Shown here: piece after piece, positions 1-64,000 of the stretch
Layout: each line of letters opens with the position of its first letter
Position numbering within the stretch: the first letter of the stretch is position 1
Notes under the pieces: model-generated
Database searches by the model: none
What the model was told of the DNA's origin: nothing
The model's input: only the letters and a program-made list of their open reading frames with translations
NCBI RefSeq assembly: GCF_001937445.1
Contig: NZ_MSKS01000028.1
Span: forward strand, 1-64,000
Reading direction: 5' to 3'
Origin: Actinomyces oris
Lineage (GTDB): Bacteria; Actinomycetota; Actinomycetes; Actinomycetales; Actinomycetaceae
Length of the DNA stretch: 64,000 nucleotides
Position numbers and translations under genes: made by a program

Positions 1-1
1 C

Positions 2-523
2 CGCCTGCGCCGCCAGTGCGACGCCATCATGGTGGGCACCGGCACCGCCCTCGCCGACGACCCCGCCCTCACCGTCCGCGACGAGGCAGGTCGGCCCGCA
101 CCGGCCCGCCTCCAGCCGCTGCGCGTCGTCGTCGGCTCCAGGAGACTGCCTCCCACCTCCAGGGTGCTCGCCGACGACCGCTACCTCCTCCTGCCCGACC
201 ACGACCCGCGCGCCGTCCTGACCGTCCTCGCCGAGCGCGAGATCCGCCATGTCCTGCTCGAAGGAGGCCCGACCCTCGCGACCGCCTTCCTGCGCGCCGG
301 CCTCGTCGACCAGGTCGTCGCCTACACGGCCCCCGCGCTTCTGGGCACGGGACCGGCCGCCCTCGCCGACTTCGGGGCCGCGACGATCACCGACGCCCTG
401 AGGCTGAGTCACCCCCGCGTCGAGGTCCTCGGCGCGGACGACGAGCTCGCCGTCCGCCTCTGCGGTGACCTGGAGGGCAACGACGTTCCCCCTGCCCACA
501 CCCCAACCGAGGAGAGTCACTGA
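2..523 (+). CDS. ribD: RibD, C-terminal reductase domain (5' end outside window)
   Basis: This is the C-terminal part of the bifunctional riboflavin enzyme RibD, which deaminates and then reduces the pyrimidine intermediate made from GTP. Only about 173 codons are inside the window, covering the NADPH-dependent reductase half: MVGTGTALADDPALTVR near the start and the nucleotide-binding segment LLEGGPTLATAFL about 75 codons later. The deaminase domain with its zinc site must lie upstream of position 1. The stop codon overlaps the ribE start by one base (TGATG), so the genes are translationally coupled. Any FMN riboswitch for the operon would be upstream and cannot be seen. Confidence 0.9.
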   Translation, partial: RLRRQCDAIMVGTGTALADDPALTVRDEAGRPAPARLQPLRVVVGSRRLPPTSRVLADDRYLLLPDHDPRAVLTVLAEREIRHVLLEGGPTLATAFLRAGLVDQVVAYTAPALLGTGPAALADFGAATITDALRLSHPRVEVLGADDELAVRLCGDLEGNDVPPAHTPTEESH

Positions 524-1182
524 TGTTCACCGGAATCGTCGAGGAGCTCGGGCGCGTCGTCCGGCTCGAGACCGTCGAGGACAGCGCCCGGCTGACGGTC
601 GAGGCGCCCACCGTCACCCAGAACGTGAGCCTGGGCGACTCCGTCAGCGTCAACGGGTGCTGCCTGACGGTCGCCGCCGTGCACGGGAGCACCTTCACCG
701 CCGACCTCATGGCCGAGACTCTCACGCGCACCACCCTGGGTTCCCAGGCGCCGGGAGACCCGGTCAACCTCGAGCGCGCCCTGCGCGCCAGCGACCGGCT
801 CGGCGGGCACATCGTCCAAGGGCACGTCGATGCCACCGCCGAGGTCCTCGACCACCACCGCGGTGAGCACTGGGACCTCCTACGCACCAGCCTGCCGCAG
901 GAGATCGCCCGCTACGTCGCCGTCAAGGGATCGGTCGCCCTCGACGGAGTGTCGCTGACGGTCGTCGACGTCGTCGACGCCCCCAACACCCTCGACGTCT
1001 CCCCCGTGCCGGGAGCGGAGGCGTCGCTCAGCGTCGGGCTCATTCCCGAGACGCTGCGACGCACGACCTTGGGCACGAGGCGGCCCGGAGAACGGGTCAA
1101 TCTCGAGGTCGACGTCCTGGCCAAGTACGCCGAGCGTCTTCTGAGCGCCCGCCCGCGCCAGGAGGGGCAGCAGACGTGCTGA
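523..1182 (+). CDS. ribE: Riboflavin synthase alpha chain
   Basis: 219 aa, the usual length for the trimeric enzyme that dismutates two 6,7-dimethyl-8-ribityllumazine molecules into riboflavin. It begins with the family signature MFTGIVEELG and has two internally homologous lumazine-binding repeats, residues about 1-97 and 98-195. Each carries the expected motifs: VNGCCLTV with ETLTRTTLG in the first, LDGVSLTV with ETLRRTTLG in the second. It starts on the A of the ribD stop and is followed by ribBA with a 7-nt overlap. Confidence 0.96.
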   Translation: MFTGIVEELGRVVRLETVEDSARLTVEAPTVTQNVSLGDSVSVNGCCLTVAAVHGSTFTADLMAETLTRTTLGSQAPGDPVNLERALRASDRLGGHIVQGHVDATAEVLDHHRGEHWDLLRTSLPQEIARYVAVKGSVALDGVSLTVVDVVDAPNTLDVSPVPGAEASLSVGLIPETLRRTTLGTRRPGERVNLEVDVLAKYAERLLSARPRQEGQQTC

Positions 1183-2507
1183 GCACCAGGAGCACATCCC
1201 CGAGCACACGCATGGACCGCGTCGAGGACGCACTTGCCGCCCTGCGCGAGGGCCGGACGGTCATCGTCGTCGACGATGAGAGCCGGGAGAACGAGGGGGA
1301 CCTCATCCTGCCCGCGCAGAGCGCCACGACCGAGCAGCTGGCCTTCGCGATCCGGCACTCGACCGGCATCATCTGCGCCCCCATGGCGGGCCAGGAGCTC
1401 GACCGCCTGGGCATCCCCATGATGACCGAACACAACACCGATCCCAAGAGGACGGCCTTCACGCTGAGCGCCGACGCCCGCACCGGCATCACCACGGGTG
1501 TGAGCGCCGCCGACCGGGCACGTACCGTCCGCGTCCTGGCGGACCCGGGCTCAGCTCCCAGCGACCTCGTCCGCCCCGGCCATGTCTTCCCCCTGCGGGC
1601 GCGCGAGGGCGGAATCCTCACGCGCCGCGGTCACACGGAGGCCGCCGTCGACCTCATGCGCCTGTCGGGCAACCGGCCCGTGGGGGTCCTGGTGGAGGTC
1701 ATTAACGACGACGGCACCATGGCGCGTCGGCACCAGCTGCGTGAGCTCGCCGACGCCCATGCCATGCCCATGATCTCGATCAGTGACCTGGAGCGCTACC
1801 GGTGGCTGCACGAGGAGCTCGTCGAGGAGGTCGTCTCAGCGCACCTGCCCACCGCGCACGGAGAGTTCACCGCCCACGCCCTGCGCAGCAGGGTCGACGG
1901 CACCGAGTACCTCGCACTGGTGTGCGGCCGCATCGCGGACGGTGAGGACGTCCTCACCCGAGTCCACTCCGCCTGCCTGACCGGCGACGTCCTGTCCTCC
2001 CTGCGCTGTGACTGCGGGCCGCAGCTGCGCGCCGCCATGGAGGCGATCAGCGCCCGTGGCCGCGGGGTCCTCGTCTACGCCTCCGACCATGAGGGGCGCG
2101 GCATCGGGCTCATCGACAAGCTCCGCGCCTACGCGCTGCAGGAGAAGGGTATGGACACCCTCGACGCCAACGTCGCGCTGGGGCTGCCGGCCGACGCCCG
2201 CAACTACGCCACCGCCGCCCAGGTGCTGCGCCACCTGGGCGTGCGCTCGGTCGAGCTCATGACGAACAACCCGGACAAGGTGGCGGGCCTGGAGCACTAT
2301 GGCGTCAGCGTCCGTTCCATGACGCCGACACCGACCTTCGCCAACGGGGAGAACCTCGACTACCTGCGCACCAAGCGCGACCGCATGGGCCATCTGCTCA
2401 CCGGGCTCGATCCCATCGGGTCCGGCGCTGGGTCACCGCCCGGCGAGGCGAGGGCCGACGACGACACCTGGCACACGAGCGACGAGAACGAAGGAGAGGA
2501 ACGATGA
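1176..2507 (+). CDS. ribBA: Bifunctional DHBP synthase / GTP cyclohydrolase II
   Basis: 443 aa. The N-terminal half (about residues 12-215) makes 3,4-dihydroxy-2-butanone 4-phosphate from ribulose 5-phosphate and has the acidic [11 protein letters not shown] motif. The C-terminal half (about 220-420) is GTP cyclohydrolase II, with zinc ligands in [15 protein letters not shown] and the catalytic [10 protein letters not shown] region. Both entry branches of riboflavin synthesis are thus covered by one polypeptide. I chose the GTG start because GGAGGGG lies about 8 nt before it; an ATG 36 nt downstream is the alternative. About 45 residues after the cyclohydrolase domain are acidic and probably disordered. 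Confidence 0.95.
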
Positions 2508-2977
2508 GCGGATCCGGTGCACCTGAGCAGAGCGCACCTCACGCGCGGGGCATGAGGGTGACAGTCGTGGCCGCCCAGTGGCACGAGCACATCATGGGAG
2601 GCCTGGTCGCCGGGGCGCTGCGCGCCGTCGAGGAGGCCGGAGCCCAGGCGAGCATCGTCCGGGCGGTGGGCTCCTTCGAGCTGCCGGTCCTCGCCGCGGC
2701 CGCCGCCCGGGGCGGTGCCGAGGCGGTCGTCGCGCTGGGCGTCGTCATCCGCGGCGGCACCCCACACTTCGACTACGTGTGTCGGGCCGCGACCGACGGG
2801 TTGAGCCGGGTGGCGCTGGATACCGGGGTGCCGGTGGGCTTCGGCGTGCTCACCTGCGACGACGAGGCCCAGGCGCTGGCCCGCTGCGGCGGGCCGGGCG
2901 CGGAGGAGGACAAGGGCTACGAGGCGGCGTGCGCCGCCATGTCCACGGCGCTCACGCTGGCCGCCATGCGGGGCTGA
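2504..2977 (+). CDS. ribH: 6,7-dimethyl-8-ribityllumazine synthase
   Basis: 157 aa, standard for the icosahedral lumazine synthase that condenses the RibD product with DHBP. Recognisable elements are the substrate-binding SFELPVLA segment near residue 52 and the [16 protein letters not shown] loop with its catalytic histidine around residue 88. The start overlaps the ribBA stop as ATGA. It ends the rib operon only 7 nt from the convergent holA stop, so no separate terminator fits between the two genes. Confidence 0.96.
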
Positions 2978-2984
2978 GAGTTGC

Positions 2985-4016
2985 TCAGCGTCGGCGGCTG
3001 CCGGCGCGGCGGGCGTTGCAGATCGTCAGGACCGCCCGCTCGACGGCGTAGACGGGGTCGCGGCTGGCCCCCTTGGCCTCGGCGTCAGCCCGGGCCACGG
3101 CCAGGATCGAGGCGGCCAGAGCGTCGTCGGACCAGCCCTGGAGCTCACGGCGGGCCCGGTCCACCTGCCAGGGGGCCATGCCCAGCTCGGCGGGGCTCAT
3201 GCGCCGCCCCCCGGCGGCCGCGACCCTGGCGAGCTGGCGCACCTTCATGGCCAGGGCCGCGACGATGGCCACCGGGTCGGTGCCGGTGGCCACGGCGTGG
3301 CGCAGGGCCGTGATGGCGGCCGGGGTGTTGCCGGCTGCGGCGGCGTCGGCCACGGTGAAACCGGTGGCCTCGATGCGCCCGGCGTAGTAGGTGCGCACGT
3401 GGTCGACGCTGATGGTGCCCTGGGTGTCGGCGAGGAGCTGGTCGACGGCGGAGCACAGCTCGCGCAGGTCGCTGCCCAGGGCGTCGACGAGGGCGCCGAC
3501 GGCCTCGGGGGCGATGCTTCGTCCGGCGCGGCGCACGTCGGCGACGACCAGGGAGGACTTGCCCTTGGCGCTCTTGACGGCCTCGCACTGGACGGTCGGG
3601 TAGGGCGAGGCCTTAATGGCATCCAGCAGGCGCTTGCCCCGCTGGCCCCCGTTGTGGCGCAGGATGACGCTGACCTCGGGGTCGGCGGCGCCCACGTAGG
3701 CGATGAGGTCGCTCAGCAGGGCGTCAGTCATCTGTTCCAGGGCGGGGACGTAGACGAGCCGGGGCTCTCCGAACAGGGAGGGGGACACGAGGGTGTCGAG
3801 CTGGTGGGGCTCGTAGGTGGCGGCCTCCAGGCGCGTGATCTCGGTGGTGGGATCCTTGGCCTTGGCCTGCGCCAGCAGATTCCTCACCGCTCGGTCAGCG
3901 AGGACCTCCTCGCCGGCGCGGATGAGAACGATCGGCGCCAGCTGGGCCTGGTCCCAGCGCAGTCCAGCCGGTGCCTTGCGCGGGCCCCGAGGGCGGGAGG
4001 TTCGAGTCGCTGCCAT
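2985..4016 (-). CDS. holA: DNA polymerase III delta subunit (clamp-loader subunit)
   Basis: 343 aa, the normal HolA size. In the clamp loader, delta opens the beta sliding clamp. The protein shows the AAA+-like N-terminal fold with LIRAGEEVLADRAV, the segment LVYVPALEQMTDALLSDL, and a helical C-terminal domain including AALAMKVRQLARV. The reading frame stays open far upstream, but homology starts at MAATRTSRPRG, so that ATG is taken as the start. It has no clear Shine-Dalgarno and lies 133 nt inside the end of comEC, so translation is probably coupled to comEC. The comEA-comEC-holA order is common in bacteria. Confidence 0.93.
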   Translation of the reverse strand: MAATRTSRPRGPRKAPAGLRWDQAQLAPIVLIRAGEEVLADRAVRNLLAQAKAKDPTTEITRLEAATYEPHQLDTLVSPSLFGEPRLVYVPALEQMTDALLSDLIAYVGAADPEVSVILRHNGGQRGKRLLDAIKASPYPTVQCEAVKSAKGKSSLVVADVRRAGRSIAPEAVGALVDALGSDLRELCSAVDQLLADTQGTISVDHVRTYYAGRIEATGFTVADAAAAGNTPAAITALRHAVATGTDPVAIVAALAMKVRQLARVAAAGGRRMSPAELGMAPWQVDRARRELQGWSDDALAASILAVARADAEAKGASRDPVYAVERAVLTICNARRAGSRRR

Positions 4017-5776
4017 GGGGCAAGCCTGCCACGAGCGGGCCACGTCAGCCCCCTGGCCCCCTCCAGCAGAGCGCGGCGGGTGCGGGGAGACACTGCGAGC
4101 AGGAGCCCGATCTCGCAGCCCCCCAGTGCCAGGGCGCCCGTCAGGCCGCCCGGCCAGGGCAGGGTGGCGCCGGGCAGGTGGGCGAAGAAGCCGGCCACCC
4201 ACACCATCCAGGAGCAGGCCGCGAGCGCCGGCCAGGCGATGACGGCGGCAGCCGCGGGCCAGGCCGGAGCGACCAGTGCCGCCAGGAGCCCGCTGATGGT
4301 GGCGATGACCGCTGCCGGTTCGCTGAGCAGGTTGGCGGGCACCGACCAGGCCCCCACCGAGGGCTGAAGGAGGATGAGGATCGGCCCGCAGGCTGCCTGG
4401 GCCACCAGCGGCAGCGCCACGGCGGCGGCCAGCCACCTGGGAAGACGACGTGAGAGGCGGGCCGCGACCGGCTTGGAGCCGATGACGATCCCGGCGGTGG
4501 CCACCACGGACAGTGCGAAGCCGTAGTCGCGGGACTGCCAGGGGTCGATGAGCAGCAGGACGATGGCTCCGGCGCACAGGGCGGGCACGGAGGCGGCGCG
4601 CCTGCCGGCGACGACGCCCAGCAACATGACGGCCCCCATGGTGGCGGCGCGCAGCACGGAGCCCGACGGGCGCACCAGGATGACGAGAGCAGTCAGCAGG
4701 ACCGCTCCGAGCAGTGCCCGCCACCGTCGGGGCAGCACCCCGAGGGCTTCCAGCCCCAGTCCCAGGATGATGGCGACGTGCTGCCCGGAGACGGCGGTCA
4801 GGTGCGTCATGGAGACGGTGCGCATGTCCTCGCGCAGCTGGGCCGGCAGGGCGTGGTCGTCGCCCAGGGCGACACCGGGTACGAGGCTGCGGGCCCCTGG
4901 CGGCCAGAAGCCTGTCTCCTCCCCCGCTCCTGCTGCGCCCGGGGCCCCGATGCCCGGTGCGCCGACGGCCTGGGCGAGACCGGCACGGACGGAAGTGACG
5001 GCCCCGAGTATCCCGCTCGGTGGGGCAAGGACGGTCAGACCGGCGCGCTTGGGGATGATGGCGGCCTCGGCACGGCCGGGCTCGGTGGGGCGCAGGCGCG
5101 TGCGCACTTGGACGCGGGTCCCCATGGGCAGGCTCAGCCACTGCTTGTCGCCCAGGACGGTGGCGCTCAGAGTGGAGGCCCGCGTGTCCACTTGCTCGAC
5201 GTCGAGGGCGGTGATGACCAGGGTGGAGCGGCTGGTGGCCGAGACTCGCGGCTGCTGGGAGACGGTGCCGATGAGGGTGACCGGCTGCCCGCAGGCCACT
5301 GCCGCGGTCAGCGGGTCGCGCTGGCGGGCCCACAGGTGGGCGGCGCTGATGGTCAGGACCGTCGCGGCGCACAGGGCGCACACGAGCAGGCTGGCGCTGA
5401 GGGTTCCCATTGCCCCGGGGTCGTGGTCGGGGGCTCCGGGACGCGGGTCGGCCCGGTGGCGCGGTGGCCGGAAACGCAGGACGGGGACCACGAGCAGCGC
5501 AGCCAGGGCGGTGCACCCCGAGGCCAGGAGCAGGGCGCCTCTCCAGGCATCTGCTGCCTCACGTCCGACGGCCCACCAGGCGCCGGCCCAGCAGGTGGCC
5601 GCGGGGGCGAGCAGGCGCAGGTCCAGGGCCTCGGGGGCCTTGGAGATGGTGGCGTGCCGGCGCCGGTTTCGGTGCCGGTTGCGGCCCTGTTCCTGGCGCG
5701 GTCGCGCATACAGCGCGGGGTCGTCCCACGGGGCCCTGGGGCTGTCCCCGTCATTGCCACCATGGTTCTCGTTCAT
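3884..5776 (-). CDS. comEC: ComEC/Rec2-family DNA uptake channel lacking the MBL domain
   Basis: 630 aa polytopic membrane protein expected to carry single-stranded DNA across the membrane during natural transformation. A soluble N-terminal (DUF4131-like) region is followed by the Competence domain with the motif TAVSGQHVAIILGLGLE near residue 330 and some ten hydrophobic segments up to about residue 570. Many ComEC proteins continue into a metallo-beta-lactamase-like nuclease domain; this one stops instead. Its last 44 residues are Arg-rich and encoded inside the 5' end of holA in another frame, so the true C terminus is uncertain. The start overlaps the comEA stop (ATGA). Confidence 0.88.
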   Translation of the reverse strand: MNENHGGNDGDSPRAPWDDPALYARPRQEQGRNRHRNRRRHATISKAPEALDLRLLAPAATCWAGAWWAVGREAADAWRGALLLASGCTALAALLVVPVLRFRPPRHRADPRPGAPDHDPGAMGTLSASLLVCALCAATVLTISAAHLWARQRDPLTAAVACGQPVTLIGTVSQQPRVSATSRSTLVITALDVEQVDTRASTLSATVLGDKQWLSLPMGTRVQVRTRLRPTEPGRAEAAIIPKRAGLTVLAPPSGILGAVTSVRAGLAQAVGAPGIGAPGAAGAGEETGFWPPGARSLVPGVALGDDHALPAQLREDMRTVSMTHLTAVSGQHVAIILGLGLEALGVLPRRWRALLGAVLLTALVILVRPSGSVLRAATMGAVMLLGVVAGRRAASVPALCAGAIVLLLIDPWQSRDYGFALSVVATAGIVIGSKPVAARLSRRLPRWLAAAVALPLVAQAACGPILILLQPSVGAWSVPANLLSEPAAVIATISGLLAALVAPAWPAAAAVIAWPALAACSWMVWVAGFFAHLPGATLPWPGGLTGALALGGCEIGLLLAVSPRTRRALLEGARGLTWPARGRLAPWQRLEPPALGARARHRLDCAGTRPSWRRSFSSAPARRSSLTER

Positions 5777-6624
5777 ACGGTGGCCTGTTCTCGCAGGCCC
5801 TCGAGCTTGGCCTTGCCGATGCCGGGGACGTCGGTGAGGGCGTCGACGTTTGCGAAGGGCCCGTGGGAGTCGCGGTACTCGACGATCCGTTGGGCCAGGG
5901 CCGGGCCGATGCCGGGCAGCTTCTCCAGCTCGGAGGCGGAGGCCGTGTTGATGTTGATCGTCCCGGATGCGCCGCCGTTGGTCTTCCCCGGGGCTGTTCC
6001 CACACTGGGGGTGACGGCCCCACCGGGTTGCGGTGCGGGGTCGGGCAGGACCTCGCCGATGCGCGGGACCCGGATCTGTTCGCCGTCGGTCAGGACCCGG
6101 GCGAGGTTGAGCTGCTCGGTATCGGCGTCCGCGCTGGCTCCTCCGACGGCGTTGATGGCGTCGGTGACGCGGCTTCCCGGAGGCAGGGTCACCACCCCCG
6201 GCCTGCTCACCGCCCCGGTCACGTGGACGACGACGCTGCCCGATGTCGCGCTCAAGCCGCCTGGTCCTGCCGCTGATCCCGCGGCAGGCGCAGTGGCTGG
6301 TCTCATGGCTGGACTCGTGGCCGTGCCGGTGGGTGGAGGCCGCATCGCCGTCGAGGTCCCTGCCGCGGCGACCGGGACCGCTTGGCCGCCGGCACCGGTC
6401 GAGACCAGGACGGCCCTCAGTGCCAGGGCAAGAGCCAAGATGAGGAGGGCGGAGCCGGCGATGATCGCCGCCCGAGGCGCGATCGCGAGGCGGCGTGGCC
6501 GACGCACCGGCTCCTCGGGGTCGGTTGAGCAGGCCAGACGCACAAGGTCATCCAAGGACTTGTGCGTACGGCTCCGTCTGGCTCCCATGTCCACGACGGT
6601 AGGGACTGGGGTCGTGCGGCGCAT
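5773..6624 (-). CDS. comEA: ComEA-like DNA receptor, SLBB and helix-hairpin-helix domains
   Basis: 283 aa. A cytoplasmic Arg-rich N terminus precedes one transmembrane anchor (about residues 51-73), a Pro/Thr/Ala linker, an SLBB domain (about 130-195, containing VVVHVTGAVSRPGVVTLPPG), a second Gly/Pro linker, and two helix-hairpin-helix motifs at the end (NINTASASELEKLPGIGPA and DALTDVPGIGKAKLEGL). This is the standard ComEA layout for binding double-stranded DNA outside the membrane and passing it to ComEC, encoded immediately downstream. No strong ribosome-binding site is seen before the chosen ATG; an internal ATG at codon 13 is possible. Confidence 0.92.
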   Translation of the reverse strand: MRRTTPVPTVVDMGARRSRTHKSLDDLVRLACSTDPEEPVRRPRRLAIAPRAAIIAGSALLILALALALRAVLVSTGAGGQAVPVAAAGTSTAMRPPPTGTATSPAMRPATAPAAGSAAGPGGLSATSGSVVVHVTGAVSRPGVVTLPPGSRVTDAINAVGGASADADTEQLNLARVLTDGEQIRVPRIGEVLPDPAPQPGGAVTPSVGTAPGKTNGGASGTININTASASELEKLPGIGPALAQRIVEYRDSHGPFANVDALTDVPGIGKAKLEGLREQATV

Positions 6625-6700
6625 GGGGAGGTCGTCTGCTCTGTGGAGAGCACTGGCGTCTGGCGGCCTGTGGCAACCGGGCTGCGTCGTCGCCCCTGGC

Positions 6701-7576
6701 TCAGTGGGTCCTCAGGTCCGGGGCGACGGCGATGCCGAGGGCGCCGGGGCCCACGTGGGTGCTTGTGGCCTCGTCGACCGGGAGGGTGAGGACCTCGGTG
6801 ACCTTGGCGCCTGCCTCCTCCATGGCCTGGCGAAGATCGGTCTCGAGCAGCGCCAGCTTGTCGGCGTCGTCGCCTTGGATAACCAGGCGCACCGGGTCGG
6901 CGGGGCGCCTGGGGCCGGACAGGGCGGTGCCGCCGGCGACGCGGACGGCCTGCGCGATGAGGTGGCGCCTGGCTCGGGCCGCACCACGCACGATCTCCAG
7001 CGTGCGGATCCCGTCGCGGGTCAGGGCCAGGACCGGGCGGATTCCAAGCACGCCGTCCAGGCGGGCAGTGGTGCGGTCGATCCTTCCCGAGCGTGCCAGG
7101 CGCACCAGGTCGTCAACGACGAAGAGCTGACAGGAGCGGGCGGTGCTGGCCTGAGCCAGGGCGGCACCGCGACGGGCGTCGTGGGCGCCGGCGGCGGCCA
7201 GCACCGCGAGCCCCAGGGCGCCGGAGCTGGTGCCGGAGTCGACGACGCGCAGCCACTGCGGGCGACGACGCCCCGTGCTCGGGCCCGGGGCGTTGTTGTC
7301 GGCCTGGTAGTCGGCCTCAAGCCGGGCGGCGGCGATGCGGGCGTTGTCCATGGTGCCGGACAGGGCCGAGGAGATGTGGATGGCCAGGACCTCTTCGGCC
7401 CTGCTGGCCGCGCGCCGGTAGGCGTCCGCCAGCTCCTGGACACTGGGCCGGGAGGTGGTCCCGGGCTCACCGCTCTCAGCGGGGATGGCGTGCAGCGGCA
7501 CCACCTCGATCGCGCGCTCACGCAGGAGGGGCTCCGTCAGGCAGGCGGCGGAGTCGGTGACGACGGCGAGCGACAT
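6701..7576 (-). CDS. DegV family fatty-acid-binding protein
   Basis: 291 aa. DegV proteins (FakB-like) bind a fatty acid between two alpha/beta domains; in Firmicutes they present it to the kinase FakA. Visible motifs are VVTDSAACL at the N terminus, HISSALSGTMDNA around residue 80, and the central VVDSGTSSGALGLAVL. The lipid-binding family is clear, the ligand is not, and no FakA-type kinase is nearby. I chose the ATG preceded by AAGG rather than a TTG 39 nt upstream that would add 13 residues. Confidence 0.88.
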   Translation of the reverse strand: MSLAVVTDSAACLTEPLLRERAIEVVPLHAIPAESGEPGTTSRPSVQELADAYRRAASRAEEVLAIHISSALSGTMDNARIAAARLEADYQADNNAPGPSTGRRRPQWLRVVDSGTSSGALGLAVLAAAGAHDARRGAALAQASTARSCQLFVVDDLVRLARSGRIDRTTARLDGVLGIRPVLALTRDGIRTLEIVRGAARARRHLIAQAVRVAGGTALSGPRRPADPVRLVIQGDDADKLALLETDLRQAMEEAGAKVTEVLTLPVDEATSTHVGPGALGIAVAPDLRTH

Positions 7577-7706
7577 GTGGCATACCTTATCGGCAAGCCG
7601 CTCGCTCACCGGCAAGGCGCCGCACGCTGCGGCTGCCGCGGTTGCTGTGACTGCCGCCTGCGCGCCCCGGGCCGTGCGTCATTGCTCGCTCAGGGCTCGC
7701 GGGCCT

Positions 7707-8963
7707 TCAGCGATAAGAGACCAGGAGGTCCTCGTAGAGGTTGATGAGCCGTTTAGTCATCGTCTCGGAGTCGAACTGCTGAGCCACCTCCAGGGCCCCG
7801 TCGGACAGCTCGGCGAGCCGGGCGTCGTCGGAGAGCAGGGAGGCGAAAACCCGGGCGAAGTCCTCCCCCTCGATGCCGTCGGTGAGGATCGCGTTGCGCT
7901 CGGTGAGGCACTCGGTCATCCGCTCATCGCAGTAGACGATCGGCAGCCCGCAGGCGGCGGCCTCCAGGAACACCATGGGCTGGTTGTCGAAGTGGTAGGA
8001 GGCCAGGGAGAAGATATCGGCCTGCTTGAGCAGGACGGCGACCTCCTCCGGCGAGCGCGCACCGGTCAGGATCACCCGGTGGGCCACCCCGAGCTCCTCG
8101 GCACGCCGCCCCAGCTCCTCCTGGGAGGGTCCGGGGCCCACGAGCACCAGCTTGACCGGCAGGTCGGCCAGGTGGGGCATGGCCTCGATGAGCGTCATCT
8201 GCCGCTTCTCCGGGCTGAGGCGAGCCACGCAGATGATGATCTTCTCACCGGGGGCCTTGGGGATCGGCGAGTCGGCGGCGCGGGCACTGCGGTAACGGGA
8301 GGAGTCCAGCCCGTTGGGCAGCACCATGCAGGGGACGGTCAGCCCGCCGTCGTTGATGAGGATCCTGGCCAGGTGCTGGGAAGGCGACAGGCAGGCGTCG
8401 CACTTGTTGGCGAAGGCCGCGGTCAGGCGCCACCCCTGACGGGACAGGGCCATCTTCATGTCGCGCTTGTTGAGGTGCTTGATGGTCTCCCGGTGGACGC
8501 GGGGAAGGACCGGCAGCGACTTGAGCGCCACTGGGAAGGCGACGGACAGGGCCAACAGGCCCGAGACCACGGCCAGCGGGTAGTCGTCGATGAGCTCGGT
8601 GTAGAGAGTGTGGATGGTGGTGACGTGAGGGATGTTCTGACGCTTGGCCACCCAGTGCGCCAGGACCCCCAGGCTGAACTGAGTCTGGCTGTGGACGACG
8701 TCGAAGTCGTAGGCGTCGAAGCGCCGGGCCAGGCCGGGATAGATGGTGGCGACCTCGCGGCTGTCGAAGACGTAGTAGCGCGAGGAGGACAGGCGGATGA
8801 CGTGGTCGTCGGTCTCCTCATGGCCCTCGGCCTTGGGGGCCACCACGTAGACCTCGTGTCCCATGCGCTCCAGGGCAGCGCGGAAGGTGGCTGTGGAGGT
8901 GGCCACGCCGTGGACGGAGGGGAGGTAGTCGTCAATGAAGAAGGCGATCCGCACGTCGCTCAC
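7707..8963 (-). CDS. GT4-type glycosyltransferase
   Basis: 418 aa, a two-Rossmann-fold (GT-B) transferase. The N-terminal acceptor domain begins IAFFIDDYLPSVHGVAT. The donor domain carries CVARLSPEKRQMTLIEAM and ends with the EX7E-type signature in FDNQPMVFLEAAACGLPIV. It resembles actinobacterial enzymes that transfer sugars (often mannose or glucose from nucleotide sugars) to membrane glycolipids, but donor and acceptor cannot be read from the sequence. The GTG start follows AGGATCAG; the frame stays open 150 nt further up without family similarity. No other glycan gene is adjacent. Confidence 0.88.
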   Translation of the reverse strand: MSDVRIAFFIDDYLPSVHGVATSTATFRAALERMGHEVYVVAPKAEGHEETDDHVIRLSSSRYYVFDSREVATIYPGLARRFDAYDFDVVHSQTQFSLGVLAHWVAKRQNIPHVTTIHTLYTELIDDYPLAVVSGLLALSVAFPVALKSLPVLPRVHRETIKHLNKRDMKMALSRQGWRLTAAFANKCDACLSPSQHLARILINDGGLTVPCMVLPNGLDSSRYRSARAADSPIPKAPGEKIIICVARLSPEKRQMTLIEAMPHLADLPVKLVLVGPGPSQEELGRRAEELGVAHRVILTGARSPEEVAVLLKQADIFSLASYHFDNQPMVFLEAAACGLPIVYCDERMTECLTERNAILTDGIEGEDFARVFASLLSDDARLAELSDGALEVAQQFDSETMTKRLINLYEDLLVSYR

Positions 8964-9220
8964 CTGATCCTGTGGTCCGGGTGTGTAAGCAGCAGGCCCG
9001 TAAGGGGACGTTCTTCCGGAAACGACGACGCAGGGGGCAACATGGGGCGTGTAAACCTCGCGGCACTGGGGACACGGGCAGGCGTGGGATCGGACGTATG
9101 CTCCCAACGCCATCGAGGCCCGAGGCTACCTTGTCCGCCGGGCACCTGCCTCCCTCACGGTCAGGAACGGCGCCACCTGCACCGCCACGCCCTGGTCTGC
9201 GCGCTGGCAGGTTCGGCGTT

Positions 9221-9232
9221 TACGATGGCTCC
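9221..9232 (+). promoter_or_regulatory. Putative leaderless promoter of the DUF853 ATPase
   Basis: TACGAT (TANNNT-type -10) ends exactly 6 nt before the ATG, and there is no Shine-Dalgarno. Transcription would begin at or next to the start codon. No good -35 is visible. Confidence 0.4.
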
Positions 9233-11203
9233 ATGACCGATTCCGCTGAGATCGCACGCCTCAAGGCCGAGGCCGCCCAGGCCGCCGCCGAAGCCGCCGC
9301 AGCCAAGGCGGCCGCCGCCCAGGCGGCCCTTGACGCCGCCATCGCCGCTACTCCGGCCTCGCCCGTGGAGCAGAGTGACGAGCGGCCCCAGGAGACGGCT
9401 CAGGAGCAGGCCCCTGCGCAGGCTGAGGCCGCCGCTGCGACCGAGCAGACTTCGGGGAGCACGGGGGCCGAGGAGGCCGGCTACACCGCCCAGGTGCGTT
9501 CGGGCTACAGCTTCTCCTCCCCCACCCTGCCGGTGGGCACCTACCTCGACACGCTCTCGGGCGGTGAGCCCGCGGCTGTCAAGGGCCTGTCGGTGGGTAT
9601 CCCGCTGGGACTGCTCAACCGGCACGCGCTGGTGGCCGGGGCGACCGGTACCGGTAAGACCCGTACGCTCCAGCTCCTGGCCGAGGGACTGTCCGCCGCC
9701 GGCGTCCCGGTGTTCCTGGCCGACGTCAAGGGGGACCTGACCGGTCTGGCCGAGGCCGGCGCCTCCAATGACAAGATCGCCTCGCGCATCGCCTCCACCG
9801 GTCAGGACTGGAAGGGGCAGTCCTTCCCCATCGAGCTGTTCAACCTCGGCGGGTCGGACTCCGGCGCAGGCATCAGCGGCACCCCGATCCGCACGACGGT
9901 CACCGAGTTCGGGCCGATCCTGCTCTCGCGGGTCCTGGGCCTGAACGACACGCAGGCCTCCGCCCTCCAGCTGGTCTTCCACTGGGCGGACAGCCAGGGG
10001 CTGGCCCTGCTGGACCTGAAGGACCTGCGTGCCGTCGTCGACTACCTGACGAACACGGATGCCGGTAAGGAGGAGCTCAAGACCATCGGTGGGGTCTCTG
10101 CGGCCACGGCCGGGGTCATCCTGCGGGAGATCGCCGCCCTGGAGGCGGCCGGAGGTGAGGCCTTCTTCGGTGAGCCGGCGCTCGATGTACGTGACCTCAT
10201 GCGGGTCTCCCCCGATGGGCGCGGCGTCATCTCAGCCCTGGAGCTGGCGGACATCCAGTCTCAGGGCACGCTGTTCTCCACCTTCCTCATGTGGCTGCTC
10301 GCCGAGCTCTTCGAGACCCTGCCGGAGGTCGGCGACCCGGACAAGCCCACCATGGTGTTCTTCTTCGATGAGGCGCACCTGCTGTTCTCCGGCGCCTCGA
10401 AGGCCTTCCTGGAGGCCGTGGTGCGCACGGTGCGGCTCATCCGCTCCAAAGGCGTGGGCATCGTCTTCATCACCCAGTCGCCCACGGATGTTCCCGACGA
10501 GGTCCTGGCCCAGCTCGGCAGCCGGGTGCAGCACGCGCTGCGCGCCCACACCCCGGCCGACGCCGCCAACCTCAAGAAGGCGGTCTCCACCTTCCCGGTC
10601 AGCCCGGTGGACCTCAGCCGGGTGCTCACGTCGCTGGGCACCGGACAGGCCGTCGTCAGCGTGCTCGATGAGAAGGGGCGCCCGGCGCCGGTGGCCCCAG
10701 TGGTCATCAACGTGCCCGCCGCCGTCATGGGTCCGGCCCAGGGCGGCACCGTCAACCAGGTGCTGGCCTCCTCCCCGCTGAAACCCAAGTACGCCACGAG
10801 TGTGGACAACGAGTCCGCCTATGAGCTGCTGGCTCAGCGGGTCCAGGCCGACGCCGAGGCCGCTGAGGCCGCCCGCGCCGCCGAACAGGCCGCTAAGGAG
10901 GCCGAGCAGGCCGCCAAGGAGCAGGCCAAGGCCGACGCCGCCGCCCAGAAGGCCCTGGAGAAGGAGGCCGCCCGCCAGGCGGCTCAGCGTCAGAAGGAGG
11001 CCGAGCGCCTGGAGCGCGAGGCCGTCAAGGAGGCCCAGCGTCGCCAGCGCGAGGCCGTCAAGGAGGCCCAGCGTCGCCAGCGCGAGGCGGAGAAGGCCGC
11101 CGAGCGCCGCCAGCGGGAGGTCGAGAAGACCATCGGCTCGGTGGGCCGCCAGATCACCCGCGAGATCACGCGCTCCATCTTCGGCACCCTCAGGCGCCGC
11201 TGA
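9233..11203 (+). CDS. HerA-like/DUF853 ATPase with Ala/Glu/Arg coiled-coil tail
   Basis: 656 aa, FtsK/HerA-type P-loop ATPase of the DUF853 (YjgR) family. Walker A is GATGTGKTRTLQLL near residue 138; Walker B is FFFDEAHLLFSG near residue 376, followed by a sensor-like VFITQSPTDVPDEV. The first 90 residues are Ala/Glu-rich and helical. The last 110 or so residues are a highly charged coiled coil with an exact duplication of 11 residues. DUF853 ATPases are widespread but poorly characterised; a motor acting on DNA or protein is inferred. The ATG chosen starts the Ala-rich helix; the frame is open 261 nt further upstream. Confidence 0.88.
   Translation: MTDSAEIARLKAEAAQAAAEAAAAKAAAAQAALDAAIAATPASPVEQSDERPQETAQEQAPAQAEAAAATEQTSGSTGAEEAGYTAQVRSGYSFSSPTLPVGTYLDTLSGGEPAAVKGLSVGIPLGLLNRHALVAGATGTGKTRTLQLLAEGLSAAGVPVFLADVKGDLTGLAEAGASNDKIASRIASTGQDWKGQSFPIELFNLGGSDSGAGISGTPIRTTVTEFGPILLSRVLGLNDTQASALQLVFHWADSQGLALLDLKDLRAVVDYLTNTDAGKEELKTIGGVSAATAGVILREIAALEAAGGEAFFGEPALDVRDLMRVSPDGRGVISALELADIQSQGTLFSTFLMWLLAELFETLPEVGDPDKPTMVFFFDEAHLLFSGASKAFLEAVVRTVRLIRSKGVGIVFITQSPTDVPDEVLAQLGSRVQHALRAHTPADAANLKKAVSTFPVSPVDLSRVLTSLGTGQAVVSVLDEKGRPAPVAPVVINVPAAVMGPAQGGTVNQVLASSPLKPKYATSVDNESAYELLAQRVQADAEAAEAARAAEQAAKEAEQAAKEQAKADAAAQKALEKEAARQAAQRQKEAERLEREAVKEAQRRQREAVKEAQRRQREAEKAAERRQREVEKTIGSVGRQITREITRSIFGTLRRR
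11015..11080 (+). repeat. Exact 33-bp tandem duplication inside the ATPase coiled coil
   Basis: Two identical 33-nt units (11015-11047 and 11048-11080) encode the 11-residue heptad-like unit REAVKEAQRRQ twice, followed by a degenerate third copy. The exact DNA identity indicates recent slippage and likely length variation between strains. Confidence 0.85.
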
Positions 11204-11240
11204 GCCCTTATCGTCGAGTCACATGGGCGCCCTCTTGACC

Positions 11241-11279
11241 AACCCTCATGTGTCAACCTAAAGTTGACACATGAGGGTT
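11241..11279 (+). promoter_or_regulatory. Perfect 17-bp-arm palindrome over promoter and start codon of toxin 1
   Basis: Arms AACCCTCATGTGTCAAC (11241-11257) and GTTGACACATGAGGGTT (11263-11279) are perfect reverse complements around a 5-nt CTAAA spacer. The right arm includes the toxin ATG (11271). A -10-like TAAAGT (11259-11264) sits 6 nt before the ATG and TTGACC (11235-11240) is an acceptable -35. The arrangement fits an autoregulatory operator on a leaderless promoter. As RNA from an upstream promoter, it could instead fold and hide the start codon. Confidence 0.65.
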
Positions 11280-11507
11280 GGGCGATCGGCGCTGAAGCAC
11301 GGGATCTCCCGTACGGATGTGGAACATGCCTGGACCAACGCCTTAAGACTGGTCGAGTACGAGCACGAAGGAGAGGAGCGGCTCCTGGTCATCGGGCCAG
11401 CAGTTGACGCCACCTTGCTCGAGCTGGTTGCAGTTCCTGCCACAGAGCCAACCCGAATCATTCATGCCGACCGCCTGCGACCGAAGTTCTACGACTATCT
11501 GAGGTGA
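11271..11507 (+). CDS. BrnT-like toxin candidate, module 1
   Basis: 78 aa, small and basic at the C terminus. It has KHGIS near residue 10, a central [18 protein letters not shown] strand pair and a C-terminal [13 protein letters not shown], the order found in BrnT-type ribonuclease toxins (KHGVS...EERF..IG...IRIISARKA). It is also clearly similar to the product of the minus-strand gene 1 kb away. It precedes an HTH gene and overlaps it by 1-4 nt, toxin first as in brnTA. Toxicity is inferred; the similarity to BrnT is weak and was judged by eye. Confidence 0.55.
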
Positions 11508-11764
11508 TGACGTTGTCCTCCACGCTGACGCACACTCACGACACAACAGGCCTTGAGACTCTCGATCCAAACAGCACGCCCGCCCGGGACGCCGCGCACT
11601 TTCGGGCGATCATTGCCGCGAGTCGACGGGTGCATGACGCCGAGGCCGAGTTGCATGCCGCAGTCGCCCGAGCTCGACAGGCCGGTGACTCCTGGACTGT
11701 GATCGGCGCTGCTCTCGGCGTGACCCGGCAGGCTGCGCAGAAGCGATTCGGGCACTCTTCCTGA
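11507..11764 (+). CDS. HTH antitoxin-like protein, module 1
   Basis: 85 aa. The C-terminal half is a helix-turn-helix of the form WTVIGAALGVTRQAAQKRF, seen in small actinobacterial DNA-binding proteins and paralogous to the minus-strand protein of module 2 (WRELGEAMGTSGEAARQRY). The N-terminal 35 residues are polar and probably flexible, the usual toxin-neutralising part of an antitoxin. The ATG shares its A with the toxin stop (TGATG); a GTG 3 nt earlier is equally possible. It would be expected to bind the 11241-11279 palindrome, which is inference. Confidence 0.55.
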   Translation: MTLSSTLTHTHDTTGLETLDPNSTPARDAAHFRAIIAASRRVHDAEAELHAAVARARQAGDSWTVIGAALGVTRQAAQKRFGHSS

Positions 11765-11788
11765 CCGTCACCGAATCATCTTCGGACA

Positions 11789-11921
11789 GCAGAGTAAGGG
11801 GCTGCACCAACCGTCTCGGTTGGTGCAGCCCCTCGTGCTGTTCCTGGGCTACCGCGGCGCGGCCGTGAGCGGCGCCGTCGAGCAGCCCGCCCCGCGGTCA
11901 CTCGGGAACGATGCTCACCAG
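11789..11921. repeat. Duplicate of leuS 3' end plus terminator hairpin, copy 1
   Basis: This 133-nt segment is nearly identical to 12557-12687, with few substitutions and a 2-nt indel near its right end. On the minus strand it contains the last seven leuS codons (LVSIVPE) plus the stop, and the 15-bp terminator stem. It is therefore a partial copy of the end of leuS with no gene attached. With copy 2 it brackets the second toxin/antitoxin-like module as a direct repeat, unit length 768 nt. Confidence 0.9.
11798..11832. terminator. Terminator-like hairpin, duplicated copy
   Basis: A perfect 15-bp stem GGGGCTGCACCAACC/GGTTGGTGCAGCCCC with a GTCTC loop. It lies 33 nt after the module 1 antitoxin stop and past the 3' end of the module 2 antitoxin gene, so it can stop transcription from both sides. 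There is no long T-run. Confidence 0.65.
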
Positions 11922-11963
11922 GTGAATGCCCAGACTTCCAGCAGGTACGTCCAGCCTTCTGCA

Positions 11964-12239
11964 CTATTGCGCTACGGCTCTATACCGCTGACGAGCGGCT
12001 TCCCCACTGGTTCCCATCGCCTCACCGAGCTCGCGCCAGGACAGTTGCTGCTTGCGCGCCGCGTGCACTGCTTCAGCAAGCTCACGCTCGGCCGTGTCGC
12101 GGCGCCACGCCGCAAGCTTGACGGCCATGATCGGTGGCAGCGGGGCATCCTGATCACCGGGCCTGGGGTCATAGTTCTCGAAGGCGTCGGCGAACTCGTC
12201 GGCGCGAGCTGTGATGTCTGCAATAGTGCGTCGAGTCAT
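11964..12239 (-). CDS. HTH antitoxin-like protein, module 2
   Basis: 91 aa. The C-terminal helix-turn-helix WRELGEAMGTSGEAARQRY aligns with the module 1 antitoxin, and the preceding AERELAEAVHAARKQQLS matches its DAEAELHAAVARARQAGDS. The N terminus is acidic with a Pro-rich stretch. It follows the module 2 toxin by 6 nt, so the two are co-transcribed toward the leuS-end repeat. Antitoxin function is inferred from size, HTH, order and the paralogous pair. An overlapping 83-codon frame here is a shadow. Confidence 0.55.
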   Translation of the reverse strand: MTRRTIADITARADEFADAFENYDPRPGDQDAPLPPIMAVKLAAWRRDTAERELAEAVHAARKQQLSWRELGEAMGTSGEAARQRYRAVAQ

Positions 12240-12245
12240 CGTGAT

Positions 12246-12479
12246 TCACCTCAGATACTTGGACCGAGCTGGGCGCATAGCATGTGCAACAGCAATGACG
12301 CCGTGCCATTCGATGACACCCACCTCAACGAGGATGCCAGTCTTGTCAGCGCCTATGAACATCGTCATCGAATCATCTTGTACGAAGTGCCGAACAGGGA
12401 AGCGCAGTGCATGGAGTATGTCCTCATCCGACACACCATGCCGATGTGCGCTGTCGAGGATAAGCGGGTCCCGCTCCAC
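12246..12479 (-). CDS. BrnT-like toxin candidate, module 2
   Basis: 77 aa, GTG start. It has RHGVSDEDILHAL, a central MTMFIGADKTGILVEVGVI and C-terminal VAHAMRPARSKYL, aligning along its length with the module 1 toxin ([43 protein letters not shown]). Similar short proteins occur before HTH partners in many actinobacteria. I know the family best by its layout and cannot assign a verified activity; a BrnT-fold RNase is the leading guess. No Shine-Dalgarno is present, and a -10-like hexamer 6 nt upstream implies a leaderless message. Confidence 0.55.
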   Translation of the reverse strand: MERDPLILDSAHRHGVSDEDILHALRFPVRHFVQDDSMTMFIGADKTGILVEVGVIEWHGVIAVAHAMRPARSKYLR

Positions 12480-12496
12480 AGCACAAGATTACTTGT
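12480..12496 (-). promoter_or_regulatory. Putative leaderless promoter/operator of toxin 2
   Basis: Reading on the minus strand, TAATCT (12491-12486) lies 6 nt before the GTG, the same geometry as toxin 1. It sits inside the small palindrome ACAAG-ATTA-CTTGT (12483-12496), which could be an operator. The -35 is weak. Confidence 0.45.
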
Positions 12497-12556
12497 TGCT
12501 GACTTTCCGGCCAAGGTGGCGTCTCTATGCACTCCTCACCCCTGTCCTCCTCAGGC

Positions 12557-12663
12557 GCAGAGTAAGGGGCTGCACCAACCGTCTCGGTTGGTGCAGCCCC
12601 TCGTGCTGTTCCTGGGCTACCGCGGCGCGGCCGTGAGCGGCGCCGTCGGGGAGCCTGCCCCGG

Positions 12664-12687
<24 letters not shown>
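12557..12687. repeat. leuS 3' end plus terminator hairpin, copy 2 (native)
   Basis: This is the copy physically joined to the intact leuS gene; its counterpart is 11789-11921. Identity runs from GCAGAGTAAGG through the last leuS codons (to ...CTCACCAG on the plus strand) and breaks off abruptly beyond them on both sides. Confidence 0.9.
12566..12600. terminator. leuS: leuS terminator hairpin
   Basis: A perfect 15-bp stem (12566-12580 with 12586-12600) and 5-nt loop lies 63 nt beyond the leuS stop. Reading leftwards it is followed by TTACTCTGC, only weakly T-rich. Confidence 0.65.
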
Positions 12688-15645
<2,958 letters not shown>

Positions 15646-15917
15646 CGCGGCAGCGCTCTTTTCCTACTCGTGCTTCCTGGTGCTGGGGCACAGCCTATCG
15701 CCCGGCGGCTGTGGGGCCCGGCGGCGTCCGCCCCACGGGCGGGCGAGACCGGTCACGTCGGCCGGGCCCAGCCAGGTTCGAGCAGTCTCGGCGGGCCGTC
15801 AGGCCGGCTCCGAGAGGAGAAGGCGCCGGTGATAAAGGCGTCAGATATGCGGCTAATCGTTGCCGTTCCAGTGATTCTGGAGCCTGCTTCAGCGTGCGGG
15901 GCGCGGGCACCACTTGC

Positions 15918-15929
15918 TATACTGTACAT
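15918..15929 (+). promoter_or_regulatory. Extended -10, leaderless promoter of the HNH gene
   Basis: TGC-TATACT, an extended -10 of near-consensus sequence, ends at 15923, 6 nt before the ATG. No Shine-Dalgarno is present. The 284-nt gap between leuS and this gene shows no other obvious feature. Confidence 0.55.
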
Positions 15930-18425
15930 ATGTTCGAAGGCGGTGTGCTTCCTCGTGTCCCGGCCGGTGGTGCGGCCGGGACGCTGAGCGCGCCTGCCCA
16001 GGACGCGTCGGCGGGGGCTGCGACCTGCCCTGAGGACGTGGCGGGCCTGCTGGGGTCCTTGGCCGCCGGCGGAGCACTGGCCGGCGTGGTGGAGGGACTG
16101 CTGGCCCACCTGCTGGTGACTGCCCAGGACGCCGACGACGAGGGCGCCACCGCTGACGAGAATGCAGTGCCAACCCTCTTCACCAACGAGTCGGGTACTG
16201 ACGTGGCGCTGGTGGCCGCCTCCGAACAGCGCCGGACGGTGGGCGCGGAGGAGGCCAGCACCTCGGGACTGATCGGCCTGGGGGCTGCGGGTTTGGGGGA
16301 GCTGGCTGCGGCCTGCCGCCGCCTGGCGGCCTGGGCCACCTGGGGCGAGGCCCTGGCGGCGGCCTGCCTGACCGGGTGCCCTGAGCTGTCGAGTCACCCG
16401 GGCCAGTGGGGCCCGCATGGTGAGGTCTCTCCGGTGATGGGTTATGAGGAGCGGCGGTTCAATGCCACCTGCCTGCTCTCCACCCGCCTGGGCGTCTCTC
16501 GGACTCGGGCCGGTCAGATGGTGGATCACGGCCAGGCCCTCATGAGCATGGGCTTCGCCCCGGTCGAGGCCATGGAACGCTGCGGGGTCCTGGACTCGGC
16601 GAAGGCGTTCCTGGTGACCCGCCGCCTGGAAGACGTCCCCACTCTGGTGGCGCTGGCGGTCCAGGACAAGGTTCTACCTCAGGCGCCCAGGCGGAGCGTG
16701 TCGCAGGTGGGGAGGGATCTGGATCGGGCTCTGATGGAGATCGACCCTGACGGTCACGCTGAGCGGAGCCAGAACAATACCGAGCGGCGGTGCGTGTCAC
16801 GCCCCCGGCCCGCCGGTGAAGGCGTCTCCCAGGTCCGCCTGCTGCTGCCGACCATGGACGCCCTGCTGCTGGACGCCACCCTGGACGCGATCGCCGCTTC
16901 GGCGCGGGCCTGCGGCGAGAAGCGCACCCTGGGCCAGCTGCGAGCCGATGCCATCACCGCGATGACCCTCTCAACACTGCGCACCAGCCAGCAGGCCGCC
17001 TACCACAGACCCACGCAAACCCCCGACGACGACACCCCCGCAAGCACAAACCACGACAACAACAGCGGCACCGATGACGGCAGTCTCAGCGACACCCTCG
17101 GTGGCACCGGTGGCCGCGTCATCAGCGGAGGCCTCGCCACCAGTAGTCTTAGCGACGGCACCGGCGGCGGTGACGTCACTGGCGGCTTTGGTGGCGGTCT
17201 CGGTGGCGTGAGTGAGCTGGCCGCCTCCTTGGCTTCTCCCCGGCTCCCTGCCTCTCCGGGGCGCCTGCTGCCTGACGGGGTGCCACTGGAAGGCCTCCTG
17301 GGGACCTTGAGCTCCCTGGTGGGATCCACCAGCCCGTGGTGGACCCCACCAGGCACCGGACACCACCTCCCCCTCCCAGCAGGCATCCACATCAACGTCC
17401 AAGTCACCGTCCCCATCACCAGCCTGGTTGGTCTGGCACCACCAGAAGACCCCACCGGCAGCGGTGACCCCGGAGGCGGCGAGTGCTTCGAGGGACCCCG
17501 CCACCTGAAGCCCAGCGGAGCCTCTCCAGGCCAGAACCCCACCGTAACGACCGATCCTCTCAACGGTGCAGCGTCCCGGGACGGCAGAAGAAGTCTGCCC
17601 ACCACTGGTGGGAGGAGTCTGCCCGAACCCGCCCCGGCCGCTCCCGTCTCCCAGCCGGCCGCCTCGTTCTCCGCTGATCCCGCCTCTCAGCCCACCGCCC
17701 AGCTCGTCTCCCCGTTGTCCTCCACACCAGTCGAGGTCGCGGAGGTGCGCATCGGGGCGCGCAGCGCGGCGGTACCGGCCCTGACCACCTGGGCCCTGGC
17801 CGCCGGCGGGACCTGGAAGCGCCTGATCACCGACCCGGTCAGCGGAGTCGTGATCGACGTGGGCCGCACCCGCTACCGTCCCCCGGCCGGCCTGGCCGAC
17901 CTGGTGCGCGCCCGCGACCGGGCCTGCGTCTTCCCCACCTGCCAGACCCCCGCCGAACGGTGCGACATCGACCACCTCACCGCCTGGAGCCAGGGCGGGA
18001 CCACCAGCCTGGACAACCTCGTGGTCCTGTGCGAGGCCCACCACCGCCTCAAGCACACCCCCGGCTGGGCCCTCACCAGAGACCAGGCCAGCGGGACCCT
18101 GTCCTGGCACACCCCCGACAAGACCGTCTACCAGCGCCACCCAGACGGCACCATCACCCGCCACCCCAAGAGGGTCGGACCCCACCAGCACCTTGTTCCC
18201 GGCACCGTCATACCGGCCGACCTGAGCCAGCAGATCAGCCCCGACATCCTCAACCGCCTCAACACCACCCTCGACCGCACCCAGCCCAGCAGCGGCAGGG
18301 CCCGCCTCGAGACCCGCGGCCCCCAACCCGGCCACAAACCCGGAGCCTACGAGACCACCCCCTACCCCAAAGCCGCCCACACCCTCCAACTCGCACCCCT
18401 CATCGACCAAGCCCCACCCTTCTGA
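15930..18425 (+). CDS. DUF222 / HNH endonuclease domain protein
   Basis: 831 aa. An Ala/Gly-rich helical DUF222 (13E12-repeat type) region covers about residues 90-350, and an HNH nuclease fold lies near the C terminus: CVFPTCQTPAERCDIDH, then TSLDNLVVLCEAHHRLKH, with paired Cys and the His/Asn/His metal site intact. Between them, about residues 350-600 are a Gly/Ser/Thr/Pro-rich, probably disordered segment, much longer than in many relatives. These proteins are multicopy in actinobacteria and often linked to mobile DNA, but their role is unknown. The ATG is chosen from the extended -10 promoter; the frame stays open upstream. Confidence 0.85.
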   Translation: MFEGGVLPRVPAGGAAGTLSAPAQDASAGAATCPEDVAGLLGSLAAGGALAGVVEGLLAHLLVTAQDADDEGATADENAVPTLFTNESGTDVALVAASEQRRTVGAEEASTSGLIGLGAAGLGELAAACRRLAAWATWGEALAAACLTGCPELSSHPGQWGPHGEVSPVMGYEERRFNATCLLSTRLGVSRTRAGQMVDHGQALMSMGFAPVEAMERCGVLDSAKAFLVTRRLEDVPTLVALAVQDKVLPQAPRRSVSQVGRDLDRALMEIDPDGHAERSQNNTERRCVSRPRPAGEGVSQVRLLLPTMDALLLDATLDAIAASARACGEKRTLGQLRADAITAMTLSTLRTSQQAAYHRPTQTPDDDTPASTNHDNNSGTDDGSLSDTLGGTGGRVISGGLATSSLSDGTGGGDVTGGFGGGLGGVSELAASLASPRLPASPGRLLPDGVPLEGLLGTLSSLVGSTSPWWTPPGTGHHLPLPAGIHINVQVTVPITSLVGLAPPEDPTGSGDPGGGECFEGPRHLKPSGASPGQNPTVTTDPLNGAASRDGRRSLPTTGGRSLPEPAPAAPVSQPAASFSADPASQPTAQLVSPLSSTPVEVAEVRIGARSAAVPALTTWALAAGGTWKRLITDPVSGVVIDVGRTRYRPPAGLADLVRARDRACVFPTCQTPAERCDIDHLTAWSQGGTTSLDNLVVLCEAHHRLKHTPGWALTRDQASGTLSWHTPDKTVYQRHPDGTITRHPKRVGPHQHLVPGTVIPADLSQQISPDILNRLNTTLDRTQPSSGRARLETRGPQPGHKPGAYETTPYPKAAHTLQLAPLIDQAPPF

Positions 18426-18452
18426 CGAGGACGAAGCGGGCAGCCTCGGGCG

Positions 18453-18899
18453 CTACGCGAGCGCCGCGCTGTCCATCTGCGCGGGCACGAACCCGCCCCA
18501 GCCGTCCTCGATGAGGCCGGTCCGCAGGCGCTCCATGGCGGCGTCGAGCTCGGGGGCCTCGGGGTGGCGGGCCGAGGAGAAGGACAGGTCCTCCTCGCAG
18601 CGGATCGGCAGCACATGAAGGTGCAGGTGGTCGACGCCGTATCCGGCCACGACGAGCCCAGCCCGGGGCGCCTCGAAGACTCGCACCTGCGTGGCACCGA
18701 TGCGCTTGGCGACTACGGCCAGGTGCGCCACCACGTCGTCGGGCGCATCCACGTAGGAGTCGACCTCGGCTCGGGGGACCACGAGGACGTGCCCGTCAGT
18801 GTGCGGCTCAATGGTGGCGAAGGCGACGCAGACCTCGTCCGCCCACACGAAACGGCCGGGAATCTCACCGGCGATGATCTTGGTGAAAATCGTGCTCAT
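18453..18899 (-). CDS. HIT family nucleotide hydrolase/transferase
   Basis: 148 aa. It begins STIFTKIIAGEIPGRFVWAD, the N terminus of Hint/HIT proteins, and carries the active-site triad motif HLHLHVLP around residue 101. The central histidine forms the nucleotidyl intermediate when purine nucleoside phosphoramidates or dinucleotides are cleaved. The substrate cannot be read from the sequence. The frame is open another 280 nt upstream, but homology starts here and ACAAT lies 6 nt before the ATG, suggesting a leaderless message. Confidence 0.9.
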   Translation of the reverse strand: MSTIFTKIIAGEIPGRFVWADEVCVAFATIEPHTDGHVLVVPRAEVDSYVDAPDDVVAHLAVVAKRIGATQVRVFEAPRAGLVVAGYGVDHLHLHVLPIRCEEDLSFSSARHPEAPELDAAMERLRTGLIEDGWGGFVPAQMDSAALA

Positions 18900-18911
18900 G
18901 GCCCCATTGTC
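18900..18911 (-). promoter_or_regulatory. Putative leaderless promoter of the HIT gene
   Basis: On the minus strand GACAAT is followed by 6 nt and the ATG. The hexamer matches the -10 consensus at 4 of 6 positions, and there is no Shine-Dalgarno. Confidence 0.3.
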
Positions 18912-19431
18912 CCCCAGCCGCGCCCGGATCCATCCAGGTTTGTCAGCAGACGAGCAGTCGCTCACGGGCACGAGTCGGCACGACGTCGAGCCACAGGCGA
19001 GTGCACAGATACCGCGCCAACTAATCCGGAACGAACTGGGCCTGAGCGGGATCGAGCCGTTCAACGTGCTCGATGGCCGTGAAGAAGATGGCCTCCTGGT
19101 CGCGAACCAGGGCCGAGCCCCCCGTCTCACCTCAAGGTGCAGGCCGGGAGTCGCCGGGCCACCATCCATACTGTCCACTCCTCATCATGGATGAGAACGT
19201 GCTCTCTGATGGCGTAGGCGGAAGTGTCTGCCTCGCTTTGGAAGAAACGGTGTCGCCAGGAACTGCCTATTGCTGCCCCATGAGTCACTCTCTCGCTCGA
19301 GCCACGATGAACGCACAGGAGCCTATCAAGTCGACAAGTACGCAACACCCTGACTTTGAGTAGTTTCGATAGCAATAGTCCGACAATTCAAGTTCACACC
19401 ACCAACTACACCTCACAACACACTAGATGTC
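18912..19431. other. Gene-poor stretch with possible coding debris
   Basis: No intact gene is recognised in these 520 nt. The minus strand keeps protein-like composition in shifting frames from about 19250 to 19021 (see the separate entry). From about 19190 rightwards the DNA becomes noticeably AT-richer and leads into the Abi gene, so the composition boundary lies here. Nothing resembling an att site, tRNA or transposase was found. Confidence 0.5.
19021..19250 (-). pseudogene. Possible remnant of an unidentified small gene
   Basis: One minus-strand frame reads ...YAIREHVLIHDEEWTVWMVARR and stops at 19127. A second frame, starting after a stop at 19134-19132, continues GSALVRDQEAIFFTAIEHVE to a TAG at 19021. 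A single indel near 19131 would join them into one C terminus of about 70 residues. The family is not recognised and no start is evident. It could also be chance coding potential in GC-rich DNA. Confidence 0.25.
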
Positions 19432-20355
19432 CTACAATTTCCATAGTCCACCCTGAACCCAACCATCAGGAGCGCCCGTGCTCCAAAAAGGAACAACCTC
19501 GTTTTCGGGAAACGTCCTGAACACCGAAGGTAGTATTTTAAGATTACCCGCCTTAAGAACTCTCAGTAGATATTGAATCAAAGTAGCCTGACCAAAAATT
19601 CGATTCATTGCATCGACACAGAATAGCACCTCGGGATGCGTTTCCCTTCTCGGCAACCTAGGCGTTTTACCATAAACTCGATTATACATACGTCCATGAT
19701 GTGCCGCGATGTTTCTCACGATATTCAGGGCTTTTAGCCAAGATTCCAACTGAGGAGAAGTGAGATTGACAGCATCAGCAACCTTCACCTGAGCAACGCG
19801 AGGTGACATTGAATAAAGATGCGTCAACATCCCCCAGTCCAACAACTCAACCGCCACCCATATCGGAAGGGTTCCACCATACCTCTCCTTGTGGTGCTGC
19901 ACAAAGTCCTCACGAGAAGTATCCAACTTTTCGTTATACCTCTTCAGCCACTCTTTGTATTCTGACGAGCGCTCCCCTCTTGCGACAGGACCTAACAAAT
20001 CTGCATTAAGATGGATGCACGGGTCTATCTCACCCAACGCATGCCCAACCAAGGCTCGCATCGACAGTTCAACTGGCGCCAGCGCAGCGAGGACCGCCAC
20101 CCTAAGTCGTGCATCAAAATCATAGAGAGCAACCACATCATCAAAAGCAGAGCCAGGAAGAAAACGATCAGATCGACCACCCCCATCCGGCCTACGCATA
20201 CGGAACGGATACCAGTACCCCGATAGGCGATAGTAGTTGACCCGACGCAATTTCTCGATGGCTCGCTCACGATCTGCAACACACATTCCCCGCCCTATAA
20301 GGAGATCTACCTGCTCCTCATAAGTTTTAAAGCTCTTGGGCTGTTCAACCACCAT
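19432..20355 (-). CDS. Abi_2 (AbiD/AbiF-type) abortive infection protein, HEPN fold
   Basis: 307 aa. It has the family hallmarks YYRLSGYWYPFR near residue 45 and a C-terminal RNIAAHHGRMYN, an Rx4H motif (Arg214, His219) typical of HEPN ribonucleases. AbiD/AbiF proteins in lactococci block phage replication after infection, so a phage-defence role is likely; the trigger is unknown. The gene is visibly AT-richer than all neighbours and uses codons rare in this window (AAA, ATA, TTA), indicating recent transfer. It stands alone with no modification or antitoxin partner. The ATG is preferred over a GTG 6 nt upstream. Confidence 0.85.
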   Translation of the reverse strand: MVVEQPKSFKTYEEQVDLLIGRGMCVADRERAIEKLRRVNYYRLSGYWYPFRMRRPDGGGRSDRFLPGSAFDDVVALYDFDARLRVAVLAALAPVELSMRALVGHALGEIDPCIHLNADLLGPVARGERSSEYKEWLKRYNEKLDTSREDFVQHHKERYGGTLPIWVAVELLDWGMLTHLYSMSPRVAQVKVADAVNLTSPQLESWLKALNIVRNIAAHHGRMYNRVYGKTPRLPRRETHPEVLFCVDAMNRIFGQATLIQYLLRVLKAGNLKILPSVFRTFPENEVVPFWSTGAPDGWVQGGLWKL

Positions 20356-20529
20356 TGCCACCTTGACTCATCATCGAGATAAAACGAAGACCGGCCCTGG
20401 ACTTCCTTGACGGAAGCGGAACCGGTCGTGATGGCTAGAAATATAATCGACGAAATGCCCGAGATCCAACTTAATGCAACATGACTTAAGTCACAATTTT
20501 GCACAAAATAGGGTAGTGACAGCTTCAGG

Positions 20530-21294
20530 TCAGGCCAGCAGCCACAGGGAGCCGTCAGGGATGACGGCCTCCGGAGCATCCTTGGGCCCTGCGCTGCGTG
20601 AGGCGTCGTCGTCCAGCAGGGTGATGACGGTAGCCCGACGGCGGCCACCGCCCTCCACGGCCGGCGCCACGGTGCCCCGATCCTGGATCCTCACCCGGCT
20701 GTCCAACCCGATGCCGCCCCTCTCCAGGCGGCGCAGTGTCTCGGTGTCGTCCTGGATCCGTCCGACGACGCCGTCGGAGCCCACCGGGAGGGTCTCCAGG
20801 CCCACCAGGTCGGGCACAATAAGGCGGCCGTCCGCCGTGGGGATCGGGTCCCCGTGCGGATCACGGGTGGGGTGCCCCAGGACCGCATCGAGTCTCTCCA
20901 GCAGCCGCTCGGAGACGGCGTGCTCAAGCTCCTCGGCCTCGGCGTGCACCTCGTCCCAGCCGAAGCCGAGCCGAGTGACCAGGTAGGTCTCCAGGATGCG
21001 GTGGCGGCGGATCATGCCCATGGCCCGGCGCCGCCCCTCCTCGGAGAGGGTGACGGCCTTGTAGGGCTCGTGGACGAGCAGCCCCTCCTCCACGAGGCGA
21101 GCCACGTTCTCCGAGGCGGTCGAGGGCGCCACCCCCATACGTTTGGCCAAGCCGGTGACGGAGGCGCCCGCGCCGCCCCACTCACTGGCGACCCACACGA
21201 CCTTGAGGTAGTCCTGCGTGACGGTCGAGTCCCCCGCCACCGAGGACTTCCCGCCGGATCCGCTCGGAGTCCTCCGCCCCATGGGCGCAGTCAC
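20530..21294 (-). CDS. DtxR/MntR-family metal-dependent regulator
   Basis: 254 aa. An N-terminal winged helix (about residues 20-80: SVTGLAKRMGVAPSTASENV) binds DNA. A dimerisation/metal-binding domain contains EAEELEHAVS and HPTRDPHGDPIP, whose Glu/His residues bind Mn or Fe in this family. A C-terminal FeoA/SH3-like domain follows (about 175-250). It probably represses metal uptake genes when metal is plentiful. The GTG start overlaps the upstream VKOR stop (GTGA), so the two are translationally coupled; an ATG four codons later is the alternative. Which metal it senses is not evident. Confidence 0.88.
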   Translation of the reverse strand: MTAPMGRRTPSGSGGKSSVAGDSTVTQDYLKVVWVASEWGGAGASVTGLAKRMGVAPSTASENVARLVEEGLLVHEPYKAVTLSEEGRRRAMGMIRRHRILETYLVTRLGFGWDEVHAEAEELEHAVSERLLERLDAVLGHPTRDPHGDPIPTADGRLIVPDLVGLETLPVGSDGVVGRIQDDTETLRRLERGGIGLDSRVRIQDRGTVAPAVEGGGRRRATVITLLDDDASRSAGPKDAPEAVIPDGSLWLLA

Positions 21295-22025
21295 CCGAAC
21301 AGCCTGGCCAGCTGGCCGCCGAAGGCGATGACGATGGTGAGGACCACCACCAGGTACATCGCCGCCATGATCCACCAGCGGGCCTTGAGCACGTCCAGCG
21401 CCAGGTTGTCGCGCAGCCCCAGGTGCCCGCCGGCCGCGGCCCAGGCCCAGGAGTGGGCAGCCACCGGGATGGTGACGGACCAGATGACCATGCAGAAGGG
21501 GCAGAGCTTGCCGAAGGTCACGATGGAGACGGACAGGAACCAGATGACGAAGGCGATCCCGCCGAGGCTGCCGGCGCTGAGCCCCCACCACATCCAGCGC
21601 GGCAGGCGCGCGCCGCTGAGCAGGACCGCACCGATCGCGGCCAGGGCCCCGAAGGCGATGGCCCCGACGAAGGAGTTCGGCACTCCCAGCAGGTTGCCCT
21701 GCCACACATTGAGGGAGTCGCCGCAGGACACCAGGGGGCTGACGTCGCAGACGAGCTCCGCGTCCGGGTTGCGCAGCAGGTCGAGCTGGGCGCTGATGAG
21801 CTCCCAGCAGGCGAGGATCCCGATGAGCGCGCACACGGTGAGCAGCCAGCCGAATCCCCGCTCGGCCCCGGAGCGCCGCAGCCAGGACGGGCGCACGGCT
21901 AGGTCCTCGCCGGCATCGCGGCGGGTGCGCCGGTCGAGCTCCTGAGCGGGGGCGGAGCCCAGGTAGGCCTCGAGCTCTTCCTCGCTCATCTCATCGATCT
22001 CGGCATCTGTGGGCATGCGCGACAT
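21291..22025 (-). CDS. Vitamin K epoxide reductase (VKOR) family protein
   Basis: 244 aa with an acidic cytoplasmic N terminus and five predicted membrane helices. It holds the VKOR cysteines: a pair in the first periplasmic loop (CDVSPLVSC) followed by LNVWQGNLLGVPNS, and the active-site CPFC near residue 160. In actinobacteria VKOR reoxidises DsbA-like oxidases using menaquinone, driving disulfide formation in exported proteins. No DsbA partner is adjacent. The ATG has GAGGAG upstream. The stop overlaps the start of the DtxR-type regulator. Confidence 0.9.
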   Translation of the reverse strand: MSRMPTDAEIDEMSEEELEAYLGSAPAQELDRRTRRDAGEDLAVRPSWLRRSGAERGFGWLLTVCALIGILACWELISAQLDLLRNPDAELVCDVSPLVSCGDSLNVWQGNLLGVPNSFVGAIAFGALAAIGAVLLSGARLPRWMWWGLSAGSLGGIAFVIWFLSVSIVTFGKLCPFCMVIWSVTIPVAAHSWAWAAAGGHLGLRDNLALDVLKARWWIMAAMYLVVVLTIVIAFGGQLARLFG

Positions 22026-22120
22026 CGTCAGTCTCCTCACCGGTGGTGCGTCAGCAGTTCTTCTGGGCGTCATGGGGGTTGTCAGGACGAGAGCGTATGC
22101 CACATGCGGCCACCTGCGCC

Positions 22121-24127
22121 CTACCCGTCCGAGGAATCGCTCTCCCCCTGGGCCTCGGCCCCCTCCTGTGGCTGCGTGGCCTCCTCAGGCCCCACGCTCT
22201 GCGAAGCCTCGGTCGGTGCCTGCACCGAGGTGGCCGACGCCGACGGGCTCGGAGTCGACGCCATCGTGGCCGTCGTCTGTCCCGGGGCGATACCGGGCAC
22301 GGGCCGCCACGCCCCCACCGTCACTGAGGCGTCGGAGTGAAGGATGACCGTCCGCCAGGCCACCAGCGCCCCGGTGGCATCGAAGGACAAGACGTGGAGG
22401 AAGGCGTCCTCGGTGACCGCGCCCAGTGACGTGCCGCCCTTGCCCGCCCCCGAGATGATCCCGGTGACGGGCAGGCCGGTTCGGGGGCTGATCTCTGTGG
22501 TCATCCCCCGCTCGGCGTGGACGTGACCGGCCAGGAGCAGCGGCGCACAGCCCTCCTTCGTGAGCGTGTCGAAGGTGGCGGGCTGGTGGATGAGAACGAC
22601 GTCGACCGGCGTACCCCCGCAGCTGGTCGTGGCCAGGCGGGAGGCGATCTTCTCGGTGGTCTCCCCGCCGCGGGGCTTGGTGCCCGCCGCCGTCGTGCGC
22701 TCGGCGTCGTCGTGCCCCAGGACAGTGATCCCGGCGACCGTCTGAACCGAGCCGTCGGTGACGGTCCACCCCTGGGAGCGCAGGCGGGAGGCGGTGGCGT
22801 CGGAGTCGTGGTTGCCGATCGTGGCGACCTTCTTCGCCGAGCTCGGGACCGCCTGGGTCAGCGCGTCGACGCACACCCGCTCCGGATCCGAACCGGTCAT
22901 CGTCAGGTCGCCGTCATCCATGTGGATATCGGCGCCCGAGAGCTGGTCGAGGACCCCGGAGAAGGCGATGACATCGAGGTTGCAGTGCAGGTCCGTGGTG
23001 AGCACGGCGGTCTTGCGTCCGCGCTCGGACACTGAGCGGGCCCCGGTCACCGAGATCGAGGGCGTCGCAGCGGCCCTCGGGCTCTCAGACGGCTGCGGGG
23101 CGGCATCGGGCTCAGGATCGGTGGCCTTCACCAGGGTCTTCGCGGAGGACGCCCTGACCCGGGCCTGCAGGTCCTCGGTGTCCACCTTTCCGTCAGCGGC
23201 GGTGACATCCACCAGGCCCTCAGTCTGCTCGGCGGCCTTCCAGGCAGCCCGCAGGTTGGTGTCCGCCTTGGCGTAAAATCCCTTACTCGTCTCCACGAAG
23301 GTACGCGCCTTGGGACCATAGGCGGTGACGACGTCGGCGATGCGTCCTGAGAAACGGGCCTGGGCCAGCGGGGTCCCCTCCAGGACGGACAGGGTGGAGC
23401 CGGGCGAGGGGGCCGTGCGCATGGCCGGCATCAGGAGAAAGGCCACGGTGGCCACGGCCGCGGAGAACGCCACGGTGGCGGCCCAACGGTGCGAGACGCC
23501 GGCTCGGACAGTCTCACGCCAGGGCTTGGTCGGTGCCAGGCGCCAGGCGGCCACACAGCACAGGAAGATCGCCTCGACGACCCCGGCCCGGCGCAGGGCG
23601 TCGCCGGCAAGTCCGTAGAGGCCCTGCCGGATCGTCAGGTCGGGGTGGGAGACCAGTGAGAGGTAGGAGGTCGCGTCGGAGGACAGGGACTGCCCCACGC
23701 TGGCCGCATTGGCCGTATCCGGTGCCGGATCGCCCGGGATCTCCCCCAGGACCACCTTGACACCGAGGATCCCCGCAGGGGACTCCATTGCCGCGGTTCC
23801 CAGCGGCCCGAGGTCCAGTGTGACCGTGGAGTCCAGGGTTGTCGACCAGGTCGCCTCGTGCGGGCCGACCGGCGTCGAGGCCGTCGCCGTAGACACCCCC
23901 AGCAGGAGGGAGACGAGGCTGGAGGCCAGGATCATGGCCGCCGTACTGATCGCCGTGCGGGTGCCGCGGCGACGACGACGCCACCACAGGCGCGGCGAGA
24001 GCAGCACCGTGACGACCAGGGCGCAGCAGTGCCGCACGGCTGTCAGCAGACCGTCCCACCGGTCTCCGGCTCCTCCGGTAGTGCCGGTACCGGCATCGGT
24101 GTCAGGGTCTGAAGCTGTCCGTAGCAC
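22121..24127 (-). CDS. Membrane-anchored calcineurin-like metallophosphoesterase
   Basis: 668 aa, GTG start with GAGG upstream. The N-terminal 240 residues hold three or more membrane helices separated by an extracytoplasmic loop. After a helical linker and a Pro/Ser-rich hinge, the phosphoesterase domain (about residues 375-600) shows the metal-binding series TTDLHCN, DDGDLTMTG, IGNHDSD, LIHQP and GHVHAE. An acidic Ser/Glu/Gln tail follows. The substrate is unknown; the extracytoplasmic setting suggests a cell-envelope or extracellular phosphodiester. It lies 8 nt after the HAD phosphatase gene stop, probably as one operon. Confidence 0.82.
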   Translation of the reverse strand: MLRTASDPDTDAGTGTTGGAGDRWDGLLTAVRHCCALVVTVLLSPRLWWRRRRRGTRTAISTAAMILASSLVSLLLGVSTATASTPVGPHEATWSTTLDSTVTLDLGPLGTAAMESPAGILGVKVVLGEIPGDPAPDTANAASVGQSLSSDATSYLSLVSHPDLTIRQGLYGLAGDALRRAGVVEAIFLCCVAAWRLAPTKPWRETVRAGVSHRWAATVAFSAAVATVAFLLMPAMRTAPSPGSTLSVLEGTPLAQARFSGRIADVVTAYGPKARTFVETSKGFYAKADTNLRAAWKAAEQTEGLVDVTAADGKVDTEDLQARVRASSAKTLVKATDPEPDAAPQPSESPRAAATPSISVTGARSVSERGRKTAVLTTDLHCNLDVIAFSGVLDQLSGADIHMDDGDLTMTGSDPERVCVDALTQAVPSSAKKVATIGNHDSDATASRLRSQGWTVTDGSVQTVAGITVLGHDDAERTTAAGTKPRGGETTEKIASRLATTSCGGTPVDVVLIHQPATFDTLTKEGCAPLLLAGHVHAERGMTTEISPRTGLPVTGIISGAGKGGTSLGAVTEDAFLHVLSFDATGALVAWRTVILHSDASVTVGAWRPVPGIAPGQTTATMASTPSPSASATSVQAPTEASQSVGPEEATQPQEGAEAQGESDSSDG

Positions 24128-24135
24128 AGCTCACC

Positions 24136-24993
24136 TCAGAGACGAGCGCCCAGTGAGACCTGGGCGGCAGGGTCCTCACCGTCGTGCGTCTGAGAGGCGA
24201 TGAGACTCGCCAGGGAGGTGACGTAGGTGACGGTGTCCTGCCAGCCGCCCACGGCCTGGCAGGGAACGCCCAAGGCCTTGACGGGGTAGTCGTTTCCCTC
24301 CGGGTCCAGGCGGTCGCCGACGAAGATCATCTCCTCCAACGCGATACCGGTCACCTTAGCCAGGCGCCTCATACCGTAGGCCTTGTCCACCCCCTTGAGA
24401 GTGATGTCGACGCTCGTGGAGCCGCCTGAGCGGACCTCCAGGTCCGGCAGGAGCGGGGCGACGGCGTCACGCAGAGCGGCCTTCTTCTCACCCGTGGGGT
24501 CCCACGCGCGCTTGGCGTCCAGAGGGGCCTCCTGCCCCAGGGCGGAGAAGGTGATCTGGCTGCCGCGGTCCTCCAGGATCTCCCCCCAGGTCTTGTCCTC
24601 CCACAGGCCGAGCCGACGCGCCTGGGCCTCGACGATCTCGAAACCGGTGCGGATCTGCTCAGGGGTGAGGTCGTTGGCGTAAACCAGCGTCCAGGCGTCC
24701 TCATCGCTCTCGGCGCGGGAGGGGTCGTAGGTGTAGTAGCGCGTTCCGCAGGTGGGCATGAGGTGGAGCCGGGAGAGCTCGTCGGCGTCGGCATCGAGGT
24801 GGGCCAGGACCTGGTCGCGGAACTGCCCCATCTGCCCCCCGGAGATGATGCAGACGGGGACGACGTCGAGCAGCCGCCTGAGCGCTGTGGCCATGGCCGG
24901 TGGCATGGCCGACTTCGAAGGCGCCAGCGTGTCATCGAGGTCGAAGGCCACCAGGCGGGGCAGCACCTGGAGGCTCATATCAGTCTGAGTCAT
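24136..24993 (-). CDS. HAD-superfamily (IIB, phosphomannomutase-like) phosphatase
   Basis: 285 aa. The nucleophile motif is FDLDDTLAPSK near residue 16, motif II is IISGG, and the late motifs are RSGGSTSVDITLKGVDKAYG and FVGDRLDPEGNDYP. The cap insertion and end motifs place it in the Cof/phosphomannomutase-like branch, which dephosphorylates or isomerises sugar phosphates. Its actual substrate is unknown. CACAAT lies 6 nt before the ATG, suggesting a leaderless start; a GTG 18 nt upstream in the same frame is possible. Confidence 0.82.
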   Translation of the reverse strand: MTQTDMSLQVLPRLVAFDLDDTLAPSKSAMPPAMATALRRLLDVVPVCIISGGQMGQFRDQVLAHLDADADELSRLHLMPTCGTRYYTYDPSRAESDEDAWTLVYANDLTPEQIRTGFEIVEAQARRLGLWEDKTWGEILEDRGSQITFSALGQEAPLDAKRAWDPTGEKKAALRDAVAPLLPDLEVRSGGSTSVDITLKGVDKAYGMRRLAKVTGIALEEMIFVGDRLDPEGNDYPVKALGVPCQAVGGWQDTVTYVTSLASLIASQTHDGEDPAAQVSLGARL

Positions 24994-25005
24994 AGGCGTA
25001 TTGTG
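24994..25005 (-). promoter_or_regulatory. Putative leaderless promoter of the HAD gene
   Basis: On the minus strand CACAAT-ACGCCT-ATG. The hexamer fits -10 at 4 of 6 positions with the same 6-nt spacing seen for other genes here. Confidence 0.3.
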
Positions 25006-25119
25006 TCCCACCCGCCTGGAAACCGGCCGAACCGGGCCCCAGACGGGTGGTGGAGTCAGTCTCTCTTCTCAGGCGGTCTCGTCAGTGGATCTCTGCGGAC
25101 GCACTGCGAACCGCGCCGG

Positions 25120-25293
25120 TCAGTCGGTCTGCTCGGGGTTGAGCATGTGCTCGCGAGCACGCGCCGAGGCCTCGGCCCGGGCGTCGCGGTCCTCGCGGCG
25201 TCCGCGCGAGATGAGTGCGGTGATGGACACCGCCAGGCCACCCCAGATGATGACGATGGCGATCAGCATGATGAGCACGGCGATTCCGGTCAT
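25120..25293 (-). CDS. metS: Methionine/alanine importer small subunit
   Basis: 57 aa, one N-terminal membrane helix (about residues 2-28, GIAVLIMLIAIVIIWGGLAV) and a charged C-terminal tail ending REHMLNPEQTD. Its position, starting 1 nt after the stop of an NSS transporter gene, matches MetS, the small subunit needed by MetP for methionine uptake in Corynebacterium. The identification rests on that arrangement and topology. Confidence 0.85.
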   Translation of the reverse strand: MTGIAVLIMLIAIVIIWGGLAVSITALISRGRREDRDARAEASARAREHMLNPEQTD

Positions 25294-25294
25294 C

Positions 25295-26875
25295 TCAGTC
25301 CTCCTCCCGGGAAGCGGCCTCCAGCGTGAGGGGCTCGAACTCGTCCACCGGGGTCTTCCAGGGGATGAGGCTCATGACGGCGGTGCCCAGGGCGACCACC
25401 AGCAGCATCCCCCACCCGAAGACCATGACGAAGCCGCTGGAGTAGGCCTCCGACTCGTATCCTTCAGACAGGTACGTCCACAGGGTCTGGATGAACATGT
25501 ATCCCAACAGGACGGGGACGACGGCGCCGACGAGGACCCGCCACCACAGGCCGATCATCCGGGACTCGGAGACGGCGTTGAGGTGGTCCTGAAGCAGCCT
25601 GGTGCGCCGCAGCACCCAGCCGACCACCACGCACATGATGATGGCCGAGGCGACCACGCCGATGTTGTTGATGAAGGCGTCCACGACGTCGAGGTCCGGC
25701 AGGCCCGAGCTGGTGGCGAACAGGACGAAGGACAGGACGGCGGCCGGGACGCCGACGACGAGGGAGGCCTTCTTCGGCGTCAGGTCGAGCTTCTCCCCCA
25801 CGCCGGCGGCCACCACCTGGATGATGGAGATGAAGGAGGTCAGCCCCGCCATGGAGAAGGAAGCGAAGAAGAGCACCCCGAAGAGCGCGCCTCCGGGCAT
25901 CTGGGCGATGACGGTGGGGAAGGTGATGAAGGACAGGGAGGGCCCGGTGATCTTCATCTCGCTGATCCCGACATGCTGCGTGTGCGCCATGAAGCCGAGG
26001 GTCGCGAAGACTCCGATGCCTGCGAACAGCTCGAAGGAGGAGTTGGCGAAGCCCGCCACGAGACCGGTTCCCACCAGGTTGGAGCGGCGCCGTTGGAGGT
26101 AGGAGGCGTAGGTGAGCATGATGCCGAAGCCCACGGACAGGGAGAAGAAGATCTGCCCGAAAGCCGCCATCCACACCTGGTAGTCCAGCAGGGCGGACCA
26201 CTTGGGTGTGAACAGAGCATTGAGGCCTTCCCCCGCCCCCGGGAGCATGAGGGCGCGCACCACGAGGCCGGCGAACATGAGGACCAGCAGCGGCAGGAAG
26301 ATCTTGTTGGCCTTCTCCACACCTCCGCTGACTCCCAGGGCGGTCACCACCAGGCCGAAGCCCCATACGAACAGCAGCGGCAGGGCCACGCCCATGATGA
26401 CTGTCGGGGAGTAGGCGACCTCGGAGCCGAGCCGGTCCATCCCGATGTAGTTCTGGAAGAAGCCTGCCGCGTCGTCGCCCCAGGCGATGTTGAAGGAGAA
26501 GAGCATGTAGCGCAGGGACCAGGCCACGACCACCGCGTAGTAGGTCATGATGACGAAGCAGATGAAGACTTGGAACCATCCCAGCCACTCGAGCCTGGCG
26601 GACAGGCGCCTAAAGACCGCCGGCGGGGAGCCACGGAAGCGGTGGCCCAGGGCGTAGTCGAGGAAGAGGATCGGCAGCCCAGCCGCCAGCAGCGCGATGA
26701 CGTAGGGAACGATGAAGGCGCCGCCGCCGTTGGTGTAGGCCACGCCGGGGAAGCGCCAGATGTTGCCCAGCCCGATCGCCGAGCCGATGGCGGCGATGAG
26801 GAAGCCGAGCTGACCGCTCCACTGCTCGCGCGGGGGCGCCTGAAGAGACTCGCTCTCCTCTGTCTTGGAGGTCAT
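25295..26875 (-). CDS. metP: NSS-family sodium-dependent transporter, methionine/alanine importer
   Basis: 526 aa with about twelve membrane segments. The first helix shows the neurotransmitter-sodium-symporter signature GFLIAAIGSAIGLGNIWRFP (residues about 23-42). The adjacent small-subunit gene points to the MetP branch, which imports methionine and alanine with Na+. GGAAGG lies 8 nt before the ATG. It is divergent from the purine nucleoside phosphorylase gene across a 227-nt gap that holds the opposing promoters; GATACT (27023-27028) there could be the -10 of the latter. Confidence 0.9.
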   Translation of the reverse strand: MTSKTEESESLQAPPREQWSGQLGFLIAAIGSAIGLGNIWRFPGVAYTNGGGAFIVPYVIALLAAGLPILFLDYALGHRFRGSPPAVFRRLSARLEWLGWFQVFICFVIMTYYAVVVAWSLRYMLFSFNIAWGDDAAGFFQNYIGMDRLGSEVAYSPTVIMGVALPLLFVWGFGLVVTALGVSGGVEKANKIFLPLLVLMFAGLVVRALMLPGAGEGLNALFTPKWSALLDYQVWMAAFGQIFFSLSVGFGIMLTYASYLQRRRSNLVGTGLVAGFANSSFELFAGIGVFATLGFMAHTQHVGISEMKITGPSLSFITFPTVIAQMPGGALFGVLFFASFSMAGLTSFISIIQVVAAGVGEKLDLTPKKASLVVGVPAAVLSFVLFATSSGLPDLDVVDAFINNIGVVASAIIMCVVVGWVLRRTRLLQDHLNAVSESRMIGLWWRVLVGAVVPVLLGYMFIQTLWTYLSEGYESEAYSSGFVMVFGWGMLLVVALGTAVMSLIPWKTPVDEFEPLTLEAASREED

Positions 26876-27102
26876 GAGTGCCTTCCGTGATGTGACGAAC
26901 GAAGGCGGCCCTGGGGCTACCTTCTCCTGCGGATGGGGCGCAGGCCCTTTTGTCGTTGGACGCTAGCCCAGCGACCACGATGTGTCGTCTGATGTTCACG
27001 ATACGGACAATCGTCAGGGCGGGATACTGTCTTTTCTCACGCGATCCATGCCACACTGAACACCACTGTCCACACCTGATTCACCACTCCGAGAGGACCC
27101 CC

Positions 27103-27825
27103 ATGGCCACCCCTCATATTGCCGCAGAGCCGGGAGACTTCGCCCCAGCCGTCCTCATGCCCGGCGACCCCAAGCGGGCCCGGCGCATTGCCGAGCTCCT
27201 CATGGATGACGCCCGCCTGGTCACTGACGTGCGCGGGATGCTGGGCTTCACCGGGACCGTGAACGGCAGGCCACTGAGCGTCATGGGCTCGGGGATGGGG
27301 CAGCCCTCCTTCACGATCTACGCCACCGAACTGTTCAGCCAGTTCGGGGTGGAGCGGATCATTCGGGTGGGCACCGCCGGCGCCCTCTCCCCGAAGGTCA
27401 AGGTCGGCGACGTCATCGTGGCCACCGGCGCCCACACGGACTCCTCCATGAACCAGCTGCGCATCCCGGGCGTCAACTTCTGCGCGGTGGCGGACTTCCG
27501 GCTGGCTGCGGCCGCATACGAGGCCTCGCAGCTCGAGGGGGCTCTGGCCGGCGGAGAAGTCCACCTGGGCACCGTCATGTCGCGGGACCACTTCTACTTC
27601 ACCCCTGAGGGGCAGACCGAGGCGCTGGCGAGGTACGGGGTCCTGGGAGTGGAGATGGAGGCCGCCGCCCTCTACGGGGTCGCCGCCGAGTACGACAAGC
27701 AGGCGCTGGCGATCCTGACCGTCTCCGACCACCTGCTGGACCACTCCGGCGACATGAGCGCCGCCGAGCGCGAGACCCGTTTCGCAGACTCTCTGCGCCT
27801 GGCCGTGGCGGCGGCCCACAGCTGA
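27103..27825 (+). CDS. deoD: Purine nucleoside phosphorylase, DeoD type
   Basis: 240 aa. The hexameric NP-I fold is indicated by VLMPGDPKRARRIAE, MGSGMGQPSFTIY, the phosphate-contact RVGTAGAL, and the substrate signature GVEMEAAALYG with TVSDHLLDHS near the end. The Asp of SDHL is the residue that marks the purine-specific branch. It cleaves purine (deoxy)nucleosides with phosphate for salvage. GAGAGG precedes the ATG. It is monocistronic with a hairpin downstream. A uridine phosphorylase is less likely. Confidence 0.9.
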   Translation: MATPHIAAEPGDFAPAVLMPGDPKRARRIAELLMDDARLVTDVRGMLGFTGTVNGRPLSVMGSGMGQPSFTIYATELFSQFGVERIIRVGTAGALSPKVKVGDVIVATGAHTDSSMNQLRIPGVNFCAVADFRLAAAAYEASQLEGALAGGEVHLGTVMSRDHFYFTPEGQTEALARYGVLGVEMEAAALYGVAAEYDKQALAILTVSDHLLDHSGDMSAAERETRFADSLRLAVAAAHS

Positions 27826-28196
27826 TCCACGTGCAGTCCTCCAGGTCGCTCGGGCCTCCGGGCGACCCAGACAACAGCGACTCCCCGGAGGCGGGGCGGG
27901 CAGTGTCCGCCCCGCCTTTGACGTAGTGCCCTCGCACAGCGGCAAGTCCTCAACCACACCCTCGCAGGGCTGCCTTACCTGCGAGGAATAACGAAAACCG
28001 ACGGCACACAACCCCAGCCTTCCTCAAAGGCCTCCAACGGGCGAAAACAACCTGACATGAATCGCTAAAACAGCGTCATTGCAACGATTGACAACGTGAT
28101 CCGAAGCAGGACAGGCTGCCCTTCGTTGCCGGGGAGCGGATGCGGATTTACGTTATTCACGTCCACAGCGCACATCCGCTCGAAAGGAAAAGCATC
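27826..28196. other. Intergenic region between deoD and the DUF1540 gene
   Basis: These 371 nt hold the deoD terminator hairpin at the left end. From about 27950 there is a locally AT-richer leader, presumably containing the promoter of the DUF1540 gene. No further ORF was supported. Confidence 0.5.
27889..27917 (+). terminator. Hairpin terminator after deoD
   Basis: An 11-bp stem AGGCGGGGCGG/CCGCCCCGCCT with a 7-nt loop, followed by TTG. It lies 63 nt past the deoD stop. The stem is strong but the T-run is weak. Confidence 0.6.
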
Positions 28197-28475
28197 ATGT
28201 CCGTCACCAAGATCTCCTCCTGCACCACCACCTCCTGCGCCTTCAACAACGGCGGCTGCACCGCCTTCGCCATCACCGTCGGTGGCGACAACGGCGCACC
28301 GGCCTGCGACACCTTCATCAGCCTCGACGCCCGCGGCGGTCTGCCGGTGGCCGAGGGCCACGTGGGTGCCTGCCAGCGCCTCGAGTGCGTCCACAACAAG
28401 GACCTCATGTGCACGGCCGAGGCCGTGACCGTCGGCGGCGACACCGCCGCCTGCACAACCTACGAGGTTCGCTGA
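28197..28475 (+). CDS. DUF1540 domain protein, two Cys-rich repeats
   Basis: 92 aa composed of two similar DUF1540 units. Each has the pattern C-x4-C...C-x-A-x(1-2)-(I/V)-T-V-G-G-(D/N)...C: first SSCTTTSCAFNNGGCTAFAI ending in CDTF, then CQRLECVHNKDLMCTAEAV ending in CTTY. Eight cysteines and few other features suggest a small metal (probably zinc) binding protein; the function of the family is unknown. The ATG follows AAAGGA. It stands alone and has its own strong terminator. Confidence 0.88.
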   Translation: MSVTKISSCTTTSCAFNNGGCTAFAITVGGDNGAPACDTFISLDARGGLPVAEGHVGACQRLECVHNKDLMCTAEAVTVGGDTAACTTYEVR

Positions 28476-28510
28476 CCGGAAGGCTCTCCAGCTCGAGCGG
28501 CTGGGGGCCA

Positions 28511-28542
28511 ACGGGGATGCCACCGCATGGTGGCATCCCCGT
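28511..28542 (+). terminator. Rho-independent terminator of the DUF1540 gene
   Basis: A perfect 14-bp stem ACGGGGATGCCACC/GGTGGCATCCCCGT with a GCAT loop, followed by TTTGGTTT, 35 nt after the stop codon. It is the best intrinsic terminator in the window. Confidence 0.88.
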
Positions 28543-28600
28543 TTTGGTTTCTGCAGTCGGATCAACGGCCGCCAGCGCAGCCGGGTGACTGAATTTCGCC

Positions 28601-29488
28601 TCAGGGACGAGCCAGGCGCTGCGGCAGGGCCTGAGAGGCCAGCTGCTCCAGGGTCGGCCCGACCTCACCGGCACCGGCCAGGGCCTGCGGGAAGGAGACC
28701 ACCAGCGTGATGACCTCTTCACCGGTGATAGACATGAGGGTCACCCCGTGGGCATCGACGTCGACGCACAGGGTCCTGTCCCACAAAGTGGGGCACACCC
28801 CGACGGCAGGGCGGGAGGAGCAGACCCATCCGAGCATCTGCCCCTCACGCACGGCCTCGCACACGGCCCGCAGCCCCAGCTGGCCGACGGCGCTGACCGC
28901 CTCATGGGCGTCCATGATCTCCTGAGGGCTCCAGGAGGGTGAGAGGGCTGCGCCGGCATCGGTGGAGTCGACGTCGAGGATCTCCTCAATGTCGTGGCTG
29001 GAGACCCCGGAGACGCAGTGAAGCATGACCCGCTCGCAGGCAATGACGCCCAGCCGCCCACCGGGTCCCGAGGCAATCTCCCGGACCCGCTCGAGCGGAT
29101 CCTCGCCGACGATGGCGCAGTGGCAGGCAGAGGACCGAGAGGAGGCCAGGACCAGGGCGCGGTCCTCGCCCTCGACCCAGGTCAGGCTCCCGAGCAGATG
29201 AGCGGTGGCGGCAGTGATGCGGACACCGGGCTCGGCCGCGTCGAGAGTGACATCAAGTCGGACGTCAACGGCGACGCCGTCGGGCGCGATGGCCAACGGG
29301 GTGCTCTTGGGAGGACAGGCGGCAACGAGGATCCGGCCATCGGCCCGCATGGCATGAGCGACGAAGGCAGCCGGTGCGGAGGGGTCGATGCGGTAGGCCG
29401 TTACCGCGGCGCTCCCACTGCCGGCCAGAAGACGCCGGGCCATGCGCCGAGCACGCTGCATGATGTCAGGAACCTGAACGGAGGTCAC
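28601..29488 (-). CDS. Unknown protein, 295 aa
   Basis: I do not recognise this protein. It is soluble, without signal peptide or membrane segment. The N-terminal 130 residues (AYRIDPSAPAAFVAHAMR, RILVAACPP, VRLDVTLDAAEPGVRITAAT) have the beta-rich look of FMN-binding split-barrel or DUF2470-type heme-utilisation proteins, and several Cys/His residues occur mid-protein (ACHCAIVGED, CERVMLHC). That resemblance is weak and by eye only. The GTG start has GGAAGG upstream. It is convergent with the DUF1540 gene and transcribed away from marC. Confidence 0.7.
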   Translation of the reverse strand: MTSVQVPDIMQRARRMARRLLAGSGSAAVTAYRIDPSAPAAFVAHAMRADGRILVAACPPKSTPLAIAPDGVAVDVRLDVTLDAAEPGVRITAATAHLLGSLTWVEGEDRALVLASSRSSACHCAIVGEDPLERVREIASGPGGRLGVIACERVMLHCVSGVSSHDIEEILDVDSTDAGAALSPSWSPQEIMDAHEAVSAVGQLGLRAVCEAVREGQMLGWVCSSRPAVGVCPTLWDRTLCVDVDAHGVTLMSITGEEVITLVVSFPQALAGAGEVGPTLEQLASQALPQRLARP

Positions 29489-29615
29489 ACGCTTACCTTC
29501 CTACCGTGTTGCCGCACGTGGGAGCGGGGTGCTCCCAGCAGCATCTGAAGGTGAGGCTACCCTCAGTCTGCTCGCGGAGCCAGTTCCTCTCGAGAACCCG
29601 CACGTGGGGCGCGTC

Positions 29616-30266
29616 TCAGCGAGCCAGCCCGGGGAAAAGGTGCTGGATCCCGACGACGATCATCTGCACCGCGATCGAGGCCAGGATCATTCCCATGAGG
29701 CGAGTCATAATGGTGCGCATCGTCTTGGACAGACGAGCACCGATGCTGGCTGAGAAGTAGAGGACGATCCCGAGCGCTATGAGGACGGCCGCCAATGCAG
29801 CCACAACCGCCGCATGCCCGTCCAGTCCCCGGGCCTGGGACTGGATGACAATGATGGTGGCGATTGTTCCCGGACCCACGAGGATGGGGAAGGTCATGGG
29901 GTAGAAGGCAATGTCGTTCCCGTCACCGGCAATGACGTCGCGCTGCTGCTGCTTCTCCTGCGCGCTGCCCTCGTGGGCGCTGGAGCCACTGCCGTGGAGC
30001 ATGGACAAGGAGATGATGAGCAGGACGATTCCGCCTGCAATCCGGAAATCGTCGACGCCGATGCCGAAGAATCTCAGGATCGTCGCACCGAGGAGCAGGA
30101 CGACGGCGCACATGACGGTGGAGGAGATCGTTGTACGAACCGCTGTGCGCCGCTGGGTCGCAGCATCCTGGTCTTGGGTGAGGCTCAGGAACAGGGGCAA
30201 GTTGACAAAGGGGTTCATGATCGCGAAGAAGGCACCCAAGGCCTTGACCAGTACAGCAATAGCCAT
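29616..30266 (-). CDS. MarC family integral membrane protein
   Basis: 216 aa with six predicted membrane helices. The N terminus ALGAFFAIMNPFVNLPLFLS contains the MarC NP motif, and the second half carries FPMTFPILVGPGTIATII-type sequence (here YPMTFPILVGPGTIATIIV). The family was once linked to multiple antibiotic resistance, but its transport function is unproven. CACAAT sits 6 nt before the ATG, consistent with a leaderless message. Confidence 0.9.
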   Translation of the reverse strand: MAIAVLVKALGAFFAIMNPFVNLPLFLSLTQDQDAATQRRTAVRTTISSTVMCAVVLLLGATILRFFGIGVDDFRIAGGIVLLIISLSMLHGSGSSAHEGSAQEKQQQRDVIAGDGNDIAFYPMTFPILVGPGTIATIIVIQSQARGLDGHAAVVAALAAVLIALGIVLYFSASIGARLSKTMRTIMTRLMGMILASIAVQMIVVGIQHLFPGLAR

Positions 30267-30278
30267 ACCCGCATTGTG
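30267..30278 (-). promoter_or_regulatory. Putative leaderless promoter of the MarC gene
   Basis: On the minus strand CACAAT-GCGGGT-ATG, identical in hexamer and spacing to the HAD gene promoter candidate. Confidence 0.3.
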
Positions 30279-30348
30279 CCGCACAGTGTAACGGTGAGTG
30301 GAGAAACACAATGACCCTCGCCTGGATGGCGGGGCCTGCTTGGTGATG

Positions 30349-30424
30349 TGGTGGAGCTAGGGGGATTCGAACCCCCGACCTCTTCCATGCCATGGAAGCG
30401 CGCTACCAACTGCGCCATAGCCCC
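30349..30424 (-). tRNA. tRNA-Ala (anticodon GGC)
   Basis: 76 nt with encoded CCA. The acceptor stem GGGGCTA pairs with TAGCTCC (one G-T pair). The D arm is GCGC..GCGC, the anticodon stem CTTCC/GGAAG encloses the loop ATGGCAT with anticodon GGC, and the T arm is GGGGGTTCGAATCCCCC. It reads GCC codons, the commonest Ala codon in this genome. No integrated element is attached to its 3' end. Confidence 0.97.
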
Positions 30425-30517
30425 GTCCGGGCGTCGCTCGCGTGCGGCGACACGGACAACTATATGAAGTTCGGACCCGTCAGAGCAAATCCGCACCACG
30501 TGCACTACCTCACCCGT

Positions 30518-31159
30518 TCAGCCCAGGATGCTACCCAACGAACTGGAGTCAACCGGCGGCCCGGCGTTCCACGTCACCACCGACCAGCCCGGAGACCGTT
30601 CGCCGGTCCGCAGGAGCGCGTAGCAGCAGTTGCTCATGCCACGTAGGCCGAACCACTGCTGGGCATCCATCCCCAGCAGGTAGGTGGCCCCCAGGTTGGT
30701 GGCCGCTCCGTGGGAGACGGCCACCACGACGTCGTCCTTCTGAGTGCCTGCGACGATGGCCTTGAGCGCCTCCCCCACCCTCTCGGCGGTCTGACGGCGC
30801 CCCTCGATCCTGAACTGCGGAAGCTCTCCCCCGGCGCGCCAGGTGGCGTAGTGCTCCGGCCACTGCTCCTTGATGTCAGCGGCCTTGAGCCCCTCCCAGT
30901 CCCCGAAGGACTTCTCCGCCAGTCCCTCATCGATCTCGACACTCAGGCCGGTCAGCGACGCCAGCACCTCAGCCGTGGCCCGAGCCCGCACCAGCGGGGA
31001 GGAGACGATGCGAACGGGCCCCAGCGCCACGATGCCCTCGGCGGCGCGCCGGGCCTGGTCGCGACCGGTCTCGTTGAGAGGGATGTCGACCCAGCCCTGA
31101 ATACGCCCTTGACTGTTGTAGTCGGTCTGACCGTGGCGCCACAAAATGAGATCCGTCAT
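30518..31159 (-). CDS. Histidine phosphatase superfamily protein
   Basis: 213 aa. The catalytic LILWRHGQTDYN motif is at residues 4-15; the second RIVSSPLVRARATAEV, a later acidic segment EKSFGDWEGL and VAVSHGAATN complete the phosphoglycerate mutase-like active site. Proteins of this branch downstream of rsfS are often annotated as glucosyl-3-phosphoglycerate phosphatase or broad-specificity phosphatases; the substrate cannot be decided here. The ATG overlaps the rsfS stop (ATGA), so they share an operon. Confidence 0.88.
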   Translation of the reverse strand: MTDLILWRHGQTDYNSQGRIQGWVDIPLNETGRDQARRAAEGIVALGPVRIVSSPLVRARATAEVLASLTGLSVEIDEGLAEKSFGDWEGLKAADIKEQWPEHYATWRAGGELPQFRIEGRRQTAERVGEALKAIVAGTQKDDVVVAVSHGAATNLGATYLLGMDAQQWFGLRGMSNCCYALLRTGERSPGWSVVTWNAGPPVDSSSLGSILG

Positions 31160-31575
31160 GACGCAGTGGTCTCCCAGCCACCGAGGGCATCACCGTCTCG
31201 GCTGCTCTCATGCGTCAGGTCCACCGGCAGCTCGATAGCGGGGCAGTCCTTCCACAGACGTTCGAGCGAGTAGAACTCCCGGTCCTCGTTCTGCAGGACG
31301 TGGACGACGACGTCACCGTAGTCCACGAGGACCCAGTGGGCGTCGGCGAAGCCCTCCCGGGTGCGGCGCTTGGCCCCGGCATGGTGCATGACCTCATCGA
31401 CCGCGTCGACGATGGCGTGGACGTGGCGGTCGTTCGCCCCGGAGGCCAGCAGGAAGACGTCAGTGAGTCCCAGTCGCTCGGAGACGTCGATGGCGACGAG
31501 GTGCTCGGCCTTCTTATCGGCCGCCGCGCGAGCGGCAGCGATCGCCAGGCCGGTGGCGTGTTCAGTGGCGGACAC
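31156..31575 (-). CDS. rsfS: Ribosome silencing factor RsfS
   Basis: 139 aa. RsfS binds L14 (uL14) and prevents subunit joining in starved cells. The family core is present: ADKKAEHLVAIDVSERLGLT, then VFLLASGANDRHVHAI, and EGFADAHWVLVDYGDVVVHV with the final EDREFYSLERLW. The GTG start is preceded by AAGGAG. Position downstream of nadD, here separated by one extra gene, is the usual bacterial context. Confidence 0.95.
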   Translation of the reverse strand: MSATEHATGLAIAAARAAADKKAEHLVAIDVSERLGLTDVFLLASGANDRHVHAIVDAVDEVMHHAGAKRRTREGFADAHWVLVDYGDVVVHVLQNEDREFYSLERLWKDCPAIELPVDLTHESSRDGDALGGWETTAS

Positions 31576-31641
31576 GGCTCTCCTTCGGGACGGTCAGTCG
31601 GACATCATGCGGCAGCGGCGACTGTACCGTGCACGCCGCCG

Positions 31642-33348
31642 TCAGACGAGCTGACGGATCCACTCCCCCGCCCCGATGCCGGCCGCCATGGCGCTCGAGC
31701 TGCCGCCGAGCTTGCCGTTGGAGATCAGCAGCGCCAGGACAACACCGATGATGAGCAGCAGGAGGACGAAGATGAGTGCGGCCATGAGGATCTTACCGAT
31801 GCGTGAGGAGGAGCCGGGCTGCTCCATCGGCAGGACGTGATCGGGGGTGGGCACCCTGCCAGTCACCTCGTTGACGGGAGCCAGGTAGGGCTCCTCGGGA
31901 GCCTCAGCAGCCGGGGCCGCCACGGAGTCCCACTCAGAGGCCCCCAGCGGACCATTGCCGTTCTCGGCCTCCTCGCTGTAGAAGGCGTAGGGGCTGACGG
32001 CCTCACCGGGGACGGCTGCGGTCTCAGCCGTCCCGTCCACGATCGCCTCCTGGAAGCTACCCGCCTGCGGGGGCTCATGCAGAGACCTCCACTGCGGGGC
32101 CCCGGGCGCACCGAACTCAGAGTCCTGCGCAGCCTGAGTCGAGGGTGCCGACGTCGGCACCACCATGGTCTGCGCCTCGACGTCGATCTCGACCTCAGCG
32201 TCGCCCTGCACCATCGGCTCCTCGACGGAGGGGGCGCCGTAGACATCCTGCGCGTCGGCGGCCTCCTGGGCCGACGGCGAGCTGTCCACGGGCTGGACCG
32301 AGCTGAGCTCTCCCGTGGAGGCGTTCACGGTGCGTACCCCCTGCGCAGCGGCAGGAATCCGCACGATGGGGCGGCGCACCGAGCCGGCGGAGGACGCCGA
32401 CCCGGCACTGACCCCACTGCGGGCGGACTCGGTGGTCCGCGCGGCCCCGGCCTGCCCGTAAACGGCGAGGTCGGCGGCACCGGGGACCGTCGCGGAGACG
32501 GCGGGAACAGCGGAGGCGGCGGGAACAGCGGAGGCGGCGCTGACGACGTCGGTCGCTGAGGAGGACTGCGAGGAGGAATCCCCGTCGCCCTGGGCCGCCG
32601 GCTCGAGACCCTCCCGGTAGTCGTAGGGACTGGTGGCAGGCTCCTCGGTCTCAGCGCCGTCGCTCGCCTCAACCGCGCCCCGAAGCTCATTGCCCTGCGG
32701 GCTCTCCGGCTCCTCCGTCTCGGAGACGGAGCCTCCTTCAAGGCGGTCCTTGAGCGAGAAGCGGGTGGGCACCGGCGCCGGCTCGGAGCTGGCCTCCGCA
32801 GCCCAGTGGGCGTCGTAGTCAAGGGTGGCCACCGGCAGATCAACGGCCTCCATCAGGCCCGTCTCGATCTCGGAGATCGCCACGGCCTCGGCCGCCGACA
32901 GAGAGCGCCAGCTCGGAGCGGAGGCGGCCGGCCCCTCGGGGTCGGACATGCTCAGGGGCGGGTTCTGCCCTCCCTGCTCGAGATAGTCACCCCCGTCCAC
33001 GGCAGCGGGCTCGACCGGCTCCCCCGGGCCGGACTCGGCCTCGTCACCGGAGGTGGCGGAGGAACGAGAGGTGACCGACGTGGGATCGGCAAGAGGGTCC
33101 TGGAGCGCCTGAGCCTGTTCAGGGGTGATCTCGCCCGCCTCGACGGCAGCCCTGAGCGCCTTGGCCTCCTCACGCAGACGCCTCATCTCACGCCGGGTCA
33201 GGAGCGGCTGCTGACCGGTCAGGATCGCCTCGCGCTCCGCGGCACGCTCCGCCTGCCGGATCGCACGACGACTACCGCGTGGAGCGTGCTCATCCGGCGT
33301 CGGCTCCTCGGACGTGGGGGCATTGACGCCGGTCTGCTCAGTGCTCAC
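31642..33348 (-). CDS. Large disordered protein with C-terminal membrane anchor
   Basis: 568 aa, not assigned to a family. The first 100 residues are charged and helical ([19 protein letters not shown]). About residues 100-510 are Ala/Ser/Glu/Pro-rich low-complexity sequence with a [12 protein letters not shown] repeat-like run. One hydrophobic segment lies close to the C terminus (about 525-548), leaving about 20 residues after it. This suggests a tail-anchored protein with a long cytoplasmic region. The GTG has AAGGAG upstream and overlaps nadD by 11 nt, so it is co-expressed between nadD and rsfS. Confidence 0.78.
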
Positions 33349-34021
33349 CGTCGTTCTCCTTCCTCAGGGACTGCTCGCGGGCCACTCTCGCCGTCATCGA
33401 CGTCGCCGACGCCGGCCGCAAGGCCATACGATAGAGCCCGTACTTGCGTATGTACTGCACGACACCGTCAGGAACCAGGTACCACACCGGAGACCCCTCG
33501 CCGACCCGCTGACGGCAGTCAGTCGACGAGATCGCCATGGCCGGTACCTCCACCAGCGAGATCCGGTCGCGGGGAACCCCGGAGTCGCTGAGGACGTGCC
33601 CGGGACGCGTCACCCCCACCAGATGAGCCAGGTCGAAGATCTCCTCACTGTCCTTCCAGGTGAGGATCTGTGCCAGCGCGTCGGCCCCAGTGATGAAGTA
33701 CAGCTCCGCGCCCGGGTACTCGGTCGCGATGTCGTGAAGGGTGTCGATCGTGTAGGTCGTCCCGCCCCGGTCGATATCGACCCGGGAGACCGTGAACCTC
33801 GGGTTGGAGGCCGTGGCGATGACCGTCATGAGGTACCGGTGCTCGGCCGGGGAGACCTTGCGCTCCTTCTTGAAGGGCTGAGCCCAGGTGGGCACGAAGA
33901 TGACCTCGTCGAGAGCAAAGACGTTCTGCACCTCACTGGCTGCGACCAGGTGCCCATGGTGGATCGGATCAAAGGTTCCCCCCATGATGCCGATGCGAAG
34001 CGGACGAGCAGACAGGGTCAC
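33338..34021 (-). CDS. nadD: Nicotinate-nucleotide adenylyltransferase
   Basis: 227 aa. NadD joins ATP and nicotinate mononucleotide to deamido-NAD. The nucleotidyltransferase HxGH motif is [16 protein letters not shown] near residue 15, and the ATP-binding [10 protein letters not shown] is near residue 185. The GTG start ([14 protein letters not shown]) has GAGG 8 nt upstream; the frame continues another 160 nt without similarity. Downstream genes overlap or follow closely (disordered membrane protein, rsfS, histidine phosphatase). Confidence 0.95.
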
Positions 34022-34199
34022 GCGCTGCGCCTCGCTTCTCTCTTGGGGGACACGTTTGGTTCTCCTCAACCGGCTTGGACAACTGCAGTTGGCGAACATA
34101 CTGCCACGGCCTACCCCCATTGTGGGTCTCCGCAACGCCATAAGCGAGTTATCAGCCAACGGCGCAGAGACGCGAGGCGGCATTCGGGCTGCCGTCAGA

Positions 34200-35285
34200 C
34201 TACTTCCAGCCGGCCAGTGCGCGCCCCGCCGCCCCCAGCACCGGGGCCGTTGCCCCGAGCCTGGCGGCCATCAGCCGTGGCGCCGGCAGGTCGCCCACGA
34301 GATCAGCCACCCGACGTCGCAGAGGCTCAAGGAATGCGGCCTCGTCAGCCCGCATCAGCTCGGAGTTGACGACGACGTCGAGGGGGCCGAGCAGACCGAC
34401 ACCGTGAGCGACGAGCTCCGCCAGGCAGTCAAGGCCGGTCTCCCAGACGCGGCGCGCCTCCCGGTCCCCCGAACCCATCGCACCGAGGAGGGCCTCCAGA
34501 CCTGAGGCGCACTGGGTCAATGACTCACCGGAAGCGTCATCACAGCTGCCCGGCTCCGGCGCAGTGGCGCCGGAGCCGGAGGAGCCCGCGGAGTCATCGA
34601 GCATGCCGGCGGTGTGACGCCTCACCATGGCGCACACGGAGGCGACATCCTCCAGACGGGCCCTCTCCCCGCTCCAGTCCGGATCGGGAACTAGGATCCG
34701 ACCGACCTGACCGGCCCAGCCCTCACCGAGCACCGGGGCGCCGCCCAGCAGGACGGCGGAGGAGATCCGCGCACCGACCGCCAGATAGAGGCAGTTCCTT
34801 CCGGCCGCACCCCACTGGCTCTCGGCCCAGGCGCCACAGCCTGCATCCTGATAGACCCTCACCTCAAGGTCTCCGGAGAGTCCGGGTACCTCGACGGCCT
34901 GAGACGACAACGACTGCCTCACCAGGCTCGCCAGCGGGGCGTCCTGCAACCCGAGAGTCTCGCTGCGGCGCACGCATCCCTCATCCTCGTCGACGACGCC
35001 GGGCACACTGACCCCGACCACAAGTGTCGCCGCACCGGACGCTCCATCGCTGAGGTCATCGGCGAGGCCCGCGCACAAGGACTGGACCGCGCTGCCGATC
35101 TCCTGGGCCAGCCGGTCGGCGTCTGAACGGCACTCCTTGGGAACGGGCCGTTCCAGGGAGGACACGGCACTCCCCCGGCCATCAGCGACAACCGCGGAGA
35201 CGGCGTCGGCACTGACATCGACCCCCATGGCGACGACGCCCTCCTCACGGCGGAGGGGCGCGGCAAGGTCAGCGGGACAACCCAT
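34200..35285 (-). CDS. ROK-family protein with degenerate kinase motifs
   Basis: 361 aa with the ROK two-lobed sugar-kinase fold. Aligned by eye with active ROK kinases, the first phosphate loop GIDIGGT becomes GVDVSADAV. The ENDAN motif becomes [11 protein letters not shown], so the Asp is kept but the Asn is lost. The second loop LGTGIGGG becomes VGARISSAV. The ExGH substrate motif becomes GQVGR, and the CxCGxxGC zinc motif is absent. There is no N-terminal HTH. A non-catalytic sugar-sensing or regulatory role is therefore possible. It is divergent from a DeoR-type regulator across 289 nt. Confidence 0.75.
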
Positions 35286-35574
35286 ATCTTCTCTGTTCTC
35301 GGAGGCAGGGCGGCGAGCCTACGAGGGCCGCTACCCCACGCAATGGCGTGATTGATGTCGACGACAGTAGCAAGGTTTGTATCGCGATGTGTCGCTCTCA
35401 GGAGGCAACCGCGGGCATCACTGAACTATGCTGACATCCATACGCTGGCTACCTGCCGCACGGTCACTAGAATACGGCAAGTAGTTGATGTGCAAATCAC
35501 GTACACGCCCCACTCCCGCCCCGTCCCTTCCCTCTTCGTCCCACACCACCCCCTTGACCCCCAGGAGGATCGAG

Positions 35575-36351
35575 ATGTCTCGGCATGATCGCCATTCGGC
35601 CATCCTCGACATCGTCATGGACGAGGGCAGCGTCCGTATCGATGACATCATCACGCGGTTGGGGGTCTCGGCGGCGACCGCACGGCGCGATCTCGACCAC
35701 CTGGCGGACCAGCAGCTGGTCAGCCGTACCCGTGGTGGCGCCATCGCCAACCCCACCTCCACCGAGCCGCCTCTGCGCTATCGCACCTCCAAGATGGCCG
35801 ATGAGAAGACCCGCATCGCCAAGGCGGCGGCAGCCCTGGTGCACCCGGGTGACTCTGTTGGTCTCAACGGCGGCACCACGACCACCGAGGTGGCTCGCGA
35901 GATCGCGCTCCTGCCGGAGCTGACCGATCCGGAGGTGCCGGTCACCCTGGTCACCAATGCCGTCAACATCGCCAACGAGATGGCTGTGCGCCAGTGCGTG
36001 CGCGTCGTCGTCACCGGTGGGATCGCGCGAGCCCGTTCCTTCGAGCTCACCGGCCCCCTGGCCTCTCTCATCCTTCCCTCGATCAGTGTGGGCACGCTCT
36101 TCCTGGGAGTCGAGGGCCTCAATGTCAGAGGCGCCTATACCCAGCACGACGGGGAGGCGGCCGTCAACGCCGCCCTGGTCGAGGCCGCCGAACACGTCGT
36201 CGTCGTGTGCGACAGCTCCAAGCTCGGCAGGACGGCCTTCGCCCTCATCTGCCCCACCGCCAAGATCGACACCGTCATCACCGACGACGCTGCTCCCGCC
36301 GACCAGGTCGAGGCCCTGCAGCAAGCCGGAGTCCAGGTGCGACTGGTCTAG
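35575..36351 (+). CDS. DeoR-family transcriptional regulator
   Basis: 258 aa. The N-terminal winged HTH reads RIDDIITRLGVSAATARRDLDHL (about residues 20-42, split here by convention of the DeoR signature), and the C-terminal sugar-phosphate sensor domain contains GDSVGLNGGTTTTEVAREI and FLGVEGLNVRGAYT. Such repressors respond to phosphorylated sugars. A strong AGGAGG precedes the ATG, and TAGAAT (35468-35473) is a -10 candidate about 100 nt upstream. The divergent ROK gene is the obvious first target to consider. Confidence 0.88.
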   Translation: MSRHDRHSAILDIVMDEGSVRIDDIITRLGVSAATARRDLDHLADQQLVSRTRGGAIANPTSTEPPLRYRTSKMADEKTRIAKAAAALVHPGDSVGLNGGTTTTEVAREIALLPELTDPEVPVTLVTNAVNIANEMAVRQCVRVVVTGGIARARSFELTGPLASLILPSISVGTLFLGVEGLNVRGAYTQHDGEAAVNAALVEAAEHVVVVCDSSKLGRTAFALICPTAKIDTVITDDAAPADQVEALQQAGVQVRLV

Positions 36352-36375
36352 CCTCCGACAAACCTGAGAGCTTTC

Positions 36376-36615
36376 TCATCCGTACTTAACTGTACTACCA
36401 GCACCGCCTGCACTCCGGCTCGGCGTCGCCGTGGTCGAGGAGTGGGACGACGTGGCCCGTGGGCTCGCCGTCAGGACGATTCCCGGTTCCGTCGCGGACT
36501 CGGCGGGATGGGAGAAGACCATGCGGGTGACCGCGAGCAGGAGGCCCGCTGTCACCACGACGACCGCGGCGGCGATGACGCGGCCGCGACCAAAACGATG
36601 TAGCAGACTCGCCAC
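36376..36615 (-). CDS. Small membrane-anchored protein of unknown function
   Basis: 79 aa from a GTG that has GGAGG about 8 nt upstream; an ATG 63 nt further up without a ribosome-binding site would add 21 residues. One hydrophobic segment (about residues 13-32, VIAAAVVVVTAGLLLAVTRM) is followed by a Ser/Thr-rich tail, presumably outside the membrane. No family is recognised. It converges on the DeoR gene with only 24 nt between stops. Confidence 0.55.
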   Translation of the reverse strand: MASLLHRFGRGRVIAAAVVVVTAGLLLAVTRMVFSHPAESATEPGIVLTASPRATSSHSSTTATPSRSAGGAGSTVKYG

Positions 36616-36781
36616 CCCGGTGTCCTCCCCTTCTCCCCGATTGTCCTGGCCCCGTCCAACTTTTGTCGACCGTAACATGAATGAGAGGACAAAGCACTGG
36701 AGTACGGCGCCGGGAAGTCACAGAACTGATCCACAGGCTTCTCACAATCAGCACAACTCCGAGGCGTCCCAATATCAGGGC

Positions 36782-38077
36782 TCAGGGACGGATGTGGCCG
36801 TCTCCCTCAACGATCCAGGTCGTCGTCGTCAGCTCGCTCAATCCCATGGGGCCGCGGGCGTGGAGCTTCTGGGTGGAGATGCCCAGCTCGGCCCCCAGAC
36901 CCAGCTGCCCTCCGTCGGTGAAGCGGGTCGAGGCGTTGACCATGACGGCCGCCGAGTCCATGCCGGCGATGAAGTCGTTGATGACGCTCACGTCCTGGGC
37001 GAGGACCGCCTCGGTGTGCCCGGTGGTGTGGGCACGGATGTGGTCGATGGCCTCCTCCAGGCTCTTCACGACACGCACGGCCAGGTCCAGCGAGCCGTAC
37101 TCGGTGTCCCAGTCGGCCTCAGTGGCCTCGGTCAGGAGGTCATCATGTCCACCGTCCGCGGCCGCCTCGGTCAGGAGCTGGTGGGCAGTGGAGTCGGTGT
37201 GCAGGACGGTGTCCTTGTCCCACAGGGCTCGGGCGGCCGCCGGCAGGTAGGTGGCGGCGACGTCGGCGTGGACCAGGAGCGTCTCGGCGGCGTTGCACAC
37301 CCCGACGCGCTGGGTCTTGGCGTTGACGATGATGTTCACCGCGGCCTCGAGGTCGGCACTGGCGTCGACGTAGACGTGGCAGTTGCCCGATCCGGTCTCG
37401 ATGACGGGCACGGTGGACTGCTCGACGACGGTGCGGATGAGTCCGGCCCCGCCCCGCGGAACCAGGGCGTCGACCAGACCGTGGGCGCGCATGAGGGCGC
37501 GGGCCCCGTCCCGACCTGCGGCATCAATGCTCGATACGAGGTCTGCGGGCAGTCCCTGCGCCTCCAGGGCGCTGCGCAGGGCCGTGACGATGGCGGCGTT
37601 GGAGTCCTGGGCGGCGCTGCCTCCGCGCAGGATGATGGCGTTGCCGGACTTGACGGCCAGGGCGGCAGTGTCGACGGTGACGTTGGGGCGGGCTTCGTAG
37701 ATCATGCCGACGACGCCCAGTGGCACCCGCACCCGGCGCACTCGCAGCCCGTTGGGCATGACCGAGCCGTCAACGACCTGGCCCACGGGGTCGGGCAGAG
37801 CGGCCACCTCGCGCAGGGAGTCGGCGATGGCTGACAGGCGGCCGGAGTCCAGGGCCAGGCGGTCGAGGAGGCCGGCCTTCATCCCGCCTTGGCGTCCGCG
37901 CTCCAGGTCGGCGGCGTTGGCCGCGAGGATCGCTTCACCGTGCTCGGTGAGGCTGCGGGCCATGGCCTCCAGGGCGGCGTCCTTGACGGCGCGCGGGGCC
38001 CTGGCCAGGCTCCGTTGCGCCGCGCGGGCTGAGCGGGCGGTTGCGGTGACGAGCTCGTGGGCCTCAACGTCGTTCAT
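36782..38077 (-). CDS. proA: Gamma-glutamyl phosphate reductase
   Basis: 431 aa. ProA reduces glutamyl-5-phosphate to the semialdehyde in proline synthesis. It shows the aldehyde-dehydrogenase fold with PLGVVGMIYEARPNVT, the signature VETGSGNCHVYVD-like IETGSGNCHVYVDAS, and the catalytic cysteine in RVGVCNAAETLLV near residue 285. The ATG lacks a Shine-Dalgarno, but TATGGT lies 6 nt upstream, so proA may have its own leaderless promoter even though it lies downstream of proB. Confidence 0.95.
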   Translation of the reverse strand: MNDVEAHELVTATARSARAAQRSLARAPRAVKDAALEAMARSLTEHGEAILAANAADLERGRQGGMKAGLLDRLALDSGRLSAIADSLREVAALPDPVGQVVDGSVMPNGLRVRRVRVPLGVVGMIYEARPNVTVDTAALAVKSGNAIILRGGSAAQDSNAAIVTALRSALEAQGLPADLVSSIDAAGRDGARALMRAHGLVDALVPRGGAGLIRTVVEQSTVPVIETGSGNCHVYVDASADLEAAVNIIVNAKTQRVGVCNAAETLLVHADVAATYLPAAARALWDKDTVLHTDSTAHQLLTEAAADGGHDDLLTEATEADWDTEYGSLDLAVRVVKSLEEAIDHIRAHTTGHTEAVLAQDVSVINDFIAGMDSAAVMVNASTRFTDGGQLGLGAELGISTQKLHARGPMGLSELTTTTWIVEGDGHIRP

Positions 38078-38089
38078 GGGGACACCATA
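38078..38089 (-). promoter_or_regulatory. proA: Putative leaderless promoter of proA
   Basis: On the minus strand TATGGT-GTCCCC-ATG. The hexamer fits TANNNT, the spacing is 6 nt, and no ribosome-binding site is present. Confidence 0.4.
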
Positions 38090-38593
38090 GAAGAAGAGAC
38101 CCCGGCAGGAGGAGTCTGCGTCGGCCCGCAGAACCACTGGCGGGCCACCGGTGTGAGGGCTAAGGTACCCACGGTGTTCACGAACAGCAAGAGGGTAGGG
38201 ATCCACCGGCCAGGGGTTGTGCGTACTGCACGAAGGCCCCACCTACCTGAAGCACACCCGCCTCTCCTCCAGTAGCACCCCACCCTCGTGCAGTGGTCCG
38301 GCCGAGAGTCGGCTCGGGCGGTCCGGGGATAGTGGGGACTGCGGTTCGCGCCGAGGACGTACTGTTCGTTCGGGGACTGCGTTGTCCGACGGGATACTGG
38401 GTTCCCCGCGTCGTCGTTTGCCGTAGAACGCAGTCCTGGTAACAGAAGTACGTCCTCGATGGTGCAGTGGTGCCCTGCTAAAGGTCCACGGCGGCGCGCA
38501 GGGACGCTGCAGGAACGAGCAACTCACTCGGACATTGTGACCGCCCCACCGATCGAATCGCCAGGATTCGCGCCCATGCTTGAGGCGATGCGC
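38090..38593. other. Long proB-proA spacer with nested inverted repeats
   Basis: No protein gene is supported in this gap; the open frames here lack recognisable domains. It contains the nested inverted repeat described separately at 38352-38458, with repeated GGGGACTGCG words just left of it (38335-38380). It may hold the proB terminator, a small RNA, or the proA promoter region. Confidence 0.5.
38352..38458. repeat. Nested inverted repeat between proB and proA
   Basis: Outer arms CGAGGACGTACT (38352-38363) and AGTACGTCCTCG (38447-38458) are perfect complements. Inner arms GGACTGCGTT (38374-38383) and AACGCAGTCC (38427-38436) are also perfect, with matching spacing of about 10 nt between inner and outer arms on both sides. 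The whole could fold as one interrupted hairpin with a 43-nt apical loop. Confidence 0.8.
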
Positions 38594-39769
38594 TCAGACT
38601 CCGGCGATACGGGGCAGCTCGGCGAGATCGTCGCGGTGGATCACTGGGGCCACGTGATCGGGGGCGGGGGCGCCCTCGGCCCGGGCCGCCAGGACCTCGC
38701 GCAGCTCAGCAGCGGCGTAGCGGCATATTCCCCGCGCCAGGACACCCTCGGGGCCGACGACATCGACCACGGAGCCCGACTCGAAGTCCCCGTCGACGCC
38801 GGTCAGGCCGGGCAGCAGGAGCGACTTCTTTCCCACGGTCAGGGCCCGGGCCGCCCCGGCATCGATGAGAACACGCCCTTCGGGCTGGGAGGCGTGAGCC
38901 ATCCACAGCCGCCGGCTGGGGCGGTGGGGCCCGGTGGGCTCGAACCAGGTGCCCAGGTCGCCGGGAACCCGTCCCTGCCCCAGGAGCCCAGCGGCGTCGT
39001 CGGCCCGAGCGATGAGGGTGGTGGTGCCCGAGGCGCAGGCGATGGTGGCGGCCTGGAGCTTGGTGGTCATGCCGCCGGTTCCCACGAAGGAGCCGCGCCC
39101 GGAGACACTGACCCCCGCCAGGTCCGCCAAGGAGCGCACATAGCGGATGGGCGTGGCGCCGGGGGTCCCGGGGCGCGCGGTCCACAGGCCGTCGACGTCG
39201 GTGAGCAGCACCAGGACGTCGGCGGTCACCAGGTGGGCCACGAGGGCGGCGAGCCGGTCGTTGTCGCCGAGGCTGAACTCGCTGGTGGCCACCGCGTCGT
39301 TCTCGTTGATGATGGGGACGGCTCCCAGTGAGAGCAGGGAGTCGAAGGTGGCGCGCACCGTGCGGTAGTGGCTACGGATGGCGACGTCGTGGGCGGTCAG
39401 GAGGACCTGGGCGGTCACCAGTCCATAGGCGCTCATCGCGGTCTCCCAGCGGGCGGCGAGCCGCCCCTGTCCCACGGAGGCGGCCGCCTGCAGGAGGCTG
39501 AGCTCGTCGGGGCGCCGACTCAGCCCCAGGGGCACCAGCCCTGAGGCGACGGCCCCGGAGGAGACCAGGACGACGTCGTGGCCACGCCTGCGCATGCCTG
39601 CGATGAGGCCGGCGAGGATGTCGATGCGGTTGAGATCGAGCCCGCCGTCGGCACGCGTCAGGGACGAGGAGCCGACCTTGACCACCACGCGGGCACCGGC
39701 GGGCAGTCGTTCCGGGCGCTCCTGCCCACCGGCGGCGCCGGTGCCGGTGCCGGTTCCTGATGGTGTCAC
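38594..39769 (-). CDS. proB: Glutamate 5-kinase
   Basis: 391 aa. ProB phosphorylates glutamate, the first step of proline synthesis and the feedback-controlled one. The amino-acid-kinase domain has VVKVGSSSLT, VSSGAVASGLVPLGL, INENDAVA and GTGGMTTKLQAA. A C-terminal PUA domain (about 295-380) begins RVLIDAGAARAL. The GTG start has GGAGGG 7 nt upstream and lies 13 nt after the obgE stop, so proB belongs to the rplU-rpmA-obgE-proB transcription direction. Confidence 0.95.
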   Translation of the reverse strand: MTPSGTGTGTGAAGGQERPERLPAGARVVVKVGSSSLTRADGGLDLNRIDILAGLIAGMRRRGHDVVLVSSGAVASGLVPLGLSRRPDELSLLQAAASVGQGRLAARWETAMSAYGLVTAQVLLTAHDVAIRSHYRTVRATFDSLLSLGAVPIINENDAVATSEFSLGDNDRLAALVAHLVTADVLVLLTDVDGLWTARPGTPGATPIRYVRSLADLAGVSVSGRGSFVGTGGMTTKLQAATIACASGTTTLIARADDAAGLLGQGRVPGDLGTWFEPTGPHRPSRRLWMAHASQPEGRVLIDAGAARALTVGKKSLLLPGLTGVDGDFESGSVVDVVGPEGVLARGICRYAAAELREVLAARAEGAPAPDHVAPVIHRDDLAELPRIAGV

Positions 39770-39782
39770 GGGATCCCTCCGG

Positions 39783-41390
39783 TCAGTCCTCGTTGTCCCC
39801 GTGCCAGGAGGCGGCATCGGTCCACAGGCCCTCGGCGGCCTCGTCGCGCAGCTGCTGGCGCGCGGCCTCCTTGGCATCCATCATCTCGTGGTACTGGCTG
39901 CGCCGCTCCACGTTGGTCCGACGCCGACTGGTCTCCAGGCGCAGGTCGGTGCCTCGGGCGCCCAGCAACTCGGGCCCGGTGGTCATCGTGGGCTCCCAGG
40001 TGAAGAGCACTCCCCCGTCGACCTCGCCGATGAGGACGGTGTCGCCGGCGTGGGCGCCGGCCTTGACGAGCTCGTCCTCGACCCCGGCCGCGGCCAGACG
40101 GTCGGCGAGGTAGCCGACCGCCTCGTCATTGGAGAAGTCGGTCTGACGCACCCAGCGCTCGGGGCGCTGCCCGCGGACCTGGTAGACCTGCCCCTCGCTG
40201 GGATGGGCCAGCAGACGCACCTGGGCGACGCTCTCCTTCTCCCGGCGCCCGACCGCCGCGGGCCGGATGATGGGGCGCGGCTCACCCGAACCGTCAGTCG
40301 CACCGGGCTCGCGGTCGCGCTGGGACGTGGCCGGAGCGGCCTTGCGAGCCCGCTCGACCTCACCGGCCAGAGCGAAGGACAAGGGGCGCAGCCCCGTGTG
40401 CGCGACCGCGGAGATGATGTGGACGGGCAGCTCCCGGGCCTCGATGTCGGCGCGCACGAACTCGGCGAGCTCGGCGGCGTCGGGGACGTCGACCTTGTTG
40501 AGCACCACGATGCGGGGGCGCTCCATGAGGGGGACCCGGCCGGTCAGGGAGGGGTCGTCCTCCTGCTCGCCGAGACGCTCGGAGTAGGCGGCGAGCTCGG
40601 CCTCAATGGTGTCCAGGTCGGACAGGGGATCGCGCCCCGGCTCGAGGGTGGCGCAGTCCAGGACGTGGACGATGACGGCGCAGCGCTCGATGTGCCGCAG
40701 GAAGTCCAGTCCCAGCCCCTTGCCCTGGGAGGCACCGGGAATGAGGCCGGGAACGTCGGCGATGGTGTAACGCACGTCGCCGGCCTCGACGACCCCGAGG
40801 TTGGGTACGAGGGTCGTGAAGGGGTAGTCGGCGATCTTGGGGCGGGCAGCGCTCATGGCGGCGATGAGGGAGGACTTGCCGGCGCTGGGGTAGCCCACCA
40901 GGGCGACGTCGGCGATGGTCTTGAGCTCCAAGGTGATGTCCTGGGCCTGACCGGGCTCTCCCAGGAGGTGGAAGCCGGGGGCCTTGCGCTTGGAGGAGGC
41001 CAGGGAGAAGTTGCCGCGCCCGCCGGTGCCGCCCTGGGCGACGACGACGCTGGCGGCCTCCCCCACGAGGTCGGCGATGACCTGACCGCGCGAGTCCTTG
41101 ACGACGGTGCCCTCGGGAACGGGCAGGACGAGGTTCTTGCCGTCAGTACCGCGACGCCAGTCCCCCATGCCGGGGGTGCCGTTGCCGGCCCGTTGGTGCG
41201 GGGAGCGGTGGTAGCTCAGCAGGGTCGTCGCCCGGAGGTCGACGGTCAGGACGACGTCGCCGCCATGACCGCCGTCGCCGCCGTCGGGTCCGGCCAGGGG
41301 CTTGAACTTCTCACGGTGCACGGAGGTGCAGCCGTTGCCGCCGTCGCCGCCGGCCACGTGGAGGACCACTCGGTCAATGAAGCTGGGCAT
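39783..41390 (-). CDS. obgE: GTPase Obg/CgtA
   Basis: 535 aa. Obg is a ribosome-associated GTPase active in 50S maturation and the stress response. The glycine-rich Obg fold covers residues 1-160 ([17 protein letters not shown]). The G domain has G1 [10 protein letters not shown]2 DYPFTTL, G3 DVPGLI and G4 NKVD. The C-terminal OCT domain ([17 protein letters not shown]) and an acidic actinobacterial tail follow. A hairpin separates it from rpmA. Confidence 0.97.
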
Positions 41391-41415
41391 GGGGTCTCCT
41401 GTGAGTCCGGGATAG

Positions 41416-41455
41416 CGAGAGAGGGTGGACGGCAGCTGCCGTCCACCCTCTCTCG
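41416..41455. terminator. 20-bp perfect palindrome between rpmA and obgE
   Basis: CGAGAGAGGGTGGACGGCAG pairs perfectly with the following 20 nt (effective loop AGCT). Neither side has a T-run. It lies 23 nt after the rpmA stop and 25 nt before the obgE start, so it may attenuate rather than end transcription, giving more ribosomal protein than GTPase, or act as an mRNA processing or stabilising hairpin. Confidence 0.65.
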
Positions 41456-41478
41456 CGACGTGTTGATGTGCTCGGGGC

Positions 41479-41736
41479 TCAGGCCTCGGGGAGCACGACG
41501 TTGACGACCCGGCGACCGCGGAAGGTGCCGAACTCGACGTTACCGGCGGCGGTGGCGAACAGGGTGTCGTCGTTGCCGCGGCCGACGTTGCGGCCCGGGT
41601 GGAAGTGGGTGCCGCGCTGGCGGACGATGATCTCGCCGGCCTTGACGAACTGGCCGCCGAAGCGCTTGACGCCGAGGCGCTGCGCGTTGGAGTCGCGGCC
41701 GTTACGGGAGGAACCAAGACCCTTCTTGTGTGCCAT
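41479..41736 (-). CDS. rpmA: 50S ribosomal protein L27
   Basis: 85 aa, complete bL27. It starts directly at [20 protein letters not shown] with no cleavable N-terminal extension of the Firmicutes type, and includes [20 protein letters not shown] and [12 protein letters not shown]. It follows rplU by 69 nt in the conserved rplU-rpmA-obgE order. Confidence 0.98.
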
Positions 41737-41805
41737 GGTTGAAGGCTTCTTTCTTCTCGAGCGTGTGCGTTCAGGATGCCCGCGTGCTGACTGACGCCGG
41801 GGCGG

Positions 41806-42126
41806 TCACTTGATGGCGGTGACCTTGACGGCCGTCAGCTGAGCGCGGTGGCCCTGGCGCTTGCGGAAGCCGGTCTTGTTCTTGAACTTGAGGATGTTGA
41901 TCTTGGGGCCCTTCTCATCGCCGACGATCTCGGCGGTGACGGAGGACTTGGCCAGATCGGCGGCAGAGGTGGTCACCTTGTCGCCGTCCACCAGCATGAC
42001 GGGGGCGAGGGTGACCTCGTCGCCGATCTCACCAGCAAGCTTGTCGACAACCACGACGTCGCCGACGGAGACCTTCTCCTGACGGCCGCCGGCCTTGACG
42101 ATCGCGTAGACCACTTGAATGCTCAT
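41806..42126 (-). CDS. rplU: 50S ribosomal protein L21
   Basis: 106 aa, bL21. It contains [21 protein letters not shown] at the N terminus and [20 protein letters not shown] with the usual basic C terminus ([11 protein letters not shown]). The ATG used adds four residues to the common start; a GTG at codon 5 is possible, and neither has a clear ribosome-binding site. The 176-nt gap to rne should hold the operon promoter. Confidence 0.97.
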
Positions 42127-42302
42127 CTCTGTAGATTCTTCGAAAGGCTCTCACTCGCTGCAAGACCGGGATCGGCCTCGCCAGGAGGGCCCTGTCTGGG
42201 CAATGGTGCAAGAAGCACCGGCAGATAACTCTAGGCGATCATGTCGCCAGCACCAACCTCCGATCCTCCCCGTCCTCTGTGTTCTTGGGCACGGAGACCT
42301 AG

Positions 42303-45300
42303 TCAGGCCGATGCCTCCGGGGTGTCTGAAGAATTCTCCGGCGAGGGCGCGGCGCTCTTGGCCGCGGCCCGCCGTCGCGTTCTCCTTGCAGGCTTCTCCT
42401 CAGCCGAGCCCGGCGGCTCCTCGTCGGGCTGCGGCTCAGCAGGGCCCTCAGACGTCGTGGCGGCCTTCTTCTCAGCCTTCCCACCGGTCTTCCTCCCCGA
42501 CTTCTTATCCGCCTTGTCGCTCTTCTTCTCACCGGACTTCTTCGCCGACTTCTTGTCAGCCGCCTTCCTCGACCTGGTCTTGGCCGGCTTGTCCTCGGCC
42601 GGGGAGTCCGAAGCGTCCTGGCCGTCGACGGACTCCACGTTCTCCGCAGTCCCCGCCGCGTCATGGGCACTGTCGCTCACACCCGCGGCCGAGGTCTCAA
42701 CGGACCTCTCCTCATGAGGGTCCTGCCCCTCCTGCTGGTGGTCCTTGTGGGCCTGTTCGGCGGCAGCCGCGATCTGGGCCAGGGCCCCGCGCACCGCCGC
42801 CCGGGCCTCGTCGTCGGCTCCGGACTCCGGCGATGCGGCGACGTCGCGCCCTGCGTTTCTCTTGCCGTGGCCGGAGCCCTTGGAACCCTTGGAACCCTTG
42901 GTCTCCTGGGAGTCCTGCTTGGTCTCCTTCTTCACCCCGCCGGTGGCCTGCTCCTCACGGCTCTTGCGCCCGCGCGAGCGCCCGCCACCGCGTGAGGCGG
43001 AGGCCGACATATCGACCTGCTGGTTCTCCACGGGCTCATCGTGGACGATGAAGCCCCGGCCCTTGCAGTGCTCACAGGTGGTGGAGAAGGCCTCGACCAG
43101 CCCCTGCCCCACCCGCTTGCGGGTCATCTGGACCAGCCCCAACGAGGTGACCTCGGTGACCTGGTGGCGCGTCCGGTCACGTCCCAGGCACTCCACGAGC
43201 CGGCGCAGCACGAGGTCCCGGTTGGACTCCAGGACCATGTCGACGAAGTCGATGACGACCATGCCGCCGATGTCGCGCAGGCGCAGCTGGCGGACAATCT
43301 CCTCGGCGGCCTCCAGGTTGTTGCGGGTGACGGTCTCCTCCAGGGTGCCTCCCGCACCGGTGAAGCGCCCGGTGTTGACGTCGATGACGGTCATCGCCTC
43401 GGTGCGATCGATGACCAGGGTGCCGCCGCTGGGAAGCCAGACCTTGCGGTCGAAGCCCTTGGCGAGCTGCTCGTCGACGCGGTGGGCGGCGAAGACGTCC
43501 TCGGGGCCGACCCAGTGCTCGAGGCGCTCGGACAGATCCGGGCTGACCTCGTCGATGTACTGGGAGACCGTGGACCAGGTGTTGTCACCGGAGACGACGA
43601 GCCTGCGGAAGTCCTCGTTGAAGACGTCGCGGATGACTCTCACGGCGAGCTCGGGCTCCCCCTTGAGCAGGACGGGGGCCTTGCCACTGCCCTTCATGAC
43701 GGAGGACGCCTTCTTGTCGATGGCCTCCCACTGAGCCACGAGGCGTTCGACGTCGGCGGTCAGCTGCTCCTGAGTGGCCCCCTCCGCGGCGGTGCGCACA
43801 ATGACTCCGGCCGAGTCGGGCACGATCCGCTTGAGGATCTTCTTCAGGCGGCTGCGCTCAGTGTCCGGCAGCTTGCGCGAGATCCCCGTCATGGTGCCTC
43901 CGGGGACCAGGACCAGGTATCGGCCCGCCAGGGTGATCTGGCTGGTGAGGCGAGCACCCTTGTGGCCGATGGGATCCTTGGTGACCTGTACCAGGACGGT
44001 GTCGCCACTGGAGAGGGCGTCCTCGATGCGGCGGGGCCTGCCCTCCAGGCCGGCGGCGTCCCAGTTGACCTCACCGGCGTAGAGCACGGCGTTGCGGCCC
44101 TTACCCAGGTCCACGAAGGCGGCCTCCATGGAGGGCAGGACGTTCTGAACCCGACCGACGTAGACGTTGCCGACCATGGAGGTCTGCGTGTGCCGGGAGA
44201 CGTAGTGCTCCACGAGGAGCCCGTCCTCCAGGACGGCGATCTGGTTGAGGCCGTCGGACTCGCGCACGATCATCTGCCGGTCCACGGACTCGCGACGGGC
44301 CAGGAACTCGGCCTCGGTGATGATGGGACGACGGCGCCCGGCCGCCCGCCCTTCGCGGCGGCGCTGACGCTTGGCCTCCAGGCGTGTGGACCCCTTGAGG
44401 GCGGTCACCTCGTCACGCAGGTCGCCACCCTCCGAGCGGGTGCGGGACCGACGCCGCCGACGGCGCGATCCGGACACGGTGCTTGTGGCGGTCTCAGTGG
44501 CGCCGTCAGCGGAGGTCTCGCGCGAGGGCGCCGCATCGTCTCCGCCCTCCTCCACGGCCTGCGGCTCATCATCGGCGTCGTTGCGCGCCGAGTCCTCACC
44601 CCGCGAGCGCGAGCGCCGACCGCGTCCGCCACGGCGGCGCTTGCGGCGGGCCCCGCCCTCACGGGAATCCTCCGAGGACTCGACCCGGGGCTCATCGGTC
44701 CCGTCACTCTCTGAGACCTCGGCGGACTCGGCGTCGGCCTTGTCGTGGACGGAGTCCTCGCAGGGCTCCGGCGGGGCCCCGGTACTGGCTACCGCCTGCC
44801 GACGCCGACGGCCGCGGGCACTGCTGCGGTCGGATCGGGAGGACTCGGCCTCAGCCTCCTCGTTGCGTCCCTCCGCACCGGTTCGGGCACCGACGTCCTC
44901 CTTATCCGCCCAGTCCTTGGCGCCTTGGTGGCGCGAGGCGGTTGGCGCCGCCTGGGGGGCGGCGGTCGCCGCGGTGACCCGGCGGCGTCGACGGGCCCGA
45001 CTGGGGTCGGGGGCCTGGAACAGGAGCGAGGCTGCGGGAAGGCGGGGGGCCTGGAGGTCCTTCTCATCCAGGTCTGCCTCGGTGAGCTCGTCATCCTCCT
45101 GGGACATCTCGGGCTCCTCATCGTCGGTTCCCTCGGTGTCGACCTGCTCGTCGAGGTCTTCCTGCGCAGCATCGGCGCTCGGCCCACCCTCGGCCACGTG
45201 CGCCCCGTCGGTCTCGCTCGCCTCTGCGGCGACGTGGGGCTCGGCGGCGGGAGCCTCCTCGGGGGCGGCGGAGGCCGCGACGACCTTCCGACGACGACGA

Positions 45301-45545
45301 GGGGCCGGCTCGACGGCTGTGGTCTGCGGGGCCGGCTGTACGCCGGGCTCCTCGGACCCGGAGGCGGTGACGGCATCTAAGGCCCCTACCGAACCGGGCT
45401 GCTCGGCAACGGGAGCCTGGGCGGGGGCGGCCGCGGCCGCGGTGACCCTGCGACGGCGGCGCGGAGTCGGGGCGCTCACGGCGTCACCGTCAGCGCGCTC
45501 CTGCTCGTACGATTCTGTTGATTCTGATGTGGTGCGACGTGCCAT
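42303..45545 (-). CDS. rne: Ribonuclease E/G with long charged extensions
   Basis: 1080 aa. The conserved catalytic core is about residues 400-880: an S1 RNA-binding domain (GNVYVGRVQNVLPSMEAAFV near 457), the DNase I-like region with metal ligands in VIDVNTGRFTG near 720 and VIDFVDM, and the Zn-link CEHCKGRG near 824. The N-terminal 400 residues are low-complexity acidic blocks with RRRRR-type clusters, and the C terminus ends in Lys-rich KKSAKKSGEKK-type repeats before RRTRRRAAA. As in other actinobacteria, these flanks probably bind RNA and degradosome partners. No clear ribosome-binding site precedes the ATG. Confidence 0.95.
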   Translation of the reverse strand: MARRTTSESTESYEQERADGDAVSAPTPRRRRRVTAAAAAPAQAPVAEQPGSVGALDAVTASGSEEPGVQPAPQTTAVEPAPRRRRKVVAASAAPEEAPAAEPHVAAEASETDGAHVAEGGPSADAAQEDLDEQVDTEGTDDEEPEMSQEDDELTEADLDEKDLQAPRLPAASLLFQAPDPSRARRRRRVTAATAAPQAAPTASRHQGAKDWADKEDVGARTGAEGRNEEAEAESSRSDRSSARGRRRRQAVASTGAPPEPCEDSVHDKADAESAEVSESDGTDEPRVESSEDSREGGARRKRRRGGRGRRSRSRGEDSARNDADDEPQAVEEGGDDAAPSRETSADGATETATSTVSGSRRRRRRSRTRSEGGDLRDEVTALKGSTRLEAKRQRRREGRAAGRRRPIITEAEFLARRESVDRQMIVRESDGLNQIAVLEDGLLVEHYVSRHTQTSMVGNVYVGRVQNVLPSMEAAFVDLGKGRNAVLYAGEVNWDAAGLEGRPRRIEDALSSGDTVLVQVTKDPIGHKGARLTSQITLAGRYLVLVPGGTMTGISRKLPDTERSRLKKILKRIVPDSAGVIVRTAAEGATQEQLTADVERLVAQWEAIDKKASSVMKGSGKAPVLLKGEPELAVRVIRDVFNEDFRRLVVSGDNTWSTVSQYIDEVSPDLSERLEHWVGPEDVFAAHRVDEQLAKGFDRKVWLPSGGTLVIDRTEAMTVIDVNTGRFTGAGGTLEETVTRNNLEAAEEIVRQLRLRDIGGMVVIDFVDMVLESNRDLVLRRLVECLGRDRTRHQVTEVTSLGLVQMTRKRVGQGLVEAFSTTCEHCKGRGFIVHDEPVENQQVDMSASASRGGGRSRGRKSREEQATGGVKKETKQDSQETKGSKGSKGSGHGKRNAGRDVAASPESGADDEARAAVRGALAQIAAAAEQAHKDHQQEGQDPHEERSVETSAAGVSDSAHDAAGTAENVESVDGQDASDSPAEDKPAKTRSRKAADKKSAKKSGEKKSDKADKKSGRKTGGKAEKKAATTSEGPAEPQPDEEPPGSAEEKPARRTRRRAAAKSAAPSPENSSDTPEASA

Positions 45546-46084
45546 GGGGCTTGCACTCTCCGGGGCCGACGCCGTCGTCGTACCCTCGACGCGTCAGCGC
45601 GGTTGTGCTCCCGACCGGGAGCAGCGAGAAAGTCTTGAGAGCGCCCGCGAGGGCGCACGCCTTACCTGACGTCCACACAGACCGGGCTCGCAGCGGCGCA
45701 GCTCAGGCGGCGCAAGGTCCTCGGACAGGGTCGGCCGGAAGGCGCGGCTTCAGGTACCGGTACGAGACACCCGAAGCCGGCTCGAAGTATCCCACACAAA
45801 CGCCGATAAGCGCTTGTGCGACTCATGGTGTCCCCGATCTCTGCGCACGTTGGCCTCATCACCCACCCAGCAACCACCCACCCCACCAAGACACGCGGAA
45901 GCCCCACTAAAGTATTACGGACTTTCGACCCAATCTCGCAGCAATCACACCTTCAACGCTTACCTTTTACACTACTGCGACAACACCTCGTCAGCGGTGC
46001 GACCACAGGAAAAGAACCGGGTGGACCGCAGGCCGCAGCACCTTCACACCTCACGCGTTTCACGACATGGCGTCACAGATGCAC
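45546..46084. other. Long divergent intergenic region, rne / cydA
   Basis: No gene is supported. The rne-proximal half is GC-rich; it must contain the rne promoter and possibly a structured 5' leader, as is common for RNase E mRNAs. The cydA-proximal half (from about 45790) is AT-richer and ends at the cydA promoter. Small frames on both strands have no recognisable domain. Confidence 0.45.
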
Positions 46085-46090
46085 TATAAT
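46085..46090 (+). promoter_or_regulatory. cydA: cydA -10 element
   Basis: A consensus TATAAT, giving a predicted start near 46097 and a leader of about 67 nt. No clear -35 lies 17 nt upstream, so an activator may be required. Confidence 0.6.
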
Positions 46091-46102
46091 ACTCTTATTG
46101 AC

Positions 46103-46120
46103 CTGTAGGACGTTCTACAG
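46103..46120 (+). promoter_or_regulatory. cydA: Operator-like palindrome in the cydA leader
   Basis: CTGTAG-GACGTT-CTACAG, perfect 6-bp arms with a 6-nt spacer, just after the predicted transcription start. The position suits a repressor. It does not match the Rex consensus TTGTGAAN4TTCACAA. Confidence 0.5.
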
Positions 46121-46163
46121 ATTCTCTTATCGATCTCATCGTCATCTCCGAAAGGTGGCACGG

Positions 46164-47732
46164 ATGGCCATCTCTCCTATGGCGCTGGACTCTCTGGATC
46201 TGGCGCGCTGGCAGTTCGGTATCACCACCGTCTACCACTTCATCCTGGTTCCGCTGACCATCGGGCTGTCCCCGCTGGTGGCTCTCATGGAGACGCTGTG
46301 GCGCAGGACCGGCAACAGGCAGTGGCTCGTGGCCACCACGTTCTTCGGCAAGATTCTGCTGATCAACTTCGCGCTGGGCGTGGCCACCGGCATCGTTCAG
46401 GAGTTCCAGTTCGGCATGAACTGGTCGGAGTACTCCAGGTTCGTCGGTAACATCTTCGGCGCCCCTCTCGCCTTCGAGGCCCTGCTGGCCTTCTTCATGG
46501 AGTCCGTCTTCCTGGGCCTGTGGATCTTCGGATGGGACCGACTGTCCCCCAGGCTGCACAACCTGTGCATGTGGGCCGTGGCCGCCGGCACGAACTTCTC
46601 CGCCTTCTTCATCCTCACCGCCAACTCCTGGATGCAGCACCCGGTGGGCGCCGTCGTCAACCCCAAGACGGGGCGTGCCGAGCTCGACGGCGTGAGCGGC
46701 TTCCTCAAGCTCCTGTCCAACGAGCTGGTGTGGGCCACCGTGCTGCACGTTATCTCCTCGGCCCTGCTCGTGGCCGCGGCCGTCGTCATGGGCGTGTCCG
46801 TGTGGTGGATGGTCAAGGCCGCCCAGGCGAAGCAGGACTTTGAGGCGCGTGAGCTGTGGCGGCGGGTCGCCCGTTTCGGGGCCGTCGTCATGGTGGCCGC
46901 GGGCCTGGTCACCGCCGGCACCGGCCACATGCAGGGCCAGCTGGTCGCCGAGTACCAACCGGGCAAGATGGCCGCCGCCGAGGGGCTGTGCCACACCGAG
47001 GCCGGAGCCCCCTTCACCGTGGCCGCTTTCGGGGACTGCAAGAACGAGGACGGCATGGTCCGGTTCATCTCGGTTCCCGGTGTTTACTCCTTCATGGCCA
47101 CCAACGACGTCAACGCCAAGATCACCGGGCTCAAGGAGGCCGGCGACATCTATAAGCAGTACGGCACCACTGATGCGCGCGGCAACGCCGTCGACTACAG
47201 CCCCAACGTCATGGTCAACTTCTGGTCCTTCCGCCTCATGATCGGACTGGGCATGGCCTCGATGGGCCTGGGGGCTCTGGCCCTGTGGCTGACCCGCGCC
47301 AACAGGCTCGTCTCCCGCCCGCTTCTGGGCAAGGCGGCGCTGGCCACCATGTGGATGCCCTTCATCGCCTGCTCCTTCGGCTGGATCTTCCGTGAGATGG
47401 GCCGTCAGCCCTGGGTCATCGTCCCCAACCTGTCCGACCCGGTCTCCCAGGTCTACATGCTCACGGCCGACGGCGTCTCCTCCGCGGTCTCCTCGGGTGC
47501 GGTGCTGGCCTCGATGGTCATCTTCACCCTGCTGTACGCCGCGCTCGGAGTGGTCTGGTTCATGCTGCTGCGCCGCTACATCCGCGAAGGGGTGCGCACC
47601 CCGGTGCCGGACAAGACCGGCACGTCCAAGCAGACGGACCAGGACAGCACGGACACGGATTCCGACGACGACTCCGACGGCGACTCCGTTGACTCCTCCG
47701 AGGCCGCCCCGGCTCTGTCCTTCGCCTACTGA
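46164..47732 (+). CDS. cydA: Cytochrome bd ubiquinol/menaquinol oxidase subunit I
   Basis: 522 aa, polytopic. It carries quinol oxidation and hemes b558, b595 and d. Visible are WQFGITTVYHFILVPLTIGL (heme His near residue 20), GIVQEFQFGMNWSEYSRFVG with the acidic proton-path residues, and the GRQPW motif near residue 415. The Q-loop is the short type found in actinobacteria and Bacillus. An acidic Asp/Ser tail closes the protein. AAAGGTGG precedes the ATG; the frame is open further up without similarity. cydB follows by 21 nt. Confidence 0.96.
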   Translation: MAISPMALDSLDLARWQFGITTVYHFILVPLTIGLSPLVALMETLWRRTGNRQWLVATTFFGKILLINFALGVATGIVQEFQFGMNWSEYSRFVGNIFGAPLAFEALLAFFMESVFLGLWIFGWDRLSPRLHNLCMWAVAAGTNFSAFFILTANSWMQHPVGAVVNPKTGRAELDGVSGFLKLLSNELVWATVLHVISSALLVAAAVVMGVSVWWMVKAAQAKQDFEARELWRRVARFGAVVMVAAGLVTAGTGHMQGQLVAEYQPGKMAAAEGLCHTEAGAPFTVAAFGDCKNEDGMVRFISVPGVYSFMATNDVNAKITGLKEAGDIYKQYGTTDARGNAVDYSPNVMVNFWSFRLMIGLGMASMGLGALALWLTRANRLVSRPLLGKAALATMWMPFIACSFGWIFREMGRQPWVIVPNLSDPVSQVYMLTADGVSSAVSSGAVLASMVIFTLLYAALGVVWFMLLRRYIREGVRTPVPDKTGTSKQTDQDSTDTDSDDDSDGDSVDSSEAAPALSFAY

Positions 47733-47753
47733 ACCAAGGAAGGTAGACAACCC

Positions 47754-48887
47754 ATGACACTGAGCATCCTCTGGTTCATCCTCATCGCCGTCCTGTGGAT
47801 CGGCTACCTCACCCTGGAGGGCTTCGACTTCGGCGTCGGTATGATCCTGAAGATCCTGGGCCGCGACGAGCGTGAGCGGCGCGCGACGCTGGCCGCCATC
47901 GGCCCCCACTGGGACGGTAACGAGGTGTGGCTGCTGACCGCCGGAGGGGCGACCTTCGCCGCCTTCCCCGAGTGGTACTCCACCCTGTTCTCCGGGGCCT
48001 ACATCGTCCTGTTCATCATTCTGCTGTGCCTCATCGTGCGCGTGTGCGCCATCGAGTGGCGCCCCAAGGTCAACTCCCAGACCTGGCGCGACCGCTGGGA
48101 CTGGGTCCACACGGTCAGCGCCTGGCTGCCCTCCATCCTGTGGGGAGTGGCCTTCGCCAACCTGGTTCAGGGCATGCACATCGAGGTCGTCCAGACCTCC
48201 AACGGCGCCGTCGTCCCGGCCGCCCAGGTGCCGGCCGACTCCCTGGTGCCCGGTGCCGCCCACCAGATCACCGGGGGCCTGCTCACCATGGTCACTCCCT
48301 TCACCCTGCTGGGCGGTGCGGTCACCTGCCTGCTCTTCCTCAACCACGGCGCGCTCTTCGTAGCGCTCAAGACCACCGGTGACCTGTCACAGCGCGCACT
48401 GCGGTTGTCGCGCCGGCTCGCCCCCGCGGCCACCGCGGTCACCGCCGCCTGGGCCCTGTGGGCGCAGCTGGCCTACTCCGGCAGCGCCCTGTCCTGGATC
48501 CCGTTGGTCATCGCCGCTGCCGGACTCGTCGGCTCCCTGCTCATGGGACGCACTGGGAACGAGGGTCGGGCCTTCGCCCTGCACTTCGTGGGGATCGCCT
48601 TCGCCGTCGTCTTCATCTTCGCCGCGATGGCCCCCAACGTCATGCGCTCCTCGGTGGACCCGGCCTACTCGCTGACGATCCAGCAGGCCGCGAGCGCCGA
48701 CACGACCCTGCTCATCATGACCGTCGCCGCGGCCGTGTTCGTCCCCGGGGTCCTGGCCTACACGGTCTGGAGCTACAAGGTCTTCGCCTCACGTATCAGC
48801 GTCGAGAGCATCAACCCCGACCAGGGCGGGCTGCACCCCACGCTGGTGCGTGACTCGGCCCAGCCCGAGGCCCACTTCGGGTACTGA
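47754..48887 (+). CDS. cydB: Cytochrome bd oxidase subunit II
   Basis: 377 aa, eight membrane helices. It stabilises the heme core of CydA and completes the high-affinity terminal oxidase. Signature segments are LWIGYLTLEGFDFGVGMIL (residues about 13-31) and HWDGNEVWLLTAGGATFAAF near residue 52. AAGGAAGG lies ahead of the ATG. The 66-nt gap to cydD carries a separate promoter candidate. Confidence 0.96.
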   Translation: MTLSILWFILIAVLWIGYLTLEGFDFGVGMILKILGRDERERRATLAAIGPHWDGNEVWLLTAGGATFAAFPEWYSTLFSGAYIVLFIILLCLIVRVCAIEWRPKVNSQTWRDRWDWVHTVSAWLPSILWGVAFANLVQGMHIEVVQTSNGAVVPAAQVPADSLVPGAAHQITGGLLTMVTPFTLLGGAVTCLLFLNHGALFVALKTTGDLSQRALRLSRRLAPAATAVTAAWALWAQLAYSGSALSWIPLVIAAAGLVGSLLMGRTGNEGRAFALHFVGIAFAVVFIFAAMAPNVMRSSVDPAYSLTIQQAASADTTLLIMTVAAAVFVPGVLAYTVWSYKVFASRISVESINPDQGGLHPTLVRDSAQPEAHFGY

Positions 48888-48940
48888 CCATCAGCGCGAC
48901 GCATCGGCCGGGGGTTTCCGGGCCCTTGGGCCCACTCCCC

Positions 48941-48953
48941 TATCCTTGAGCAG
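48941..48953 (+). promoter_or_regulatory. cydD: Putative leaderless promoter of cydDC-kinase
   Basis: TATCCT (48941-48946) followed by 7 nt and the GTG start. There is no convincing Shine-Dalgarno. It would let cydDC and the kinase be expressed apart from cydAB. Confidence 0.45.
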
Positions 48954-50711
48954 GTGAAGCCCCTCGATCCCCGGCTGATGCGTTACGCACGCTCCGCTCG
49001 CCGATACATCGCCGCCACGGCCGTCACCGGGATGGTGACCGCCGTGCTGGTGGTGGCTCAGGCCTTCCTCATCTCCAGTGCGGTCTCCTCGGTCATCTCC
49101 GAGGGGGCCGCGCCGTCGGCTGTCAGGGCACTGGCGGTGGCTCTGGGCGGGGTCCTGGCGGCCAGGGCCCTGGTGGTCCTGCTCCAGGAGGCTCACGCCC
49201 ACCGGTCCGCCACGGAGACGATCGTCGAGCTGCGCCGGCTCGTTCTGGAGCACGCAGCCCGACTGGGCCCCCGTTGGCAGGCGCTTCACGGGACGCAGAC
49301 CGCCACTTTGCTGACTCGCGCGCTGGACGACCTCGAGCCCTACTTCACCCGCTACCTCCCCCAGCTGGTGCTGGCCTCCACGGTGACACCGGCCATGGTG
49401 CTGGTGCTCCTCACCCAGGACTGGTCCGCCGCGGTGGCCGTGGTGTGCACCCTGCCCCTCATCCCGATCTTCATGATTCTCATCGGCAGGATGACCCAGT
49501 CCGTCTCCCAGGAGCGCCTCAAGACCATGCAGGTCCTGGGTGATCAGGTGCTCGATCTCATCTCGGGTCTGCCCACGCTCAAGGCCCTCGGACGCGAGCA
49601 GGGACCGGCCGAGCAGGTGCGCTCCCTGGGCCGCTCCTACCGGCGCACCACCATGTCGACCTTACGGGTCGCCTTCCTGTCGGGGGCGGTCCTGGAGTTC
49701 ATCACGACGTTGTCGGTGGCGATCATCGCCGTCCAGATCGGTTTCCGGCTCGTGGCCGGGCGCATGGACCTGTTCACCGGCCTGCTCGTTCTCATGGTGG
49801 CCCCTGAGGTCTATCAGCCGCTGCGGCAGGTGGGTTTCCAGTTCCACGCCTCGGCCAACGGGGTGGCGGCGGCGAACGCGGTCTTTGAGGTTCTTCAGAC
49901 CCCGGTGCCCGAGCCCGGCGGCCTGCCGGCTCCCGACCTGCGCTCAGCGACGATTGAGCTCGATGCGGTGTCCGTCGCCTCCCGGGGCGCGTGGGCCCCC
50001 GCCGGGCTCAGCGCCTCGATCTCTCCAGGCAGCCTGGTGGCGCTGACCGGTCCGTCGGGTGCGGGCAAGACCACGACGACGCAGGTCCTCCTCGGCCTGC
50101 TGGCCCCGGACCGGGGGCGGGTGCGGGTCGTGCCCGACGGCGTTGAGCCCGACGGCGCCGTCGACCTCGCCCAGATCGATCCGACCACCTGGTGGGAGCA
50201 GATCGCCTGGGTGCCCCAGCGCCCCACCATCACCCCGGGCACTGTGCTGGACAACGTCCTGGATCATGCCGAGCCGGGCGCATCCAGAGCGCAGGGCGTC
50301 CCCGACGTACTGGTCGAGGCGGCCCGGGCCACCGGCTTCGATGAGGTCGTGGATGGCCTGCCGCAGGGGTGGCGGACCCCGGTGGGCAGTCAAGGAGTGG
50401 GCCTGTCCGTGGGGCAGCGCCAACGTCTGGCCCTGACCAGGGCCCTGTGCTCGACGGCGACCCTGGTGGTCATGGATGAGCCGACCGCCCACCTGGACGC
50501 GGCCAGTGAGGCCCACGTCCTGGACGCAGTCCGTACGCTGCACGCCTCGGGGCGCACGGTGGTGGTCATTGCGCACCGTCCCGCGCTCATGGCCCTGGCC
50601 GAGCAGACCATTGCCGTGACGAGCCAACCGGTGCCGCCGGCACCATCGGCGGGCGTCGCACCTGACCGGGCACCTGCCCGTGAGGCGACGGCGCAGGAGG
50701 AGGCCCTGTGA
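48954..50711 (+). CDS. cydD: CydD, ABC exporter subunit for cytochrome bd assembly
   Basis: 585 aa. Six membrane helices (about 1-320) precede the ATPase domain: Walker A TGPSGAGKTTTT near residue 363, signature LSVGQRQRLALTRAL near 482, Walker B TLVVMDEPTAHLD. In E. coli CydDC is a heme/thiol-related exporter or transporter needed for bd oxidase maturation. A variable Pro/Ala tail follows the ATPase. The stop overlaps the cydC start (GTGA), as expected for a heterodimer. Confidence 0.94.
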   Translation: MKPLDPRLMRYARSARRYIAATAVTGMVTAVLVVAQAFLISSAVSSVISEGAAPSAVRALAVALGGVLAARALVVLLQEAHAHRSATETIVELRRLVLEHAARLGPRWQALHGTQTATLLTRALDDLEPYFTRYLPQLVLASTVTPAMVLVLLTQDWSAAVAVVCTLPLIPIFMILIGRMTQSVSQERLKTMQVLGDQVLDLISGLPTLKALGREQGPAEQVRSLGRSYRRTTMSTLRVAFLSGAVLEFITTLSVAIIAVQIGFRLVAGRMDLFTGLLVLMVAPEVYQPLRQVGFQFHASANGVAAANAVFEVLQTPVPEPGGLPAPDLRSATIELDAVSVASRGAWAPAGLSASISPGSLVALTGPSGAGKTTTTQVLLGLLAPDRGRVRVVPDGVEPDGAVDLAQIDPTTWWEQIAWVPQRPTITPGTVLDNVLDHAEPGASRAQGVPDVLVEAARATGFDEVVDGLPQGWRTPVGSQGVGLSVGQRQRLALTRALCSTATLVVMDEPTAHLDAASEAHVLDAVRTLHASGRTVVVIAHRPALMALAEQTIAVTSQPVPPAPSAGVAPDRAPAREATAQEEAL

Positions 50712-52603
50712 GCACTGTGAGCACTGTCAACCCCGTCACCCCGGTGAGCCCGGCGACCTCCTCCCTCTCCCCCGCGCTGTCCGCCGATGAGCGAGGCTCC
50801 CTGCGCCGTGCGGTGGGCCTGCTGAACCTGGACCGGTCACGTTTCATCCTGGCCGTGCTCGCCGGAACGGCGGGTATGGCCTCGGCCGTGGCCCTGTCCG
50901 GGGTGGCGGCCTGGCTCATTGCGCGGGCCTCCCAGATGCCCGACGTCGTCGCGCTGGGGGTGGCGCCGGTGGCGGTGCGGCTCTTCGGTATCTCGCGCTC
51001 CGTCCTGCGCTACTGCGAACGGCTCGTCTCCCATGACACCGCCCTGAGAGGCATGGGCGCTCTGCGCACCCGCCTCTATGAGTCCCTGGCGGCGGCCCGC
51101 ACGGACACGGTTGCGAGCCTGCGTCGCGGCGACGTCCTGGCGCGAGTGGGCAACGACATCGACGCGGTCGGGGATCTCGTCGTGCGCGCCTATCTGCCTG
51201 CGGCGGTTGCAGCCGTCCTGGGTGCGGCCACCTGTCTCGGCATCTCCCTGGTCTACTGGCCGGCGGGCCTCATCCTGCTGGCCTGCCTGCTGCTGTCGGG
51301 ACTGGTGGGCCCGTTGGCCACCATCCGTTCGGCGAGGATCGCCGAGCAGGCCCGTCAGAGGCAGGCCACCGAGCTGTCCGCGCAGGTCCTGGCGGTCCTG
51401 GAGGGGGCCCCTGAGCTGTCCGTCTCCGGGCGCCTGGCCGGCTCGATGCGCCAGGTCGCCTCCCGGGAGGAGGGCCTGAGCCGCCTGCGGGACCGGGCCG
51501 CGGTACCGGCCGCGATCGCGGCGGCCGTGGATGTGGCTGCCATGGGCATCGCGGTCCTGGGCAACCTGGTGGTCGGGGTGAGCGCCATCTCCGCCGGGCG
51601 GCTGGCCCCGGTCTGGCTGGCAGTCATCGTCCTGGTTCCGCTGGCGGCCTTCGAGGCCACCTCCGCGCTCGGGCCGGCCAGCGTGCAGCTGGTGAGGTCG
51701 GCCGGCGCCGCCTGCCGCATCGTGGAGCTCATCGAGGCGGCCGAGGCCAGTGCCGACGCCGGCGGCGCGACGTCCTGCGCACCCCGGGAGCTGCCCGAGC
51801 CCTCCGCCCAGGGCCCGTACCTCAAGGCAAGGGGCCTGGCGGTGGGTTGGCCGGGCGGCCCGGTTGTGGCCGAGGGCATCGACCTGGATCTGCGGGTCGG
51901 TCGCCGAGTGGCGATCGTAGGGCCGTCGGGGATCGGCAAGTCGACACTGCTGGCCACGCTGGCGGGACTGCTGGAGCCTCGGGGCGGCACGCTGACGCTC
52001 GACGGTGTCCCCCCGTGGCAGGCGGCCCGCCCCGATGTGGCGGCCAGGGTGTGCCTGACCGCGGAGGACGCGCACGTCTTCCACACCAGTGTCCTGGAGA
52101 ACCTGCGCGTGGCGCGCGGGGACGTCACTCCCGCCCAGGCCGGTGATCTGCTGAGGCGGGCCGGCCTGGGGAACTGGCTCGAGGCTCTTCCCGACGGCGT
52201 CGAGACCATCATCGGCACCGATGCCACAACGTTGTCCGGTGGAGAGCGGCGTCGGCTCCTGCTGGCCCGGGCCCTGGCGGCTCCGGCCCCCCTGATGCTG
52301 CTGGACGAGCCCGGTGAGCATCTCGATGCCGTCACCGCGGACCGGCTCGTGACCGACCTGCTGACAGCGGGTGACTCGGGCCGCGGCGCTCTCCTGGTCA
52401 CCCATCGTCTCAGCGCCCTGGAGCACGCCGACGAGGTCCTTGTCATGGGACACCGCCCGCAGGCCACCGGCGTGCAGGCCCCGGCGACTATCCTGCACCG
52501 AGGCAGCCACTGTGAGCTCCAGGACGTCTCCGAGACCTACCGGTGGTCGCTCTCCCAGGAGGATCAGGACAGGCAGCAGGACCACGTATCCGCTACGAGC
52601 TGA
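50708..52603 (+). CDS. cydC: CydC, ABC exporter subunit for cytochrome bd assembly
   Basis: 631 aa half-transporter. Membrane domain at about 40-350 (SRFILAVLAGTAGMASAVAL), then ATPase with Walker A VGPSGIGKSTLLATLAG near residue 405, signature LSGGERRRLLLARAL near 510 and Walker B LMLLDEPGEHLD. Pairs with CydD. The next gene, a histidine kinase, begins 14 nt after the stop. Confidence 0.94.
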   Translation: MSTVSTVNPVTPVSPATSSLSPALSADERGSLRRAVGLLNLDRSRFILAVLAGTAGMASAVALSGVAAWLIARASQMPDVVALGVAPVAVRLFGISRSVLRYCERLVSHDTALRGMGALRTRLYESLAAARTDTVASLRRGDVLARVGNDIDAVGDLVVRAYLPAAVAAVLGAATCLGISLVYWPAGLILLACLLLSGLVGPLATIRSARIAEQARQRQATELSAQVLAVLEGAPELSVSGRLAGSMRQVASREEGLSRLRDRAAVPAAIAAAVDVAAMGIAVLGNLVVGVSAISAGRLAPVWLAVIVLVPLAAFEATSALGPASVQLVRSAGAACRIVELIEAAEASADAGGATSCAPRELPEPSAQGPYLKARGLAVGWPGGPVVAEGIDLDLRVGRRVAIVGPSGIGKSTLLATLAGLLEPRGGTLTLDGVPPWQAARPDVAARVCLTAEDAHVFHTSVLENLRVARGDVTPAQAGDLLRRAGLGNWLEALPDGVETIIGTDATTLSGGERRRLLLARALAAPAPLMLLDEPGEHLDAVTADRLVTDLLTAGDSGRGALLVTHRLSALEHADEVLVMGHRPQATGVQAPATILHRGSHCELQDVSETYRWSLSQEDQDRQQDHVSATS

Positions 52604-52617
52604 ACGAGCTGAGCACG

Positions 52618-54711
52618 ATGACGACACCCCACCCCCAGCACGCAGCAGACACTCCCGGCGACGGCCTTGGCTTGTCCGGTGTGCCCGAGGACGCCTCGGA
52701 GGAGATCGACGGACCCTCAGCGCGACGGGATGAGGCGATAGCGCCCGCTTCGGAGGAGAACGCCGCGGCAGGACGCCTGGCCTACGCCGTCCACGCCGAC
52801 CAGCTGGTCTCCACCCGTGGCCGCCGGGCGTCGGCCCTTCAGCCGAGCCTGGACGAGGCGACCGTCGCCCTCATCCAGGCGGCCCTCAGGCTCACCAGCT
52901 CCCTGCGGGTCCCCGACGCGCTGCGCCGTCTGGTGGAGTCGGCCTGCTCCATCACCGGTGCCTCCTGGGGCACCATCGCCGTGCTCAACCACGCGGACAT
53001 GGATGTCGACCCGGCCGGCGCCCTCTCGCCCGGTCCCTCCGGCGCGGGCTCAGGCACCGGGCTGTGCAGCGGGGTGCCCACGGCGACCCTCGATGAGCTC
53101 GCCCAGATGGCCGGCGCCCCCGATTCCGCTGGTGCTTCGCCCACCTGCGCTGAGTCCATGCTCAGCGGGCTCGAGGGCACCGGGATGGTCATCGACAACG
53201 ACCTGGGCAGGGCCTCGGCCTTCACCGGTGCCATCGAGGGTGAGGAGACCGGCAGCCTGCTCTCGGCCCCGCTGCGCCTTCACGGCCAGGTCTACGGGCA
53301 CCTTTACCTGTGTGACAAGCCCGGGGGCTTCACCCGGTCGGACGCCGACGCCGTCCTGACCCTGGCCCAGGCCGCAGCTGTCGCTGTGGAGAACGCCCGC
53401 CTGTACCGCGAGGCCCGCGACCGCGAGCAGTGGATGGCCGTCTCCCAGGAGCTGACGACACTGCTGCTCTCGGGCGCCCAGGAGGATGACGCGCTGACGC
53501 TCATCGCCCACCGCGTCCGCCAAGTGGCTCACGCCGACACGGCCGCCCTCATCCTGCCCAGCATCGGGAAGCGCTGGATCTGCGAGATCGCCGACGGCGA
53601 GCACGCCCACGAGCTCATCGGTACCTTCTTCCCGTCCGAGGGTCGAGCTCTGACCACCCTGGCCCATCAGACCGGCCTGGTCGTGGACTCCCTGGAGGAC
53701 GCCTGGGGCGACGGCGACCTCCTGGTCCCCCAGCTGGCCCAGTTCGGACCGGCCCTCTACGCCCCCATGATCCACCGGGGGCGGGGCGTGGGGGTCATGC
53801 TGCTGCTGCGCTCCCCGGGTGCGGCACCGTTCACCGCCCAGGACCTGGAGATCGCCGAGCTCGTGGCGGGGCAGGCCACGATGGCCTTCGAGCTGGCCGA
53901 CGCCCAGCACGCCGAGGAGATGGCCACGCTGCTCGATGAGCGGGCCCGGATCGGCCGAGACCTGCACGACCTGGCCATCCAACAGCTCTTCGCCACCGGC
54001 ATGCAGATCTCAGCGGCCCGGGAACGGCTGGCCTCCAGCACACAGGCGGACCTGGAGGCGGTGTGCTCCGTGCTGAGCACCGCGCTGGAGGCGGTGGACG
54101 ACTCCGTGGGCCAGATCCGCTCCATCGTGCGCTCCCTGCGCGATCGCGATGAGGAGGTGGGTGTGATCGAACGGCTGCGGCGCGAGGCCTCCCTGGCCCG
54201 CAACGCCCTGGGCTACGCCCCCTCGCTGCTGCTGAGCGTCGACGGCCGGGGCCTGGCCCAGGTGGACCGCGACGAGGAGGACCGGCTCATCGCCTCGGTC
54301 GACGCCGCCGTGGCACCGGATGTCGCCGACGACATGGTCGCCGTCGTGCGTGAGGGACTGAGCAACGTGGCCCGTCACGCCCACGCCTCCTCAGTGACGG
54401 TGGACGTCAAGATCGAGGGGGTGCAGCCGGGCTCGGAGCAGTGCTGCGGCCCCGGCGACGACGAGGGCCACGCCTCGGGCGACGCCGAGCCCTTCCGGGG
54501 CAGCCCGGTGGTGGAGATCGTCTGCCGTGACGACGGCGTCGGGGTGAATCCCTCGGTGACGCGCCGTTCGGGGACGGCCAACATGGCCGAGCGGGCCCGC
54601 CGCCACGGCGGCAGCTTCGTCATCGGTCCGCGGGCCCGCTCCGACGGCGAGCGGCGCGGCACCTGCTTCACCTGGCGAGTGCCCTTGGACGGGGGCGGCC
54701 GGGAGCGCTGA
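52618..54711 (+). CDS. GAF-domain sensor histidine kinase (NarL-type, DevS/DosS-like layout)
   Basis: 697 aa, soluble, no membrane segment. Two GAF sensor regions (about residues 85-270 and 285-435) are followed by a HisKA_3 dimerisation helix with the phospho-acceptor His450 in RIGRDLHDLAIQQLF. A HATPase domain follows (REGLSNVARHAHA near 582, DDGVGV near 640, GTANMAERARRHGGSF). This is the layout of DevS-type redox/gas sensors, whose first GAF may bind heme; a heme ligand cannot be assigned by eye. Its ATG is 14 nt after cydC, so it is probably co-transcribed with the bd-oxidase assembly genes. Confidence 0.9.
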   Translation: MTTPHPQHAADTPGDGLGLSGVPEDASEEIDGPSARRDEAIAPASEENAAAGRLAYAVHADQLVSTRGRRASALQPSLDEATVALIQAALRLTSSLRVPDALRRLVESACSITGASWGTIAVLNHADMDVDPAGALSPGPSGAGSGTGLCSGVPTATLDELAQMAGAPDSAGASPTCAESMLSGLEGTGMVIDNDLGRASAFTGAIEGEETGSLLSAPLRLHGQVYGHLYLCDKPGGFTRSDADAVLTLAQAAAVAVENARLYREARDREQWMAVSQELTTLLLSGAQEDDALTLIAHRVRQVAHADTAALILPSIGKRWICEIADGEHAHELIGTFFPSEGRALTTLAHQTGLVVDSLEDAWGDGDLLVPQLAQFGPALYAPMIHRGRGVGVMLLLRSPGAAPFTAQDLEIAELVAGQATMAFELADAQHAEEMATLLDERARIGRDLHDLAIQQLFATGMQISAARERLASSTQADLEAVCSVLSTALEAVDDSVGQIRSIVRSLRDRDEEVGVIERLRREASLARNALGYAPSLLLSVDGRGLAQVDRDEEDRLIASVDAAVAPDVADDMVAVVREGLSNVARHAHASSVTVDVKIEGVQPGSEQCCGPGDDEGHASGDAEPFRGSPVVEIVCRDDGVGVNPSVTRRSGTANMAERARRHGGSFVIGPRARSDGERRGTCFTWRVPLDGGGRER

Positions 54712-54760
54712 GAGCGCTTGCGCCCCCTCAGCGGTGGGCTCAGCGCGTCGGCAGGAACCG

Positions 54761-55414
54761 TCAGCTGTTGCGCCAGCCCGAGGCGCGCTGGCCGGCGACC
54801 CAGGCGGCGACCTGGGTGCGCCGCTGCAGACCCATCTTGGCCAGCAGGGAGGTGATGTGGTTCTTGACCGTCTTCTCGGCGACTCCGAGCCGCTCACCGA
54901 TCTCCCGGTTGGACAGGCCGTCACCGATGAGGTCGAGGACCTTGCGCTCGGCGTTGGTCAGGTCGGCGGTGGGGTCGTCGTGGTCCGCCCGGCGGCGCGT
55001 CACGGTGCGCTCGTCGAGCAGGACGCGTCCGGAGGCCACAGCCCGCACGACGTCGCTGATCTCGGCACCGTGGACCGTCTTGAGCAGGTAGGCCCGGGCG
55101 CCTGCCGCCAGAGCCTCGGCCAGGGCCTCGTCGTCGTCGAAGGAGGTCAGTACGATCGGCAGGGCCTGGGGCACGGAGTCTCGCAGCTCCTGCATGAGCT
55201 CGATGCCGGTGCCGTCGGGCAGCTGGAGGTCCACGAGGATGACGTCGGGGCGGACCAGCTCGGCCCGGCGCACCGCCTCGGCCCGAGAGCCCGCCTCGGC
55301 GACGACGTCGAGCCCATCGGCGCGGTCAATGATCTCGGCGATGCCGCGACGGACGATCTCGTGGTCGTCCACGATCATGACGCGGACGATCTCCGAGGAG
55401 GGGGTGTGTGCCAT
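54761..55414 (-). CDS. LuxR/NarL-family response regulator
   Basis: 217 aa. Receiver domain with RVMIVDDHEIVRRGIAEII and the phosphorylation site in DVILVDLQLPDGTG (Asp near residue 57), then a linker and a LuxR HTH (LTNAERKVLDLIGDGLSNRE). It is the presumed partner of the histidine kinase that converges on it, with 49 nt between stops. TAATGT lies 7 nt before the chosen ATG, pointing to a leaderless start; an ATG two codons upstream is the alternative. Confidence 0.92.
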   Translation of the reverse strand: MAHTPSSEIVRVMIVDDHEIVRRGIAEIIDRADGLDVVAEAGSRAEAVRRAELVRPDVILVDLQLPDGTGIELMQELRDSVPQALPIVLTSFDDDEALAEALAAGARAYLLKTVHGAEISDVVRAVASGRVLLDERTVTRRRADHDDPTADLTNAERKVLDLIGDGLSNREIGERLGVAEKTVKNHITSLLAKMGLQRRTQVAAWVAGQRASGWRNS

Positions 55415-55427
55415 ACTCATGACATTA
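55415..55427 (-). promoter_or_regulatory. Putative leaderless promoter of the response regulator
   Basis: On the minus strand TAATGT-CATGAGT-ATG, a TANNNT hexamer 7 nt before the start and no Shine-Dalgarno. Confidence 0.35.
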
Positions 55428-55508
55428 CCAGGGGCTGGAAATCTACGTCACACCTCTGGCTTCGTCGTGGCGCGGCTGTCGTGGAGACTGCCCGACGTCG
55501 ACGGCCGC

Positions 55509-56567
55509 CTACCGGCGTCGGCGCGGACGGGTCTGGCAGTGGGGGCAGTAGGTGTGGGAGCGCCCTGCCAGAGTCTCGCGCGCCATGGTGGCCCCGCAGC
55601 GACGGCACTCCAGCCCCTGACGCCCGTAGGCACCCAGCTCGCGGGCGAAGAACCCGGCGGCGCCCTCGACATCGACGTAGAGGGCGTCGAAGCTCGTGCC
55701 GCCGGCCTGAAGGGCCCGGCGCATGACCTCAGCGGTGGCTTCAAGGATCCGGGCCACGGCCCTCGGGCCGAGACCGGTTCCCGGACGCAGGCCGTGCACC
55801 CCGGCCTCCCACAGGCCCTCGTCGGCGTAGATGTTGCCGATGCCCGAGACGAGTCCCTGGTCGAGCAGCTGGGTCTTGATGGCACGTCTCGAGGCGCGCA
55901 CCCGGGCGACGACGCCGGTGGGGCCGGTCAGCTCCAGGGCCGGGTCAAGCAGATCACGGGCGATATGGGTGGCATCGGCGGGAAGCAGCGGCCGCGGATC
56001 ACCCATCCCGCCGGGAGCACCGTCGAGCGTGGGGGTCAGGTCGACGACGTGCAGGCCGCCGAGCATGCGCTGGTCGACCAGGTCGAGTACCGCCCCGCCG
56101 GCGCTGTCGTCACCGTCGAGGCCGGTGCTGAGGTGGAGGCGCACTCGCAGGTGGCGGGCGGAGGTGGAGATATCCCGCACGTAGCGGGGTTGCTCGGTGG
56201 CGCTCAGGTCCACTGGGCGCCCGCCGGGCCGAACGCGCGGATCGGCCAGGAAGGCCGCGGCACCGGCTGGCTGAGGGGCGGCACCAGGAGCGGTTGCGGT
56301 GGTGGTGCCGCGCACGAGCAGCTGGCCGCTCATGCCCAGGTGGGCGGACAGGGCGCGTCCGTCGTCCAGGGGCAGCCACAGGAACTTCCCGCGGCGGACA
56401 GCCGCGGTCAGGGTGCGCCCGGTGAGCTGGTCGACGAAGGCCTGCGCTCCCCCGTCCTGGCGGCGCAGCGGACGCGGGTCGAGGACCTCGACGCGGGTGA
56501 CGGTGCGGCCGGCCACGTGCCGGGCGAGCCCGGCACGCACCACCTCGACCTCGGGCAGCTCGGGCAT
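55509..56567 (-). CDS. mutM: Formamidopyrimidine-DNA glycosylase (Fpg/MutM)
   Basis: 352 aa. It removes 8-oxoguanine and cuts the strand. The catalytic Pro2/Glu3 start [17 protein letters not shown] is intact, as are LGMSGQLLV, the H2TH signature GIGNIYADEGLW, and a C-terminal zinc finger (CRRCGA...CPHCQ). It is longer than the usual 270-300 residues because of two extra loops, one Ala/Thr/Pro-rich at about residues 88-125 and one near 170-195. The ATG shares its A with the rnc stop (TGATG). Confidence 0.95.
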   Translation of the reverse strand: MPELPEVEVVRAGLARHVAGRTVTRVEVLDPRPLRRQDGGAQAFVDQLTGRTLTAAVRRGKFLWLPLDDGRALSAHLGMSGQLLVRGTTTATAPGAAPQPAGAAAFLADPRVRPGGRPVDLSATEQPRYVRDISTSARHLRVRLHLSTGLDGDDSAGGAVLDLVDQRMLGGLHVVDLTPTLDGAPGGMGDPRPLLPADATHIARDLLDPALELTGPTGVVARVRASRRAIKTQLLDQGLVSGIGNIYADEGLWEAGVHGLRPGTGLGPRAVARILEATAEVMRRALQAGGTSFDALYVDVEGAAGFFARELGAYGRQGLECRRCGATMARETLAGRSHTYCPHCQTRPRRRR

Positions 56568-57361
56568 CAGCTCTTCTGGGAGGTCTGTCCGGTGAGCAGG
56601 TCGGCGCGCAGGGCCTCGTTGACACCGGGCAGGTTGAGGCCACCGTCACCCCGGGCGGCCAGGATGACGGCGTAGGCGGCCTCGGCGGCGTCGTGCTCGG
56701 CGACCTTCTTCGAGCTTCCGGTGCCCTGCCCCAGAACCTGGCCGTCGACGATGGCGCTGGCGGTGAAGACCCGCTGGTGGTCGGGGCCGGTTCCGGTCAC
56801 CTCATAGGTGGGGTTGCCGAGCTGGTGGATGGCGGTGAGCTCCTGGAGACTCGTCTTCCAGTCCAGGCCCGCGCCGCGGGTGCGGGCCGAGTCCAGGAAG
56901 CGGGAGACGAGCCGGGTGACGACCGTGCGGGTCTCCTCCAGGCCGTGGGTGAGATAGGTGGCGCCGATGAGGGCCTCGACCGTGTCGGACAGGATGGAGT
57001 CCTTGTCGCGCCCGCCCGAGAGCGCCTCGCCCTTGCCGAGCTTGATGAACTCCCCCAGCCCCAGGTCGCGGGCGACGGCGGCCAGGGCCGGCTCGGAGAC
57101 GGTGGCGGCGCGCATCTTGGCGAGCTGGCCCTCGGGGACATCCGGGTGGGTGCGGTAGAGGTACTCGGTGACGATGATGCCCAGGACGGAGTCGCCCAGG
57201 AACTCCAGGCGCTCGTTGGTGGGCAAGCCGCCGTTCTCGTGGGCGTAGGAGCGGTGGGTCAGGGCCAGGTCGAGTAGCTGGGCATCGATGCTCGGCCCCC
57301 AGCGATAGACGAGGGCCTCGGTGTCGGTGCGCGCGGGCGGGGCGCTGCGGCGCTTGGCCAT
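56567..57361 (-). CDS. rnc: Ribonuclease III
   Basis: 264 aa. Double-strand-specific RNase that processes rRNA. It has the catalytic signature [20 protein letters not shown] near residue 45, the second acidic site [13 protein letters not shown] near 123, and a C-terminal dsRNA-binding domain ([20 protein letters not shown], then [14 protein letters not shown]). It overlaps yceD upstream and mutM downstream by one base each, forming a tight operon. Confidence 0.96.
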
Positions 57362-57951
57362 CAGGCCTGTTCCTCCCCACTCGTGGGCGCGTCCTGCTCG
57401 CCCTCCTGACCGGTCTCGGTCTCCAGCAGGCCTGCCAGGGCGGACCAGCGCGGGTCGATGACCTCGTGGTGGTGGTCAGCGGGCAGGTCCTCGAGCCGCT
57501 TGCCGCAGTCGGGGCACAGCCCCGGGCAGTCGGGGCGGCACAGGGGCTGGAAGGGCAGGGTGGGCACCAGGGCGTCGCGCAGTGCCGGTTCGAGGTCCAG
57601 GGTGGTCTCCCCCACCGCAAGGAGGTCCTCGGCCTCCTCATCGCCTTCGGCCCGCTGGGCCTCGATGACCTCGGGGAAGAGGTAGAGCTCGTCGATCCTC
57701 ACGCTGCGGTCCTCATCGAGGTCGCGCAGGCAGCGCACGCACTCTCCGTGGACATGCAGGTCGGCGTCGGCGTGCGCCAGGACGCCGTCGTCCATGGAGG
57801 TCAGGGTGACGTCGAGGGCGAGGTCGCTGCCCTCGGGCACGCCGATGACCTCAGTGCCCAGGTCGGCGGGGGCGGGGGTGCGGATCTGCAGGTTCTTGAC
57901 CGAGCCGGTGGCACGGGGCAGGTCGACGATATCGACGACGAGTCCTGACAT
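57361..57951 (-). CDS. yceD: YceD/DUF177 family protein
   Basis: 196 aa. DUF177 proteins are linked with 23S rRNA or L32 production. The family pattern is visible: [20 protein letters not shown], the metal-like CVRCL near residue 75, and [13 protein letters not shown] near 142. GGAGGA precedes the ATG. In most bacteria rpmF (L32) follows; here rnc follows at once with a one-base overlap. Confidence 0.9.
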
Positions 57952-58125
57952 GGGTTCCTCCACAGTGGGTTGACCACGCCGCATCCAGCGATGGCCGAGG
58001 GGCCCCAGCGGCATAATGTCCGCGTGATGCCCAGGTGATGCACACGGTGCGGGGCGGCTGGTGGGCGGGGTGATGGACGAGGTGTCTGGCGCGAGCGTAC
58101 CCGGTGGGGCGGCGGCGCCACCGAT

Positions 58126-58677
58126 TCAGTGGGCGGAGGGGTCCACGGACCAGGCCGAACGGCGGCGGACGGGCTCCTGGATCTCCACCGGCTGGCCCGC
58201 GCCGTCCCCCAGGCGGCCGGCCAGGACCTCACGGCCGGCGCGGATCTGCTCGGCGACCTTGGCGACCTCGGCCTCCAGGGAGGCCAGGGTGCGGTCGGAG
58301 TACTCATCGGCCCCGTGACGCAGGGAGGCGGCCTTGTCCTCCGCCGCGGCCACGATGCTGTCGGCCCGGTCATTGGCCATGCGCACAATGTTCTCCCCGG
58401 CCACGAGGCGCTCGGACTCCTCCTGGGCGTACTGGACGAGCCGTTCGGACTCGGCCCGTCCCTCAGCCAGGACGGCGTCGGCATCGGCGACGATCTTCTC
58501 GGCGCGACGAACAGCGGTCGGGACCGCGTCACGAGCCCGATCGATGAGGTGCAGGACGTTCTCCCGGTTGACGATCACCGAGGCGCTCATCGGCATGGAT
58601 CGGGCGTTGCTGATGAGCTCGTCGAGCTCATCGAGGATACGCAGCAGGTCGTCTCCGGCATCGCGGCTGGTCGTCAC
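58126..58677 (-). CDS. DivIVA-like coiled-coil protein (SepIVA-like)
   Basis: 183 aa, nearly all helical. A short N-terminal region (LLRILDELDELISNARSMPM) leads to a long coiled coil with SVIVNRENVLHLIDRARDAV and repeated AES/ADS heptads, resembling the ATP-synthase-b-like DivIVA relatives. Gene order coaD - this gene - yceD - rnc - mutM matches the mycobacterial locus that encodes SepIVA, a division septum and cell-wall elongation factor. The assignment rests on that synteny and fold. The start overlaps the coaD stop (ATGA). Confidence 0.8.
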   Translation of the reverse strand: MTTSRDAGDDLLRILDELDELISNARSMPMSASVIVNRENVLHLIDRARDAVPTAVRRAEKIVADADAVLAEGRAESERLVQYAQEESERLVAGENIVRMANDRADSIVAAAEDKAASLRHGADEYSDRTLASLEAEVAKVAEQIRAGREVLAGRLGDGAGQPVEIQEPVRRRSAWSVDPSAH

Positions 58678-59261
58678 GGTAGGTCCTCTCGAGTGTGGTC
58701 GGCGCCGACGAAGCGGCTTGGCGGGGTCCCGGGCGGGACGGGTCCTGAGTCGACGCCGTCGTGGGCTGCAGACCCGGGGGCCTGGGCCAGGTGGACCTCC
58801 AGGGCGTGGGCCACAGCGGGCGGCACGAGGGCGGAGACGTCCCGGCCATAGCCGGCGACGTCCTTGACGAGGGAGGAGGAGATGTGCGCGTAGGTGGCGG
58901 ACGCGGGCAGGAAGACCGTCTCGGGCGCCCCCAGGTCGCGGTTGAGCAGGGCCATGGGCAGCTCGGTATCCAGGTCGCTGCCGTTGCGCAGGCCCTTGAT
59001 GATGGCGCTCGCCCCACGCCGGCTGCAGTAGTCGGCCAGGAGCCCGGGGACGATGTCCACCTCGACACTGGGCAGGTGGGAGGTGGACTCCCTGGCCAGG
59101 CGGAGGCGTTCGTGGACGTCGAGCAGGTGGCGCCCGTCCTTGGCGGCGTTGTGGGCGATCCCGATGACGACGACGTCGAAGAGCGTGGCCGCACGGGCGG
59201 CGATGTCGACGTGCCCCAGGGTGAGGGGATCGAAGCTTCCGGGGTAGACGGCCAGGCTCAT
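58674..59261 (-). CDS. coaD: Phosphopantetheine adenylyltransferase
   Basis: 195 aa. CoaD makes dephospho-CoA from phosphopantetheine and ATP. The nucleotidyltransferase motif is AVYPGSFDPLTLGHVDIAAR at the N terminus, followed by IIKGLRNGSDLDTELPMALLN and the C-terminal ISSSLVKDVAGYG. A 30-residue Pro/Gly tail exceeds the standard 160 residues. TAGCGT lies 6 nt before the ATG, suggesting a leaderless transcript that begins the coaD-to-mutM operon. Confidence 0.96.
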   Translation of the reverse strand: MSLAVYPGSFDPLTLGHVDIAARAATLFDVVVIGIAHNAAKDGRHLLDVHERLRLARESTSHLPSVEVDIVPGLLADYCSRRGASAIIKGLRNGSDLDTELPMALLNRDLGAPETVFLPASATYAHISSSLVKDVAGYGRDVSALVPPAVAHALEVHLAQAPGSAAHDGVDSGPVPPGTPPSRFVGADHTREDLP

Positions 59262-59273
59262 ATGCTCACGCTA
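59262..59273 (-). promoter_or_regulatory. coaD: Putative leaderless promoter of coaD
   Basis: On the minus strand TAGCGT-GAGCAT-ATG, TANNNT with 6-nt spacing. Confidence 0.35.
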
Positions 59274-59373
59274 CTGGCTGGGCCCGCCGCGGTGCGGGAC
59301 GCGCGCCGCACCACCCGCGCCAGCACGCTGCCGCTGCGCGCCGGGCGTCCTGGGAGCCCCATGGAGGCGCTGC

Positions 59374-59385
59374 TATATTTCCCTT
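59374..59385 (+). promoter_or_regulatory. Extended -10, leaderless promoter of the LacI-type gene
   Basis: TGC-TATATT ends at 59379, exactly 6 nt before the GTG start. The same TGC-TATAnT-N6-start design is seen at the HNH gene. Confidence 0.55.
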
Positions 59386-60393
59386 GTGTCCACACGCGTG
59401 ACCCTCAGTGACGTGGCCGAGGCAGTCGGAGTCTCGTCTCAGACCGTCTCCCGCGTACTCAACAACCACCCGTCGGTCCGTCCCGAGACACGTCAGAAGG
59501 TTCTGGCAGCCGTTCAGGCGCTGGGTTACGAGCCGAACCTCGCCGCCCGCTCACTGGCCTCGGGCTCCTCCGGGGCCGTGGGAATCCTGCTGACCGCCGG
59601 GCTGTCGCACGGGATGGCCTCCACCTTCTCCGCGATCGCCAGGGCGGTGCGCGAGCGGGGGGATACCTTTGTTCTGGCCACTGCCGAGGGAAGCGACCCG
59701 GAGTCCGTGCGACAGGCACTGGCCCATCTGCACGGCCACCGCGTGGCGACCATCGTGGTCCTGGCTCAGCGCGCCGACGTCCTGGCCATCCTCTCATCCC
59801 AGCGTCACCGCGGTCCGGTCGTGGCCATCATCTCGGGTCAGCACGAGTTCTCCGAGCTGTCCACCGTCTCCATCGACCAGTCCCTGGGGGCCAGGCTGGC
59901 AACGGAGCACCTTCTGGCTCAGGGGCGCAGCCGCCTGCTGCACGTCACCGGGGACCTGTCCTGGCAGGACGCCTCGGAGCGCCTGGCCGCCTACCAGTCG
60001 GTATGCGCTCAGGCCGGGGTTCCCGGCCGCTGGGTGGGTACGGACGCCTGGACGGGAGAGGCCGGGGCCAAGGTCGCCAGGCGCCTGCTCGACAGTGGTC
60101 TGCCCGACGCCGTCTTCGCCGCCAACGATGACATCGCCCTGGGGTTGTGCCATGAGCTGCTCGCCGCCGGCGTGAGGATCCCCGACGACGTCGCCGTCGT
60201 CGGCTTCGATGACATCCCCCTGGCGCGCTGGGCAACCCCGTCTCTGTCCAGCGTCACGCAGGACTTCGACGCCCTGGGAAGGGCTGCACTGAGTCTGTCC
60301 GATGAGCTCATGGAGGGTGGCGCCCCTCGCAAGGTCACCCTGACCCCACAGCTGGTGATTCGAGACTCCTCGCCCGGTCGGTCGTCCGGGTGA
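59386..60393 (+). CDS. LacI/GalR-family regulator, probably of fucose genes
   Basis: 335 aa. The N-terminal HTH (VTLSDVAEAVGVSSQTVSRV) with hinge AARSLASGSSG is followed by a periplasmic-binding-protein-like sensor domain (VFAANDDIALGLCHELL and VGFDDIPLARWATPSLSSV). Such proteins repress sugar genes until a ligand binds. It converges on the fucP end of the fucose operon, the only sugar operon nearby, so L-fucose or a metabolite is the likely signal; this is inferred from position alone. Confidence 0.9.
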   Translation: MSTRVTLSDVAEAVGVSSQTVSRVLNNHPSVRPETRQKVLAAVQALGYEPNLAARSLASGSSGAVGILLTAGLSHGMASTFSAIARAVRERGDTFVLATAEGSDPESVRQALAHLHGHRVATIVVLAQRADVLAILSSQRHRGPVVAIISGQHEFSELSTVSIDQSLGARLATEHLLAQGRSRLLHVTGDLSWQDASERLAAYQSVCAQAGVPGRWVGTDAWTGEAGAKVARRLLDSGLPDAVFAANDDIALGLCHELLAAGVRIPDDVAVVGFDDIPLARWATPSLSSVTQDFDALGRAALSLSDELMEGGAPRKVTLTPQLVIRDSSPGRSSG

Positions 60394-60410
60394 CATCGTC
60401 ATGAAGTGCG

Positions 60411-60445
60411 GGTGGGGGCTCCCTGTGCTCCAGGCAGCCCCCACC
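60411..60445. terminator. Hairpin between the LacI-type gene and fucP
   Basis: A 10-bp stem GGTGGGGGCT/AGCCCCCACC enclosing a smaller CCTG/CAGG stem, in the 112-nt gap between convergent genes. It could serve both. No T-run is present. Confidence 0.55.
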
Positions 60446-60505
60446 TGTACCAGCAGGGTCTTTCGGCGCGGTTGTCTTCGGCACCGCCCTGCTGAGACCG
60501 AACGC

Positions 60506-61852
60506 TCAGGTTCCAGACACGGCGACCGTCGCGGCGTCCTCGCGGTCCGCACGCAGCGTGTAGAACCCGTAGGCGGCGACGATGCTCAGGCAGACACCCA
60601 CCGTCACATAGGAGAACGACGCTGAGGTGCGGTCCATGATCCACCCTTGAACCAGAGGCATCGTAGCGCCACCGATAATGGCCATGACCAGACCGGCGGC
60701 CCCGAACTTAGTGTCCTCCCCCAATCCCTTGAGCGCCTCACCGTAGATGGTGGGGAACAGCAGCGAGATGCTGGCCGACATCATCGCCACTGCAACGGCT
60801 CCAGCGATATTGACACTCACCATAGCGAACAGCGACAGACCGACACCGAACAGGCACATGACGATCATGAGCTTGCGGGCATCGAATCGTCCCATAAGCC
60901 CCACCATGAGAAAACGGAAGACCAGGAAGACGATGAGACTCGCCTGCAACCAGTATCCGGCGACCTTGTCCGACACCCCCAGAGCATCTGTGACGTAGTG
61001 AAGGGTGAAGGTCCAGATGCAAGTCTGAGCCGCAATGTTGAAGAACTGGGCAACGACCCCGAAGCTGTAGCGCTTATTGCCCAGCAGTCGCGTGAGCCGT
61101 CCACCAGATGAGGTCTCTTGCCCCGAGGTGGCCACAGGCGCCTCAGTCACCTTGACAAAGGCGATCGACGCCGCCAGAGCGATGTAGAACAGACTGAGTG
61201 CCACGAAGGGCCCCATGACGGCCTGCAGCTCGGAGGAGCGGGTGGACAGCAGCTCGGCCTCACTCATGGACGCTCGCTGCTCCGCCGTCGCGGGATTGAC
61301 GTAGGGCAGGATGAGCGTCGTCGCAATCAGCACCCCAAGGTTGGATCCAATGGGGTTGAAGGCCTGAGCGAAGTTGAGACGCCGCGTGGCATTGTGCTCC
61401 GGCCCCATCGACATGACGAAGGGGTTGGCGCTGGTCTCCAGAATGGACAGTCCCGAGGCCAGGGTGAATAACGCGGCCAGGAACATCGAGTAGGTCATGA
61501 CGTGGGACGCAGGGATGAACAAAAGTCCCCCCGCGGCGGCCAGGCCGAGCCCGATGAGGACCCCTCCCTTGTATCCCAGACGACTGTTGATGAAGGCCGC
61601 CGGGATCGCCAGGCAGAAGTAGGCTCCGTAGTAGGCCGACTGCACCAAGGAGGACTGGGCATTGTTCATGGAGAAGACCGAACGGAAGACCTTGACCAGC
61701 GGCGCGGTCATATCTCCAGCCATTCCCCACGCCGCGAAGCAGGAGACCAGCAGACAGAAGGGCAGCACCATGCCGGGATACAGGAACCCCCGCTTGGTCG
61801 CCCCCTCCCGGACAGGGGTCTCCTCAGCCACGGACTCACGGATCGCAGTCAT
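60506..61852 (-). CDS. fucP: L-fucose:H+ symporter
   Basis: 448 aa, twelve membrane segments, MFS fold of the FucP branch. Recognisable are FCLLVSCFAAWGMAGDMTAP, SAYYGAYFCLAIPAAFIN, and the ILETSANPFVMSMGPEHNAT motif around residue 130. Imports L-fucose with a proton. It is the last gene of the operon; its ATG shares its A with the fucU stop (TGATG), with a GTG one codon earlier also possible. Confidence 0.93.
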   Translation of the reverse strand: MTAIRESVAEETPVREGATKRGFLYPGMVLPFCLLVSCFAAWGMAGDMTAPLVKVFRSVFSMNNAQSSLVQSAYYGAYFCLAIPAAFINSRLGYKGGVLIGLGLAAAGGLLFIPASHVMTYSMFLAALFTLASGLSILETSANPFVMSMGPEHNATRRLNFAQAFNPIGSNLGVLIATTLILPYVNPATAEQRASMSEAELLSTRSSELQAVMGPFVALSLFYIALAASIAFVKVTEAPVATSGQETSSGGRLTRLLGNKRYSFGVVAQFFNIAAQTCIWTFTLHYVTDALGVSDKVAGYWLQASLIVFLVFRFLMVGLMGRFDARKLMIVMCLFGVGLSLFAMVSVNIAGAVAVAMMSASISLLFPTIYGEALKGLGEDTKFGAAGLVMAIIGGATMPLVQGWIMDRTSASFSYVTVGVCLSIVAAYGFYTLRADREDAATVAVSGT

Positions 61853-62280
61853 CACAGCACGCCCTTCTTGAGAATGAGATTGCCGTAGAGGGCGGTCTCC
61901 CCGGTGAGGACGACGGCGTAGACGCTGGGGGTGTAGTCGTAGAAGGCCATGCGCTCAATCGTCTTGACGCTCACCGGTCCGGCATCCTTCTCGGCCTCGT
62001 TCCAGATCTGCTCGTAGACGTCCCACACCGGAGGCCGAGGGTCGTCGCCCACCGTCTCCATGAGGGCCACCTGGTAGCTGCTGTAGCGGTCCAGGGGCAT
62101 GAGCGTGAGGATGGACCGCAGCAGGTCGGGGATCCCCAGGCCGTCGGCCCGCACTGTAGTGGGGTGGAGGTGATGCCCGGGGAAGTTCGCATCGGCCAGG
62201 AGAATCTCATCCCCATGGCCCATCTCGAGCAGGATCTTGACGAGTTCGGGTGACAGGTTGGCGGGAATGTTGCGGAGCAT
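61852..62280 (-). CDS. fucU: L-fucose mutarotase
   Basis: 142 aa. FucU interconverts alpha- and beta-L-fucose. Family features are LVKILLEMGHGDEILLADAN, the catalytic His in ANFPGHHL, and the C-terminal RMAFYDYTPSVYAVVLTGE with LYGNLILKKGV. AAAGGAG precedes the ATG, and the frame is open further upstream without similarity. It lies between the kinase and transporter genes. Confidence 0.95.
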   Translation of the reverse strand: MLRNIPANLSPELVKILLEMGHGDEILLADANFPGHHLHPTTVRADGLGIPDLLRSILTLMPLDRYSSYQVALMETVGDDPRPPVWDVYEQIWNEAEKDAGPVSVKTIERMAFYDYTPSVYAVVLTGETALYGNLILKKGVL

Positions 62281-62344
62281 CGTTGCTCCTTTCGTGTGGT
62301 GGGTGTTCAGTTCAATGTGTGGTTGCGCTCGACGTGCCTGGCGG

Positions 62345-63814
62345 TCAGTCGGCGGTGGCGTTGCCCAGCCGTTCCTGCATGGCGTCGAAGGCGCCGGGAT
62401 CGGCGATGGTCCCGGAGGCCTCGACCTCCACGGAGCCGATGCTGCGGCGCAGCACCTCACCGCGAGCACTCGGGTCGAGGACCTCGGCGGCCTCGAGCTG
62501 GGCGAGGATGTTGCCCAGGGCACTGGCCTCCGGCGTGCCCACGATGACCCGACGGTGGCAGGCCGCCGCCGTCATGGCCGGCAGGAGGCTGTTACGAGCC
62601 CCGCCTCCCACCAGGTGGATCGGTGCCGCCGGGTCCAGCTGGTCGCCGACGACGTCCTGCAGCCCCTGGGCGTAGGCGGCGTGGGCGCAGGCGAGCGACT
62701 CGAGGATGAGCCGGACCGTCTGCGCCGGCCCCTCGGGAGCCACCTTGTAGTGACTGCGGCACCACTGAGCGATCTTGTCCGGCATGTCACCGGGACTGGC
62801 GAAGAGCTCATCATCGGGGTCGATGACGACCCCGAGGGAGGCGCAGTCTCCCGCCGCCTCGACCAGTGCACCGGTGTCGGGCTCGTTCCAGGCTCGCTGG
62901 CACTCCTGGAGCAGCCAGAAGCCGGTGAGGTTGCGCAGCAGCCGGATGCCTCCGTCAGTGCGCACCTCGTTGGTCAGTCCGGCCCGCAGCGCCGCTGCGT
63001 CCAGGACGGGGCTGGGAACCGCCGCCCCGATGAGGCTCCAAGATCCCGAGGAGATGAACAGGCGCACCTCGTCACCGGCCAGACCGAGCGCATGGACGGC
63101 GCAGGCGGTGTCGTGCCCGCCGGGACGTACGATGGTGATCCCCTCCGGGGTCGTCCCGGCCACCGTGGCGTCGTCGACGAGCGGGGGCATCCACCCCTCG
63201 GGAATCCCACTGGCCTGGAGCACGCGAGCGGACCACTCTCGCGCCCCGGGTGAGGCGAGCCCGGTGGTCGAGGCGATCGCCCGCCCCGCCTGCGCGGGGG
63301 CCCCGAGCAGGCGGGCCACGAGGTCGGGCAGGGGCAGGAAGCGATCCACGCGATCGATGAGGTCGGGCTCCTGCCTCAGGTCCGCGTAGAGCTGGTAGAC
63401 CGTGTTGATCTGCTGGGGCAGGATGCCGGTCTCTTTCCAAGCCGTCTCCGCAGGGAGTGCCCGGTCCAGGTCCGCGGCCCAGCGGGCCATGCGCCGGTCC
63501 CGGTAGGCGCGAGGGGCGCGCAGCAGCTCTCCGTGGGCGTCGAGCAGGCCGTAGTCCACTCCCCAGGTGTCGATGCCGATGGAGTCGGGGGCCCGCCCCA
63601 GGCGCTGCGTCGCCATGGCGATGCTCCGACGAACACCATCCATGATGCGCTCGAGGTCCCAGGTGAGGGTGCCGTGGTCGTCCACCGCCTGGTGGTGGAG
63701 GCGGAAGACCTCCTCGGTGCTGATGACCCCCTGCCGGTAGGTCCCCAGGACCGCTCGCACGGAGCTGGAGCCGAGGTCGAGGGCAAGGGCGTGGTGCTCG
63801 CCGGTGCTCGTCAT
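62345..63814 (-). CDS. FGGY-family kinase, probably L-fuculokinase (RhaB-like)
   Basis: 489 aa. The two FGGY domains show ALDLGSSSVRAVLG at the N terminus, GIDTWGVDYGLLD near residue 80, and the ATP-binding FISSGSWSLIG and HLVGGGARNSLL in the second half. The sequence is closest in style to rhamnulokinase rather than E. coli FucK. Because it lies between fucI and fucU, phosphorylation of L-fuculose is the likely role. GGAG lies upstream of the ATG, 12 nt from the fucI stop. Confidence 0.88.
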   Translation of the reverse strand: MTSTGEHHALALDLGSSSVRAVLGTYRQGVISTEEVFRLHHQAVDDHGTLTWDLERIMDGVRRSIAMATQRLGRAPDSIGIDTWGVDYGLLDAHGELLRAPRAYRDRRMARWAADLDRALPAETAWKETGILPQQINTVYQLYADLRQEPDLIDRVDRFLPLPDLVARLLGAPAQAGRAIASTTGLASPGAREWSARVLQASGIPEGWMPPLVDDATVAGTTPEGITIVRPGGHDTACAVHALGLAGDEVRLFISSGSWSLIGAAVPSPVLDAAALRAGLTNEVRTDGGIRLLRNLTGFWLLQECQRAWNEPDTGALVEAAGDCASLGVVIDPDDELFASPGDMPDKIAQWCRSHYKVAPEGPAQTVRLILESLACAHAAYAQGLQDVVGDQLDPAAPIHLVGGGARNSLLPAMTAAACHRRVIVGTPEASALGNILAQLEAAEVLDPSARGEVLRRSIGSVEVEASGTIADPGAFDAMQERLGNATAD

Positions 63815-63826
63815 GGCGGCACTCCG

Positions 63827-64000
63827 TCAGCGGTAGAGAGGACCGAAGGTGGCGCAGGCCCGGAAGTCGGCGCTCTCGGGCTCGGCGGTACCGAAGGGCA
63901 CCCAGGCCTTGGGGCGCAGGATCCTCTCGCGCTCGACGTTGTGCATGTAGACGGGGATGCGCAGCATCGAGGCCAGGGTGATGAGGTCGGCGCCGAAGTG
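63827..64000 (-). CDS. fucI: L-fucose isomerase, C-terminal end (rest outside window)
   Basis: 57 codons plus stop; the gene begins beyond position 64000. The visible end has [20 protein letters not shown] and the conserved finish [13 protein letters not shown], the C terminus of FucI, which isomerises L-fucose to L-fuculose with Mn2+. It is the first visible gene of the fucI-kinase-fucU-fucP operon. Confidence 0.85.

Follow-up and report, generated by a model that had tools for sequence, protein, structure and literature searches.

The cydABDC locus and the adjoining two-component genes

The window, viz. the whole stretch of 64,000 nucleotides of Actinomyces oris DNA that was analysed, carries a cytochrome bd operon of the cydABDC type, with CydA, CydB, CydC and CydD all recognised by Pfam and NCBIfam models, followed by the gene for a sensor kinase and, on the opposite strand, the gene for a response regulator. 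The genes of this region are as follows:

46164-47732, plus strand: cydA, cytochrome bd subunit I (Pfam PF01654, 510 bits)
47754-48887, plus strand: cydB, cytochrome bd subunit II (PF02322; TIGR00203 above cut-off)
48954-50711, plus strand, GTG start: cydD, ABC exporter subunit for bd assembly (TIGR02857, 640.1 bits, cut-off 435)
50708-52603, plus strand: cydC, ABC exporter subunit for bd assembly (TIGR02868, 639.1 bits, cut-off 329)
52618-54711, plus strand: sensor histidine kinase GAF-GAF-HisKA_3-HATPase, 697 aa (Pfam, orthologue alignment)
54761-55420, minus strand: NarL/DevR-type response regulator, 219 aa (Pfam Response_reg and GerE)

The sequence-only reading of this DNA had placed the start of the region at 48941; the bd assembly genes described there are borne out as cydD and cydC, and the start of cydD lies 13 nt later, at 48954. 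It had also described a GAF-GAF-HisKA_3 kinase directly after cydC and a likely regulator converging on it from the other strand, which agrees with a kinase ATG at 52618, 14 nt past the cydC stop, and with the DevR-type gene on the minus strand at 54761-55420. Upstream of the regulator on the minus strand are two genes which, from their own sequences, we take to be mutM and rnc, and the regulator is the final gene of the strand running from coaD to rnc and mutM. Consensus scans of positions 45400-55700 called no promoter-like or terminator-like site between cydC and the kinase gene; the sole promoter-like site in this interval is upstream of cydA (1 found, 0.3 expected) and the sole terminator-like site is a palindrome at 46103-46120 (2.0 expected by chance). 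The gap between cydC and the kinase gene, with start codons set by rule, is between -34 and +65 nt in 53 of 58 Actinomycetaceae loci, and the five outliers are at -3462, -1656, -536, -149 and +847. Because no promoter- or terminator-like site intervenes and the gaps in the family are short, it is likely that cydABDC and the kinase gene form one operon with a shared transcript, as had been proposed earlier.

The regulator is a NarL-type protein whose best match in the PDB is DevR (3c3w, E 2.2e-52), and it shares the core of the recognition helix with DosR/DevR, the KTVKN of DevR being identical. In the family loci outside Actinomyces the median identity of its best segment is 79%, whereas in the same loci the kinase and MutM each have a median of 43%, CydA-D have 50-54% and Rnc has 55%; Rne alone, with 78%, is comparable to the regulator in conservation. 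The difference between 79% for the regulator and 43-54% for the kinase and the cyd genes suggests that the regulator has further targets beyond cyd.

Distribution of the kinase and the regulator

Of the 151 Actinomycetaceae genomes, 148 have a match to the kinase (E 1e-30) and 147 a match to the regulator (1e-60). Both genes are found in 147 genomes and neither in three (viz. G013, G030 and G064), and one (G006) has only the kinase, with the match lying in a 358-residue open frame. Further, in G011, G044, G103, G115, G086, G073 and G091 both genes are kept on one contig about 96-269 kb apart. The earlier view of the kinase and the regulator as a cognate pair is thus supported by their co-occurrence. 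As cydA is present in all three genomes that lack the pair, the oxidase can do without it.

The gene order is similarly stable. The genes cydA, B, D and C precede the kinase in 58 of 60 Actinomycetaceae loci, the exceptions being L040 and L041, where the pair is retained between rne and mutM and cydABDC is not there. Inside the stretch, a convergent regulator is seen in 55 of the 60 loci, 48 of which have a gap between -28 and 201 nt, and of the five loci without it three (L045, L060 and L079) stop at a contig end. The location of the two genes on opposite strands, which had been considered unusual for a two-component pair, is the usual state in this order. The surrounding genes rne, mutM, rnc and coaD are likewise kept in the family loci. 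As regards L040 and L041, cydA of G002 lies about 280 kb from the pair, and the only cydA match in G126 is 44% identical and on another contig.

Across the order, 111 of 198 genomes (family members included) match the kinase alignment at 1e-60. In the order outside the family, 40 places were fetched; cydC stands before the kinase on the same strand in 25 of them, and 24 of these 25 have a convergent regulator in the stretch. Among the other places, L125 and L128 are short contigs and the pair at L139 comes with no cyd. The kinases at L147-L157 score lower and lack the cyd block, several of them adjoining a DevR-like regulator, and at L159 a distant kinase has cydA and cydB in its vicinity. In the named loci L161-L195, cydC precedes the kinase in 31 of 35, and the genera with this order include Schaalia, Flaviflexus, Arcanobacterium, Actinotignum, Cellulomonas and Cellulosimicrobium. 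The loci from Streptomyces and relatives (L196-L240) are mostly without it. In two of them, from Streptomyces lonarensis (L200) and a Nocardiopsis MAG (L201), a DevS-like kinase has cyd genes in its vicinity; the link between cyd and the kinase may predate the order or may have arisen again.

DevR-type boxes and the promoter of cydA

The sites of interest upstream of cydA in the window are the following:

45918-45931, no strand: weak DevR-type box CGGACTTTCGACCC, 2 mismatches to GGGAC-N4-GTCCC
46062-46090, plus strand: promoter-like ACGACA-17-TATAAT of cydA (consensus scan; conserved in 12 close relatives)
46063-46075, no strand: palindrome YGACR-N3-YGTCR over the -35, CGACATGGCGTCA (upstream counts)
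46103-46120, plus strand: palindrome CTGTAGGACGTTCTACAG, between the cydA promoter and the start codon, called terminator-like

Every palindrome with two exact 5-base arms was enumerated at cydA, over a region made up of the first 30 bases of the gene and the 450 bases preceding it. This was done for 58 sequences (the window and 57 loci) and, as a control, for 50 shuffled sets. The enumeration made no use of the DevR consensus, which had been scanned for earlier. The top palindrome, GGGAC-N4-GTCCC, which is a site of the DevR kind, is present in 18 of the 58 cydA upstream regions, and any palindrome reached at most 4 in the 50 shuffled sets. Boxes with at most one mismatch are found at cydA in 28 of 48 sequences from other genera (1.4 expected), 16 of 21 from other families (1.3 expected) and 16 of 47 from Actinomyces (2.4 expected), so that such a box is missing in 20 of the 48 and 5 of the 21; upstream regions under 200 bases were assigned no box score. 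In 35 sequences the box is 45-110 bp before the start codon (6 from Actinomyces and that of G013 are included), and among these a TANNNT starts +29 after the box centre in 12 and +30 in 11 (0.011 expected per position). A TANNNT at +28 to +31 is seen in 11 of 28 box-bearing sequences from other genera, 14 of 16 from other families and 0 of 16 from Actinomyces. If the -10 hexamer starts at -12, then the box centre falls near -41.5, which is a classical position for an activator, and the box is inferred to activate cydA in the relatives. Boxes with one mismatch are nonetheless present upstream of cydA in G013 (L287), a genome without the kinase and the regulator, and a paralogous regulator may use them there.

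The best box at cydA in the window is CGGACTTTCGACCC, which precedes the start codon by 246 bp and is thus a long way upstream from the predicted promoter. The place at about -246 is conserved above its flanks and is box-like in most of the 12 close relatives (CGGACTTTCGTCCC, GGGCCTTCAGTCCC). A DevR-type box that is strong at promoters of the relatives is, in the genome of the window, weak at cydA and good at nrdD (see below), and a genome-wide search there for a regulon of exact boxes revealed none, the backward control having 12 sites and the box 8. The proposal that the kinase controls the bd oxidase stands in part. That the pair governs the bd oxidase across the order is well supported by sequence, with cydA boxes in the relatives that are fixed relative to the -10, whereas in this organism, with its weak distal box, control of cydA by the pair is uncertain.

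A different palindrome, YGACR-N3-YGTCR, precedes cydA in 40 of the 47 Actinomyces sequences (0.3 expected), compared with 9 of 48 from other genera (0.6 expected), 5 of 21 from other families (0.7 expected) and one of the two genomes without the pair. It is located 95-122 bp, mostly 100-104 bp, before the cydA start codon, and a TANNNT follows its centre mostly after 16 or 17 nt (28 and 11 counts). As its first arm is within the -35, some of its conservation is the promoter's own; the second arm is outside the -35. At nrdD this palindrome was seen in 0 of 30 loci (500 bp examined), and the narrower pattern TGACRNNNYGTCA has 80 sites in 12 Actinomyces genomes compared with 34 for the control. 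The third palindrome, CTGTAGGACGTTCTACAG, is near-identical in the 12 close relatives, whereas the cydA upstream regions of other family members showed no copy of it; it had at first been considered the site of the regulator and was dropped due to this absence beyond the closest relatives. It can be read as a hairpin or as an operator before the cydA start codon.

The box at nrdD and at other genes

In 12 genomes, the pattern GGGACNWWNGTCCC occurs at 52 sites, compared with 6 for its backward control. These genomes were mostly chosen for their cydA box; such boxes make up 11 of the 52, and without them the comparison is 41 against 6. The 39 loci around these sites include five of cydA and four of NrdD (in G014, G033, G106 and G101), the class III ribonucleotide reductase. 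The NrdD of G033 scores above the cut-off of TIGR02487 (NCBIfam), and the other three were named by their like N-termini. Other genes with a box are those for arginine deiminase and lipoamide dehydrogenase (G033), pntA (G220), and hemQ and ctaE (G207), the ctaE box overlapping the start of the open frame. There is also a SufR-like regulator, whose match is below its cut-off, and many of the 39 loci are without an evident respiratory gene.

In the genome of the window, nrdD (L331) has the box GGGACGAAAGTCCT at about 1108-1121 of its locus, about 327 bp before the estimated start, and similar sites are present at nrdD in L328, L330, L332-L335, L339 and L355, close relatives among them. Further on at the same nrdD, ACACAAGATGATGTGT resembles an NrdR box. 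The excess of boxes with at most one mismatch at nrdD of Actinomyces is modest (7 against 1.8 expected, in 30 loci of 49 genomes), and the nearest downstream TANNNT is mostly at +37, compared with +29/30 at cydA of the relatives. In this organism, nrdD is a better candidate target than cydA.

The sensor region of the kinase

The kinase is 95% identical to that of A. oris CCUG 34288 and is the sole match to itself at E 1e-3 in the genome of the window. Its parts are as follows:

52909-53391, plus strand: GAF-A, residues 98-258 (PF13185; model weakly like DosS GAF-A)
53239-53241, plus strand: codon of Gly208, at the place of DosT His147 / DosS His149 (alignments)
53485-53886, plus strand: GAF-B, residues 290-423 (PF01590; conserved far better than GAF-A)
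53965-53967, plus strand: codon of His450, the predicted phospho-acceptor (RDLHD; invariant in 33 orthologs)

With two GAF stretches and HisKA_3 above the Pfam cut-off and an HATPase_c match of 22.7 bits, below the cut-off of 26.4, the kinase has the domain arrangement of the DosS/DevS heme kinases; the N- and G-box residues of the HATPase are invariant among the 33 orthologs. Met1 aside, all invariant columns of these orthologs are from Trp272 on, i.e. in the linker, GAF-B and the kinase core. One ortholog of 430 residues (L083) is without GAF-A and still follows cydC, with the convergent regulator present.

According to PMC4082495, the heme of DosS is held by His149, with Tyr171 distal, and the corresponding residues of DosT are His147 and Tyr169. 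In the DosT segment of the alignment the two heme-pocket residues are 22 apart, matching this numbering. The kinase of the window reads IEGEETGSLLSAP here and has Gly208 at the place of the ligand, and a histidine at the DosS His149 / DosT His147 place was found in 0 of 44 alignable Actinomyces kinases. The ligand histidine (HPxM..FLG) is kept in 34 of 47 alignable kinases from other genera and 19 of 23 from other families. These counts leave out the kinases whose GAF-A did not align (a score below 60, or no anchor), which are 3 of 47 from Actinomyces, 5 of 52 from other genera and 5 of 28 from other families, as well as two stretches from genomes without the kinase-regulator pair. The distal tyrosine is retained, the LYL tyrosine aligning with DosS Tyr171 / DosT Tyr169 and being nearly invariant. 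For a structural model of a Flaviflexus GAF-A (pLDDT 80.8), DosS/DosT GAF-A occupy Foldseek ranks 1-17, with a best match of E 7.2e-16 and TM 0.87 by target; DosS is also first for the GAF-A of the window, but with E 1.6e-6 and TM 0.63, for a model of modest confidence (pLDDT 72.5, residues 65-99 under 50). The expectation of heme in the first GAF domain is contradicted at the ligand place, and a DosS-like heme in GAF-A of this organism's kinase is not supported.

In a FastTree tree of 122 kinase cores, the state of the heme histidine changes at least 13 times and that of the cydA box at least 20 times. In view of the former, the heme ligand appears to have been lost repeatedly among these kinases. 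A test for a link between the histidine and the box, with 6 independent pairs on supported branches, gave a median sign-test p of 0.5, and we therefore claim no association of the two.

Comparison with known systems

The nearest known system is DosS/DosT-DosR (DevS-DevR) of mycobacteria (PMC4082495), to which the dormancy sensor of tuberculosis belongs. It is similar in the GAF-GAF-kinase layout, in the DevR-like regulator and the palindromic box of the GGGAC-N4-GTCCC type, and in the heme histidine mostly retained by the orthologs outside Actinomyces. It differs in that the pair described here is fixed to cydABDC with a convergent regulator, the heme ligand is lost in the genus of the window, and the sequence similarity of the kinase to DosS is weak. 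OsdK-OsdR of Streptomyces coelicolor is likewise an actinobacterial DevS/DevR-like pair with a similar palindrome, AGGGCCGATCGGCCCT, which is said in the text available to conform to the DevR site of M. tuberculosis; however, its regulon is one of stress and development, and the word cyd is absent from the text searched (PMC5069765). HrrSA of Corynebacterium glutamicum, which is set beside the pair by description, is also a two-component system tied to the expression of a terminal oxidase, but it is heme-responsive (PMC7337898). The best NCBIfam matches of the kinase and the regulator are MadS and MadR; with 42.9 and 157 bits these fall far short of the required 500 and 300, and the two proteins are therefore not members of these families. 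The accessible passages of an account of cydABCD in S. coelicolor (PMC6585502) do not name a linked kinase. In searches of open PubMed Central, no description of a cyd-kinase-regulator linkage was found, and the searches of open papers turned up no regulator of such kind described for common oral and environmental actinobacteria.

Interpretation of the cyd-linked pair

The interpretation that we favour, with confidence a little above even, is that the pair is a DosS/DosR-type system wired to cyd, with an input and an output that diverged in Actinomyces. According to it, the kinase and the convergent regulator would be cognate two-component partners of the DosS/DosR (DevS/DevR) type whose connection to the cytochrome bd operon goes back to an ancestor within the order, and the kinase would be made from the cydABDC transcript. 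In the older state, represented by the other genera and families, a heme histidine of the DosS type would be present in GAF-A. The regulator, once phosphorylated, would bind GGGAC-N4-GTCCC near -41.5, activating cydA and thereby its own sensor, and would also act at nrdD. In Actinomyces, the input would have diverged through loss of the heme ligand, and the output at cydA through a box that is weak or moved, with another palindrome on the -35; the pair here most likely senses a redox or metabolic cue via GAF-B or a non-heme GAF-A, and most likely controls nrdD and, more weakly, cydA. The gene order, the co-occurrence, the absence of the histidine, and the boxes with their spacing are results of computation; from the sequences, we infer the shared transcript, phosphotransfer, DNA binding, the direction of control and the signal. 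A more specific account of the genus, viz. that the heme ligand was lost genus-wide with the kinase kept on a non-heme redox or metabolic signal, that the regulator's site at cydA has moved off the activating position at -41.5, and that the -35 is under the YGACR-N3-YGTCR operator of another respiratory regulator, is put forward tentatively.

If the Actinomyces pair no longer controls cyd, then nrdD (and other genes) would be its main target, cyd would be under another regulator acting via YGACR-N3-YGTCR, and the link to cydABDC would be an inherited position. The palindrome on the -35 in 40 of 47 Actinomyces, the restriction of boxes with at most one mismatch to 16 of 47, never with a -10 at +28 to +31, and the box at nrdD in the window's own genome are all consistent with this. 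However, those 16 boxes exceed the 2.4 expected, and the -246 place is box-like in most of the 12 close relatives, and we consider this explanation rather unlikely. It is improbable that in this organism, in line with the sequence-only reading, the kinase is a heme sensor of oxygen, NO or redox state directly controlling cyd. The DosS-like architecture, the orthologs with the heme histidine and the LYL tyrosine at the place of DosS Tyr171 are in its favour, but the ligand-place histidine is missing in 44 of 44 Actinomyces kinases and the fold match of the window GAF-A is weaker. Lastly, that the kinase and the regulator are chance neighbours with different partners in a slowly changing region, in which rne, mutM, rnc and coaD are also kept, is very improbable, as the two are kept or lost together even when far apart and cydA bears boxes of the regulator's type in the relatives.

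The kinase orthologs, some of which have the heme ligand and some of which lack it while all share one fixed gene neighbourhood, constitute a natural series, by means of which the function of a DosS-type kinase without heme would be directly testable. In addition, the interpretation favoured here leads one to expect an oxygen-related regulon comprising cydA and nrdD in actinobacteria that are common in the mouth and in the environment.
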